A program made the translations under genes and the position numbers. The notes below the pieces were generated by a model that saw only the letters and a program-made list of their open reading frames with translations, was not told the origin of the DNA and ran no database searches. Below are positions 1 to 39,737 of a stretch of 39,737 nucleotides of DNA, one piece after another. The stretch's first letter is position 1. Each line of letters starts with the position of its first letter. The stretch is from positions 1 to 39,737 of the forward strand of contig JANYDH010000162.1 of the NCBI GenBank assembly GCA_025359865.1, written 5' to 3'. Source of the DNA: Actinomycetes bacterium. Its GTDB lineage: Bacteria > Actinomycetota > Acidimicrobiia > Acidimicrobiales > Ilumatobacteraceae.

Positions 1-44
1 CGGTGCTAGCGAGAGTGGCGTCGGGTGTTGCTAGGCTCACGAGC

Positions 45-140
45 GGAGGTGTCCGGGTACCTGGTGGGCTCCACCGCCTTCAAAGCGGCTGGGACGAGTG
101 ATCCTCGTCCGGCGGGTTCGATTCCCGTCCACCTCCGCCA
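45..140 (+). tRNA. selC: tRNA-Sec (anticodon TCA)
   Basis: This 96-nt gene, with encoded CCA, folds as a selenocysteine tRNA. The acceptor ends GGAGGTG (45-51) and CACCTCC (130-136) pair fully. The anticodon loop CTTCAAA (78-84) carries TCA at 80-82. A long variable arm has a 7-bp stem (92-98 with 104-110), and the T-arm reads GGGTTCGATTCCC. The UCA anticodon and long extra arm are the hallmarks of tRNA-Sec, so the host probably makes selenoproteins, although no selA, selB or selD lies in the window. The 3' end doubles as the attachment site of the element that follows. Confidence 0.95.
123..140 (+). repeat. attL core (18 bp) in the tRNA-Sec 3' end
   Basis: The 18 bp TCCCGTCCACCTCCGCCA is identical to 15000-15017 and covers the T-stem 3' strand, acceptor 3' strand and CCA. 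Because the tRNA copy is complete, integration leaves selC intact. Confidence 0.85.
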
Positions 141-152
141 ATACGTTTGCGG

Positions 153-232
153 CTGTTCGCAACTGTTCGCAAAGGCGCTCTGACCAGGGACTTTACTGAA
201 TCCAGTTCGTGGCAGTTCGTGCTCGTTCGTCG
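153..232 (+). repeat. 10-bp-phased GTTCG repeats at the left element end
   Basis: CTGTTCGCAA occurs twice in tandem (153-162, 163-172). CAGTTCGTGG, CAGTTCGTGC and TCGTTCGTCG follow at 203, 213 and 223. All five starts are multiples of 10 bp apart, i.e. on roughly one face of the helix. The position between attL and the integrase gene suggests arm-type integrase or excisionase sites. The phasing is seen directly; the role is inferred. Confidence 0.6.
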
Positions 233-237
233 AGCGT

Positions 238-260
238 TACTCTCAAAATAACTCTCAAAC
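238..260 (+). repeat. Element-end direct repeat, left copy
   Basis: ACTCTCAAAATAACTCTCAA and its flank at 238-260 match 14920-14942 over 22 bp with one internal mismatch, in the same orientation. The copies lie 98 bp inside attL and 58 bp inside attR. They are probably recombinase-binding arms. Confidence 0.6.
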
Positions 261-274
261 CGGTCTTGAGAGTT
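250..274. promoter_or_regulatory. 9-bp inverted repeat just upstream of the integrase gene
   Basis: AACTCTCAA (250-258) and TTGAGAGTT (266-274) form a perfect inverted repeat around a 7-nt spacer. It overlaps the left copy of the end repeat and lies 31 bp before the integrase start codon. It could be an integrase site, an operator for the integrase gene, or both. Confidence 0.5.
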
Positions 275-305
275 ACGTATGCTCACTTCCGACAGGAGGT
301 TGATC

Positions 306-1535
306 ATGCCCCGAGCGCCACGCGGCAAGCGCGTCGACGACGCCCATACCGGCTCGTTCATCGTCGTCGGACGCGCACCGAAAGGGCAGGCTGCGCCGTA
401 CTTCGATCGGTCACGCAGCGTCTGGGTTGCGCCGTGGACGAAGCCCGACGGTAAGACCGGCCGACCGACGGGCCGCACCCGATCCTTGGCCGAAGCGTCG
501 CGTGATCGCCACATCGCCGCTGCGGCCGAGACAGCGAAATTCGCGCCGCTGGCTGAAGGGTTCCACGAAGGCACGACGATCGGCGAACTCTCGCGTTGGT
601 GGCTCGACAATGTCGCGCGTCACCGTGTGCGGGGCACGACGTGGACCACCTACGACAAGCAACTCCGACTCGTAGGAGCGCACCTCGGCGATGTACCGGT
701 GCGCAAGCTACGGATCGAGCAGGTCACGTCCTTCGTTGCCAAGGTGGTGGCCGCCGGATCGGCGGCACGGGCGTGCAACGTGCGCGTGCTCCTCGTACAG
801 GTGATGGACGAGGCGGTGAATCTCGGGCTCGCGGAAGAGAACGTCGTGAAGAAGGTTCGCCCACCACGGGTGCCGAAGGTGAAACGCCTGACGCTGGCAC
901 CGGCCGATGTGCGCAGGCTGCTCGATGCGACCGATGAGCGCTTCGCCGCCGCCGTGGCCCTGTGTTACGTGCAGGGATGGCGGGTGAGCGAAGCGCTCGG
1001 ACTCGCATGGCAAGAACTCGATCTCGATGGAGGCACCGTGCACGTACGCCGCGGATCGACCTATGCCGACCGGATGGGAATGGTGCTCGGGCCAACGAAG
1101 ACGGCCAGGACAGCCGGTCGGCAACTCCTGGGGCCGACCGTCGTCGAGCTGCTAGGCAAGCACCAAGTCCGACAGGCCGCATGGCGAGAAGCTGCGGGTC
1201 ACGGTTGGCCCGAAGTCGTCTACGAAGCTGAGCATCTCGATCTGGTGTTCACCAACCCGGTGGGTGGGCCGGTGTTGCGCCAGCACGTCGATAGGGCGAT
1301 CCGGAAGGCGGCGAGCCAGATCGGTTTCGACCCGAGCCAGTTCGGTACGCACGATGGCCGCCGCTCGGTCGTCACGAATCTGTACGTGTCGGGCGTGTTC
1401 GAACTTGAAGACGTCGCCCGCTTCGTCGGCCACGCCAACGTCAGCACGACAAAGGGTTACGTACAGACCGAAGGTGAACGTCCAGTGATCGTCAGCCAGA
1501 AGGCCCTCGAACTCCTCGATCCTGCGAGAGGGTGA
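306..1535 (+). CDS. int: Tyrosine site-specific integrase of the selC element
   Basis: A phage-type tyrosine recombinase of 409 aa that would join the element to the tRNA-Sec 3' end. I chose the ATG at 306 because AGGAGG lies at 294-299 with ideal spacing; an upstream ATG at 279 has no such site. The N-terminal part contains an SAM-like core-binding domain (TTIGELSRWW onward). The catalytic half shows the full set: Arg in GWRVSEALGL, Lys in TKTARTAGR, HxxR in THDGRRS, His in FVGHANVSTT and the nucleophile Tyr in KGYVQTEG. It reads away from the tRNA, as is usual for tRNA-integrated islands, and looks intact. Confidence 0.93.
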   Translation: MPRAPRGKRVDDAHTGSFIVVGRAPKGQAAPYFDRSRSVWVAPWTKPDGKTGRPTGRTRSLAEASRDRHIAAAAETAKFAPLAEGFHEGTTIGELSRWWLDNVARHRVRGTTWTTYDKQLRLVGAHLGDVPVRKLRIEQVTSFVAKVVAAGSAARACNVRVLLVQVMDEAVNLGLAEENVVKKVRPPRVPKVKRLTLAPADVRRLLDATDERFAAAVALCYVQGWRVSEALGLAWQELDLDGGTVHVRRGSTYADRMGMVLGPTKTARTAGRQLLGPTVVELLGKHQVRQAAWREAAGHGWPEVVYEAEHLDLVFTNPVGGPVLRQHVDRAIRKAASQIGFDPSQFGTHDGRRSVVTNLYVSGVFELEDVARFVGHANVSTTKGYVQTEGERPVIVSQKALELLDPARG

Positions 1536-1560
1536 AGGTCACCAATCTGTCTCATTTGCC

Positions 1561-1583
1561 AATCTGTCTGATGCAGACAAATT
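1561..1583. terminator. Palindrome between converging genes
   Basis: AATcTGTCTG-atg-CAGACAaATT forms a 9-bp interrupted hairpin (6 perfect inner pairs, 3-nt loop). It sits in the 89-bp gap between the integrase gene (plus) and the DUF1016 gene (minus). A bidirectional terminator is plausible, although there is no long T-run. TCTGTCT also occurs just before it near 1546, so a protein-binding site is possible. Confidence 0.35.
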
Positions 1584-1624
1584 GAGGTTGCGGGCAACAT
1601 CACCGATGTGAGCGGGGTGGCCGA

Positions 1625-2665
1625 CTACGTGGTGCGCTTGATCGCCGTCGCCAGGTCCTGTGTGGAACGCAGTTCGTTGCGCGTCGGCTTCGGCAGGCCA
1701 TCGAACGTGTACGACGAGACGGCAAGCGGCGCTGAGGCTGCCGCAAGGGCGTAGCGGACGACGACGTCGTCCTTGTCGTCAACGAGCAAGATGCCAACTG
1801 TCGGCTGATGCTCAGCGCCACGCAAGTGCCGCTCGGCCCACTCCACGTAAAACTGCAGCTGCCCGACATGGGCCGGGTCGAACTCGTCGACCTTGAGTTC
1901 CACGATGACGAAGCGTTGGTGGACGACGTGGAAGAAAATCAAGTCGACCACGAACTCTTTCGAGCCGACCTTAATCCGGCGTTGTCGTGCGTAGAGCGCG
2001 AAACCTTCGCCGAGTTCGAGGAGAAACTCCTGGACTCGGTCCATCAACCGCTGCTCTAGCGCTCGCTCGTCGACGCGTTGGGTGAAGCCGAGAAAGTCGA
2101 AGTTGTACGGGTCCTTGATCAGCTGGTCGGCGAGGTCCGAGTCGTCGAGGATCTCTGGAAAGTTGTTCGGGGCGGCGCCCATCCGGCCGAGCAGGTTCGA
2201 CTTGATCTGGTGGAGCAGCACCGCCCGAGACCAGCCGTTGGCGACTGCCCGTTCGGCGTACCAGTCGCGTTCCGCTTGGCAGCTAATCCGGTCCAAGAGC
2301 ACGGTCAGGTGGCCCCAGGGCAATTGCGCAACAGGTTGTTGCGCAATTGGGCTGGGCCACGCTCCGGCGAACGTCTGCATGTACTGCAGGTTGCGAGAAG
2401 ACAGCCCGGTCATGGCCGGGAACTCCCGACGCAGGTCCTTCGCTAGCCGGTCGATGACCTTCGCGCCCCAGCCGTCGGCGTCGCGTCGGTCGAGGATTGT
2501 CCTGCCGATCGTCCAGTACAGCCCGACGAGTTCGGTGTTCACCTTGCGCATGGCGCTTAACCGGGCGGACCGGACGGTCGCCTTCAGTTCACCGAGGACC
2601 TGGTCGTAGTGATCTGCATCGAGAGCACTGTCTATAGGCGTGGTGGACGGGTGTTCGCTTGGCAT
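1625..2665 (-). CDS. DUF1016 / YhcG-family PD-(D/E)XK nuclease
   Basis: A full-length (346 aa) member of the family with an N-terminal DUF1016 domain (about residues 20-165) and a C-terminal YhcG-type PD-(D/E)XK nuclease domain. The nuclease core is visible as VVDLIFFH, then FVIVELK about ten residues on, giving Asp, Glu and Lys of the D-ExK signature. I start at the ATG at 2665; a TTG three codons upstream is also open. Family members often sit on mobile elements and in defence islands and are thought to act on DNA, but the substrate is not established. It converges with the integrase gene and is separate from the excisionase-like gene upstream. Confidence 0.88.
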   Translation of the reverse strand: MPSEHPSTTPIDSALDADHYDQVLGELKATVRSARLSAMRKVNTELVGLYWTIGRTILDRRDADGWGAKVIDRLAKDLRREFPAMTGLSSRNLQYMQTFAGAWPSPIAQQPVAQLPWGHLTVLLDRISCQAERDWYAERAVANGWSRAVLLHQIKSNLLGRMGAAPNNFPEILDDSDLADQLIKDPYNFDFLGFTQRVDERALEQRLMDRVQEFLLELGEGFALYARQRRIKVGSKEFVVDLIFFHVVHQRFVIVELKVDEFDPAHVGQLQFYVEWAERHLRGAEHQPTVGILLVDDKDDVVVRYALAAASAPLAVSSYTFDGLPKPTRNELRSTQDLATAIKRTT

Positions 2666-2728
2666 TGATCTCAACCTACCGGTTGTCGCTCGGCCGGGTT
2701 GGCGACCGCAGAGCGTTGCCGCGCGAAC

Positions 2729-2965
2729 TCATCGATCAGCGGATCGGGCGACGACAAACTCCCGAAGGTGTTCGACGCTGAATCGAACGGAGCTGCCGAT
2801 CCTGACAGGCTTGAGCTGGCCGCTGCGCACGAGATGGTGAATCGACGTTCGGCCGAGGCCGAGCATCTGGCACGCCTGTCTGACGGTGACGAGCAGTGGC
2901 GCTGGGGCAGCCACCGTTGCCGCACGGTCGGCTGTCGTCATCTGTGGGGAAGTGGCTTCGCTCAT
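2729..2965 (-). CDS. xis: Excisionase-like helix-turn-helix protein
   Basis: A 78-aa protein with a MerR-like/HTH_17 winged helix: LLVTVRQACQMLGLGRTSIH is the helix-turn-helix and LVRSGQLKPVRIGSSVRF the wing. This matches small excisionase/AlpA-type DNA-binding proteins that pair with tyrosine integrases. The start codon overlaps the stop of the small gene upstream (ATGA), so the two were translationally coupled before an IS split the upstream one. The likely role is directing excision by binding phased sites near the att ends, such as the decamers at 153-232. The specific role is inferred; the fold is clear. Confidence 0.85.
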   Translation of the reverse strand: MSEATSPQMTTADRAATVAAPAPLLVTVRQACQMLGLGRTSIHHLVRSGQLKPVRIGSSVRFSVEHLREFVVARSADR

Positions 2966-3102
2966 CGCAGAGGTCCTTTCGTAATGGCTTCGAGATGGCG
3001 GCGGGTCGGGCCGCCCGTGTCGGAACTGTGCGTGATGCTCGTCCCTGAGTTGGTCCCCCGGTTGGTCCCCGCCCGAATATCTGCGGGCACGATCTCACTT
3101 TC

Positions 3103-3143
3103 AACTCCCGGAGTTACTCCCTGACTAACTCCCGGAGTTAGTC
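3103..3143. repeat. Twin AACTCCCGGAGTT palindromes
   Basis: AACTCCCGGAGTT occurs at 3103-3115 and 3127-3139, 24 bp apart. The second copy extends to a 10-1-10 palindrome (3123-3143) and includes the IS target site. GTTGGTCCCC is also repeated nearby (3052-3070). They could be operator sites for the HTH protein downstream, or simply reflect the TPGV repeat they encode. Confidence 0.45.
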
Positions 3144-3144
3144 C

Positions 3145-4523
3145 GGCTCTCCTGCTGTGTCCGTGGGTCAGTTGCGGCCGGGTAGGGGTGGGCAGTGGCC
3201 TCCTCGGTCGAGGAGGCAGAGGGCGATGAGGTTGTCGGTGGAGCGGAAGCCGTAGGCGATGCGGGTGAGGAGCCGGAGCTTGGTGTTGACGCTTTCGGTG
3301 AGCCCGTTGGACATGCCGTGCGTGACCGATGCGATGATCCCGGCGCGGTGGCGTTTGATGCGGTGGTAGAGGGCGACGAACGCTGGGATCCTCGAGCGAC
3401 GCGCCCAGGCGAGCCAGGCGTCGAGCATCGCGACGGCGGTGTCGCCGCGGTGTTGGAACACGAGGCGCAGCTGTTCTTTCAACAGGTAGGCGCGGTAGAG
3501 GCTGTGGTTGTGTCGGGCGATCCAGGCGAGCTTGGCCTGTTGTCGGTCGGTGAGGTCTTCGGGGTTCTTCCACAGCGCGTAGCGGCAGTTCTTCAGCTGC
3601 GCGGCTTGGCCGTGAACACCGAGGCGGCGCAGAACGTTCCACACCCATCGTCGGACGACATCAAGGGCCTGGGTGGCCCAGCGCACGATGTGGAACGGAT
3701 CGAGACACAACGTCGCGTGCTCGCAGGCGTCGAGAGCGCACGCGGCGATCCATTCGGCAGCGTCTGCGCTGACCAGGCGGATCTTGGCGCAACGCTCCGG
3801 GCCCAACAGGTCGAAGAACTTCTGAAGTGTCTTGCGGTCGTGGCCCTCCGCGGCCCAGACCAGTCGGCCGGTGTCGTGATCGACGACGACCATAAGATAC
3901 TTGTGACCGCGCCGGAACGAGATCTCATCGATCCCGATCCGGGTCAGCCCGTCGAACGGATCCCGGGCAGCGCGGGCGTCGTCGACGACCCTGCCGGCGA
4001 TGGCACCGACAGTCCGCCAGGCGATGCGCATCAACTCCACCACCGCGGTCTTCGACGTGTGCGTGACCAGCCAGGCGACCTGATCATCGAACGCCCTCGT
4101 GTGGCCCGTGTCGTGGCGTGCCCATGGCACCGCCGCCACTGTCACCCCGTGCTCTCGGCAGCTGACGCGTGGAGCGTCAGCCTCGATGAACACCTTGATC
4201 GTCCCGGCGTCCAACGCCCGCCAACGGCGCCGACCCTCCCCGTTGTCATAGCCCGGGCAGCGCTTCTGACAACGCCCGCACCGCCGGCGGGCGCCCTTGC
4301 GGAGGCGACACCCGACCACGATCTCGCCGGCGTCTTCATCGACATCGACCCGCTCGATCACCACGCCCGTTTCGACGCCGAGCACGCGCGCCCATACCCT
4401 CTTGGATTGCACCCCGTTGCACCCCTTCGCTCACCAGCCGTCAGACAGCCGGAAAGCCAAGCCGGGCAACGGGGTGCACCCGCGGACGCTCAGCTACTCA
4501 CCCACGGAACGGGTCGGAGAGCC
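3145..4523 (-). mobile_element. ISL3-family insertion sequence, 1379 bp
   Basis: The ends are imperfect inverted repeats starting GGCTCTCC: 3145 onward on the plus strand and 4523 backward on the minus strand. They match at 8 of 8 outer bases and again at CCGTGGGT about 16 bp in. The single transposase gene fills the element. The intact 8-bp duplication, full-length transposase and matching ends suggest it may still be active. Confidence 0.92.
3168..4412 (-). CDS. ISL3-family transposase
   Basis: A 414-aa DDE transposase starting at GTG 4412. The N-terminus has the family zinc-finger region (CRLRKG, then CGRCQKRCPGYD, and CREHGV about 35 residues on) followed by an HTH region (LVTHTSKTAVVELMRI). 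Catalytic acidic residues lie in RIGIDEISF, CLDPFHIV and GLTESVNTKL; the TKLRLLTRIAYGFRS segment is characteristic of ISL3 C-termini. Length agrees with intact family members. It is the only gene of the IS and its stop lies 23 bp from the left IS end. Confidence 0.95.
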   Translation of the reverse strand: MQSKRVWARVLGVETGVVIERVDVDEDAGEIVVGCRLRKGARRRCGRCQKRCPGYDNGEGRRRWRALDAGTIKVFIEADAPRVSCREHGVTVAAVPWARHDTGHTRAFDDQVAWLVTHTSKTAVVELMRIAWRTVGAIAGRVVDDARAARDPFDGLTRIGIDEISFRRGHKYLMVVVDHDTGRLVWAAEGHDRKTLQKFFDLLGPERCAKIRLVSADAAEWIAACALDACEHATLCLDPFHIVRWATQALDVVRRWVWNVLRRLGVHGQAAQLKNCRYALWKNPEDLTDRQQAKLAWIARHNHSLYRAYLLKEQLRLVFQHRGDTAVAMLDAWLAWARRSRIPAFVALYHRIKRHRAGIIASVTHGMSNGLTESVNTKLRLLTRIAYGFRSTDNLIALCLLDRGGHCPPLPGRN

Positions 4524-4723
4524 GTTAGTCCCGACGACGGATTTCTCGCCTGGCGGCCGAAGCTGCCCGCAGGCGTCGATCGGGCAGGCAGCATTGGTTC
4601 GCATGCCGGCGGCGTGACGGGCGGGAGTCCCTGGTTGTGTCCCCCAACGTGTGCCCGATCGCAGAATCTTCGGCACATCAACGAGAGCGGCAGATCGCCG
4701 GGCATCCTCAACGCGGAGTACAT

Positions 4724-4741
4724 ATGTGATGTTCGTCACAT
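4724..4741. promoter_or_regulatory. Inverted repeat upstream of the relaxase gene
   Basis: ATGTGA (4724-4729) and TCACAT (4736-4741) flank a 6-nt loop, about 180 bp before the relaxase start. The gap 4532-4917 holds otherwise only the 5' part of the split gene. MobF origins of transfer usually lie next to the relaxase gene and include such inverted repeats, but no nic consensus is recognisable. Confidence 0.25.
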
Positions 4742-4917
4742 CAGTTCGCAAGCCTCTGAACGGTCACGAACACACTCGATCAACGACGGCCTGATGCGAA
4801 CAAAAGGTCCCCCGAGCAGCAGGAATATGCCGCGTTGTCAGCTTGAACAAGGCGGTGTAGACGTGACGTCGTGAAGGATTTGGACAGACAGGTGCCCGCT
4901 TCGCCGGGGGAGTTGTC

Positions 4918-7900
4918 ATGTTGCGCGTGACCACCTTGTACGCGTCCACCGCCGCGGCGACGGCCGGGTATTACACGAAGTACCTGACCCAGGCCGAGGG
5001 CGAAATCCCGGGCGTGTGGGCCGGCAAGCAGGCGGCGCGGTTCGGGCTCTCCGGCCCGGTCGACGCCGAGTGTCTCGAACGGCTCCTCTCCGGCTCCGAC
5101 CCGAATTCGGGGATCACACTCGGCAACCCGTTGGTCGATCGCACCCTTGCAGATGGTCGTGTTGTTCGCGCGGTGTCCGGTTTCGATGCCACGGTGTCGG
5201 CTCCGAAGTCGCTGTCAGCGTGGTGGGCGCTCACCGGCGATCAGCGTCTGCTCGATGCGCACGACACTGCGGTCAAGGCGGTGATCGACACCTTGCAGCG
5301 GTACGGGGCAACGACTCGAATTCGCTCGAACGGCGGTCGCCTTCACCCCGATACCGAAGGGCTGACGATCGCCGCGTTCCGCCAATCGACGTCGCGGTTG
5401 GACGACCCGCAGATCCACACACACGTGGTGATCTCTGCCAGGGTGCAAGTCGACGACGGCCGCTGGTTCGCGCTCGACGCCAGGGCGCTGAAGAAGCATC
5501 AACGCACCCTTGGTGGCGTCTACCAATCGGTGCTTCGAGCCGAGCTCACCGATCGGCTCGGGGTCAGGTTCGGGGCGATCGTCAACGGCCAAGCCGAGAT
5601 CGATGGCGTCCCCCAAGAACTACTCGATGTGTTCTCGAAACGAGCCGCCCAAGTCGACGAGGCACTCGAACTCAAGGAGGACGAGTTCCGCGAGCGTGAG
5701 CAGCGCGAGCCCTCCAGGTTCGAGCACGCCGCAATGCAACGCGAAGCAGCGGCGGACACGCGTCGCAGCAAGTCCGGCAACACCGTCCCCGATCTGAGGA
5801 CACGGTGGGCCGCCGAAGCCGATGAGGTCGGCGTGACGGCCGCATCACTCCGCACAGACATCGCTCGCACCGCCCGCACGCCCGAACCCGAGCAGTCACT
5901 GGCGACCGGCGATATCGAGCGAATTCTCGCAGAGCGGGCCTCGACATGGCACCGCCTCGACGTCCTCCGAGCCCTTACCGACGAACTTCGCCCCCGTGCC
6001 GGGATAACCGGCGAGCGGTGGCTCGCGTTTCTCGAACGCTGCACCGACGAGGTGGTGAGCGCGGGCATCGATCTCGATCCGGCCGCCAGCGATACCCGCC
6101 GACGGGCAAGCGACGGGCGCTCTTTGTGGGTCGAGCCGATCGCCGCTCGCTACACCAGTGGAATAGTCCTTGCCCAGGAGGAGCAGATCGTCGTCTGGGC
6201 GATGGAACGCCAAGCAGCGGCGTCATTGCCGGCAACGACCGTGTGGACCAGTGGGCTCGACGAGATGCAAGCCGACGCCGCCGCAGCGGTTGCCGGACGG
6301 GACGAACTCGTGATCGTCGTCGGTGCCGCGGGCACCGGCAAGACGGCGATGCTCGCCCGAGCAGTCGAGCATCTCGCCGAACATCAGCGCCACGTGTTCG
6401 CAGCAGCGCCGACGGCGAAGGCCGCCCGCGTCCTTGCCCGAGAGACCGGAGCGCCCGCGGACACCGTCGCCAAGCTGATCTACGAATGGACTCGACCGGA
6501 CCGACCACCCAACCCGACGTGGAACCTGCTCGCCGGCTCAACGCTGATCATCGACGAGGCCGGCATGCTGAACACCGGCGACCTGCACACCATCACCCGA
6601 CTTGCCGACAGTAACGATTGGCGTGTCGTGCTGCTCGGCGACCCGCACCAACTCCACGCCGTTGGGCGCGGCGGCATGTTCGACGAGCTGTGCGCCAGTG
6701 GCCGGGTCAACGAACTCACCCACATCCACCGGTTCAGCGAATGGTGGGAACCCTCCGCATCCCTTGCCCTTCGTCGAGGCGACCCACAAGCCATAGCCAG
6801 CTACGCGCTGCACGACCGCATCGCCGGCGGAACGATCGAACAACACCTCGCCACGATCGCCGACCGGTGGATGGCTGCGACCGCCGACGGGCAGACCCTG
6901 GCGGTTACGGCGACAACGAACGACCACGTTGACCTCATCAATCGGACCATCCAGTGTCGACGGTTGGAATCAGGCGACATCGTCGACGACCAAGCGGCCG
7001 TCGGCATGAGCGGCCAGGCGATTCATGTCGGCGATCAGATCGCCACCCGACGCAACGACCGCCTCCTTCGCACCAGCACCGGTGACACGGTTCGCAACCG
7101 GGAGACCTGGACCGTGACCGACATCACGGATAACGGCGACTTCGTTGCTCGGCGAAACGACAGCAACGACAATGTGACGCTCCCAGCCGCTTATGTCGCC
7201 GAACACGTCCAGCTCGGCTACGCCACCACCGAACCCGGCAACCAAGGCGACACCCACGACCTCGCCCTCGCTCTCGTGACCCCAGCAACGACCAGCCGCG
7301 GCCTGTACGTCGCGATGTCTCGCGGCCGCCACGAGAACACCGCCCTGGTGGTCACCGAAGACAAGAGCATCGAAGCCGCCATCGATGTTCTCACCCAAGT
7401 CCTCTCCACCGACCGCGCCGACATGCCGGCCATCGCTCAACGCCGGGAACTCGCAGCCCAGATCCCGCCGATCGTTCGAGCCCCACAGCCCCAGCCTCGA
7501 TGCCAAGTGCCGGACTGGTGGCACACCCTCCGCGCCGACACCCAAGCATCTCTGATCGCCGTCGAAGCAGACATCAACAAAATGATCGGCGAACAAGACG
7601 CCCGTGTCGAGCGGCGGCAGTCCGCCCGCGCCGACGTCGGCCGAGCGGTCGGCGATCTCAACCCGCGCCGGCAGGCATACGCCGATGCCAGCAGCAGGCT
7701 GGACCGCGCCGAGTCGACACACAGCGACGCAGCAGCACAACTCGACAGGATCGGCCTTCGAGGTCGCCGAGCAGCCCGACAGCAACTCGCCGACGCCACC
7801 GTCGAACTGGTCGACGCCCGAAGCGCATTCGCGTCGATCAACACCATATGGCAACCACTTCGACAGACCGCCGCCAGGGCGAGCCGCAGCTACGACCTGC

Positions 7901-8205
7901 TGTGCGAAACCCAGGAAGTCCAAGCTCGCGTCGACGCTCGCCGCCAACTGCCCGAACGGCACCAAGCCCTCACCGAACAGCTCGGTGCTCTCGACGGCTG
8001 GCACCACTGGGCGGTCGGCGGCACGATCACCGACGAGACCGTCAGGGTCGTACTTGAAGTCCTGGACGCCGACGGCCCTCATCCCCGAGCCCTCGCAGAC
8101 GCTATCCGTCGTGTCGCGCCCGAACTCATTGCGGAGCCAGCGTGGAGTGCCATCGACGACCGGCAGCGAGAGGATTCCAGGATGGACCTCGACTTGGAAA
8201 TCTGA
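4918..8205 (+). CDS. MobF (TrwC/TraA-type) conjugative relaxase-helicase
   Basis: A 1095-aa protein that would nick the transfer origin, bind the 5' end covalently and unwind the strand for conjugation. The relaxase domain (about 1-330) has adjacent nucleophile tyrosines at 18-19 (AGYYTKYL) and the metal-binding DPQIHTHV motif with His167 and His169. The helicase domain (about 440-840) has Walker A GAAGTGKT at 469-476, Walker B LIIDEAG around 543-549, and a late TSRGLYVAMSRGR motif typical of TraI/RecD-like helicases. The C-terminal ~200 residues are Arg/Ala/Asp-rich and look coiled. A GGGGGAG site precedes the ATG. No T4CP or type IV secretion genes are nearby. Confidence 0.93.
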   Translation: MLRVTTLYASTAAATAGYYTKYLTQAEGEIPGVWAGKQAARFGLSGPVDAECLERLLSGSDPNSGITLGNPLVDRTLADGRVVRAVSGFDATVSAPKSLSAWWALTGDQRLLDAHDTAVKAVIDTLQRYGATTRIRSNGGRLHPDTEGLTIAAFRQSTSRLDDPQIHTHVVISARVQVDDGRWFALDARALKKHQRTLGGVYQSVLRAELTDRLGVRFGAIVNGQAEIDGVPQELLDVFSKRAAQVDEALELKEDEFREREQREPSRFEHAAMQREAAADTRRSKSGNTVPDLRTRWAAEADEVGVTAASLRTDIARTARTPEPEQSLATGDIERILAERASTWHRLDVLRALTDELRPRAGITGERWLAFLERCTDEVVSAGIDLDPAASDTRRRASDGRSLWVEPIAARYTSGIVLAQEEQIVVWAMERQAAASLPATTVWTSGLDEMQADAAAAVAGRDELVIVVGAAGTGKTAMLARAVEHLAEHQRHVFAAAPTAKAARVLARETGAPADTVAKLIYEWTRPDRPPNPTWNLLAGSTLIIDEAGMLNTGDLHTITRLADSNDWRVVLLGDPHQLHAVGRGGMFDELCASGRVNELTHIHRFSEWWEPSASLALRRGDPQAIASYALHDRIAGGTIEQHLATIADRWMAATADGQTLAVTATTNDHVDLINRTIQCRRLESGDIVDDQAAVGMSGQAIHVGDQIATRRNDRLLRTSTGDTVRNRETWTVTDITDNGDFVARRNDSNDNVTLPAAYVAEHVQLGYATTEPGNQGDTHDLALALVTPATTSRGLYVAMSRGRHENTALVVTEDKSIEAAIDVLTQVLSTDRADMPAIAQRRELAAQIPPIVRAPQPQPRCQVPDWWHTLRADTQASLIAVEADINKMIGEQDARVERRQSARADVGRAVGDLNPRRQAYADASSRLDRAESTHSDAAAQLDRIGLRGRRAARQQLADATVELVDARSAFASINTIWQPLRQTAARASRSYDLLCETQEVQARVDARRQLPERHQALTEQLGALDGWHHWAVGGTITDETVRVVLEVLDADGPHPRALADAIRRVAPELIAEPAWSAIDDRQREDSRMDLDLEI

Positions 8206-8337
8206 CCTTCGAGCAACGGGTGGCTCCGTCGTTGTCGAGCCACCGGCAATCGATTCGTCCTGGGGCGTTGAATATCCGCCGAAGGGCGGCTTGTGCCCAG
8301 TCCGCACAGGCAGCGCGCAACTAGAGTCGATGAGTGA

Positions 8338-9054
8338 ATGGTCAAGGCGCTCACAGATACCAACCCGGGGGCCCCTGACCCCGGCGACGCCGTTGATTCG
8401 GCTCCCCCAAAGAGCGCTGCGTCGGCCAAAAACGCCCACACCGAGGAGTTGGTGAAGTCGAAGCAGCGCGTTGCGGATCATGGGGAAATGTTCACCCCCG
8501 CGTGGATGCTCGATCTGGTGAAGTCCGAGTCCGAACGAATCGACTCGCGCTTCCTGGAACCGGCATGCGGGAGCGGCAACTTCTTGGTTCAGGTTCTGCA
8601 CCGGAAGCTCGCAGCAGTAGAGGTGAAGTTTGGGAGCTCGGAATTCGAGAAACGTCACTACGCGCTACTCGGTCTGATGTGTATCTACGGAGTCGAACTC
8701 TTGGATGACAACATCGTCGAGTGCCGGGGCAACCTGTTGGAGATCCTCACCGAATACCTGCGGCTCGACCCGTCGGAAGAACTCTGCGGGGCCGCCGCTC
8801 ACGTGCTCTCGCGGAACCTCGTTCACGGTGACGCGCTCACTATGCGGACCGCTCTCGGTGAGCCGATCGTCTTCGCCGAATGGGGTTACCTGGGTAAGGG
8901 CAAGTTTCAACGCCGCGACTTCCGCCTCGACGTCCTCACCCAGTCCGCTGCATTCAGCGAGGAAGGCAACCTCTTCGCTGAACTGGGTAAGCACGAGATC
9001 TTCACTCCAACCAAGACCTACCCTCCGATGACGGTGAAGGAGCTGGCGGCGTGA
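8338..9054 (+). CDS. Small N6-adenine DNA methylase-like protein
   Basis: A 238-aa class I SAM-dependent methylase-like protein. The SAM motif I is clear (FLEPACGSGNFLVQV, about residues 76-90) and a second conserved block reads CIYGVELLDDNIVECR. The catalytic (N/D)PPY motif IV is absent; the protein ends soon after TKTYPPMTVKEL. It therefore may bind SAM or DNA but not methylate alone. It is the first of three tightly packed genes: its TGA overlaps a GTG (9051) that is in frame with a methylase N-terminus, and the next partner supplies an NPPY motif. The pair may act as a split methylase, but that is inference. Confidence 0.8.
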   Translation: MVKALTDTNPGAPDPGDAVDSAPPKSAASAKNAHTEELVKSKQRVADHGEMFTPAWMLDLVKSESERIDSRFLEPACGSGNFLVQVLHRKLAAVEVKFGSSEFEKRHYALLGLMCIYGVELLDDNIVECRGNLLEILTEYLRLDPSEELCGAAAHVLSRNLVHGDALTMRTALGEPIVFAEWGYLGKGKFQRRDFRLDVLTQSAAFSEEGNLFAELGKHEIFTPTKTYPPMTVKELAA

Positions 9055-9097
9055 ACGCAACACAGGCGGGCTTTGCTTTGCGGGGCGAAACCCTGAT

Positions 9098-10708
9098 GTG
9101 CTTACCTGCATCGCGAACCTGTCCAACGACGAGGTCTTCACCCCACCCGAATTCGCCAACAGGATGCTCGACTCCGTCGCTGAGGCATGGGCGGCCGACC
9201 ACGGCGGAGCGAATATCTGGAACGACCCAACGGTGCGGTTCTTGGACCCGTTTACCAAGTCGGGCGTGTTCCTCCGTGAGATCACTAACCGACTGACCGC
9301 GGGTCTCGAAGACGCGATCCCCGACCTTCAGAGACGGGTCGATCACATCCTGTCCAACCAGGTTTACGGCATCGGCCTCACGCGCCTCACCAGCCTTCTC
9401 GCGCGCCGCAGCGTCTACTGCTCCAAGTTGGCGAACGGGGAACACTCGATCGCAAAGTCGCTGACAACCCCCGAGGGCAACATCTGGTTCGAGCGGATGG
9501 AGCACACCTGGGTCGGCGGCACAGAATGGGTGCTGACGGCCGACGACAACGGTAACCAGATCAAGAAGTTCAGCAACGGGAAGTGCAAGTACTGCGGGGC
9601 TGGACAGAAGAGCCTCGATCGCGGCGCTGGCTTCGAGTCGCATGCCTACGCCTTCATTCACACAGACGACATCAACGCTCGGGTCGCTGAGCTGTTCGGG
9701 GCATACATGCAGTTCGACGTCATCATCGGAAACCCTCCGTACCAACTTGCAAGCGACGGAGGAACGCGGGACATCCCCATCTATCAAATGTTTGTCGAGC
9801 AAGCGAAGAAGCTCGAACCGCGTTACGTGACGATGGTGATCCCCTCGCGCTGGATGGCAGGCGGACTCGGTCTTGCCGACTTCCGGCAGACAATGCTGGG
9901 TGATACGCGCATTCGGGTTCTTGTGGACTACCCGAATGCTGCCGAAGTGTTTCCATCCGTCGGTATCAATGGCGGTGCCTGCTACTTCCTGTGGGACGCA
10001 GCCCACGACGGTCTGTGCAGCACTTCCTCGGTCAGGGCAGGTGAGGTCTCTGGACCGACGAATCGGTCACTTTCCGAGTTCGATGTGCTCGTCCGGGACG
10101 ACCGGACGCTCGACATCCTCCGCAAGGTCCTGTATCGCCAAGAGCCGTCCATCAACACAATCCTCGCCCGCGACAAGGAGTTCGGCTGGACCTCCAACTT
10201 TGACGGCTTCCACACCGTCGAGAAGGCGGGCGATGTGCCGCTCTACTACATACGTTCCATGAAGCGAAGCCAGGGTTTCGTTGCGCGGGACGTTGTCACG
10301 AAAAGCGAGAAGCTCATTGACCCATGGAAGCTGCTCGTCCCGGCGGTTGGGTCTGGCCGTGAACGGGAACGCAGTGGCGTTGACCTCGTCCTCGGCCCCT
10401 CGCTGATAGCGCCATCACCATCGGTGTGTACCCAGTCGTTCCTCTTCTTCTACGTGTCGTCACGCTCAGAAGTGAAAAGCCTGCAGTCGTACTACCAGAC
10501 GAGGTTCTTCAGGTTTCTGGTTTCGCTTCGTAAGATTACCCAACACGCGACGCACTCGACCTACAGCTGGGTGCCGTTGCAGGCGTGGGACCGAATCTGG
10601 ACAGATGCGGCGCTCTACGAGAAGTACGGCATCACCAAGGACGAACAGGCCCTCATCGAGTCAATGATCCGTCCGATGACCTTTATGCCAGCGGCGGACG
10701 ATGACTAG
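9098..10708 (+). CDS. Eco57I-type N6-adenine DNA methyltransferase
   Basis: A methylase of the Eco57I/type IIG-III group, 536 aa from GTG 9098. It begins LTCIANLSNDEVFTPPEFAN, has a motif I variant FLDPFTKSGVFLREI, and a clear motif IV FDVIIGNPPYQL at about residues 206-217. A CKYCGAGQKS stretch between them may bind metal. The C-terminal ~250 residues would be target recognition. The 5' end is odd: NPD codons directly upstream of 9098 continue the family's N-terminus without a start, while a GTG at 9051 overlapping the previous stop is in another frame. A 1-base slip in the GGGG run near 9083 would join them. It overlaps the helicase gene by 8 bp. Confidence 0.88.
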   Translation: MLTCIANLSNDEVFTPPEFANRMLDSVAEAWAADHGGANIWNDPTVRFLDPFTKSGVFLREITNRLTAGLEDAIPDLQRRVDHILSNQVYGIGLTRLTSLLARRSVYCSKLANGEHSIAKSLTTPEGNIWFERMEHTWVGGTEWVLTADDNGNQIKKFSNGKCKYCGAGQKSLDRGAGFESHAYAFIHTDDINARVAELFGAYMQFDVIIGNPPYQLASDGGTRDIPIYQMFVEQAKKLEPRYVTMVIPSRWMAGGLGLADFRQTMLGDTRIRVLVDYPNAAEVFPSVGINGGACYFLWDAAHDGLCSTSSVRAGEVSGPTNRSLSEFDVLVRDDRTLDILRKVLYRQEPSINTILARDKEFGWTSNFDGFHTVEKAGDVPLYYIRSMKRSQGFVARDVVTKSEKLIDPWKLLVPAVGSGRERERSGVDLVLGPSLIAPSPSVCTQSFLFFYVSSRSEVKSLQSYYQTRFFRFLVSLRKITQHATHSTYSWVPLQAWDRIWTDAALYEKYGITKDEQALIESMIRPMTFMPAADDD

Positions 10709-13277
10709 GTCAGTCGAGGAGATCCTTACGCCGAAGCCCGAGGCGCGACTGCGGATCTACGCCTGGATGCCGAATGATCCGCCCGCCGCCTATGTCGGTC
10801 TGATCAAGGTGGGGCAGACCACGCGGCCCGATGTGAATGTCCGCATCAAGCAGTCTCAGGGGCAGATGCAGCAGGCCTACACGTTGCAGGTCGACGTCGT
10901 GGCCGAACGCGACGACGGCTCGATCTTCCGGGACGGAGATGTGCGCCAACGTCTGATCGACAAGGGCTTCGAGAACGTCGTCATTGGAGCATCGCGTGAG
11001 TGGATGCGTTGCAGCGTCGACGATGTGAAGACGGCGCTTGCCGAACTTCAGCGCGGCCTGCGGCTCACCGGCACGCATCACCTCACGTTCCCGATGCGGC
11101 GCGAGCAGGCTGAAGCCGTTGACAAGGCGAGCAGCTACTTTGGTTCGATCTGGAGCGAAGACCAAGCCGCTGTCCCGCGGTTTCTGTGGAACGCAAAGAT
11201 GCGCTTCGGGAAGACCTTTACCGCCTACCAGCTGGCCAAAAAGCTCGGTGCCAAGCGAGTTCTTGTGGTCACCTTCAAGCCGGCTGTGGAGGACGCCTGG
11301 AAGTCCGATCTAGAATCGCATGTCGACTTCGATGGCTGGCAGTACCTCTCGCGCTCGTCCGGTGGCGACCCGACACAGGTTGACTCTGACAAGCCGGTGG
11401 TTTACTTCGGTTCGTTTCAGGACCTTCTCGGTCGCGACGCGACGGCCAATATCAAGCCGAAAAACGAGTGGCTGCACGTCGTCAACTGGGATCTCGTTGT
11501 GTTTGATGAATATCACTTCGGCGCGTGGCGGGACACTGCCAAAGAGCTGTTCGAGGGCGAGGACGATGCGGTCGCCAAACAGGAGGCCAAGATCGAGTAC
11601 GCCGCAGGCCTCGAGACAATGAACGAGGACCTGAGCGAGTTGTCGGAGAAGGAGGCCGAGTTCCTTCCGATCACCACGCGGGCGTACCTCTACTTGTCTG
11701 GGACACCGTTTCGGGCGCTTGCGACCGGCGAGTTCATCGAGGAGCAAATCTTCAACTGGACCTACACGGACGAACAACGAGCGAAGGAGACCTTCGCCGC
11801 GGAGCACCCTGGGGAGCGGAGCCCCTACGGCGCCTTGCCGCAGATGCGCCTACTCACGTACCAGATGCCTGACGAGTTGCTGGCGATTGCGAGTGGTGGC
11901 GAGTTCGACGAGTTCGACCTCAACGAGTTCTTCGCGGCCACCGGTACGGGACCGAGCGCTGAGTTCAAGCACAAGAACGACGTCCAGAAATGGCTGGACA
12001 TCATCCGGGGGTCGTACGCGCCGACGCAGGTCGACAATCTCAAACTCGGCGGCCAGCGCCCGCCGTTCCCGTACTCCGACGTTCGGCTGCTGCCCTACAT
12101 GCAGCATTCGTTCTGGTTCCTTCCAAAGGTCGCTTCGTGTCACGCGATGGCCAACCTTTTGGCCGAGAAACAGAACACGTTCTGGCACGACTACTCGGTG
12201 CTCACGGTGGCGGGAGTGTCTGCCGGTGTTGGGCTCAACGCTCTGCCGCCGGTCCGCAAGGCCATCGGCAGCGGGTTCGACACGAAGACGATCACCCTGT
12301 CGTGCGGCAAGCTGACGACCGGCGTCACCATCGCGCAATGGTCGTCGATCCTGATGCTGCGCAACCTCAAATCGCCCGAGACGTACTTCCAGGCAGCGTT
12401 CCGGGTGCAGTCGCCTTGGTCGATTACGAACCCCAACGGGGACGACCCAAACGAGGAAGAGGTCCTCAAGCCGGTCTGCTTCGTGTTCGACTTTGCCCCG
12501 ACGCGTGCACTTCGGCAGTTGGCCGACTACGGCATAGGGCTGTCGCCGAACGAGTCAAACCCAGAGACAGCCGTTCAAGAACTCGTATCGTTCCTTCCTG
12601 TGCTCGCCTACGACGGTTCGCACATGACGCAGGTCGACGCTGGCGGAATCCTCGACATCGCAATGGCGGGCACCTCGGCGACGCTGCTGGCCCGCAAGTG
12701 GGAGAGCGCGCTGCTGGTGAACGTCGACAACGACACCCTGCGCCGCGTGCTCAGCAACCCGGAAGCAATGGCCGCCGTGGAGCGGATCGAGGGCTGGCGC
12801 GCACTGGGCGACAACATCATCGAAACCATCATCAACAAGAGCGACAAGGTCAAGGAACTCAAGAACAAGGCCAAGTCCGGCGACCTGACGCCCGGCGAGA
12901 AGAAGGAACTCACGGACGAGGAGAAGGAGTACAAGTCGAAACGCAAGCTGGTGCAGGAGAAGCTGATCAAGTTCGCAACCCGCATCCCTGCGTTCATGTA
13001 CCTCACCGACTTCCGCGAGAACACCCTCCAGGACGTCATTACGAAGCTTGAGCCCGACCTGTTCCTCACCGTCACCGGCCTCACCGTCGACGACTTCCAC
13101 CTCCTGGTGCGACTCAAGGTCTTCAACACCGAACAGATGAACCAGGCGGTGTTCGCCTTCCGGCGCTACGAAGACGCCAGCCTCCGCTACACCGGCATCG
13201 ATTCACACCCCGGCCTCGCGCACTACGGCCTCTACGACACCGTGGTTGCGCGTGACCACGGTGTGGCACACGTGTAG
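10701..13277 (+). CDS. DEAD/DEAH helicase with N-terminal T5orf172/GIY-YIG-like domain
   Basis: An 858-aa protein, probably the restriction subunit of the cassette. Residues ~15-60 contain YVGLIKVGQTTRPDVNVRIK, matching T5orf172 (GIY-YIG-like) nuclease domains. The SF2 helicase follows: motif I is AKMRFGKT at 165-172, motif II FDEYH at 268-272, motif III YLSGTPFRAL, and late motifs SCGKLTTGVTI and YFQAAFRVQSPW (Arg finger type). A highly charged Lys/Glu stretch near residue 720 looks coiled. Its ATG lies inside the end of the methylase gene, so the two are co-translated. It resembles type III-like Res proteins in layout, but cutting specificity is unknown. Confidence 0.87.
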   Translation: MTRSVEEILTPKPEARLRIYAWMPNDPPAAYVGLIKVGQTTRPDVNVRIKQSQGQMQQAYTLQVDVVAERDDGSIFRDGDVRQRLIDKGFENVVIGASREWMRCSVDDVKTALAELQRGLRLTGTHHLTFPMRREQAEAVDKASSYFGSIWSEDQAAVPRFLWNAKMRFGKTFTAYQLAKKLGAKRVLVVTFKPAVEDAWKSDLESHVDFDGWQYLSRSSGGDPTQVDSDKPVVYFGSFQDLLGRDATANIKPKNEWLHVVNWDLVVFDEYHFGAWRDTAKELFEGEDDAVAKQEAKIEYAAGLETMNEDLSELSEKEAEFLPITTRAYLYLSGTPFRALATGEFIEEQIFNWTYTDEQRAKETFAAEHPGERSPYGALPQMRLLTYQMPDELLAIASGGEFDEFDLNEFFAATGTGPSAEFKHKNDVQKWLDIIRGSYAPTQVDNLKLGGQRPPFPYSDVRLLPYMQHSFWFLPKVASCHAMANLLAEKQNTFWHDYSVLTVAGVSAGVGLNALPPVRKAIGSGFDTKTITLSCGKLTTGVTIAQWSSILMLRNLKSPETYFQAAFRVQSPWSITNPNGDDPNEEEVLKPVCFVFDFAPTRALRQLADYGIGLSPNESNPETAVQELVSFLPVLAYDGSHMTQVDAGGILDIAMAGTSATLLARKWESALLVNVDNDTLRRVLSNPEAMAAVERIEGWRALGDNIIETIINKSDKVKELKNKAKSGDLTPGEKKELTDEEKEYKSKRKLVQEKLIKFATRIPAFMYLTDFRENTLQDVITKLEPDLFLTVTGLTVDDFHLLVRLKVFNTEQMNQAVFAFRRYEDASLRYTGIDSHPGLAHYGLYDTVVARDHGVAHV

Positions 13278-13341
13278 GGGATGAAGTGCCCGCTCTAGGT
13301 GCGTTGGCCTCTGCATCGGCGACGCCGTCGGGTGAGCGAAA

Positions 13342-14708
13342 ATGAGTCGTCAGGATCGCGCTGTCCCCAAGAAGGCGGAGTGGGTGAAGCCAGTCGATCT
13401 CGAACGTCTATCGGACGATGAGCATCGCGCACTGGCAGCGGAGTTGCATGAGCGGTGGAGCAATGGCGAGAAGAAGTCCCCGCTTGAAGTGGAGTACTTC
13501 GGGAACGCCACGAGCCACGGCAAGTTCTTCACCGGTTATGTCAAGAAGTGGCGGGGGATCGATACCGAGGGCCGCTCGGTCCAGGCCCTCCATATAGCGC
13601 GACTCGAAGCGCTCTTACGCGCTCACGGAATTTCTCCATCTGATGCAGGTGATCTTGCTGAGGAGCATCGCCTGCTCGCCAAGTCCCGCGAGTCTGCCCT
13701 TGCCGCACTTCGCATCTATAACGATCCGTCCGCAGGCTTTCGGACTGAGGCTTTCGGACTGAGGCTTTCATCGTGTTGATGGTCATCGCGTGGAACTCGT
13801 TGCTCCAGGCGATTCTCGAACGCGACAAGGTCGACTATTACGAGCGCGGCGATGATGACCGCGTCATCGAGATCTATGGACGTGGAAAGGTAAAGGAGAC
13901 ATGGGCGCTGGTTGCCCTTGCTCTCTCCGGTACCGAGCGTCAAGGGATGCGCGCCAACCTTGACTTCTTTCTCGGCCTGCGAAACGTCATTGCTCACCGG
14001 TATTTGCCGTCGATCGATCAGGCTGTTGCTGGCGAGTCCCAAGCGATGCTGCTCAACTTCGAGTCAGTCCTTGTCGAGGAGTTCGGCGAGGAGGCGCAAC
14101 TTGGTGAGGAACTCAGTGTGCCCTTGCAGCTGACTGGGTTCCGCAACCCCAACGGCTTGACTGCCCTCAAACGAGCGCAGTCGGCGCTGCCGGTCGATGT
14201 GATGAACTTTCTGGCCCGTCATCGCGAGCAGCTGACTGATGACGTGCTCCGTGATCCTCAATATTGCCTTCAGGTGTTCTTCGTGCCGGTGACGGCGAAT
14301 CGGGAACGGTCGGCGGATGCTGCCGTTCGGTTTCTTAAGCCACCAATCCCCGACGATCTGCGCGAGCAGCTCGAAGGTCTGCTCCAGCTCAACGTTGTTG
14401 ACAAGCCCAGGCTCGTACCAGTCGTGTCCGATGATCTGCTCCGGCCCTCCGAGGTGGTAAATCTCGTGGTCGCTCGGCTGCCCTATCGATTCACCCAAGA
14501 CACGCATACCCGGTGCTGGAAGCACTACGGAGTTCGCCCGGCAAGCGACAGCAGCGAGCCTGAAGCGACGCAGCCAACGTACTGTCGCTGGGATCGGCTC
14601 ATGAAGGGTTACGGCTACACCAGGGCGTGGGTTGACCGCCTCGTCGCTGACCTGAGCGAACCTGCGGCCTACCAGCGAGTCGTCGGCTTCGTGCCCGACC
14701 CTCGATGA
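13342..14708 (+). pseudogene. DUF3644 HEPN-type gene, frameshifted by a 14-bp duplication
   Basis: Two frames together encode one DUF3644 protein. The first (13342-13779) carries ESALAALRIYNDPSAGFRTE; the second continues with LMVIAWNSLLQAI and runs to 14708. At 13737-13764 the 14-mer CTTTCGGACTGAGG is present twice in tandem, shifting the frame. Removing one copy gives a single 450-aa reading frame with FRTEAFIVLMVIAW across the join. The second half has GLRNVIAHRYL, an Rx4H motif (Arg codon 13980, His codon 13995) like that of HEPN RNases. It follows the methylase-helicase cassette and may be its effector. As written it is off, but reversible by slippage. Confidence 0.85.
13737..13764 (+). 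repeat. 14-bp tandem duplication
   Basis: CTTTCGGACTGAGG occurs at 13737-13750 and 13751-13764, followed by a partial third CTTTC. The duplication adds 14 bp (not a multiple of three) inside the DUF3644 gene. Confidence 0.95.
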
Positions 14709-14749
14709 ACTGAAATTGCCTCGTGGTAACGCTTCGTGCCGAATCGGCT

Positions 14750-14774
14750 CGAACAAGGGCGAACCAGGGCAAAC
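14750..14774 (-). repeat. 10-bp-phased CGAAC repeats at the right element end
   Basis: CGAACAAGGG (14750) and CGAACCAGGG (14760) are tandem, followed by CAAAC at 14770. Read on the minus strand these are GTTCG units at 10-bp spacing, the inverse orientation of the decamers at 153-232. They lie about 230 bp inside attR. Confidence 0.5.
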
Positions 14775-14919
14775 AGTGAAGCCGCGAAAGGCCTGTTCAG
14801 AGCGTATTTACACGAACACCGCTGAACTGCCCCGACCACCTCGGATGCGTTTCCTAAACCGCAGCTCGGTTGAATCCGTGGGTCTGCCCGTGTGGATCGT
14901 CTCAGTCGATCTCGTACAT

Positions 14920-14942
14920 AACTCTCAGAATAACTCTCAAAC
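14920..14942 (+). repeat. Element-end direct repeat, right copy
   Basis: ACTCTCAGAATAACTCTCAA and its flank match 238-260 over 22 bp with one internal mismatch. The stretch 14709-15167 between genes holds these repeats and attR but no gene I can support. Confidence 0.6.
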
Positions 14943-14999
14943 GGCCGCAAAATCTTTCCGAAGTGGCATCTACCAGGGCTTTCGCGGCATCGGGCGGAG

Positions 15000-15017
15000 T
15001 CCCGTCCACCTCCGCCA
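15000..15017 (+). repeat. attR core (18 bp)
   Basis: This is an exact copy of the last 18 bp of tRNA-Sec including CCA. The sequence upstream is not tRNA-like, so this is the distal attachment site rather than a second tRNA gene. Confidence 0.85.
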
Positions 15018-15167
15018 CGAACATGCAGCTCAGAGGCTGTTTCATCTCCCAAAGTCGCCCTATTGGTCACAGAATGGTCACGGCGGGAATGGGTGGTGGT
15101 CGGCCGTGTCGCTCAATCGCTCTATTGTCGGTTGATATTGCTCGAAAATGGAGCGATACTCGGAGGC

Positions 15168-15842
15168 ATGCGAGTCGCCGCTCCGCCCCTCCTCCCGATC
15201 TTCAGATCGCGGCTCCAGGGGGAGCTCCTCGCGCTTGTTCTGGTCGACCCATCACGCTCGTGGACCGTCGAGGAACTCGCAGACCGAACGGGGCATCCGT
15301 ATCAGACGGTCGCCACCGAGGTGCGCCGCCTGCAGGATGTCCAACTCGTCCACATTCAGACAGTGGGCAGGACGAAGCTTCTGTCGGCCAATGAGTCCAA
15401 CCCATACGTGCCTCCGTTGACACGGTTGGTGCTGATGTCGTTCGGGCCGCCACTCGTGATCTCCGAAGAGTTCGGCACCGTGAGCCGGATCGAGCAGCTC
15501 ATGATCTACGGATCGTGGGCAGCGCGCTATGACGGCGAAGCCGGTCCGGCCCCGAACGACATCGACGTGCTCGTCATCGGCCGACCGGATCGCGACGAGA
15601 TCCACGAGGCGGCGCTGCGGGCGCAGCAGCGGCTCGGACGGGAGGTCAATGTGATGCTCCGAACTCGAGTCGCGTGGGACAAGGCGATTGATGGCTTCAC
15701 CCAACAGGTTCGCTCCTCACCGCTTCTCGAGGTCCGGTACCCTCAACCGGATGCCGAGGTGGAACAAGGGAAGCGAGGTCGTCGAGCGCCTACTCGAATC
15801 GCGCCAACTCCAGCGCGTGCCGGCCGACGCGGCGACCGTTGA
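15168..15842 (+). CDS. MNT-type nucleotidyltransferase with N-terminal winged helix (antitoxin)
   Basis: A 224-aa protein joining an ArsR-like winged helix (about 10-65: LALVLVDPSRSWTVEELADR, then HPYQTVATEVRRL) to a minimal nucleotidyltransferase domain. The latter shows YGSWAARYDGEAG followed by NDIDVLVIG, the GSxAxG...DxD signature. MNT antitoxins neutralise HEPN toxins, in studied cases by modifying the toxin. The ATG at 15168 is preceded by GGAGG only one base away, so translation may be leaderless; an upstream ATG at 15063 is open but unlikely. It overlaps the HEPN gene by 92 bp, and the basic C-terminus (KRGRRAPTRIAPTPARAGRR) lies in that overlap. Confidence 0.82.
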   Translation: MRVAAPPLLPIFRSRLQGELLALVLVDPSRSWTVEELADRTGHPYQTVATEVRRLQDVQLVHIQTVGRTKLLSANESNPYVPPLTRLVLMSFGPPLVISEEFGTVSRIEQLMIYGSWAARYDGEAGPAPNDIDVLVIGRPDRDEIHEAALRAQQRLGREVNVMLRTRVAWDKAIDGFTQQVRSSPLLEVRYPQPDAEVEQGKRGRRAPTRIAPTPARAGRRGDR

Positions 15843-16221
15843 AGGACTCATCGAGTCCGCCCGCCGTCACGTCGCCACTGCAGGGACTGCCACCACCAAC
15901 GACCCGGAGGGCGCGTTCGCACTCGCCTACGACGCGGCTCGGAAGGCGGCGAGCGCATTGCTCGCCCATCAAGGTTTGCGTGCGACAACAACCGGTGGCC
16001 ACATCGTCATCGTCGAAGCGATGAACGCCCAGTTCCCAGGTGTGCCCGGCCTCAAGTCGATCGATCGCCTGCGACGCCGACGGAACCAAGCGGAGTACCC
16101 AGACCCTTCGAACTACGACCCCGTCACCACCGAGGAATCGGAAGACGCGCTGACCGTTGCGACCGATTGCATCGGGGCAGCGTCCCGACTCGTTGCAGCC
16201 GCACAACTCGGCGTCTTCTGA
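15751..16221 (+). CDS. HEPN domain protein (SAV_6107-like), toxin partner of the MNT protein
   Basis: A 156-aa all-helical protein with the pattern of SAV_6107-type HEPN proteins: AFALAYDAARKAASALLAHQ then GLKSIDRLRRRRNQAEYPDP. The RNQAEYP segment takes the place of the classical Rx4-6H loop, and no His follows the Arg, which is usual in this subgroup. The start is ATG 15751; upstream in-frame ATGs sit deep inside the MNT gene. The overlap with an MNT gene supports a two-gene HEPN/MNT toxin-antitoxin unit. It lies just outside the selC element, and no element of its own can be defined. Confidence 0.8.
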   Translation: MPRWNKGSEVVERLLESRQLQRVPADAATVEGLIESARRHVATAGTATTNDPEGAFALAYDAARKAASALLAHQGLRATTTGGHIVIVEAMNAQFPGVPGLKSIDRLRRRRNQAEYPDPSNYDPVTTEESEDALTVATDCIGAASRLVAAAQLGVF

Positions 16222-16252
16222 TCGTCGCCACTCCGGCCCGAGGAAGCACCTC

Positions 16253-17122
16253 TCATCGAGAAGGACTCGGTACGGTTCGGCCTGAGAGGTCCATCACCTC
16301 CATCACCAAAGCCTCGTTGTCGGCAAGAAAGTTTGCCTCGGCGGCCCGAAAGAGTCGTGCGATGTCTTCCTCGGTCGCAAGCTCGAGCCGGCATCGTGCG
16401 TCGCTGCCCGCCACCTGGAGTTCGAACGTCTCCTCCCGCGGCATTGCTGCGTCCATGGCGTCAAAGGGAGTGTCGAACTCGAAACCGGTCCGATCCATAC
16501 AGGTCGACCAGCGCTCGAACACGTCCCGAACCTCGGAAGCTGCATAGAACTGGTCGAATAGCGAAATCATCTGCGACTCCAGACGTTGCCTGGACTCCTC
16601 GTACTCATCGAAGCCATTTTCGAAGAGTACTTCTCGTACTTGCACAGCACACTCGGAGATCGCAACCTGAAAGGCGGTGGCCTCGGCAGCAGTGAGCCTC
16701 CCGAAGTAGTCCACGACCGGATCCACCCAATCGACAGATGCCTCGTGCAGGGAGGTCGGCTCATAGCCGTCTGCCTGCGCCTGCTCGACGGTCAGTGCCG
16801 GCAACGGGCGAGCTAGCGGCGGTGGTGGTCCTAGAGGAGGAACACTCACTGGATAGTCAGAGAACCCGCTCTCGATCATGCAGTCCCGTGTCAAAGCGTT
16901 GCTCTCGCGTGTGAGCTCGAATCCTCGTTCGGGGTCGCCGTCGAGCAGCCAGCTAATGATGCTCACTCCATCAGGCACGGGGTACTGACGCTCGATTCTG
17001 GCAAGATTGTCGGTCGCGAAGCTGACTCGATCGTGGACGGTTTCACCTGAGGTGGAGCAAGCTCCGACCAGAATTGTGATTGTGAGGACTGCACCCTTAG
17101 GTCGTAGCCGCACTGTCAGCAA
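16253..17122 (-). CDS. Lipoprotein of unknown function
   Basis: A 289-aa exported lipoprotein. The N-terminus has basic residues, a hydrophobic stretch and the lipobox LVGAC followed by STSG, so the mature protein starts at about Cys22. The rest is acidic and mostly helical with scattered cysteines (NALTRDCMIESGF, ISECAVQV, WSTCMDRTG, DARCRLEL), likely forming disulfides outside the cell. No domain family is recognised. The start is a TTG at 17122 overlapping the end of the I36-type gene, with a GTG at 17113 as an alternative. The 7-bp overlap suggests one transcript for both. Confidence 0.7.
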   Translation of the reverse strand: MLTVRLRPKGAVLTITILVGACSTSGETVHDRVSFATDNLARIERQYPVPDGVSIISWLLDGDPERGFELTRESNALTRDCMIESGFSDYPVSVPPLGPPPPLARPLPALTVEQAQADGYEPTSLHEASVDWVDPVVDYFGRLTAAEATAFQVAISECAVQVREVLFENGFDEYEESRQRLESQMISLFDQFYAASEVRDVFERWSTCMDRTGFEFDTPFDAMDAAMPREETFELQVAGSDARCRLELATEEDIARLFRAAEANFLADNEALVMEVMDLSGRTVPSPSR

Positions 17123-17481
17123 TACGCCGTGTAAGGGCTTCCCTGGTACTGAGACGAAATCTCGTCGTTTCGATCACTCGACAGCGACGAGGACGAATTC
17201 TGCATGCTCACGCACACATTCCAGCCGCCGTAGCTGGCGTGCTGGTAGTAGCGGGTGAGGTAATTCCTGCTGTTCCCAAGCGAGGAGCCCTGATCTCCCA
17301 TTGAACCGAGTGACGTCGTACTCACGTTCCGCGAATACTGCAGCCCGCCAAAGCCCGAGTCCCAATAGATGCATGCGTAGCCGAAGGCGCACGAACCAGG
17401 AGCAGCCTGCGTAGCTGTAGGGACGGCAAGAGCAGCGGCAGCCAGCGCGCCGGCAACCAAGAGGTTTCGGGTGAGCTTCAT
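17116..17481 (-). CDS. Secreted peptidase-inhibitor family I36-like protein
   Basis: A 121-aa secreted protein with a classic signal peptide (MKLTRNLLVAGALAAAALAV, cleavage after about ATQA). The mature part is small, Gly/Ser/Tyr-rich and has CAFGYACIYWDSGFGG, the pattern of actinobacterial peptidase inhibitor family I36 (SMPI-like beta sandwich). Paired cysteines near the start and at the C-terminus (WNVCVSM, YTAYC) would give disulfides. AGGAAGG precedes the ATG. It shares a transcript with the lipoprotein gene. Inhibitor activity is a family assignment and not evident from residues. Confidence 0.75.
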   Translation of the reverse strand: MKLTRNLLVAGALAAAALAVPTATQAAPGSCAFGYACIYWDSGFGGLQYSRNVSTTSLGSMGDQGSSLGNSRNYLTRYYQHASYGGWNVCVSMQNSSSSLSSDRNDEISSQYQGSPYTAYC

Positions 17482-18006
17482 TGTGTAGACCTTCCTGATG
17501 AGCTGGCTAGCCGTGGGGCAGCCAGATGGCTTCCGTACGGCATCTGTGTCGGTCCATCGCCAAGTGTTCCATTCGGGTCGGTCGGCCCGACCGCCGCTGC
17601 GTCGGCCTTGGCCACCAACCCGCGTTCACTTTTCGGGCACCTTATGCAACGCCTCCCTTGACAGTTGTGTACCGAGGCAGCCGAGCCCACCCGTGGTGCG
17701 ACCGACCACCTTGTGAGCGACAGCGGTCCACCGCCGGCTACGGAAGGCCCTCGGCCTTGGCCAGCGAAAGCACAAGTGATGCGATCCGGTGAATGTCGGA
17801 ACTCGAAGAGCGACATGCACGCGGGCTCTCGAAGCCGGTGCATCCCGCCTGTGGTGGCCAGAGCAGCGGAGACGTCACCGAGGTCCACTTCGACGGCCCT
17901 CCGACGTCGGGCGAATCCTCGGCCTCATGCATCACGAGCTACGTGCGTCGCCGAGCTCACATCCACCAAGTAGACGCAGCCATTCGCAGAACCCCGGACT
18001 ACGGCC
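17482..18006. other. Gene-free stretch
   Basis: About 525 bp with no coding frame I can support; open frames here have atypical composition and no recognisable motif. The promoter of the I36-type gene presumably lies at its left edge. Confidence 0.5.
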
Positions 18007-18500
18007 TCAAGGGGCAAGCAGAGAGTCGGCTCGCAATGCGGCGTCCTCGTCGTCGCCCGGCAAGACGTGCGCGTACACCTTCAACGTGACGCCGACGTCT
18101 GCGTGGCCGATTCGCTGCGACACGACCTTCACCGGCACGCCGCTCGCGAGTGCGGCTGTTGCGTAGCTGTGCCGTAGGTCGTGCAGCCGAATGGGCGGCA
18201 ACCCGGCGCGCTTGGCGAGATCGACGAAGCGGTTGGAGAAGGCCTCCGGATTCGGAGGCGAGCCGTCGACGTTCGTCACGACGAGCCCGCTGCGGTCGGC
18301 CCACGAGGCGCCGGCGAGGAGATGATCGGCGCTTTGCTGGCGCTTCCACGCTCGGAACGCTGCGGCGGTCGCAGGACCGATGGCGATGGTTCGGTTGCCG
18401 CGGGCCGTTTTCGGTGTCGAGGTAGTGATAGTCGTCCCGTAGCGAACACGAGTGGAGCGGATCGTGACCGTGCCAGCCTCGAGGTCGACGTCCGACCCAC
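18007..18500 (-). pseudogene. C-terminal fragment of a tyrosine integrase
   Basis: One open minus-strand frame from about 18500 to a stop at 18007 encodes the C-terminal ~160 residues of a tyrosine recombinase. It begins in GSDVDLEAGTVTIRS, continues with TPKTARGNRTIAIGP (catalytic Lys region) and ends with RLHDLRHSYATAALAS, SQRIGHADVGVTLKVYAHVL (HxxR, His, Tyr). The core-binding domain and the catalytic Arg box are missing. The break coincides with the truncated 5' end of the Abi-like gene on the other strand, so one rearrangement truncated both. Confidence 0.8.
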
Positions 18501-19180
18501 GCGCCGCCGTGCAGCTCTACGAACGCAACGTCGAGATCTCGGCGGCTGCATGGGTGGTCATCTCTGACATTGAGATCGTGCTTCGAAACATCGTCGCCGA
18601 TTCGATGACGGCGCACCATGCGGCAACGCGGTCCAGCGTCAACTATCGATGGTATGACGATCCGACGTGGTTCGTGACCGGTCAAAAGTGGTTCACGTCG
18701 GAAACGTTGCGTTCGATTGCGACCGCAATGAGTCGCGTCGGTGACCCTGGCCCGACTGGAGCGCCCCGCCCTCCCGAGGGGCGCGTCGTGGCCGAGTTGA
18801 CGCTCGGGTTCTGGCGATACTTGTTGGTCAGCAGATACGAGCACAGCCTCTGGAACCCTTCGATCCGCAGCAGCTTCCACGGTCTGAGCCACCTGTCCGG
18901 CTCCGACAGTCGCAAGGCGGTGTACTCCGCTGTCGAACGGCTGAACTACCTGCGCAACCGGGTCGCGCATCACGAACCGATCTACGAACCATTCACCATC
19001 CCCGGCCACCCCGGCGGACCGATCGATGCTCGCCAGACTCTCACGAATGCAATTGAGATGATTTCATGGGCCAACCCCGCCGCCGCACAATGGATCGAAC
19101 GACGCAGCACACTGACGCGAGCGGGCCGCTGGCGTCATCTCGGCCACTCAGCCCGGGACATTGCCCGACCCTCGCTGTAG
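18452..19180 (+). CDS. Abi-like (Abi_2/HEPN) protein, 5' end replaced
   Basis: An abortive-infection-like protein whose recognisable part runs from about 18497: AAVQLYERNVEISAAAWVVI then DIEIVLRNIVADSM. It closes with VERLNYLRNRVAHHEPIYEP, an Rx4H HEPN RNase motif. The family normally has 20-30 residues before AAVQLYERN; here that region is antisense to an integrase fragment, so the native start is lost. A GTG at 18452 keeps the frame open and could give a chimeric 242-aa protein. Abi_2 proteins act as phage-triggered RNases; whether this copy is expressed is unknown. It ends 11 bp from the convergent integrase. Confidence 0.7.
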   Translation: MERIVTVPASRSTSDPRAAVQLYERNVEISAAAWVVISDIEIVLRNIVADSMTAHHAATRSSVNYRWYDDPTWFVTGQKWFTSETLRSIATAMSRVGDPGPTGAPRPPEGRVVAELTLGFWRYLLVSRYEHSLWNPSIRSSFHGLSHLSGSDSRKAVYSAVERLNYLRNRVAHHEPIYEPFTIPGHPGGPIDARQTLTNAIEMISWANPAAAQWIERRSTLTRAGRWRHLGHSARDIARPSL

Positions 19181-19191
19181 GCAAGTGACGC

Positions 19192-20486
19192 CTATCCGAG
19201 GATCGAATCGACACGCTGATTGCCAACGTGTTCCTCATCGTCGAGCGCCCCGACGTAGGTAGAGACGAGCGTTTCGACGCTGTGTCCGAGTCGTCGGGCT
19301 GTCTCAGCGAGCGGCATCCCGGCGCGCAGCCATGTTGTGGCTGCGGCGTGTCGGCAGTCGTAGATTCTGATGGGTCGTTGACCGACCGATTCGAGTGCGC
19401 GGTGCCAAGCTCGGGCCCAGTTTGATCCGCTCGGCATCGTGTCGTTGCGGGTTCGGAACAGCAGCTTGTCTGGCGCCGTGAGGCTGTTCTGGCGGATCCG
19501 CTCACGCAGCATCGCTACGAGCACTGGCGGGATCGGCACACTGCGCGGACCGGTCTTGGGTTCACCTGGTTCATCAAACGAGATGTCAGCTTCGGTGACG
19601 TCGAGGCGTCCCCAACCTTCGGCAGGTAGTTCGGTGGAGCGGACGCGAAGCATGACGACCTCCGACGGCCGCAGGCCGGCGTAGTAAGCAACGGCGGTCA
19701 TCACCAGGTATGTCTTGCTGCCGGGCTGTTGCGTGACGATCGCCTCGATCGCTTCTGCCATCGCTGCCGGCTCGGGCGCGCGCGTACGTCGACGCTCCGC
19801 CGTGTTCGTGCAACCTTTCGTCGTGCTCGCGTCTTGGACCGTTGTGGCCACACGTCGGCCGCTACTGCGCCGGCGTCGATTGCTGATTGGACCGAGGCTC
19901 GAGCGACGATCCGGAGCCGGAGCCGGATCCGGTTCGCGGTAGTCGCGGCCAGCGGGGATCCGTCGAGCTTGAGGCCGAGCCGGCGGTCGATGTCGGCGAC
20001 GCGCTCCCGATCGAGGTCGCCGAGGGTCAGGCAGTTCTTCGCCATCCACTTCTCGAACCGGGCATCGCGCTCGCTCTCAGCACTGGGTGACAACGCGGAC
20101 TGGAGATAGACGCGCAGACCATCGGGTGGCTTGGCACCGTGGTCGACGGCGATGGTGATGAACCGGGCAAGTGCCTCGGTCGCTGACGCCCGCGTTCGCG
20201 GTTGCCACTCTTGCCACTGCTCGCCCAGCCAGCGCCGCGACCACTCGTGAACACGAGCCTCGGCAAGCGGCGTCTGCCACGACTCTGGCTCGCCCGTGGC
20301 CTCGTCGAATCGGCCGCCCGCCTGGACCTCATGCAACAACTGACCTCGGTAGCGGTCAGCCTCCATACGAGTGCGGAACGACTTGCCGCGATGCCGTCCG
20401 TCGATCGTGTAGCGCACTACCCACGGCAGTTTCGCTTGCGTGGTGGAGCGCCGGTCTTGGACCCCGTAGACCTTGACCGTTTGCAT
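19192..20486 (-). pseudogene. Tyrosine integrase split by a CG-run frameshift
   Basis: Two minus-strand frames make one integrase of about 430 aa. The N-terminal part (start ATG 20486, MQTVKVYGVQD) has an Arm/AP2-like region (VRYTIDGRHRGKSFRTRMEA) and the core-binding domain. The C-terminal part (stop 19192) has AYYAGLRPSEVVML (Arg), EPKTGPRSVPIPP (Lys), RIYDCRHAAATTWL and ARRLGHSVETLVSTY (HxxR, His, Tyr). The frames meet in GCGCGCGCG at 19776-19784; removing one CG unit reads SVDVRAPEPAAMAEA without a break. The gene sits next to a tRNA-Arg 3' fragment, its probable attachment site. Confidence 0.8.
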
Positions 20487-20628
20487 CGGGCGAACCATCA
20501 TCCACCACCAATCAACTTGCCGCCACCGACCAACAGTGACCCACAGTTTTGGGAAGGCTTTGGGATGAGATACCCGACAGACCCTCGTCACCATGCCTGA
20601 TCAGGTCGAACACCCGTCCTGGCTGGAG

Positions 20629-20672
20629 GGTTCCTAAACTGCAGGTCGCAGGTTCAAATCCTGCCGGGGGCG
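20629..20672 (+). repeat. 3' half of a tRNA-Arg (CCT), probable att remnant
   Basis: TTCCTAA (loop with anticodon CCT), ACTGC, then GCAGGTTCAAATCCTGC (T-arm) and CGGGGGCG (acceptor 3' strand) match the 3' half of an actinobacterial tRNA-Arg(CCT). The 5' half is absent. Its place beside an integrase gene fits an attachment site left by insertion into that tRNA, whose full copy should lie outside this window. Confidence 0.65.
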
Positions 20673-20778
20673 CTAATAAGGTAAGTTCCTACACGACGCG
20701 GAACGCAAAGGCCCCGTCGCCCGTAACGTAGCGCCGTTGGCAAATGCTCCGTCTCTTGCGACCGCACGATCCGAAGGT

Positions 20779-20985
20779 ACCGAAATGAGGGTACGGACAC
20801 GCGAGGCAGCTGGGCTTCGGTGGTCAGACCTCGACGCCGATACCGTCACCATCGTGAGGCGACACAAGATCGAGCGGACCGAGACGTACCTGTGGCTCGG
20901 CGTCACGGCATCGGCCGTCGATCGAGTCTTCGCCACGGGGTGAACGTCAAAGTGGTTAGCGAGCGACTCGGCCACGACCCGTGTG
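20779..20985 (+). pseudogene. Tyrosine integrase remnant
   Basis: A decayed plus-strand integrase. REAAGLRWSDLDADTVTIVR (catalytic Arg box I) is followed about 70 bp later, in another frame, by GVNVKVVSERLGHD (box II with the GH motif). The central catalytic region is deleted and the tail is gone. It is a second, unrelated integrase scar beside the tRNA-Arg fragment. Confidence 0.6.
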
Positions 20986-21039
20986 GCTGTCGAGCGAAGC
21001 CGCACACTGTCGGATCAATGTGAGTGGAGGAAGTCAGCC

Positions 21040-21444
21040 GTGATTGAAGATCGGGAGGAACTCCGCAACCGCGTGCGCGACGAGCGCCCGCCTCTGGACG
21101 CATCGGTCGTCCTCCGAGGCGGTCCTGACACCGCTTCGCTTCTTCGGTCTCATGCGCGGCGTCTCAACCGCCTGTACGTCCTCGACGGCGGTCCGGTGTT
21201 CGGCATTTCCGTGTTCGTCGCGTATGGCGACATCGGGGGGACCTCTGAGCGGACAATCCTCTCAGGCAAGCTCCACAGCTATCCGACCATCTACCGAACG
21301 ACCGTGGACGTCGTCCTTCGTAGCGGACTCAAGTTGCTACCGACGTTCGCCGCCCCCCACTACACTGTGATCATTCCGGATCTCGACGCCGTGGCTGACC
21401 TGGCTGCTGCGTTCGGCGAGCTTGTCGACAACCCGTACGCTTGA
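21040..21444 (+). CDS. Unrecognised protein, first of a two-gene unit
   Basis: A 134-aa soluble protein starting at GTG 21040 with GGAGGAA at 21026-21032. Visible blocks are LLRSHARRLNRLYVLDGGP, VFGISVFVAYGD, then SGKLHSYPTIYRTT and PHYTVIIPDL. The size and alternating charged and hydrophobic pattern are those of a small single-domain alpha/beta protein; I cannot assign a family. The next gene starts 19 bp after its stop with its own strong ribosome site. A small pair in an integrase-rich zone could be a toxin-antitoxin or other addiction unit, but nothing in the residues proves it. Confidence 0.7.
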   Translation: MIEDREELRNRVRDERPPLDASVVLRGGPDTASLLRSHARRLNRLYVLDGGPVFGISVFVAYGDIGGTSERTILSGKLHSYPTIYRTTVDVVLRSGLKLLPTFAAPHYTVIIPDLDAVADLAAAFGELVDNPYA

Positions 21445-21463
21445 GGACGGAGAGGAGACTGAC

Positions 21464-21721
21464 ATGACAACTATCGACATCCCAGCAGATCTGAACAGTG
21501 AGGATGAGACCGGCATGGTGTGGACGTTCCTTGACGAGGCCGAGGATCCGTCGATCATTCGGCCCGGTGAAGTAGTCGTCGCTGGTTCGCCCTTGACGCC
21601 TGCCGTTTGCGAAGTTGTTGATCTCGTCGACAAGGCAGTCGGAACAGTCGTTCACCTCAGGGTACTGCCGGGCACCATCGACCAATATCGGCGGCTGCTC
21701 GCTCGTGTCGGTGGATACTGA
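21464..21721 (+). CDS. Unrecognised small acidic protein, second of a two-gene unit
   Basis: An 85-aa acidic protein starting ATG 21464 after GGAGAGGAG. It begins MTTIDIPADLNSEDETGMV and has a small beta-like middle (GEVVVAGSPLTP, VGTVVHLRVLPG) and a helical end (IDQYRRLLARVGGY). No family is recognised. It is probably co-transcribed with the 134-aa protein and could be its binding partner. The two together are the only apparently intact genes between the integrase scars and the DUF4143 ATPase. Confidence 0.65.
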   Translation: MTTIDIPADLNSEDETGMVWTFLDEAEDPSIIRPGEVVVAGSPLTPAVCEVVDLVDKAVGTVVHLRVLPGTIDQYRRLLARVGGY

Positions 21722-21800
21722 ACCAACGGACGCCGACACCGCCGAAGCGTTGTCCGTAGATGTTCTAATGCGCGAAACGCAGGGTGTGTAGAAGCCGTGC

Positions 21801-21911
21801 GTGGCCAAGTCGGTCGACGAGTTCGCCGATGTGGTCGTCGAGATCCATCCGGGCTTGAAGCGACCGAAAGTTGGAGGGCGGCGTGTCGCGTTTGGTGTTC
21901 ATTCGGCGTGA
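21801..21911 (+). pseudogene. C-terminal gene fragment inside the first 73-bp repeat
   Basis: A 36-codon plus-strand frame (VAKSVDEFADVVVEIHPGLK, then RPKVGGRRVAFG) ends at 21911. The same tail, PGLKRPKVGGRRVAFGAHPS, is encoded by the second 73-bp repeat, so the repeat seems to be the 3' end of a once larger gene. The protein family is not recognised. Confidence 0.4.
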
Positions 21912-21919
21912 CCGATCGC
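21847..21919 (+). repeat. 73-bp direct repeat, copy 1
   Basis: This is 68/73 identical to 23678-23750, in direct orientation and 1831 bp apart. It lies downstream of the DUF4143 gene. The surrounding stretch 21722-22131 holds otherwise only a short gene fragment and a 31-bp palindrome. Confidence 0.85.
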
Positions 21920-22034
21920 GTCGAGTACTCGTTGAACTTCGCGTGTGGGGCTGCGATTGAGCCGTCCGACGCGATGGCGGAGCGTGTCGACCGCAACAGC
22001 TCTCCTATCTGGTGAGACGGGGTCGCTCTCACCG

Positions 22035-22065
22035 GTGGTTGTGCAACGACTCGTTGCACAACCAC
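22035..22065. repeat. Perfect 31-bp palindrome
   Basis: TGGTTGTGCAACGA and TCGTTGCACAACCA (plus one more G-C pair) form a 15-1-15 perfect inverted repeat. It lies 67 bp past the stop of the DUF4143 gene, between it and copy 1 of the 73-bp repeat. It could act as a terminator stem, although no T-run follows, or as a protein-binding site. Confidence 0.8.
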
Positions 22066-22131
22066 TTGGCCCCGACGGCTCGACGCGCTCTCGTACGCTG
22101 CTGCCATCGTTGTCCCGGCTGGGGTGCGCTG

Positions 22132-23415
22132 TTACGGGACGAGCAGGGCGAGCGGTATGACGGCGATGCCGTCGGGACGTCGGTAGGCCTCGGGGCCGGT
22201 GTTGAGCACGACGGAGTCGATGCAGTCATCGCCGAGTTCGTTGCGGAGCCAGCGCAGGTGCGAGACGTGAGTGTCGTTGACAGCCGCCGACAGTTTGACC
22301 TCGATGGCGACGAGGCCGCCGTCTGCTTCGACGATGAAGTCCACTTCGTGTCGTCCGCCCTTGGTGCGCAGGTGTGAGACGCGGGCGTCGCGGGACTGTG
22401 CGAGCGTGCGGACCGAGAGTGCGGCGAGCGATTCGAACAGGCTTCCGAGGAACGTTCCGTCTCGGGGGACGCTCGTGGACGGGCTCACCCCGGTGAGCAG
22501 TTGGGTTGCGCTTGCTCTGACCAATCGAGCAGCGAGCGCCGGGTCGGCGAGGTGATGCTTCGGGGCGCCGGTGAGTGCGTTGAGGTGGTTGTTCGACGGG
22601 ACCCACGCGGGGATCGGGTCGAGGATCCGTAGGGCGGTGAGCAACTCGATGTAGGGCTGGGTGGTCGTCCTCGCCGGTTTGTCGTCGATGCCGCTGGTCG
22701 CTGCATTGCGGATCTTGTCCCAGGAGGTCGTGGTGGCGGTGGCAGCGGCGTAGGCGCGGAGCCAGGCGAGGACCGTGGCTGGTCGGCGGACGTTGAACCC
22801 GGCTTCGGGGAGGTCGTGGTCGACGATCCGTTCGATGTAGCTGTCGAGTTGTCGATCTCTGGGTCTGCCGTCGAGGCGTCGCATCCCCGGGAAGCCTCCG
22901 GCGACGATCTCTTCTGTGTAGTCGGCAAGTGTGAGATCGGTTCGGCCCTCGATCGCAGCAGTGCCGGTGAGCAGGCTCCGGAAGGACACGCCGTGTTCGG
23001 GTGGGCAACGTTCGGACAGGCAGAGTGGCCGCAGTCGTAGTGTAGTGATGCGGCCGGCGCCGGAGTGCGTCTGGGTGCTCGAGGCAGATCCGGTGAGCAG
23101 GAAGTGGCCGCCGGTCGGGTCGTCGTCGACGAGTCGACGCACGGCGTCGAAAACGGCCGGAACACGCTGCCACTCGTCGATCAGCAACGGTGACGGGTCC
23201 CGCCCGATGATCGCCGGGTCGGCCTGGACGATCTCGCGTTCGGATGCAACGTCGAGTCGGCGGATCGAGCGGCACCGCTGCGTCGCGGTAGCGGTCTTGC
23301 CGACTCCCTTGGGGCCGTCGAGCAACAGCGCAGGTAACTGCGCGAACAGCTCGTCGATCTCGTCGTCGATAATGCGCCGCACGTAGGTGCCCAGGAAGTC
23401 GACACGATTCGCCAT
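22132..23415 (-). CDS. AAA ATPase with DUF4143 (PD-(D/E)XK-like) domain
   Basis: A complete 427-aa ATPase. Walker A is LLLDGPKGVGKTAT (around residue 32), Walker B LLIDEWQR, and HFLLTGSAS is the sensor-type motif following it. The C-terminal DUF4143 part contains GGRHEVDFIVEADGGLVAIE followed by VKLS, a PD-(D/E)XK-like core. Such genes are common in actinobacterial accessory DNA, and their function is not known. The ATG at 23415 has no ribosome site and may be leaderless. Upstream are two copies of a 10-bp motif 23 bp apart, and the gene is bracketed by 73-bp direct repeats. Confidence 0.9.
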   Translation of the reverse strand: MANRVDFLGTYVRRIIDDEIDELFAQLPALLLDGPKGVGKTATATQRCRSIRRLDVASEREIVQADPAIIGRDPSPLLIDEWQRVPAVFDAVRRLVDDDPTGGHFLLTGSASSTQTHSGAGRITTLRLRPLCLSERCPPEHGVSFRSLLTGTAAIEGRTDLTLADYTEEIVAGGFPGMRRLDGRPRDRQLDSYIERIVDHDLPEAGFNVRRPATVLAWLRAYAAATATTTSWDKIRNAATSGIDDKPARTTTQPYIELLTALRILDPIPAWVPSNNHLNALTGAPKHHLADPALAARLVRASATQLLTGVSPSTSVPRDGTFLGSLFESLAALSVRTLAQSRDARVSHLRTKGGRHEVDFIVEADGGLVAIEVKLSAAVNDTHVSHLRWLRNELGDDCIDSVVLNTGPEAYRRPDGIAVIPLALLVP

Positions 23416-23451
23416 AACGTCAACGCTACACCCCGAGCGTCCACAACACTG

Positions 23452-23484
23452 CTACTGGTGCGTTTCAGACAAGACTATTGGTGC
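23452..23484 (-). promoter_or_regulatory. Two 10-bp repeats 23 bp apart upstream of the DUF4143 gene
   Basis: CTACTGGTGC (23452-23461) and CTATTGGTGC (23475-23484) are 9/10 identical with starts exactly 23 bp apart, 37 bp before the DUF4143 start codon. The same 23-bp spacing recurs in front of the other DUF4143 gene in this window. Confidence 0.45.
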
Positions 23485-23573
23485 AACATCTGCCATGCTG
23501 AACGTGCACGCGAGCGACCGGGGCCGCGGACATTGGTTCACGGTCGCAGCCGGTGCCTGGATACCGTAACGAC

Positions 23574-23680
23574 GTGTTCGTCAGCGACCTCCGACACTTC
23601 CTCGACCTGCCTGACGATGCGCCGGCACCGGCGAGGCGGCTCGGTCTGCAACTCGCGGCAATCGTGCGCGCCACGCGATC
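23574..23680 (+). pseudogene. 5' fragment of an unrecognised small gene
   Basis: From GTG 23574 the frame reads VFVSDLRHFLDLPDDAPAPA, then RRLGLQLAAIVRAT, a plausible N-terminus. It runs straight into the 73-bp repeat at 23678, where the sense is lost. I take it as a gene cut by whatever placed the repeat. No function can be assigned. Confidence 0.4.
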
Positions 23681-23750
23681 CGGGCTTGAAGCGACCGAAG
23701 GTTGGAGGGCGGCGTGTCGCGTTTGGTGCTCATCCGTCGTGACCGATTGC
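23678..23750 (+). repeat. 73-bp direct repeat, copy 2
   Basis: This is 68/73 identical to 21847-21919. It lies upstream of the DUF4143 gene, so the two copies bracket that gene. Its left edge coincides with the break in the small gene fragment at 23574-23680. Confidence 0.85.
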
Positions 23751-23764
23751 ACTGACACCTCGGA

Positions 23765-23992
23765 ATGGTGCGGCGCATCCTGCGCTACGCCGAGCGTCGA
23801 TTGGTCAAGGTGCGCTCCATCGAGGGCCTCGTGTGGGCGATCGAGGCGATCGAGACCGTCTACCTACTGCGTCGCCGCACCCATCCCGAAGTACCGAACC
23901 GCAGCGACCGGAATCGCCACACGATGGTCGAGGCAGCGGTCGTCGTTCTCTTCGAAGGGTTCACTGAACCGTCGCCGTCGACACACCGCTGA
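23765..23992 (+). CDS. Small hypothetical protein
   Basis: A 75-aa frame from ATG 23765 (MVRRILRYAERRLVKVRSIE, then GLVWAIEAIETVYLLRRRTH) that ends at 23992. It is basic at the start and amphipathic in the middle. No family is recognised, and it may be a fragment. There is no convincing ribosome site. Confidence 0.3.
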   Translation: MVRRILRYAERRLVKVRSIEGLVWAIEAIETVYLLRRRTHPEVPNRSDRNRHTMVEAAVVVLFEGFTEPSPSTHR

Positions 23993-24028
23993 GTGTGCAG
24001 TCCGTTGCGGCATCATGCTTCGTCGACA

Positions 24029-24424
24029 TCAGCTGGCATGCGCCCCCGGGTCACTGAAGGCGAGGTCGAACGGTCCGTGATCGGTGTTGAACGTTGCGGT
24101 CGTGACCCGTTCCAACCAGTCGGCATCGATATGAACTTCGACCTGCTCGATGGTCATCGGTGCGGGCAGCCGCTGATGCGTGGCATCTGGTTGGCTGGTT
24201 GGGGTCGTAGCGTTGCGGGTGCTCTGCATCCACGCGACGCCTCCGATGGTGGCAATGGCAACGAGTCCGGCCGTACCCGCGCGGTGGGTCGTGCGGTGCC
24301 GGTTCAGTTGCCGTTCGCGTTCGGCAACTCGGGGGTACAGGCCAGCCGGTGGGCTGTGAAGCGAACTCGTGCCCTTGAGCTCATTTCCGATCCGGTTACC
24401 GAAGTCGATGTCGCTGGGATTCAA
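24029..24424 (-). CDS. Probable anti-sigma-like membrane protein
   Basis: A 131-aa protein from a TTG at 24424 that overlaps the stop of the sigma-factor gene (TTGA). It has a cytoplasmic N-terminal part, one transmembrane segment (AGTAGLVAIATIGGVAWM, about residues 49-66) and a short outer domain (MTIEQVEVHIDADWLERVTT). The layout and coupling to an ECF sigma gene suggest an anti-sigma or sigma-regulatory protein. No zinc-binding anti-sigma motif is visible. It may be shortened at the C-terminus. Confidence 0.55.
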   Translation of the reverse strand: MNPSDIDFGNRIGNELKGTSSLHSPPAGLYPRVAERERQLNRHRTTHRAGTAGLVAIATIGGVAWMQSTRNATTPTSQPDATHQRLPAPMTIEQVEVHIDADWLERVTTATFNTDHGPFDLAFSDPGAHAS

Positions 24425-24792
24425 AGTTGTTCCTCCATGAGTGCGCGGAGCGCGGCGAGTGCCCTGCTCGTTTGTGCCTTGATCGTGCCGATTGCGTGTC
24501 GTTCGTTGACCCGTCGGCGGTGGCGAGAGCGCACTTCGTTGATGACTGCTCGCCGAAGGTAGAGCACGGGATCAGACACCTCACCGCGTCGCCATTTCGG
24601 GAGCACCCGGGCGAAGACCTCGGCCGTGATCTCCTCGGCGACTTCTGGCTTGCCTGACAGCATCAACGCAAGTCGGTAGATGGCAGCCTGACGTTCGACA
24701 AACAAGTCGGAGTACAAGTGGTCACTCAGAACCAGTGGGATCGACGATGTCGCAGATACTGGGATGGAGAGATTGGTCGCGGGATGCGTCAC
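24421..24792 (-). pseudogene. ECF sigma-70 factor with internal deletion
   Basis: A 123-aa ECF-type sigma factor. Region 2 is clear: RLALMLSGKPEVAEEITAEV, then FARVLPKW and VLYLRRAVINEVRSRHRRR. Normally a linker and the region 4 helix-turn-helix follow, but here VNERHAI is joined in frame to GTIKAQTSRALAALRALMEE, the last helix of region 4. About 40-50 residues are missing, including the first part of the -35-binding HTH. It is coupled to a membrane protein like a normal sigma/anti-sigma pair but is probably inactive. Confidence 0.65.
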
Positions 24793-25048
24793 GCCTCTAC
24801 AGACTCCCGAGCTCGGTGCGAGGTTTCACGGAACTGCTCGACCAAGGGCTCGCGGGAGAGTCGCGGCCCCAACGTAGGACGACTCGGCCGTTGGCATGCA
24901 CGGTATCGGGTCGAATCCCGGTTATCCGAGCCGTCTCCCCAGCGTGGTCCGTCTCGGAGCCTCGAGCCATCTGCCCGATGGGCCGGCACCACGTCTCATG
25001 AACAGTGCCACGCGCGCGGGGTCACCGCTTTTAGCGTTGCCCGTTCGA

Positions 25049-25413
25049 CTAGGTCACGAAGGGCATGTTGACTATTACTCCGGGGATCTCGATCGTCACG
25101 TCGCCGTTCTGCTCAGCCTTTCGTACTTCGGTCGCTGACTTCAGTTCGCGCGCCTGTCCCGGGTCAACCCAAGTCACTAGGTGAATGGACCGCACGGGCG
25201 TGTACTGGGCGTCTCCCGGCGGATACGGAAACACATCGGGTCGCAATCCCAGTTCCCCATGCCTGTCGGGCCATTGGCGAAGACGTAGACGGGGGCGGTG
25301 ATGCTTTCGGGTACCTCCGCCAATGACGGGACAAACAGCACTGGCGAGCTCACCAGTGCCAGCGACAAACCGGCCACGAGCACAGCGGCATTCCGAGAAA
25401 TGAAGGGGCGCAT
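25049..25413 (-). pseudogene. Small secreted protein gene with a frameshift
   Basis: From ATG 25413 a signal peptide is evident (MRPFISRNAAVLVAGLSLAL, then VSSPVLFV) followed by ITAPVYVFANGPTGMGNW. The frame then breaks near 25247-25256; in the next frame the protein goes on as LRPDVFPYPPGDAQYTPVRS, IHLVTWVDPGQARELK and ends at 25049. A one-base change would restore about 121 aa. No family is recognised. The intact ancestor would be exported. Confidence 0.5.
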
Positions 25414-25575
25414 TGGGTTACGCCTCAAGATGAGTGGTTTCTTGTGGTCACACGATGCCCGGTCAATGTGGAGATCATGTGGAGAATGCATGTTCGCGGT
25501 GGTCGCCGACGTGGACGCCAGCCGCGTCGTCATCGCCAACGGTCGCCGGAATACGGCGGCTACATTGCACGGCGA

Positions 25576-26094
25576 ATGATTCTCATCGGACGACGACACT
25601 TCTGCACCGCGTTCGGCGCCAGCGTCGTCGGCTTGGCCGTCGTGCTGGTGGGCTGCTCGAGCAACGACGGCAACACTTCCTCAGCGCCCCCCACGACGGC
25701 CGACGCTGGCGGTGTGTTGGCCGGTTTGTCGTTGCAGGTCCGGCGCGACCCTGGTTGAAGCTGTTGCTCAGCGTGGGTCGTGTACCTGCAGTCGAACGGT
25801 GCCATGGTCGATGTGACCGACGATCCTGGGCGAGCCGAGTTCCGGGCGTCCCTGGGCGTTCCCGACAGCGCGGCCTCGTGCCATACGGCCGTGGTCGACG
25901 GCTACGCGATCGAGGGACATGTACCTGCCGAGGCGATCCGACGACTACTCACGGAGCGCCCCGACGCCACCGGACTGGCATTGCCCGGCATGCCCGTTGA
26001 GGCTCCAGGAATGGGCGGCGAGGCAGCGAGTTGGGCAGATCAACCGGTGTTCCTGGTACGCCGTGATGGGTCGCTCTCAGGCTTTTCGTACTGA
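25576..26094 (+). pseudogene. DUF411-type lipoprotein, frameshifted
   Basis: The N-terminal frame (ATG 25576) has a signal peptide with lipobox (VVLVGCSS) and ends at 25758. A later frame (to 26094) is a DUF411 domain: WVVYLQSNGAMVDVTDDPGR, LGVPDSAASCHTAVVDGYAI, EGHVPAEAIRRLL and LALPGMPVEAPGM. DUF411 proteins carry a CGCC-type metal site at the join; here only CCSAW survives across two frame changes, so part of that site is deleted. DUF411 genes are often linked to copper handling; no copper gene lies nearby. Confidence 0.65.
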
Positions 26095-26231
26095 CGCAGT
26101 CATCCGCCGTTGGAGGAGCCGCGAAGTGGGCGCAGGCGCCCTGTACGCCAGCGCATCGTTCGACAAGGGTGAGTGACCGACGGTTTGGTCAAGCCACGGT
26201 CGACATCGCGAGGATCCGGCTCCGTGATCGG

Positions 26232-26317
26232 CTCGGATCTGGAACGTATCACCCCTCTGATTTAGAAAGATAAAGCCCTCGGATCTGGAACGTAGAGTGG
26301 CTCGGATCTGGAAAGTA
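26232..26317 (+). repeat. Four direct repeats at exact 23-bp spacing
   Basis: CTCGGATCTGGAACGTA starts at 26232 and 26278; CTCGGATCTGGAAAGTA at 26301; a degenerate CTCTGATTTAGAAAGAT at 26255. All starts are 23 bp apart. The last copy ends one base before the start codon of the DUF4143-type gene. An operator array or a multi-copy protein-binding site is the likely role; this is not a CRISPR (units too short, spacers 6 bp). Confidence 0.85.
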
Positions 26318-26318
26318 G

Positions 26319-27025
26319 ATGGCCTTTGCTGGTGCAATGCTCTTTCCGTCGATCGACCGTCGGATCCTGTCGATCGTCGAGGATCGGCTGGCTGACGCAC
26401 CGGTCGTGGTGCTGCAGGGTGCGCGTTCTGTTGGCAAGTCCACCGTGCTCGCCGAACTCGCCCGCCGTCATGACGTCGAGATCACCGATCTCGACGATGT
26501 CGTCGTCCGCGCTCGGGTGCAGGCGTCGCAGTCGGACGCTGTACGGGGGCCGTCACCGGTCTGCATCGATGAGCACCAGCATGTGCCCGAACTGCTGCAG
26601 GCGATCAAGGCTGAGTTGAACCGACAGCACGACAACGGCCGGTGGCTCCTCACCGGCTCTGCTTCGTTCTGGGCGATGCCTCGCGGTACCCAGGCTCTCA
26701 CGGTGACAACTACACCCGCCTCCTCGAAGCGCTGTTCCTCATCCGTCGACTGTCGGCATGGGGGCGGACACTGCGATCCAGGACTGCGCATTCGCCGAAG
26801 CTGCATGTCGTCGACTCCGGTCTCGCTGCGTACTTACTCGGTATCACGCCCGAGAATCTAGAAGTCGACACCAAGGCGCTGCGTGGTCTTGTAGCGCTGC
26901 GTGACAGCCTCGGCGACCAATTCCGCGCCGGATATTTCCTCAACACCGGCAGCGAGGCATACCAGATCGACGACCGCATCTTCGTCTGTCCCATCGACCG
27001 GCTGTGGCAGACCAACGGCACGTGA
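26319..27025 (+). pseudogene. Decayed DUF4143 AAA ATPase
   Basis: The first frame (ATG 26319) has Walker A VVVLQGARSVGKSTV, Walker B VCIDEHQHVPE and RWLLTGSASFWAMP. After about residue 125 the sequence jumps, in another frame, to NYTRLLEALFLIRRLSAWGR, SPKLHVVDSGLAAYLLG, then straight to EVDTKALRGLVALRDSLGDQ and QIDDRIFVCPIDRLW. Two stretches of the normal ~400-aa protein are missing: the middle, and the part holding the PD-(D/E)XK core. It is related to but clearly distinct from the intact copy at 22132-23415. Confidence 0.8.
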
Positions 27026-27189
27026 CGAAGCCGGTCACAGCCGGTTCGCGCCTCGCAGTGCTGAGGCCAGCGATCTCCGCGATTACTGGGCGCTCGGGCG
27101 AGCGAGGATGACGGGCCACCGAACTCCCCGAGCTGTTTGATGCGTATCACCGGACCAGTTCATCGAAGTGGCGCTGCCGCTGCTACGAA

Positions 27190-29184
27190 TCAGGTTGACG
27201 GAGGGGTGAGCTCGTATTTCAGCTCCGGACGGCCGATTGCGTCGAAGATCAAGTTGGAGTAGAACATCGCCGGCTCGACGCCGTTGCAGGCAATGTGGAT
27301 GCCGTCCTTACACAGCTTGGTGCCCGCCGACGCGGTCTCCCAGTCGGCGATGGTCACCCACGGGTACCGGGCAGGCAGTGCCCGGATCCGTTCGTTGTTC
27401 TTGGTCGCCCAGTCCGTAGGGGCCTTGATCGTGAGGAAGACGACAGTGGGCGTATCGGCTTGAGGTAGGGCCGCCATCATGCGGTCGTAGGTCTCGCTAC
27501 TGACACTGCCATTCGTTCCGGACTGGATCACCACGGTGCGCCCAATGGTGCCTGCCGCGCGGTACTGCTCGAGCAATTCGGCCGCTTGTGTGCCTGAGCG
27601 GCTCTCTTCGGCGTCGACGTGCAGTCCGCCAGCCTCGAGATCTGCCTTGGCACCGAGCATCACCGACTCACCGATCGCCAACGGAGGCAATGTCGCCACA
27701 TCGATGGTCGTACTGGTACTGGTGCTCGCTGCATCTGGCGTGGTCGCACCCGGCAGGGTAGGTGAGGCTGTGACCGCCACGGTGGCTGGCGGTGCCGTGG
27801 TATCGGTTGCGTGACCGGCAGCGATGCTGCACGCGACATCGCCCACGCACAGGTTGTCGGCAACGGCGAAGCTGTAGACCGCTGTTGCCGTCAGGCCGGC
27901 AACGCTCACGATGATCACGGTGAGGTTGCGGCGTTGAACGCGACTTGTGGGATTCGTGGAGTTTGCTTCGCTGAGGACCTCGCGCAGCCGACCCTTGCGA
28001 ATCGGCGTTTCGATGAACCGGTAGCTTGCCTCGGTGATCGGCAGCGCAATGGCCATCGCCAGTACGAACTGTCCGACCGACAGTGGCACCCCGGCGAACT
28101 CGCGGATGATCTGATAGATCGGCCAGTGATACAGGTACAATCCGTAGCTGCGCGTACCGATCCACCGCAGCAGGGGATTGCCGAGCAGCGTTCCGGTCGC
28201 AGCGAGTTGGTGTGTTGCTGCGGCGATGACCAACACGGTGGCGATGCCGGTGAGGAAGAATCCGCCACGGAACAACCACGGGTCGAACCGGATACCGAAC
28301 TCGGTGCCCCGTTCCGACAGCGTGAGTTTCCACATCAGCAGGGCGATCACGGCCAGGCCGCCTCCGGCGAGCAGATCGAGTTGGCGACCCTTGTCACGAA
28401 GCGGCCCGCGCAGGATGGCGACAGGCCGCCACACCATGGCGAACGCTGCACCCATCATCAGGCCGCCTGCGCGGCTGAACGTACCGAGGTACAGCGCCTC
28501 GTTGATGTTGACGCAGCGACCGAAGATGGTCCAGTAGCCGTGCATCGCCTCGGAGCTGCACTTCACCGCAATGTCACCGCTCGCGTAGAGAACGCCCACC
28601 GCAAGCGCGATGGTGACGCTGACGCCGAACAGCCACAGCGCCACTCGAGGGAGGCGGGTACTGGCCCGGGCAAGGATCAGCATCATCACCAACGGCCACA
28701 ACAGGTAGAACTGCTCCTCGACTGCCAGCGACCAGAGATGGCGAAGCGGAGCGAACGCCTCGCCAGCGGTGTAGCCCTGGCCGACAAGGATCTGGTACCA
28801 GTTACTGCCGTAGAAGATTCCTGCAAGGAAGTCGCCACGGGTCTGACCCTGGGGGCGGGGATGAAAGATCGCCATGTACACCGCAAGGCCACTGAGCATC
28901 ACGAAAACTGCCGGCAGCAGGCGCCGGAAGCGGCGGAACCAGAAGCTGCGCAGATCGACACGGCGATCGCGTTCGTACTCGCCGACCAGCAGCAACGTGA
29001 TCAGGTAGCCGCTGATGACGAAGAACACCTCGACACCGAGGAACCCTCCGCTCAGCCAGGCGTGGTTCGCGTGGTACACCATCACCGCGACGACAGCGAG
29101 CGCGCGAAGTCCGTCGAGCCCGGGCAGGTACGGCACGCGACTGAGTTCGGCGCGCCCAGAACGGGCCGTCTGGATCTGGACCAT
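27190..29184 (-). CDS. OafA/YrhL-type acyltransferase with SGNH-like C-terminus
   Basis: A 664-aa membrane O-acyltransferase. Residues ~15-390 are an acyltransferase-3 domain with about ten membrane segments; the signature YLPGLDGLRALAVVAVMVYH is at the N-terminus and FFVISGYLIT follows. A Thr/Ala-rich linker (~450-490) leads to an SGNH hydrolase-like domain ending the protein, with IGESVMLGA, VVIQSGTNG and DGIHIACNG blocks. The first block has Glu where Asp is usual (GDS). It probably transfers acyl groups to a cell-wall or surface polysaccharide. GGAGCC precedes the ATG. It is divergent from the EF-G2 gene and marks the return to ordinary chromosome. Confidence 0.9.
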   Translation of the reverse strand: MVQIQTARSGRAELSRVPYLPGLDGLRALAVVAVMVYHANHAWLSGGFLGVEVFFVISGYLITLLLVGEYERDRRVDLRSFWFRRFRRLLPAVFVMLSGLAVYMAIFHPRPQGQTRGDFLAGIFYGSNWYQILVGQGYTAGEAFAPLRHLWSLAVEEQFYLLWPLVMMLILARASTRLPRVALWLFGVSVTIALAVGVLYASGDIAVKCSSEAMHGYWTIFGRCVNINEALYLGTFSRAGGLMMGAAFAMVWRPVAILRGPLRDKGRQLDLLAGGGLAVIALLMWKLTLSERGTEFGIRFDPWLFRGGFFLTGIATVLVIAAATHQLAATGTLLGNPLLRWIGTRSYGLYLYHWPIYQIIREFAGVPLSVGQFVLAMAIALPITEASYRFIETPIRKGRLREVLSEANSTNPTSRVQRRNLTVIIVSVAGLTATAVYSFAVADNLCVGDVACSIAAGHATDTTAPPATVAVTASPTLPGATTPDAASTSTSTTIDVATLPPLAIGESVMLGAKADLEAGGLHVDAEESRSGTQAAELLEQYRAAGTIGRTVVIQSGTNGSVSSETYDRMMAALPQADTPTVVFLTIKAPTDWATKNNERIRALPARYPWVTIADWETASAGTKLCKDGIHIACNGVEPAMFYSNLIFDAIGRPELKYELTPPST

Positions 29185-29323
29185 GGAGGCTCCAGTATCG
29201 CAACTCGCGTGGCCAGACCCGACGCCAGTGTCGAGGATCCGTGGATGATCTGACTTGTGGCCCTATTCAGCGGTCGTTGCCGGGGCTACCGTCGGCCACA
29301 ACGATCGGGAATGGGGTACGCGA

Positions 29324-31420
29324 GTGAAGAGCTATCCAACGGACAGAATCCGCAATGTGGTGTTGGTGGGACACGGTGGTGCGGGTAAGACCACACTTGC
29401 CGAGGCGCTGCTGGCACGCTCGGGTGCGGTCACACGCGCTGGCCGCGTGGACGACGGAACCAGCCTGCTCGACACCGAACCCGAAGCAGTGAAACGACGG
29501 ATGTCGTTGTCGTTGGCGATCGCCCCGATCGAATGGTCCTCAAGCAACGGTCAGAGCTACAAGATCAACCTGATCGATGCGCCGGGTTATGCGGATTTCG
29601 TCGGCGAGGTCGATGCCGCGCTTGCGGTTGCGGATCTTGCCGTGTTCGTCATCAGTGCCGTCGAAGGCGTGGAGGTGCAGACCGAGGTGCTCTGGCGCCG
29701 TGTGCTTACCCGTGGCATCCCGCGGATGGTTTTCGTCAACAAAGAGGACAAAGACCGGGCGGACTTCCACCGAGTACTTGATCAACTGACCACGTTGTTC
29801 GGCCCTGGTTTCGCGCCGCTCGAGCTTCCCCTCGGTGAAGCGGCCAGTTTGCACGGACTAGCCGACGTGCTGAGTGAGGAGGCATTCGAGTACGAGCCAG
29901 GCGGCACCCATCACATCGAGCAGATGCCTGCGGACGTGGCCGCCGAGGAGCACCGGTTGCACGATTCGGTCATCGAAGAGATCGTTGCCAGCGACGATGA
30001 TCAACTCGAGCGCTACCTATCGGGTGATGTTCCGTCGGTCGTCGAATTGGAACGCGCGCTTGCCAAGCAGGTGCTGGCCGGCGAAGAGGTTCCGGTACTG
30101 CTCGGGTCTGCCATCACCGGTGTCGGTGTCGATCGGCTGGCCGACTTCATCTGCCAGCTCGGGCCTTCGCCTGCCGACCGGCCGGTCATGGTGCACGCTG
30201 GCGATGGCGAGATTGCGGTGCCGGCTGACGCAGGTGCAGCAGCATTGCTCTACGTGTTCAAGACGGTTGCCGATCCGTTCGTGGGGCAGCTCTCGCTGTT
30301 CAAGGTGATCTCCGGCACGGTCACTACCGATGATCACCTCGTCAACGCGCGCAGTGGCGTCGACGAACGCCTCCACGGGCTGTTCACGCTACGCGGGAAG
30401 GATCAGACCCCGGTTGCGAGCATCGTCGCCGGAGACATCGCAGCCGTTGCCAAGCTGAGCGACGTGCGCACGTTCGACACGTTGGCTCCAAGGGGCATGC
30501 CGGTCCGAGTGGTTACTGCACCGTTGCCGGCTGCGATGTATGGAATGGCGATCGTGCCGCACACTCAGATCGATGACGACAAGTTGGGTAATGCACTCAC
30601 GCGGCTGCAGGCGGAGGATCCGGTGCTCATCGTGCAGCGCTCCGCTGAAACGCATCAGACCGTACTGCGCGGTGTTGGTGACACACACCTCGCAGTGGCA
30701 CTCGAACGGCTGTCCCGCAAGTTCGGTGTCAACGTCGATACTGCCGAGGTGCAGGTCGCATACCGCGAGACCGTCATCGGCACGGCCGAGGCCGAAGGCA
30801 AGGTCAAAAAGCAGAGCGGCGGGCACGGCCAGTACGCCGTTGCCAACCTTCGTATTGCACCGCTGGCGCGCGGTGAGGGGTTTCGATTCGTCGATGCGGT
30901 GGTGGGCGGAACGATTCCGCGAAACTACATTCCGGCCGTGCAGCGTGGCATCGAAGACACGATGGTCCACGGCGGCGTACACGGGTTCCCAGTGGTCGAT
31001 GTGCAAGTCGAGTGTTACGACGGCAAGTTCCACTCTGTCGACTCCAGCGAGATGGCGTTCCGAGCAGCTGCAGCGCACGGATTCATCGAAGCAATCGGGC
31101 GGGCCGGTGTGGCGGTACTCGAACCGATTTCGCTGTTGAAGGTGACCGTGCCGTCGTCGCATCAGGGTGAGGTGATGGGCGACATCACGGCACGCCGCGG
31201 CCGGGTGCATGCGACCGACTCACTCGACCTCGCCGACCCCACCGATCTTGCTGAGCAAGAGATCCATGCGTTGGTGCCCACCAGTGAACTCGGTCGGTAC
31301 GCAGTCGACCTGCGGTCGATGACGGGTGGCCGGGGACGGTTCACCCAAGACCATCATCACTACGACGTGCTACCCACGCATCTGCTCGACAAGGCAAAAA
31401 AGACGCTGGCCAAGACGTAG
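29324..31420 (+). CDS. fusA2: Elongation factor G-like protein EF-G2
   Basis: A 698-aa translational GTPase of the actinobacterial EF-G2 type. Motifs are [10 protein letters not shown] (G1), IDAPGYADF (G3), [12 protein letters not shown] (G4, with Glu where canonical EF-G has Met) and a full set of EF-G domains II-V, including [11 protein letters not shown] in domain IV. The switch I region lacks the typical RGIT segment, as expected for EF-G2. I prefer the GTG at 29324, giving [19 protein letters not shown]; the frame is open back to 29255. EF-G2 proteins are paralogues of uncertain role that do not replace EF-G. It is followed closely by the dioxygenase gene. Confidence 0.9.
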
Positions 31421-31443
31421 ACCCGGGCGGTACCTTGGCCGAC

Positions 31444-32286
31444 ATGGGAGACGAGCATCTCGGTGGCACAGCTTCCTATGGGGCGCGCCTCGACTTCTCC
31501 GAGGCGATGAGCTACGGCGACTACTTGCACCTCGACGATCTGCTTGCTGCACAGCACCCGCTCTCGCCGGATCACAACGAGTTGTTGTTCATCGTCGCCC
31601 ATCAGACCGGCGAACTGTGGATGAAGCTGATGCGTCACGAACTCGGTGCAGCGATCAGCGCGATCGCTGCCGATCGGTTGGCGCCGGCGTCGAAGATGTT
31701 GGCGCGGGTCAGTCGGATCATGGAGCAACTGGTGCAGTCATGGGATGTGCTCGCCACGATGACCCCACCGGAGTATTCGGCGATCAGGCCGTACCTGTCG
31801 AGCAGCAGCGGGTTTCAGAGTTGGCAGTACCGGTGCATCGAGTTTGCGGTCGGCAACAAGAACGCGGCGATGCTTGTGCCGCATGCGCACCGTGCGGATC
31901 TGCTCGACGTGGTCGATGCGGCGTTGCGTGCGCCGTCGCTGTACGACCAGGCCTTGCGGTTGTTGGCAGCGCGCGGGCTACCCGTGCCCGAAAGTCGCCT
32001 CGAGCGCGACTGGACCCAGCCATACCTGGCCGATGCGGGGGTTGAAGCGGCTTGGCTGGAGGTGTACCGCGACCCCACCGCGCACTGGGACCTCTACCAA
32101 CTCGGCGAAGAGCTCATCGATTTCGAGGATGCGTTCCGGCTGTGGAGATTTCGCCATGTCACCACCGTCGAGCGGGTGATCGGCTTCAAACGTGGTTCGG
32201 GCGGCACATCGGGTGTCGGATATCTGCGCAACATGCTCGATGTGGTGCTGTTTCCCGAGATCTGGTCCTTACGTACCTCCCTGTAG
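31444..32286 (+). CDS. kynA: Tryptophan 2,3-dioxygenase
   Basis: A 280-aa haem dioxygenase that opens the indole ring of L-tryptophan to N-formylkynurenine, the first step of the kynurenine pathway. Family signatures are [33 protein letters not shown] (substrate-site His), [12 protein letters not shown] and [20 protein letters not shown] (haem-ligand His region), ending FPEIWSLRT. Length matches bacterial enzymes. The ATG at 31444 is chosen; a TTG three codons earlier is possible. It starts 23 bp after the EF-G2 stop. No kynureninase or formamidase gene is in the window. Confidence 0.95.
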
Positions 32287-32308
32287 CCACCCTGTAGCCA
32301 CCCTGTAG
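32279..32308 (+). repeat. Tandem 11-bp repeat with stops in all frames
   Basis: CCCTGTAGCCA repeats at 32279 and 32290 with a partial third at 32301. The first TAG is the stop of the dioxygenase gene; the 11-bp period puts the next TAGs in the other two frames. Confidence 0.8.
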
Positions 32309-32482
32309 TGGTGCAAGTGGAGCACATGTGTCGATCCCGTGTCGATCGGATATCGATCAGGTGTCCTTCGGTACATGACCGGCGGTCTATGTCGAACACT
32401 GCCTCCGTAGGGCGGTACTGTTCCGGGCTTCACCGCCAAGCACCGACTCGCGCACGGGCAGCGCACTGGACAGGGAGTAGGC

Positions 32483-34207
32483 ATGGGAACGTTCGACATC
32501 GTCATCCGCGGTGGAACCGTGGTCGACGGCACTGGCGCGGTGCCTCGACGCGCCGACGTTGCGATCATCAACGACCACATCGTCGACGTGGCCACCGACA
32601 TCATCGGCAGCAGTGGGCGCGAGATCGACGCGACCGGCAAGCTGGTCACGCCCGGCTTCGTCGACATCCACACCCATCTCGATGCCCAACTGGCATGGGA
32701 CCCGATCGGGTCGAGCAGTTGCTGGCATGGTGTGACGAGTGTGGTGATGGGTAACTGCGGTGTCACGTTCGCCCCGTGTCGTCCCGAGGATCGGCCGTAC
32801 CTTGCCGAGCTGATGGAAAGCGTCGAAGACATTCCCCGTGATGCCATCCTCGACGGACTCGCCTGGGACTGGGTCACCTACGGCGAATACCTGGCAAGCA
32901 TGGGCCGGCTGCCGAAAGGCCCCAATGTCGGCGGCATGGTCGGCCACAGCGCGATGCGTCACTACGTGATGGGCGAGCGCGGACTCGATCCAGAGCCGGC
33001 TACCGCCGAAGACATCGCGGCGATGGCCGATCTGCTCGACGAGGCAATGCGCGGTGGTGCACTGGGGTTCAGTACCAGTCGAACGTTCTTACACAAGGTC
33101 CCCGACGGTCGTCCGGTTCCCGGCACGTATGCCACCGAAGACGAGCTGTACGCCTTTGCCGATGTACTTGGCCGCCACGGCGTCGGCGTGTTCGAGAGCG
33201 CCAGCCGCATCGGCGAGCGCGACCTTGCCGACGGAACCGAGTATCCCAAGACGCGCGCTGAACTGGCGTGGATGGGCGAGGTCAGCCGGCGTAGCGGTCG
33301 TCCGGTCAGCTTCGGGCTCACCCAGCACGACAGCCGTCCCGATCTGTATCAACGGGTGATCGATTTCGCCAAGCACGAGAACGCCACAGGGGCCGTCGTG
33401 CGCCCCCAGACCACGGCGCGCAGCGTCGGCATCTTGTTCAGTCTCGATACGCGCACGGTATTCGACCGCTCACCCTCCTGGCGTGAGTTACGCGATCTCG
33501 CCCCGGCTGCCCGATTGTGTGCCCTGCGCAATTCGGCAACCCGCCGTCGCCTCATCGACGAAGCCGACAAGAACGGCACCGGGATCGATCTCGACCAGCT
33601 GTTCGTCGTGACGCCACTTGTGGTGGGCGGCGGTGCCCGCTACGACCTTGACCCTGCGCTCAGCATTGGTGGCATTGCCCGCGAGCGTGGCATCAGCGGT
33701 GCCGCTGCATTCATCGAACTGCTCCTCGAGACCGACGGCACGCTCGTGTGTAGCTTTCCGTTCCTGAATCAACAACTCGACGCGGTCGAAGCAATGCTCG
33801 ATGATCCGCTGGTAACGCTTGGCCTTGCTGACGCTGGCGCTCATGTTGGACAGATCCTCGACGCGAGCCAGCCGACGTTCTTTCTCTCGTACTGGATTCG
33901 CGACCGGAAGCGGTGGAGCATCGAAGAGGGTATTCGCCGTCTCACCAGCGACACTGCCGATCTGTTCGGAATCCGTGATCGCGGTCGGCTCGTCCAAGGT
34001 GCGTTCGCCGATGTCAATGTCATCGACTTCGAAGCGCTCCAACTTCCGTCACCCAGCTATGTGCACGATTTCCCGCATGGCGCAGGCCGCTACGTGCAAG
34101 CTGCCACCGGGTACGACTACACGCTGGTCAACGGCCAAGTGTTCATGGATCACGGCCAGCACACCGGAGTGCTCGCCGGCCAAATGTTGCGTGGCCTGCC
34201 CGGCTGA
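32483..34207 (+). CDS. Amidohydrolase of the N-acyl-D-amino-acid deacylase family
   Basis: A 574-aa metal-dependent hydrolase of the D-aminoacylase type. It begins FDIVIRGGTVVDGTG, has the metal-binding PGFVDIHTHLDAQLAWDP (HxH), SVVMGNCGVTFAP with the cysteine typical of D-aminoacylases, and a late LGLADAGAHVGQI and TLVNGQVFMDHGQHTG. An AGGGAG site precedes the ATG. The substrate cannot be read from the sequence; N-acyl-D-amino acids or a related cyclic amide are usual in the family. It stands alone, about 200 bp after the dioxygenase gene and separated from it by short repeats. Confidence 0.88.
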   Translation: MGTFDIVIRGGTVVDGTGAVPRRADVAIINDHIVDVATDIIGSSGREIDATGKLVTPGFVDIHTHLDAQLAWDPIGSSSCWHGVTSVVMGNCGVTFAPCRPEDRPYLAELMESVEDIPRDAILDGLAWDWVTYGEYLASMGRLPKGPNVGGMVGHSAMRHYVMGERGLDPEPATAEDIAAMADLLDEAMRGGALGFSTSRTFLHKVPDGRPVPGTYATEDELYAFADVLGRHGVGVFESASRIGERDLADGTEYPKTRAELAWMGEVSRRSGRPVSFGLTQHDSRPDLYQRVIDFAKHENATGAVVRPQTTARSVGILFSLDTRTVFDRSPSWRELRDLAPAARLCALRNSATRRRLIDEADKNGTGIDLDQLFVVTPLVVGGGARYDLDPALSIGGIARERGISGAAAFIELLLETDGTLVCSFPFLNQQLDAVEAMLDDPLVTLGLADAGAHVGQILDASQPTFFLSYWIRDRKRWSIEEGIRRLTSDTADLFGIRDRGRLVQGAFADVNVIDFEALQLPSPSYVHDFPHGAGRYVQAATGYDYTLVNGQVFMDHGQHTGVLAGQMLRGLPG

Positions 34208-34279
34208 CCGCTCCGAGTCGTTCGCTGCCGCTGACGCGTCGTAGCTTGCTCTGCACACGTCGACGTTCCTGGGGGAATC

Positions 34280-35059
34280 ATGACCAAAGCAGCGATCGAA
34301 GCACTGCAGACCGAATCGGCCAGAGCGACCGCACTGTTCGCATCATTGACCGACGAGGAATGGGCCGCGCCGAGCGGATGCACGGGGTGGAGAGTGCAAG
34401 ATGTTGCCACCCACATGGCGAGTGTGTTCCATTCCATCGCCGAGCCGGCCACCATTGACGGTGGCACGTCGACCGACGTCGAACAGAACGCCGAGGTGCC
34501 GGTGCAGGCCCGTCTGGGGTGGACGCCCCAACAGGTAATCGCCGAATACGAAGAGTGGTCCGTCAAGGGCATCGGGGCGTTGTCGATGATGCAAGAGCCG
34601 GGCATGGCCGAGATGGTGATCCCGCTGGCGAACTTGGGCAGCCATCCGATGCACATCCTGGGCAACGCCATCGTGTTCGACCACTATTGCCACCTGCGCC
34701 ACGACATCGGCGCAACGATCCCTCGGGCCGCCGAGCTTTCGAAAGATGTCGCCGCGTTGTCGGCAACCGTCGAATGGATGCTGGCTGGCGTCCCTCAGAT
34801 GTGCGCAGCCGCTCTCTCGGGGTGCTCGCAAGGCGTCAACATCGCGTTCAGTGATCTTGGTAGCTCCTTCGCAGTACGTCCAGCGGCCGCGGGTGAGGGG
34901 TGGACCGTCACCGAGGGTGCCGATGGCTCACTGCCGACCGCTTCCACTACCGCACACGACTTCGTGTCGTGGGGCACGAAGCGGGCCGATTGGCGGTCGA
35001 TGGGTATGCAGCTCGATGGTGCGGCCGCCGACACGCTCGACGCCATCAACGTGATCTGA
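34280..35059 (+). CDS. DinB / maleylpyruvate-isomerase-like mycothiol-dependent protein
   Basis: A 259-aa protein of the MDMPI/DinB four-helix group. The N-terminal part reads LFASLTDEEWAAPSGCTGWR, VQDVATHMASVFHSIAEP, the typical helix with metal-ligand His, and a further His pair in NAIVFDHYCHLRHDIG. The family uses mycothiol in actinomycetes, supporting the taxonomic guess. The actual reaction is unknown. GGGGGAA lies just before the ATG. It is in line with the neighbouring hydrolase genes, 72 bp after the amidohydrolase. Confidence 0.82.
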   Translation: MTKAAIEALQTESARATALFASLTDEEWAAPSGCTGWRVQDVATHMASVFHSIAEPATIDGGTSTDVEQNAEVPVQARLGWTPQQVIAEYEEWSVKGIGALSMMQEPGMAEMVIPLANLGSHPMHILGNAIVFDHYCHLRHDIGATIPRAAELSKDVAALSATVEWMLAGVPQMCAAALSGCSQGVNIAFSDLGSSFAVRPAAAGEGWTVTEGADGSLPTASTTAHDFVSWGTKRADWRSMGMQLDGAAADTLDAINVI

Positions 35060-35099
35060 CCGGCTACCTCTACGGTCGCATTTCTGACATGATCAGTCG

Positions 35100-35858
35100 A
35101 TGCCCGCCGTCTTACTCCATGGCAATCCGGAAACCCCTGTCATCTGGGAACCGCTGATCGCTCAGCTTCATCGCACCGATATCTACACGCCGCAGTTGCC
35201 CGGCTTCGGTTGTGCGACACCGCCCGGGTTCGGCGCCACGAAGGAGGAGTACGCGGCGTGGTTGACGACCGAGCTTGAAGCCATCGTCGCCACGGAGGGG
35301 CCCGTCGACATGGTCGGCCACGACTGGGGCGGAGCAATTGCAATGCGGGTCGTGGCTACGCGGCCGGAGCTGTTTCGGTCATGGGCCACTGACGTACTCG
35401 GACTTTTTCACCGTGACTACGTCTGGCATGACTTTGCCCAGATCTGGCAGACGCCAGGTGCAGGCGAGGAGTACTTCGAACAGATCATGGCGACACCGGC
35501 TGAGGACCGTGTCGCCATGTACGAAGCGATCGGTATCCCGCGTGCCACTGGCGAGCGGCTCGTCGCGGTCGACGACGCCGAGATGAGCAGGTGCATCCTT
35601 GCGCTCTATCGCTCGGCGACCCAACCTGCGATGGTGCGGTGGGGTGAAGACCTTGGCCCGGCGGCCACCCGTGCGGGGCTGGCGATCATCGCTCCGAACG
35701 ACCCCTTTGTGCGCGCTATCGATCTGGCAGGCGAGGTGGCCGCATCGCTCGGCGCGACGTGCCACGAGATCGCCGGACAGGGCCACTGGTGGATGCTCGG
35801 TGATCCCGCAGCAGGCGCATCGACGCTCGAGGCGTTCTGGTCGTCGGTGGCCGAGTGA
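35100..35858 (+). CDS. Alpha/beta hydrolase with Asp nucleophile
   Basis: A 252-aa alpha/beta-fold hydrolase. The oxyanion motif is VLLHGNPETPVIWEPL, and the nucleophile elbow is MVGHDWGGAIAM with Asp75, as in haloalkane dehalogenases and epoxide hydrolases rather than esterases. The catalytic His is in IAGQGHWWMLGDP near the end, and an acid is likely in the PNDPFVRA loop. Substrate is unknown. It starts 40 bp after the DinB-like gene and overlaps the zinc-ribbon gene by 4 bp, so all three may form one transcript. Confidence 0.88.
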   Translation: MPAVLLHGNPETPVIWEPLIAQLHRTDIYTPQLPGFGCATPPGFGATKEEYAAWLTTELEAIVATEGPVDMVGHDWGGAIAMRVVATRPELFRSWATDVLGLFHRDYVWHDFAQIWQTPGAGEEYFEQIMATPAEDRVAMYEAIGIPRATGERLVAVDDAEMSRCILALYRSATQPAMVRWGEDLGPAATRAGLAIIAPNDPFVRAIDLAGEVAASLGATCHEIAGQGHWWMLGDPAAGASTLEAFWSSVAE

Positions 35859-36058
35859 TCATCGTCGAGATGGAGCCGTTGTCGTTCGTGTGTCCGCGCT
35901 GCGCGGCCGCAGTCGAGGAGCGTAGCTACGGTCCGTGCACCTCCTGCCGGGCTGATCTGCGCGCCAAGTTTGCTGGCGAGGGCCGTGTGGTGGCGATCGC
36001 CGAGTACGTCCCCAAGATGAATGTCACGCCGAACGCGGTGGCCCTGAAGGACGACTGA
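35855..36058 (+). CDS. Small zinc-ribbon protein
   Basis: A 67-aa protein with CPRC at 13-16 and CTSC at 28-31, forming one zinc ribbon. The GTG at 35855 overlaps the stop of the hydrolase gene (GTGA); an ATG at 35870 is the alternative start. The second half (GRVVAIAEYVPKMNVTPNAV) has no recognised motif. Small actinobacterial zinc-ribbon proteins of this type have no established function. Confidence 0.75.
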   Translation: MIIVEMEPLSFVCPRCAAAVEERSYGPCTSCRADLRAKFAGEGRVVAIAEYVPKMNVTPNAVALKDD

Positions 36059-36068
36059 AGCCCAAGTG

Positions 36069-36770
36069 TCAGGCGGGTGCGTACGCGTGGAGTTGACGCG
36101 CCACTTCGACATAGACCTCGTGATGCAAACCGAGCCCGATGTGGGTGGTTTTCACCTCGATGTTGCGGGCGTTCGGGGTGACGTGGTCGATGCACGCCCG
36201 CCAGGCGACAACACCGTCGCCCTTGGTGTAGATCGCCGTGACCGGCACCTGGATGGGGCGCAATTCGCGTTCAGCGAGGCGCTGTTCGATGCGGTCCATG
36301 TTGGCGCCGCGCGCTTGGAACGCCGCACCAACCCGGGTGTACTTCGGGCCGCCCACGATGGGTGATCCGAACGTGATGACCTGCTCGACAAGATCTGGAC
36401 GCTCTCGCGCCACTTCTCGCGAGATCACCCCGCCAAGGCTCCAGCCGACCAACGGCACCTTGCAACCAGTGCCCTGCGCGAGCCGCTCGACCTGGTCGAG
36501 CATCGCTTCGACAAAGGCCTCGACAGTGCCGGTGTTTCTGCCGAGTCCCCACCCGGAGGCCTCGTAGTGCAGCGAGCGCAGATAGCCGCGGATCGGCAAC
36601 GTACTCGCATCGCCGGCTCCGAAACCGGGGAGCACCAGCACGACGCGGCCGTCGCCGCGCGGTTGGCGGGCAAGGCGAGGCGCATGAAACGCCAGCCGGA
36701 CGGCTTCGAGCCCGCTGAGTGCTTCACGCATCGCCGCTTGCCGTGAGGGCGGACGCAGATGTCCGGTCAC
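36069..36770 (-). CDS. Alpha/beta hydrolase, lipase/PGAP1-like
   Basis: A 233-aa alpha/beta hydrolase with a serine elbow PLVGWSLGGVIS (Ser111). The oxyanion region is VVLVLPGFGAGDASTLPI and the strand after the elbow ends QVITFGSPIVGG, as in lipase/PGAP1-like enzymes. A probable catalytic Asp lies in YTKGDGVVAW and a His in TTHIGLGLHHEVY. An in-frame ATG at codon 14 could be the true start. It is convergent with the zinc-ribbon gene, 10 bp between stops. Substrate is unknown. Confidence 0.85.
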   Translation of the reverse strand: MTGHLRPPSRQAAMREALSGLEAVRLAFHAPRLARQPRGDGRVVLVLPGFGAGDASTLPIRGYLRSLHYEASGWGLGRNTGTVEAFVEAMLDQVERLAQGTGCKVPLVGWSLGGVISREVARERPDLVEQVITFGSPIVGGPKYTRVGAAFQARGANMDRIEQRLAERELRPIQVPVTAIYTKGDGVVAWRACIDHVTPNARNIEVKTTHIGLGLHHEVYVEVARQLHAYAPA

Positions 36771-36887
36771 GCGTCGACACCACCGAGATCAAGCCGCGAC
36801 ATCATCCCACTCTACGCAACGAGGGGTTCCGACGTTGCACACTGGGCGATAGCATCCCTCTCCGTCGTGATCGCCCTGGGCGGCCAC

Positions 36888-36960
36888 GGGGACGTAGCTC
36901 AGTTGGCAGAGCGCTACCTTTGCAAGGTAGATGTCAGGGGTTCGATTCCCCTCGTCTCCA
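36888..36960 (+). tRNA. tRNA-Ala (anticodon TGC)
   Basis: A 73-nt cloverleaf: acceptor GGGGACG/CGTCTCC, D-arm GCTCAGTTGGCAGAGC, anticodon arm CTACC-TTTGCAA-GGTAG with TGC, T-arm AGGGGTTCGATTCCCCT and discriminator A. CCA is not fully encoded (CCG follows). It marks the edge of another accessory stretch that contains an integrase fragment. Confidence 0.97.
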
Positions 36961-36983
36961 CCGAAGAAAGACTGACGCATCCG

Positions 36984-37391
36984 ATGCACGACCGGCTCGC
37001 TGCGGGGTCCGAGCCTGCGGCGTCTGAAGCCGACCGAGTAACGCAGTTGGCCGAAGGTTCGGTGGTCGTCGAGGGGTTCCGGTTCGGGCGGGCTGGGCTC
37101 CCAGACTGCTGTGAGCGCAGTGTGAAGGCGTCCAAGCTCCTCGAAGAGGCGGACGTGGGAGTCTTCGTCCGCTGGTGGTTGGACGTGATCGATGAACTCC
37201 TCAGTCTCAGCCCAACGATCACTGACCCTCGGGAGGTCGCAGCCGGAAATCCGACTCGGCCGGGCGACGCGGACTTGCGTCCGCTGGAGCCGCTCCCGGA
37301 GGCGCCGCAGTCCCGCTACCCAGCCGCGGCGGACCCAGGGCCGATGAACCCGAAGGACTACCGGCGGCTCAACGTGCTATTCGCACGTTGA
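36984..37391 (+). CDS. Hypothetical protein next to tRNA-Ala
   Basis: A 135-aa frame from ATG 36984, 24 bp after the tRNA. It has a short amphipathic part (ASKLLEEADVGVFVRWWLDV, then IDELLSLS) and a Pro-rich C-terminal half ending MNPKDYRRLNVLFAR. No family is recognised and there is no clear ribosome site. It could be a remnant of DNA inserted at the tRNA. Confidence 0.35.
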   Translation: MHDRLAAGSEPAASEADRVTQLAEGSVVVEGFRFGRAGLPDCCERSVKASKLLEEADVGVFVRWWLDVIDELLSLSPTITDPREVAAGNPTRPGDADLRPLEPLPEAPQSRYPAAADPGPMNPKDYRRLNVLFAR

Positions 37392-37849
37392 GGTTGAACC
37401 CTCCGCCAATGTCTGCCCAACCGGTGCCTTGCGCGACGCGGGCGATCAGGGCCGAAACGGCCGGGTCATCTGGGCTGGCACGAGGTCCGAACCAGGGCGG
37501 CAAGGGAGGGGGAGAGGTCGAGGCTTCGATTCCGGTCACGGCAGTGGCCTACCAGCGCACTCGAGGAAGGGTCCGCAGGTGAGCATGGCGCAATCTTGCC
37601 CCGACGCTCTGACGGCCGGCACCCCCCTTTGCTCGCCTGATCACCATCGTGGAGACGAGTAGCTCGGCGCCAGAATGCGCGGCGACGCGATCCTCTTCGG
37701 GTGCCCTCTACCGTCGGCTCCGGGTCGAGCCGATGCGCCGTTCGGTGCGACCGGCGGCGGTCGTGTTCCGCGTCGATCTGCTTGCACGTTCTGCGTGTCG
37801 TGATCGGCGAGTCGAGGGATGCCGTTGCGCGGGCGACCCGCTGGGAGTG
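37392..37849. other. Gene-free stretch
   Basis: About 460 bp without a supportable gene, RNA or repeat; open frames are composition artefacts. It is probably degraded accessory DNA. Confidence 0.5.
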
Positions 37850-38173
37850 CTACTCGTCGGCGCTGTCGGCGAGGATCGTCGGCAGGTCCTGCGCGTCGGC
37901 GAGCAGTCTGACGACGTCGACGTGATCCTGAGTGACGAAGTAGAACCAGCCGCACGGGAAGCCGACCACGCGGCGGACACGCAAGCTTGGGATGCCGCAC
38001 AGTTCACCGACGCGTGGCGATCCTGCACCGGGCATCCGCCCGATCGCGCCCAGCGCTGTGATGGCGGCGTCGAAGAATCGTTCTCCGAGGCTGTCGCCGC
38101 CCTCGCGTCGGTAGTAGTGGGTCCGTTCGACGAGGTCGGCTTCGGCCAGTGGCCGCAGCAGCGTGGGGGTCAC
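37850..38173 (-). CDS. parE: ParE/RelE-type toxin
   Basis: A 107-aa toxin of the ParE/RelE fold. The family pattern is seen in LLRPLAEADLVERTHYYRRE, GERFFDAAITALGAI, then RRVVGFPCGWFYFVTQDHVD and VVRLLADAQDLP. ParE members poison DNA gyrase; RelE members cut mRNA; the sequence fits ParE better. Its start overlaps the antitoxin stop by 4 bp, giving the usual antitoxin-first operon on the minus strand. Confidence 0.88.
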   Translation of the reverse strand: MTPTLLRPLAEADLVERTHYYRREGGDSLGERFFDAAITALGAIGRMPGAGSPRVGELCGIPSLRVRRVVGFPCGWFYFVTQDHVDVVRLLADAQDLPTILADSADE

Positions 38174-38406
38174 GCGTCAGTGCCGAGCGCCTGCCCGCGG
38201 AGCGAGGCGATCACGTCATCGGTGACGACTCGTCCCTCGCCAGATGCGAGCCCGTCGGCGATCAGATCGCGCAGGCGCTGCGCCGCCTGCTCGTGTTGAT
38301 CGCGCCGGACGAGGTCGCGCAGGTACTCGCTGGTGTTGCCGTAGCTGCCGTCACGGACTCGAGCATCGATGTACTCACGCAAGGATTCGGGAAGGGCGAA
38401 ACTCAT
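38170..38406 (-). CDS. parD: ParD-type antitoxin
   Basis: A 78-aa ribbon-helix-helix antitoxin starting at ATG 38406: MSFALPESLREYIDARVRDG, then SYGNTSEYLRDLVRRDQ, which is the DNA-binding and dimer part. The C-terminal tail (ADGLASGEGRVVTDDVIASL) would wrap the toxin. An in-frame start ten codons upstream is possible. ParD usually represses its own operon; palindromic TGTTGAC-type repeats sit about 40 bp upstream. Confidence 0.88.
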   Translation of the reverse strand: MSFALPESLREYIDARVRDGSYGNTSEYLRDLVRRDQHEQAAQRLRDLIADGLASGEGRVVTDDVIASLRGQALGTDA

Positions 38407-38441
38407 CGTATTGCGACTCACGACCCCAGTCTGCAACCGCT

Positions 38442-38458
38442 ATCAACAGTTGTCAACA
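38442..38458 (-). promoter_or_regulatory. Probable parDE promoter/operator
   Basis: On the minus strand TGTTGACAACTGTTGATA holds a TTGACA box and two TGTTGA units 10 bp apart, about 35-50 bp upstream of parD. This fits autoregulation by ParD. The gap 38407-38742 otherwise shows no gene. Confidence 0.4.
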
Positions 38459-38742
38459 CATACCGAACCCATGGTTTGCCGGCTCGCTCGGAACCGCGAC
38501 CGGGGGACACCCTTGCGTGCAGACGAGCGCCGTCCCCAAGCCCGGATGTGGGCGCGCCCGATGCGCCGTTCTGCTCGGCCGAGGTGAGGTGAGCCCGCCG
38601 TCGTTCTGCGCTGCGAGTTCGGCGCGGCATACCGGCACTTTCCGGACAGTGCTCATAGGTTTACCGCTGGGGATTCTGGGGACGGAGCTCGGCCGCTTCC
38701 TGTTCACCGCCGAAGACCTCGGACAACCAACGCGCCGCGCTC

Positions 38743-39210
38743 GCGGTGCTACTCGGGCTCAACGGGTTGCGGGTCAGCGAAGCATGCGACACCGACATCG
38801 GCGACCTCGGCTTCCGCCGAGGTCATCGAACGTTGCGGATCGTCGGCAAGGGCCACAAGCCCGCCGTTATCCCGCTCGTCCCCCGAACCGCTCGAACCGT
38901 CGACCTCGCGATCGGCGAACGACGCGAAGGACCGATCCTCGTCCGCCACGACGGACAACGCCTCGATCGCCGGACTGCACACCGATGGGTGAAGGCGATC
39001 GGCAAGCGCGCGGGCCTAGGCCACGTTCACCCGCACATGCTCCGAGGTGCGTTCATCATGGCCGCACACGATGCCGGCGTGCCATTGCGCGACGTCCAAC
39101 TCGCCGCACGACACGCCGATTCCCGGACGACCACGATCTACGACCGCCGACGCGAGAACTTCGACCGCCACGCCGCATACGTCGTCGTCGCCTTCGTCGC
39201 CGGAGCCTGA
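38743..39210 (+). pseudogene. Tyrosine integrase, catalytic domain only
   Basis: About 155 residues of an actinobacterial tyrosine integrase. All catalytic residues are present: LNGLRVSEACD (Arg), RIVGKGHKPAVIPL (Lys), VHPHMLRGAF (HxxR), AARHADSRTTTIYDRRR (His, Tyr). The core-binding N-terminal domain is missing, and the sequence upstream of RAALAVLLG does not continue the family. A GTG at 38746 keeps the fragment open, but it is unlikely to recombine alone. It is probably the relic of an element inserted near tRNA-Ala. Confidence 0.8.
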
Positions 39211-39396
39211 ACCGGCACTTCTGCCACGCGAATACACGGGTGGTCGTCCTTGGGCGTCCTGTGTGCGCGACTGTCGCCGCTGACCGGCGCTTCCCCGCCA
39301 CCACGCTGTACGAATACATTGGCTACACGTACGAGACGACGATGACGATGACGATGCCCGGCAGCATCTAGTGACTCCGCCACAGAGTCCGTAGCT

Positions 39397-39737
39397 CTAC
39401 AGCGCCAGGCGTTCGCGGCACCGGAGGGCCCGCTTCTCGAGCGCTTCCCGGTCGTGGTGCGGTGGGAGCGTGAGCCCGCGCTCGGCGATGTCGAGGGCCT
39501 CCTCGTACCGCTTGAGGCGCTCGAGGATGAGTGAGTGTCGGTTGGCGAGTTCTTCGCTGGTCCAGCCGCGTGCCCACGCGTTCTCACAAATCGCGAGGGC
39601 CTCGTCGGTGCGGCCGTCGCCAGCGAGCACGAACGCCCACCGTTCGATGGCAAGCGACAGCTCGTAGCCGCAGTTGTCCGGCCAGTTGGGTGTGAGGGCG
39701 GTGTAGAGGCGTTCGGCGACGGGGAGTTCGTTCGCAT
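39397..39737 (-). CDS. TPR-like protein, 3' end only (runs off the window)
   Basis: The minus-strand frame is open from the window edge to a stop at 39397 and gives about 113 residues of the C-terminus. It contains helix-turn-helix pairs of the tetratricopeptide type: LAGDGRTDEALAICENAWAR and LERLKRYEEALDIAERGLTL. The start lies outside, so function cannot be judged. Confidence 0.6.
   Translation of the reverse strand, partial: ANELPVAERLYTALTPNWPDNCGYELSLAIERWAFVLAGDGRTDEALAICENAWARGWTSEELANRHSLILERLKRYEEALDIAERGLTLPPHHDREALEKRALRCRERLAL

Follow-up and report, generated by a model that had tools for sequence, protein, structure and literature searches.

Direct-repeat arrays precede most genes in two large branches of the DUF4143 ATPase family, with spacing set by clade and usually a different word for each gene

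Why should a DUF4143 ATPase gene be preceded by short direct repeats in strict register? The question arises from a 39,737-nucleotide stretch of an Ilumatobacteraceae genome (contig JANYDH010000162.1; in the following, the window), which carries on its plus strand, at 26232..26317, a head-to-tail array of the word CTCGGATCTGGAACGTA. Its four copies occupy positions 26232-26248, 26255-26271, 26278-26294 and 26301-26317, with starts (26232, 26255, 26278 and 26301) in exact 23-bp steps. Copies 1 and 3 are identical across 17 bp, copies 3 and 4 agree at 16 of 17 positions and copy 2 is degenerate. With a TRF score of 76, it outscores every other tandem array of the window. Its self-match at lag 23 is 16/17; among 100 dinucleotide-shuffled versions of the window the best value was 15/17, reached in two of them, and the combined three-copy score of 28 compares with a shuffled maximum of 24. 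By eye, it resembles the arrays of the relatives L324 and L336. Elsewhere in the window, positions 13734-13769 hold a perfect 14-bp tandem repeat, AGGCTTTCGGACTG, in 2.6 copies.

The final copy of the 17-mer stops at 26317, a single base short of an ATG at 26319. The initial annotation, which described a 17-bp motif in four copies with starts 23 bp apart ending one base before an ATG, is confirmed, with the qualification that copy 2 is degenerate. It had also taken the array to abut the start of a DUF4143 gene; here the adjacency to an ATG stands, whereas an intact gene does not. The AAA_14-DUF4143 gene downstream of the array (26319..27025, plus strand) is broken, and its Pfam matches fall in two frames, the AAA_14 part in that of 26319-26861 and the DUF4143 part in that of 26642-27025. 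The ATPase part is closest to L310, L336 and L324 (52-54%), and comparison with the N-termini of relatives makes ATG 26337 a likelier original start than 26319.

The other DUF4143 gene of the window, on the minus strand at 22132..23415, is intact and encodes AAA_14 followed by DUF4143 in one protein (PF13173, 1.4e-12; PF13635, 5.3e-21). It matches PADLOC model PDLC04790 at 1.6e-78 and, on the evidence of Pfam, PADLOC and AlphaFold2, is an AAA_14-winged helix-turn-helix-PD-(D/E)XK ATPase of the PDC-S01 type. Its own 23-bp array (23452..23484, minus strand) comprises the units GCACCAATAG (23475-23484) and GCACCAGTAG (23452-23461) and possibly a third, degenerate unit near 23424-23438. The two-copy motif first reported here, CTACTGGTGC at 23452 and CTATTGGTGC at 23475, is present as described and is weak when taken alone, scoring 12/17 at lag 23 against 11/17 at lags 32 and 18; by eye, it is related to the GGTAGCG arrays of the relatives of this gene. 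A -10-like hexamer, TAGCGT (23423..23428, minus strand), lies 7 nt upstream of the ATG, which predicts a leaderless start. Gene and array are flanked by a 73-nt direct repeat (21847-21919 and 23678-23750, 93% identical), as if both had been inserted or duplicated together. An Abi_2/AbiD-like gene at 18452-19180 lies near the DUF4143 genes of the window and may form a small defence cluster with PDC-S01.

The check that the initial annotation had set for itself was an enrichment of 23-bp periodicity upstream of many DUF4143 genes. The genome of the window contains 15 DUF4143 matches, 10 of which were listed for analysis; L032, L037, L043, L044 and L045, being partial or the broken gene of the window, were omitted. 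By eye, L034 carries GGGACGATY in four units and L038 carries GTGRAAYAGTAGCGTA in two, in both cases exactly 23 bp apart. DUF4143 is present in 10 of 31 genomes sampled from the bacterial family and in at least 53 of 148 sampled from the order, where G126 and G157 each have at least 23 matches. The loci of the order set were taken from the matches listed and from 60 further listed matches, with some partial ones skipped. A rule demanding both Walker A and Walker B motifs yielded an open reading frame in 104 of 112 loci, 103 of which were long enough; L286, excluded by this rule, has an array by eye. The best single lag was 23 bp in 46 of the 103 usable upstream regions and 21-24 bp in 66 of them, as compared with 23 bp in 4 of 103 regions inside genes. 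Averaged across 100 upstream regions of the order set, self-match has its peak at lag 23 (z = 23) and another at lag 46 (z = 16), with lesser excesses at lags 12 (z = 8.0) and 22 (z = 7.5). The proposed 23-bp enrichment thus came through the test by which it could have been refuted. No lag-23 peak was found in gene-internal, downstream or far-upstream controls (means 9.05, 9.08 and 8.66 versus 11.57 upstream), where peaks occur at multiples of three only. Unlike DUF4143, the sibling family DUF234, whose ATPases are also AAA/STAND-like, has no comparable array: of its 18 matches 16 were scanned, and none of the 14 usable upstream regions had a strong lag either at 22-24 or at 31-34.

Beyond the order, two periods appear. 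Fifty genomes from other phyla were picked via an unrelated pattern search (50 of 119 genome stretches used), and 22 of them had DUF4143, with as many as 27 matches in Solobacterium G187, 21 in SAR324 G186 and 19 in Bacteroidales G214. From 70 loci, including 40 hand-picked DUF4143 matches, 57 were usable, and these genes show lag peaks at 23 and at 32-33. We placed proteins from many phyla on a FastTree tree, keeping 167 of 173 after length filters. The 66 genes with clear arrays, 47 at 22-24 and 19 at 31-34, require only 2 changes of spacing label on this tree, whereas 1000 shuffles of the labels gave a mean of 16.9 and a minimum of 12; one labelled gene, L411, is ambiguous (15/17 at 31, 14/17 at 23). 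Array spacing follows protein clade.

Since clades A and B were drawn from the tree with the labels already known, lag counts within them describe this relationship and do not test it. In clade A, the best lag is 22-24 in 72 of 83 genes, the other 11 falling outside this class, with z values of 45.5 at lag 23, 26.7 at 46 and 10.3 at 69. The best lag in clade B is 31-34 in 24 of 35 genes, again with 11 outside, and z reaches 16.0 at lag 32 and 13.7 at 33. A single shuffle per clade gave 4 and 2 genes, respectively. The remaining 49 genes ('clade C', a mere remainder) have no clear peak; 8 lie at 22-24 and 3 at 31-34 (5 and 5 after shuffling), and the highest z is 4.2, at lag 21. They belong to the DUF4143 family too, as seen for the two of them that were scanned, yet lack a clear array, which weighs against an operator function. 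The suggestion of one period with differing sequences is borne out by the family, with two amendments: the second clade has its period at 32-33 bp, and the rest is without a clear array.

Plasmid and viral sequences carry the same two classes. All six plasmid homologues of the window gene that we considered (from Prosthecochloris, Actinomyces, Lentilactobacillus, Collinsella, Thioclava and Agrobacterium; 6 of 30 listed, 180 records matched) have a best lag of 22 or 23, with scores of 12-15/17. Among six clade B homologues on plasmids (6 of 15 listed, 59 records matched), the lag is 32 or 33 in five (Segatella, Criblamydia, Fusobacterium, Glaesserella and Collinsella), with a tie with lag 20 in the Fusobacterium homologue (L454 ties 32 with 20); Bacteroides L456 has no 32-33 array. 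In IMG/VR, 15 of the 30 open reading frames listed looked clade B-like, duplicates included, and 8 of these 15 have a best lag of 33 and one of 34. L458 has no lag entry.

An operator for autoregulation should lie in the promoter of its own gene. In the order set, a TANNNT hexamer is found 5-8 nt (mode 6) before an in-frame ATG or GTG in 85 of 104 genes, compared with 16 of 208 off-frame tests, the in-frame figure being the best of several starts. The last 13-bp core of clade A arrays starts 34-18 bp before this hexamer in 26 of 41 genes. In the other 15 it lies further upstream (7), nearer (3) or overlapping the hexamer (5), and the groups of 7 and 5 speak against an operator. Counted with at most two bases of overlap, the last core is upstream of the -10 hexamer in 36 of the 41 genes. 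Judged from predicted elements, most clade A arrays stop shortly before a -10-like hexamer and a predicted leaderless start, and the expectation of a site in its own promoter is met for clade A genes of the window's own order, for predicted promoters and without mapped transcripts. Clade A shows no clear TTGACA -35 element where one would be expected (2.79 versus 2.50 displaced, n = 56), and activation and repression cannot therefore be separated by this route. In clade B, L466 (gene starting at 1360) and L472 (minus-strand gene starting at 7828) seem by eye to have a copy on the -10 element or beyond it, a position that would favour repression.

While the spacing is common to a clade, the word is not. 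Among 54 genes with good arrays, the word is common to all 13 protein pairs above 70% identity, to 18% of 11 pairs at 60-70%, to 5% of 91 pairs at 50-60% and to 0-2% at lower identity. The mean correlation of the position weight matrices is 0.26 at 30-35% identity, 0.44 at 55-60% and 0.74 above 85%. Words are essentially unrelated below 50% protein identity, which is a point against an operator. Exact copies are confined to the array itself in G006 (3 copies), G187 (3) and G182 (4), and at 2-3 mismatches these words give 18, 0 and 1 matches (31, 0 and 1 for the reversed control). The window word likewise has three exact copies in its genome (G000), all within its array. With up to two mismatches it has 46 genome matches versus 14 for the reversed control, and 43 of them lie outside the array; at this looser stringency the word is therefore not private, and this, too, is unfavourable to an operator. 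In a search of genome contigs and viral sequences for the window word occurring twice at 19-28 bp, 2 of the 250 pairs listed were at lag 23; the lag counts resemble coding coincidences, and the search was discarded as uninformative.

Closely related genes may keep their word. By eye, most members of the L281 subfamily (53-69% identical) have an GAAANGGTAGCGTAG-like word at 23 bp, with exceptions such as L536, L544, L546 and the window gene. WP_012509575.1, a homologue on the Prosthecochloris (Chlorobiota) plasmid pPAES01 that is 56.8% identical to the window protein, has an CGAAACGGTAGCGTA-type array, as do the actinobacterial L281 and L282. As inferred from this case, a word can travel across phyla along with its gene, in at least one transfer. 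Paralogues within one genome do not have words in common (0 of 30 within-genome pairs). We also considered an extra divergence between such paralogues and rejected it: these 30 pairs, at most 57% identical, behave as between-genome pairs do, and there is accordingly no evidence for selection against cross-talk. A palindromic operator was discarded as well, since the units score 7.03 versus 6.83 for shuffled ones (n = 66). The word differs between most genes and is largely private to each.

All of the 12 DUF4143 proteins scanned, drawn from clades A and B and the remainder, match PADLOC PDC-S01 models. The Pfam matches of the intact proteins scanned are to AAA_14, DUF4143 and weaker AAA/ATPase families, with one Bac_DnaA match below the cut-off and no Rep (replication-initiator) family. 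An alignment of 103 proteins shows almost no variation at the PD-(D/E)XK residues (E 0.99, D 1.00, E 0.99, K 0.99) or at Walker A and B; the latter conservation is partly by construction, because the selection rule demanded both motifs. Confident AlphaFold2 models of the window protein (22132-23415; pLDDT 86.6, pTM 0.90) and of the clade B-like L485 (pLDDT 90.6, pTM 0.90) were obtained. The nearest solved folds to the former are the archaeal STAND ATPases 2qen and 2fna, followed by CED-4/NLR proteins, with Orc1/Cdc6 bound to origin DNA at Foldseek rank 3. The window protein hence has the ATPase and winged-helix fold of a STAND protein, in fold only and not in mechanism. From the model and the family we infer that helices 212-224, 232-239 and 249-261 with the strands that follow form a winged helix, a module that in STAND proteins is often structural, which argues against a DNA-reading role.

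With overall identity held constant, local identity tracks word similarity best at residues 231-257, a stretch of the predicted winged helix that runs from its second to its third helix (93 genes of clade A and extra homologues, 752 pairs). The maximum (r = 0.29) lies at residues 248-256, and values stay close to zero across the ATPase and nuclease parts. This peak was reached in none of 300 free permutations, but in 143 of 300 when permutation was restricted to within two blocks. Moreover, the signal is lost in the 70 genes outside the 23-gene L281 subfamily, to the detriment of an operator model, while within that subfamily taken by itself the best segment of 50 residues begins at residue 219 and the highest single window is 334-342. 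Adding homologues from two subfamilies gave too small a set to make the test stronger (9 of 12 gave only 10-11 of 15). As support for the winged helix as reader of the word, the covariation is suggestive and driven by one subfamily.

Arrays thus precede most genes in two large branches of the DUF4143 family, a very common and uncharacterised group of bacterial ATPase-nucleases, usually with a different word for each gene, and probably let each DUF4143 protein recognize and control its own gene. Starting from the observed arrays, spacing classes, gene-specific words, placement at predicted promoters and conserved nuclease-type residues, we propose, with reasonable though not full confidence, that the array serves as an autoregulatory operator embedded in the promoter, to which the ATPase encoded by the gene itself binds. 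The predicted winged helix-turn-helix, situated between the STAND-like ATPase and the PD-(D/E)XK-type domain, would read a non-palindromic, essentially private word of about 12-17 bp present in 2-6 head-to-tail copies in its own promoter. Protomers would sit two helical turns apart in clade A (23 bp) and three apart in clade B (32-33 bp), and could oligomerize along the DNA. In clade A the last copy mostly covers or adjoins the -35 position, upstream of -10, so that binding would control access of RNA polymerase. We lean slightly towards repression over activation, since a core near -35 fits repression; activation of the MalT kind is not excluded. Binding by the protein itself, oligomerization and the sign of regulation remain inferences, without binding or expression data.

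Could the array instead be the working target of the ATPase-nuclease, as a self-tag, a centromere- or origin-like site, or the seat of a sensor held inactive until invading DNA displaces the protein? The near-invariant nuclease-type residues and the listing of the family as candidate defence PDC-S01 would suit such a role, as would the likeness of direct repeats two helical turns apart beside the binder's gene to iterons and the rank of Orc1/Cdc6 on origin DNA. However, clade A arrays sit at predicted promoters, as an operator predicts, up to 27 family matches occur per genome, unlike origins, and inspection by eye of the 12 annotated loci showed no partner gene in common; we regard a target role as unlikely. 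A more elaborate picture, which we offer only as doubtful speculation, makes DUF4143/PDC-S01 a sensor for defence that rests, as a helical oligomer, on its private array. The array would both silence the gene and serve as self-reference, paralogue-rich genomes (at least 20) would possess a repertoire of mutually orthogonal sensors, and the ATPase-nuclease would be released by invading DNA or when the array is lost.

Control by host regulators encoded elsewhere deserves mention because trans control of promoters is common and because five of the 12 annotated plasmid loci (L448, L449, L453, L455 and L456) have HTH-type regulators, of differing kinds, in their flanks, an observation that counts against autoregulation. 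Yet exact words are limited to one promoter, none of the 30 within-genome paralogue pairs shares a word, words can persist across phyla with the gene, spacing tracks protein clade, and no neighbour gene is common to these 12 loci as a partner regulator (flanks of 2.5-3 kb, by eye). For these reasons an unrelated regulator is disfavoured, the five HTH genes notwithstanding, and we give this explanation little credence. Still less probable is a function in RNA, as a repeated leader structure. The few clade B loci with a copy near or past a -10-like element (L466 and L472) would allow it, but clade A transcripts are predicted to be leaderless, with the last core upstream of -10 in 36 of 41 genes. 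Finally, some arrays, such as those of L344 and L392, are near-perfect duplications and might suggest chance or neutral tandem duplication before a start codon; a single lag per protein clade, peaks at 46 and 69 bp and the absence of a control peak at 23 leave this virtually no room, and the spacing statistics had already disfavoured it. The array is a predicted cognate DNA site of PDC-S01 ATPases, readable from sequence alone. The spacing rule predicts oligomer geometry by clade, natural protein-word pairs are at hand for studying specificity change in a winged helix, and what DUF4143 ATPases bind becomes a directly testable question.

Autoregulatory direct-repeat operators, the kind to which we assign these arrays by inference, are known; new are the family-wide spacing rule and the gene-specific words, undescribed in the literature searched. 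No description of the arrays was found in the PMC open literature, outside which lie most subscription papers and all bioRxiv preprints. PDC-S01, a candidate defence system in PADLOC, is described in the available part of a 2026 article as an ATPase fused to a PD-(D/E)XK member and as the fourth commonest defence in prokaryotes, with 9,986 archaeal and 29,494 bacterial systems; most PDCs in the core defensome are reported there to await validation (PMC12988326). The words 'promoter' and 'direct repeat' are absent from the main text of that article in the portion accessible (PMC12988326). According to the accessible part of another article, the Thermus thermophilus DUF4143 gene TT_P0211 is raised 6.6-fold in the joint presence of a plasmid and TtAgo (PMC4406477). 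We take TT_P0211, judged by position, to be the DUF4143-like CDS 13854-15074 (minus strand) of L578 (pTT27), which has no array upstream; as the presumed gene lacks one, its induction is no evidence for control by an array.

In structure, the window protein aligns with PABY2304 (2qen) and SSO1545 (2fna) over 251 residues (Z 15.9 and 14.6, rmsd 4.1), but at only 18% and 15% identity and with its PD-(D/E)XK-type C-terminal domain barely covered. Iterons of plasmid replication initiators are direct repeats with a spacing of about two helical turns, adjacent to the gene whose product binds them. DUF4143 arrays resemble them in this spacing and in adjoining the gene of the putative binder, as an iteron replicon would require, and differ from them in the STAND-like ATPase-nuclease, the promoter position of the array, the many paralogues per genome with differing words and the 32-33 bp class. 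MalT is a STAND activator that binds direct repeats near -35 as an ATP-dependent oligomer and serves a regulon with one consensus. DUF4143 shares with it the STAND-type protein and the direct repeats near -35, whereas in the four genomes checked its exact words occur only in the promoter of their own gene.
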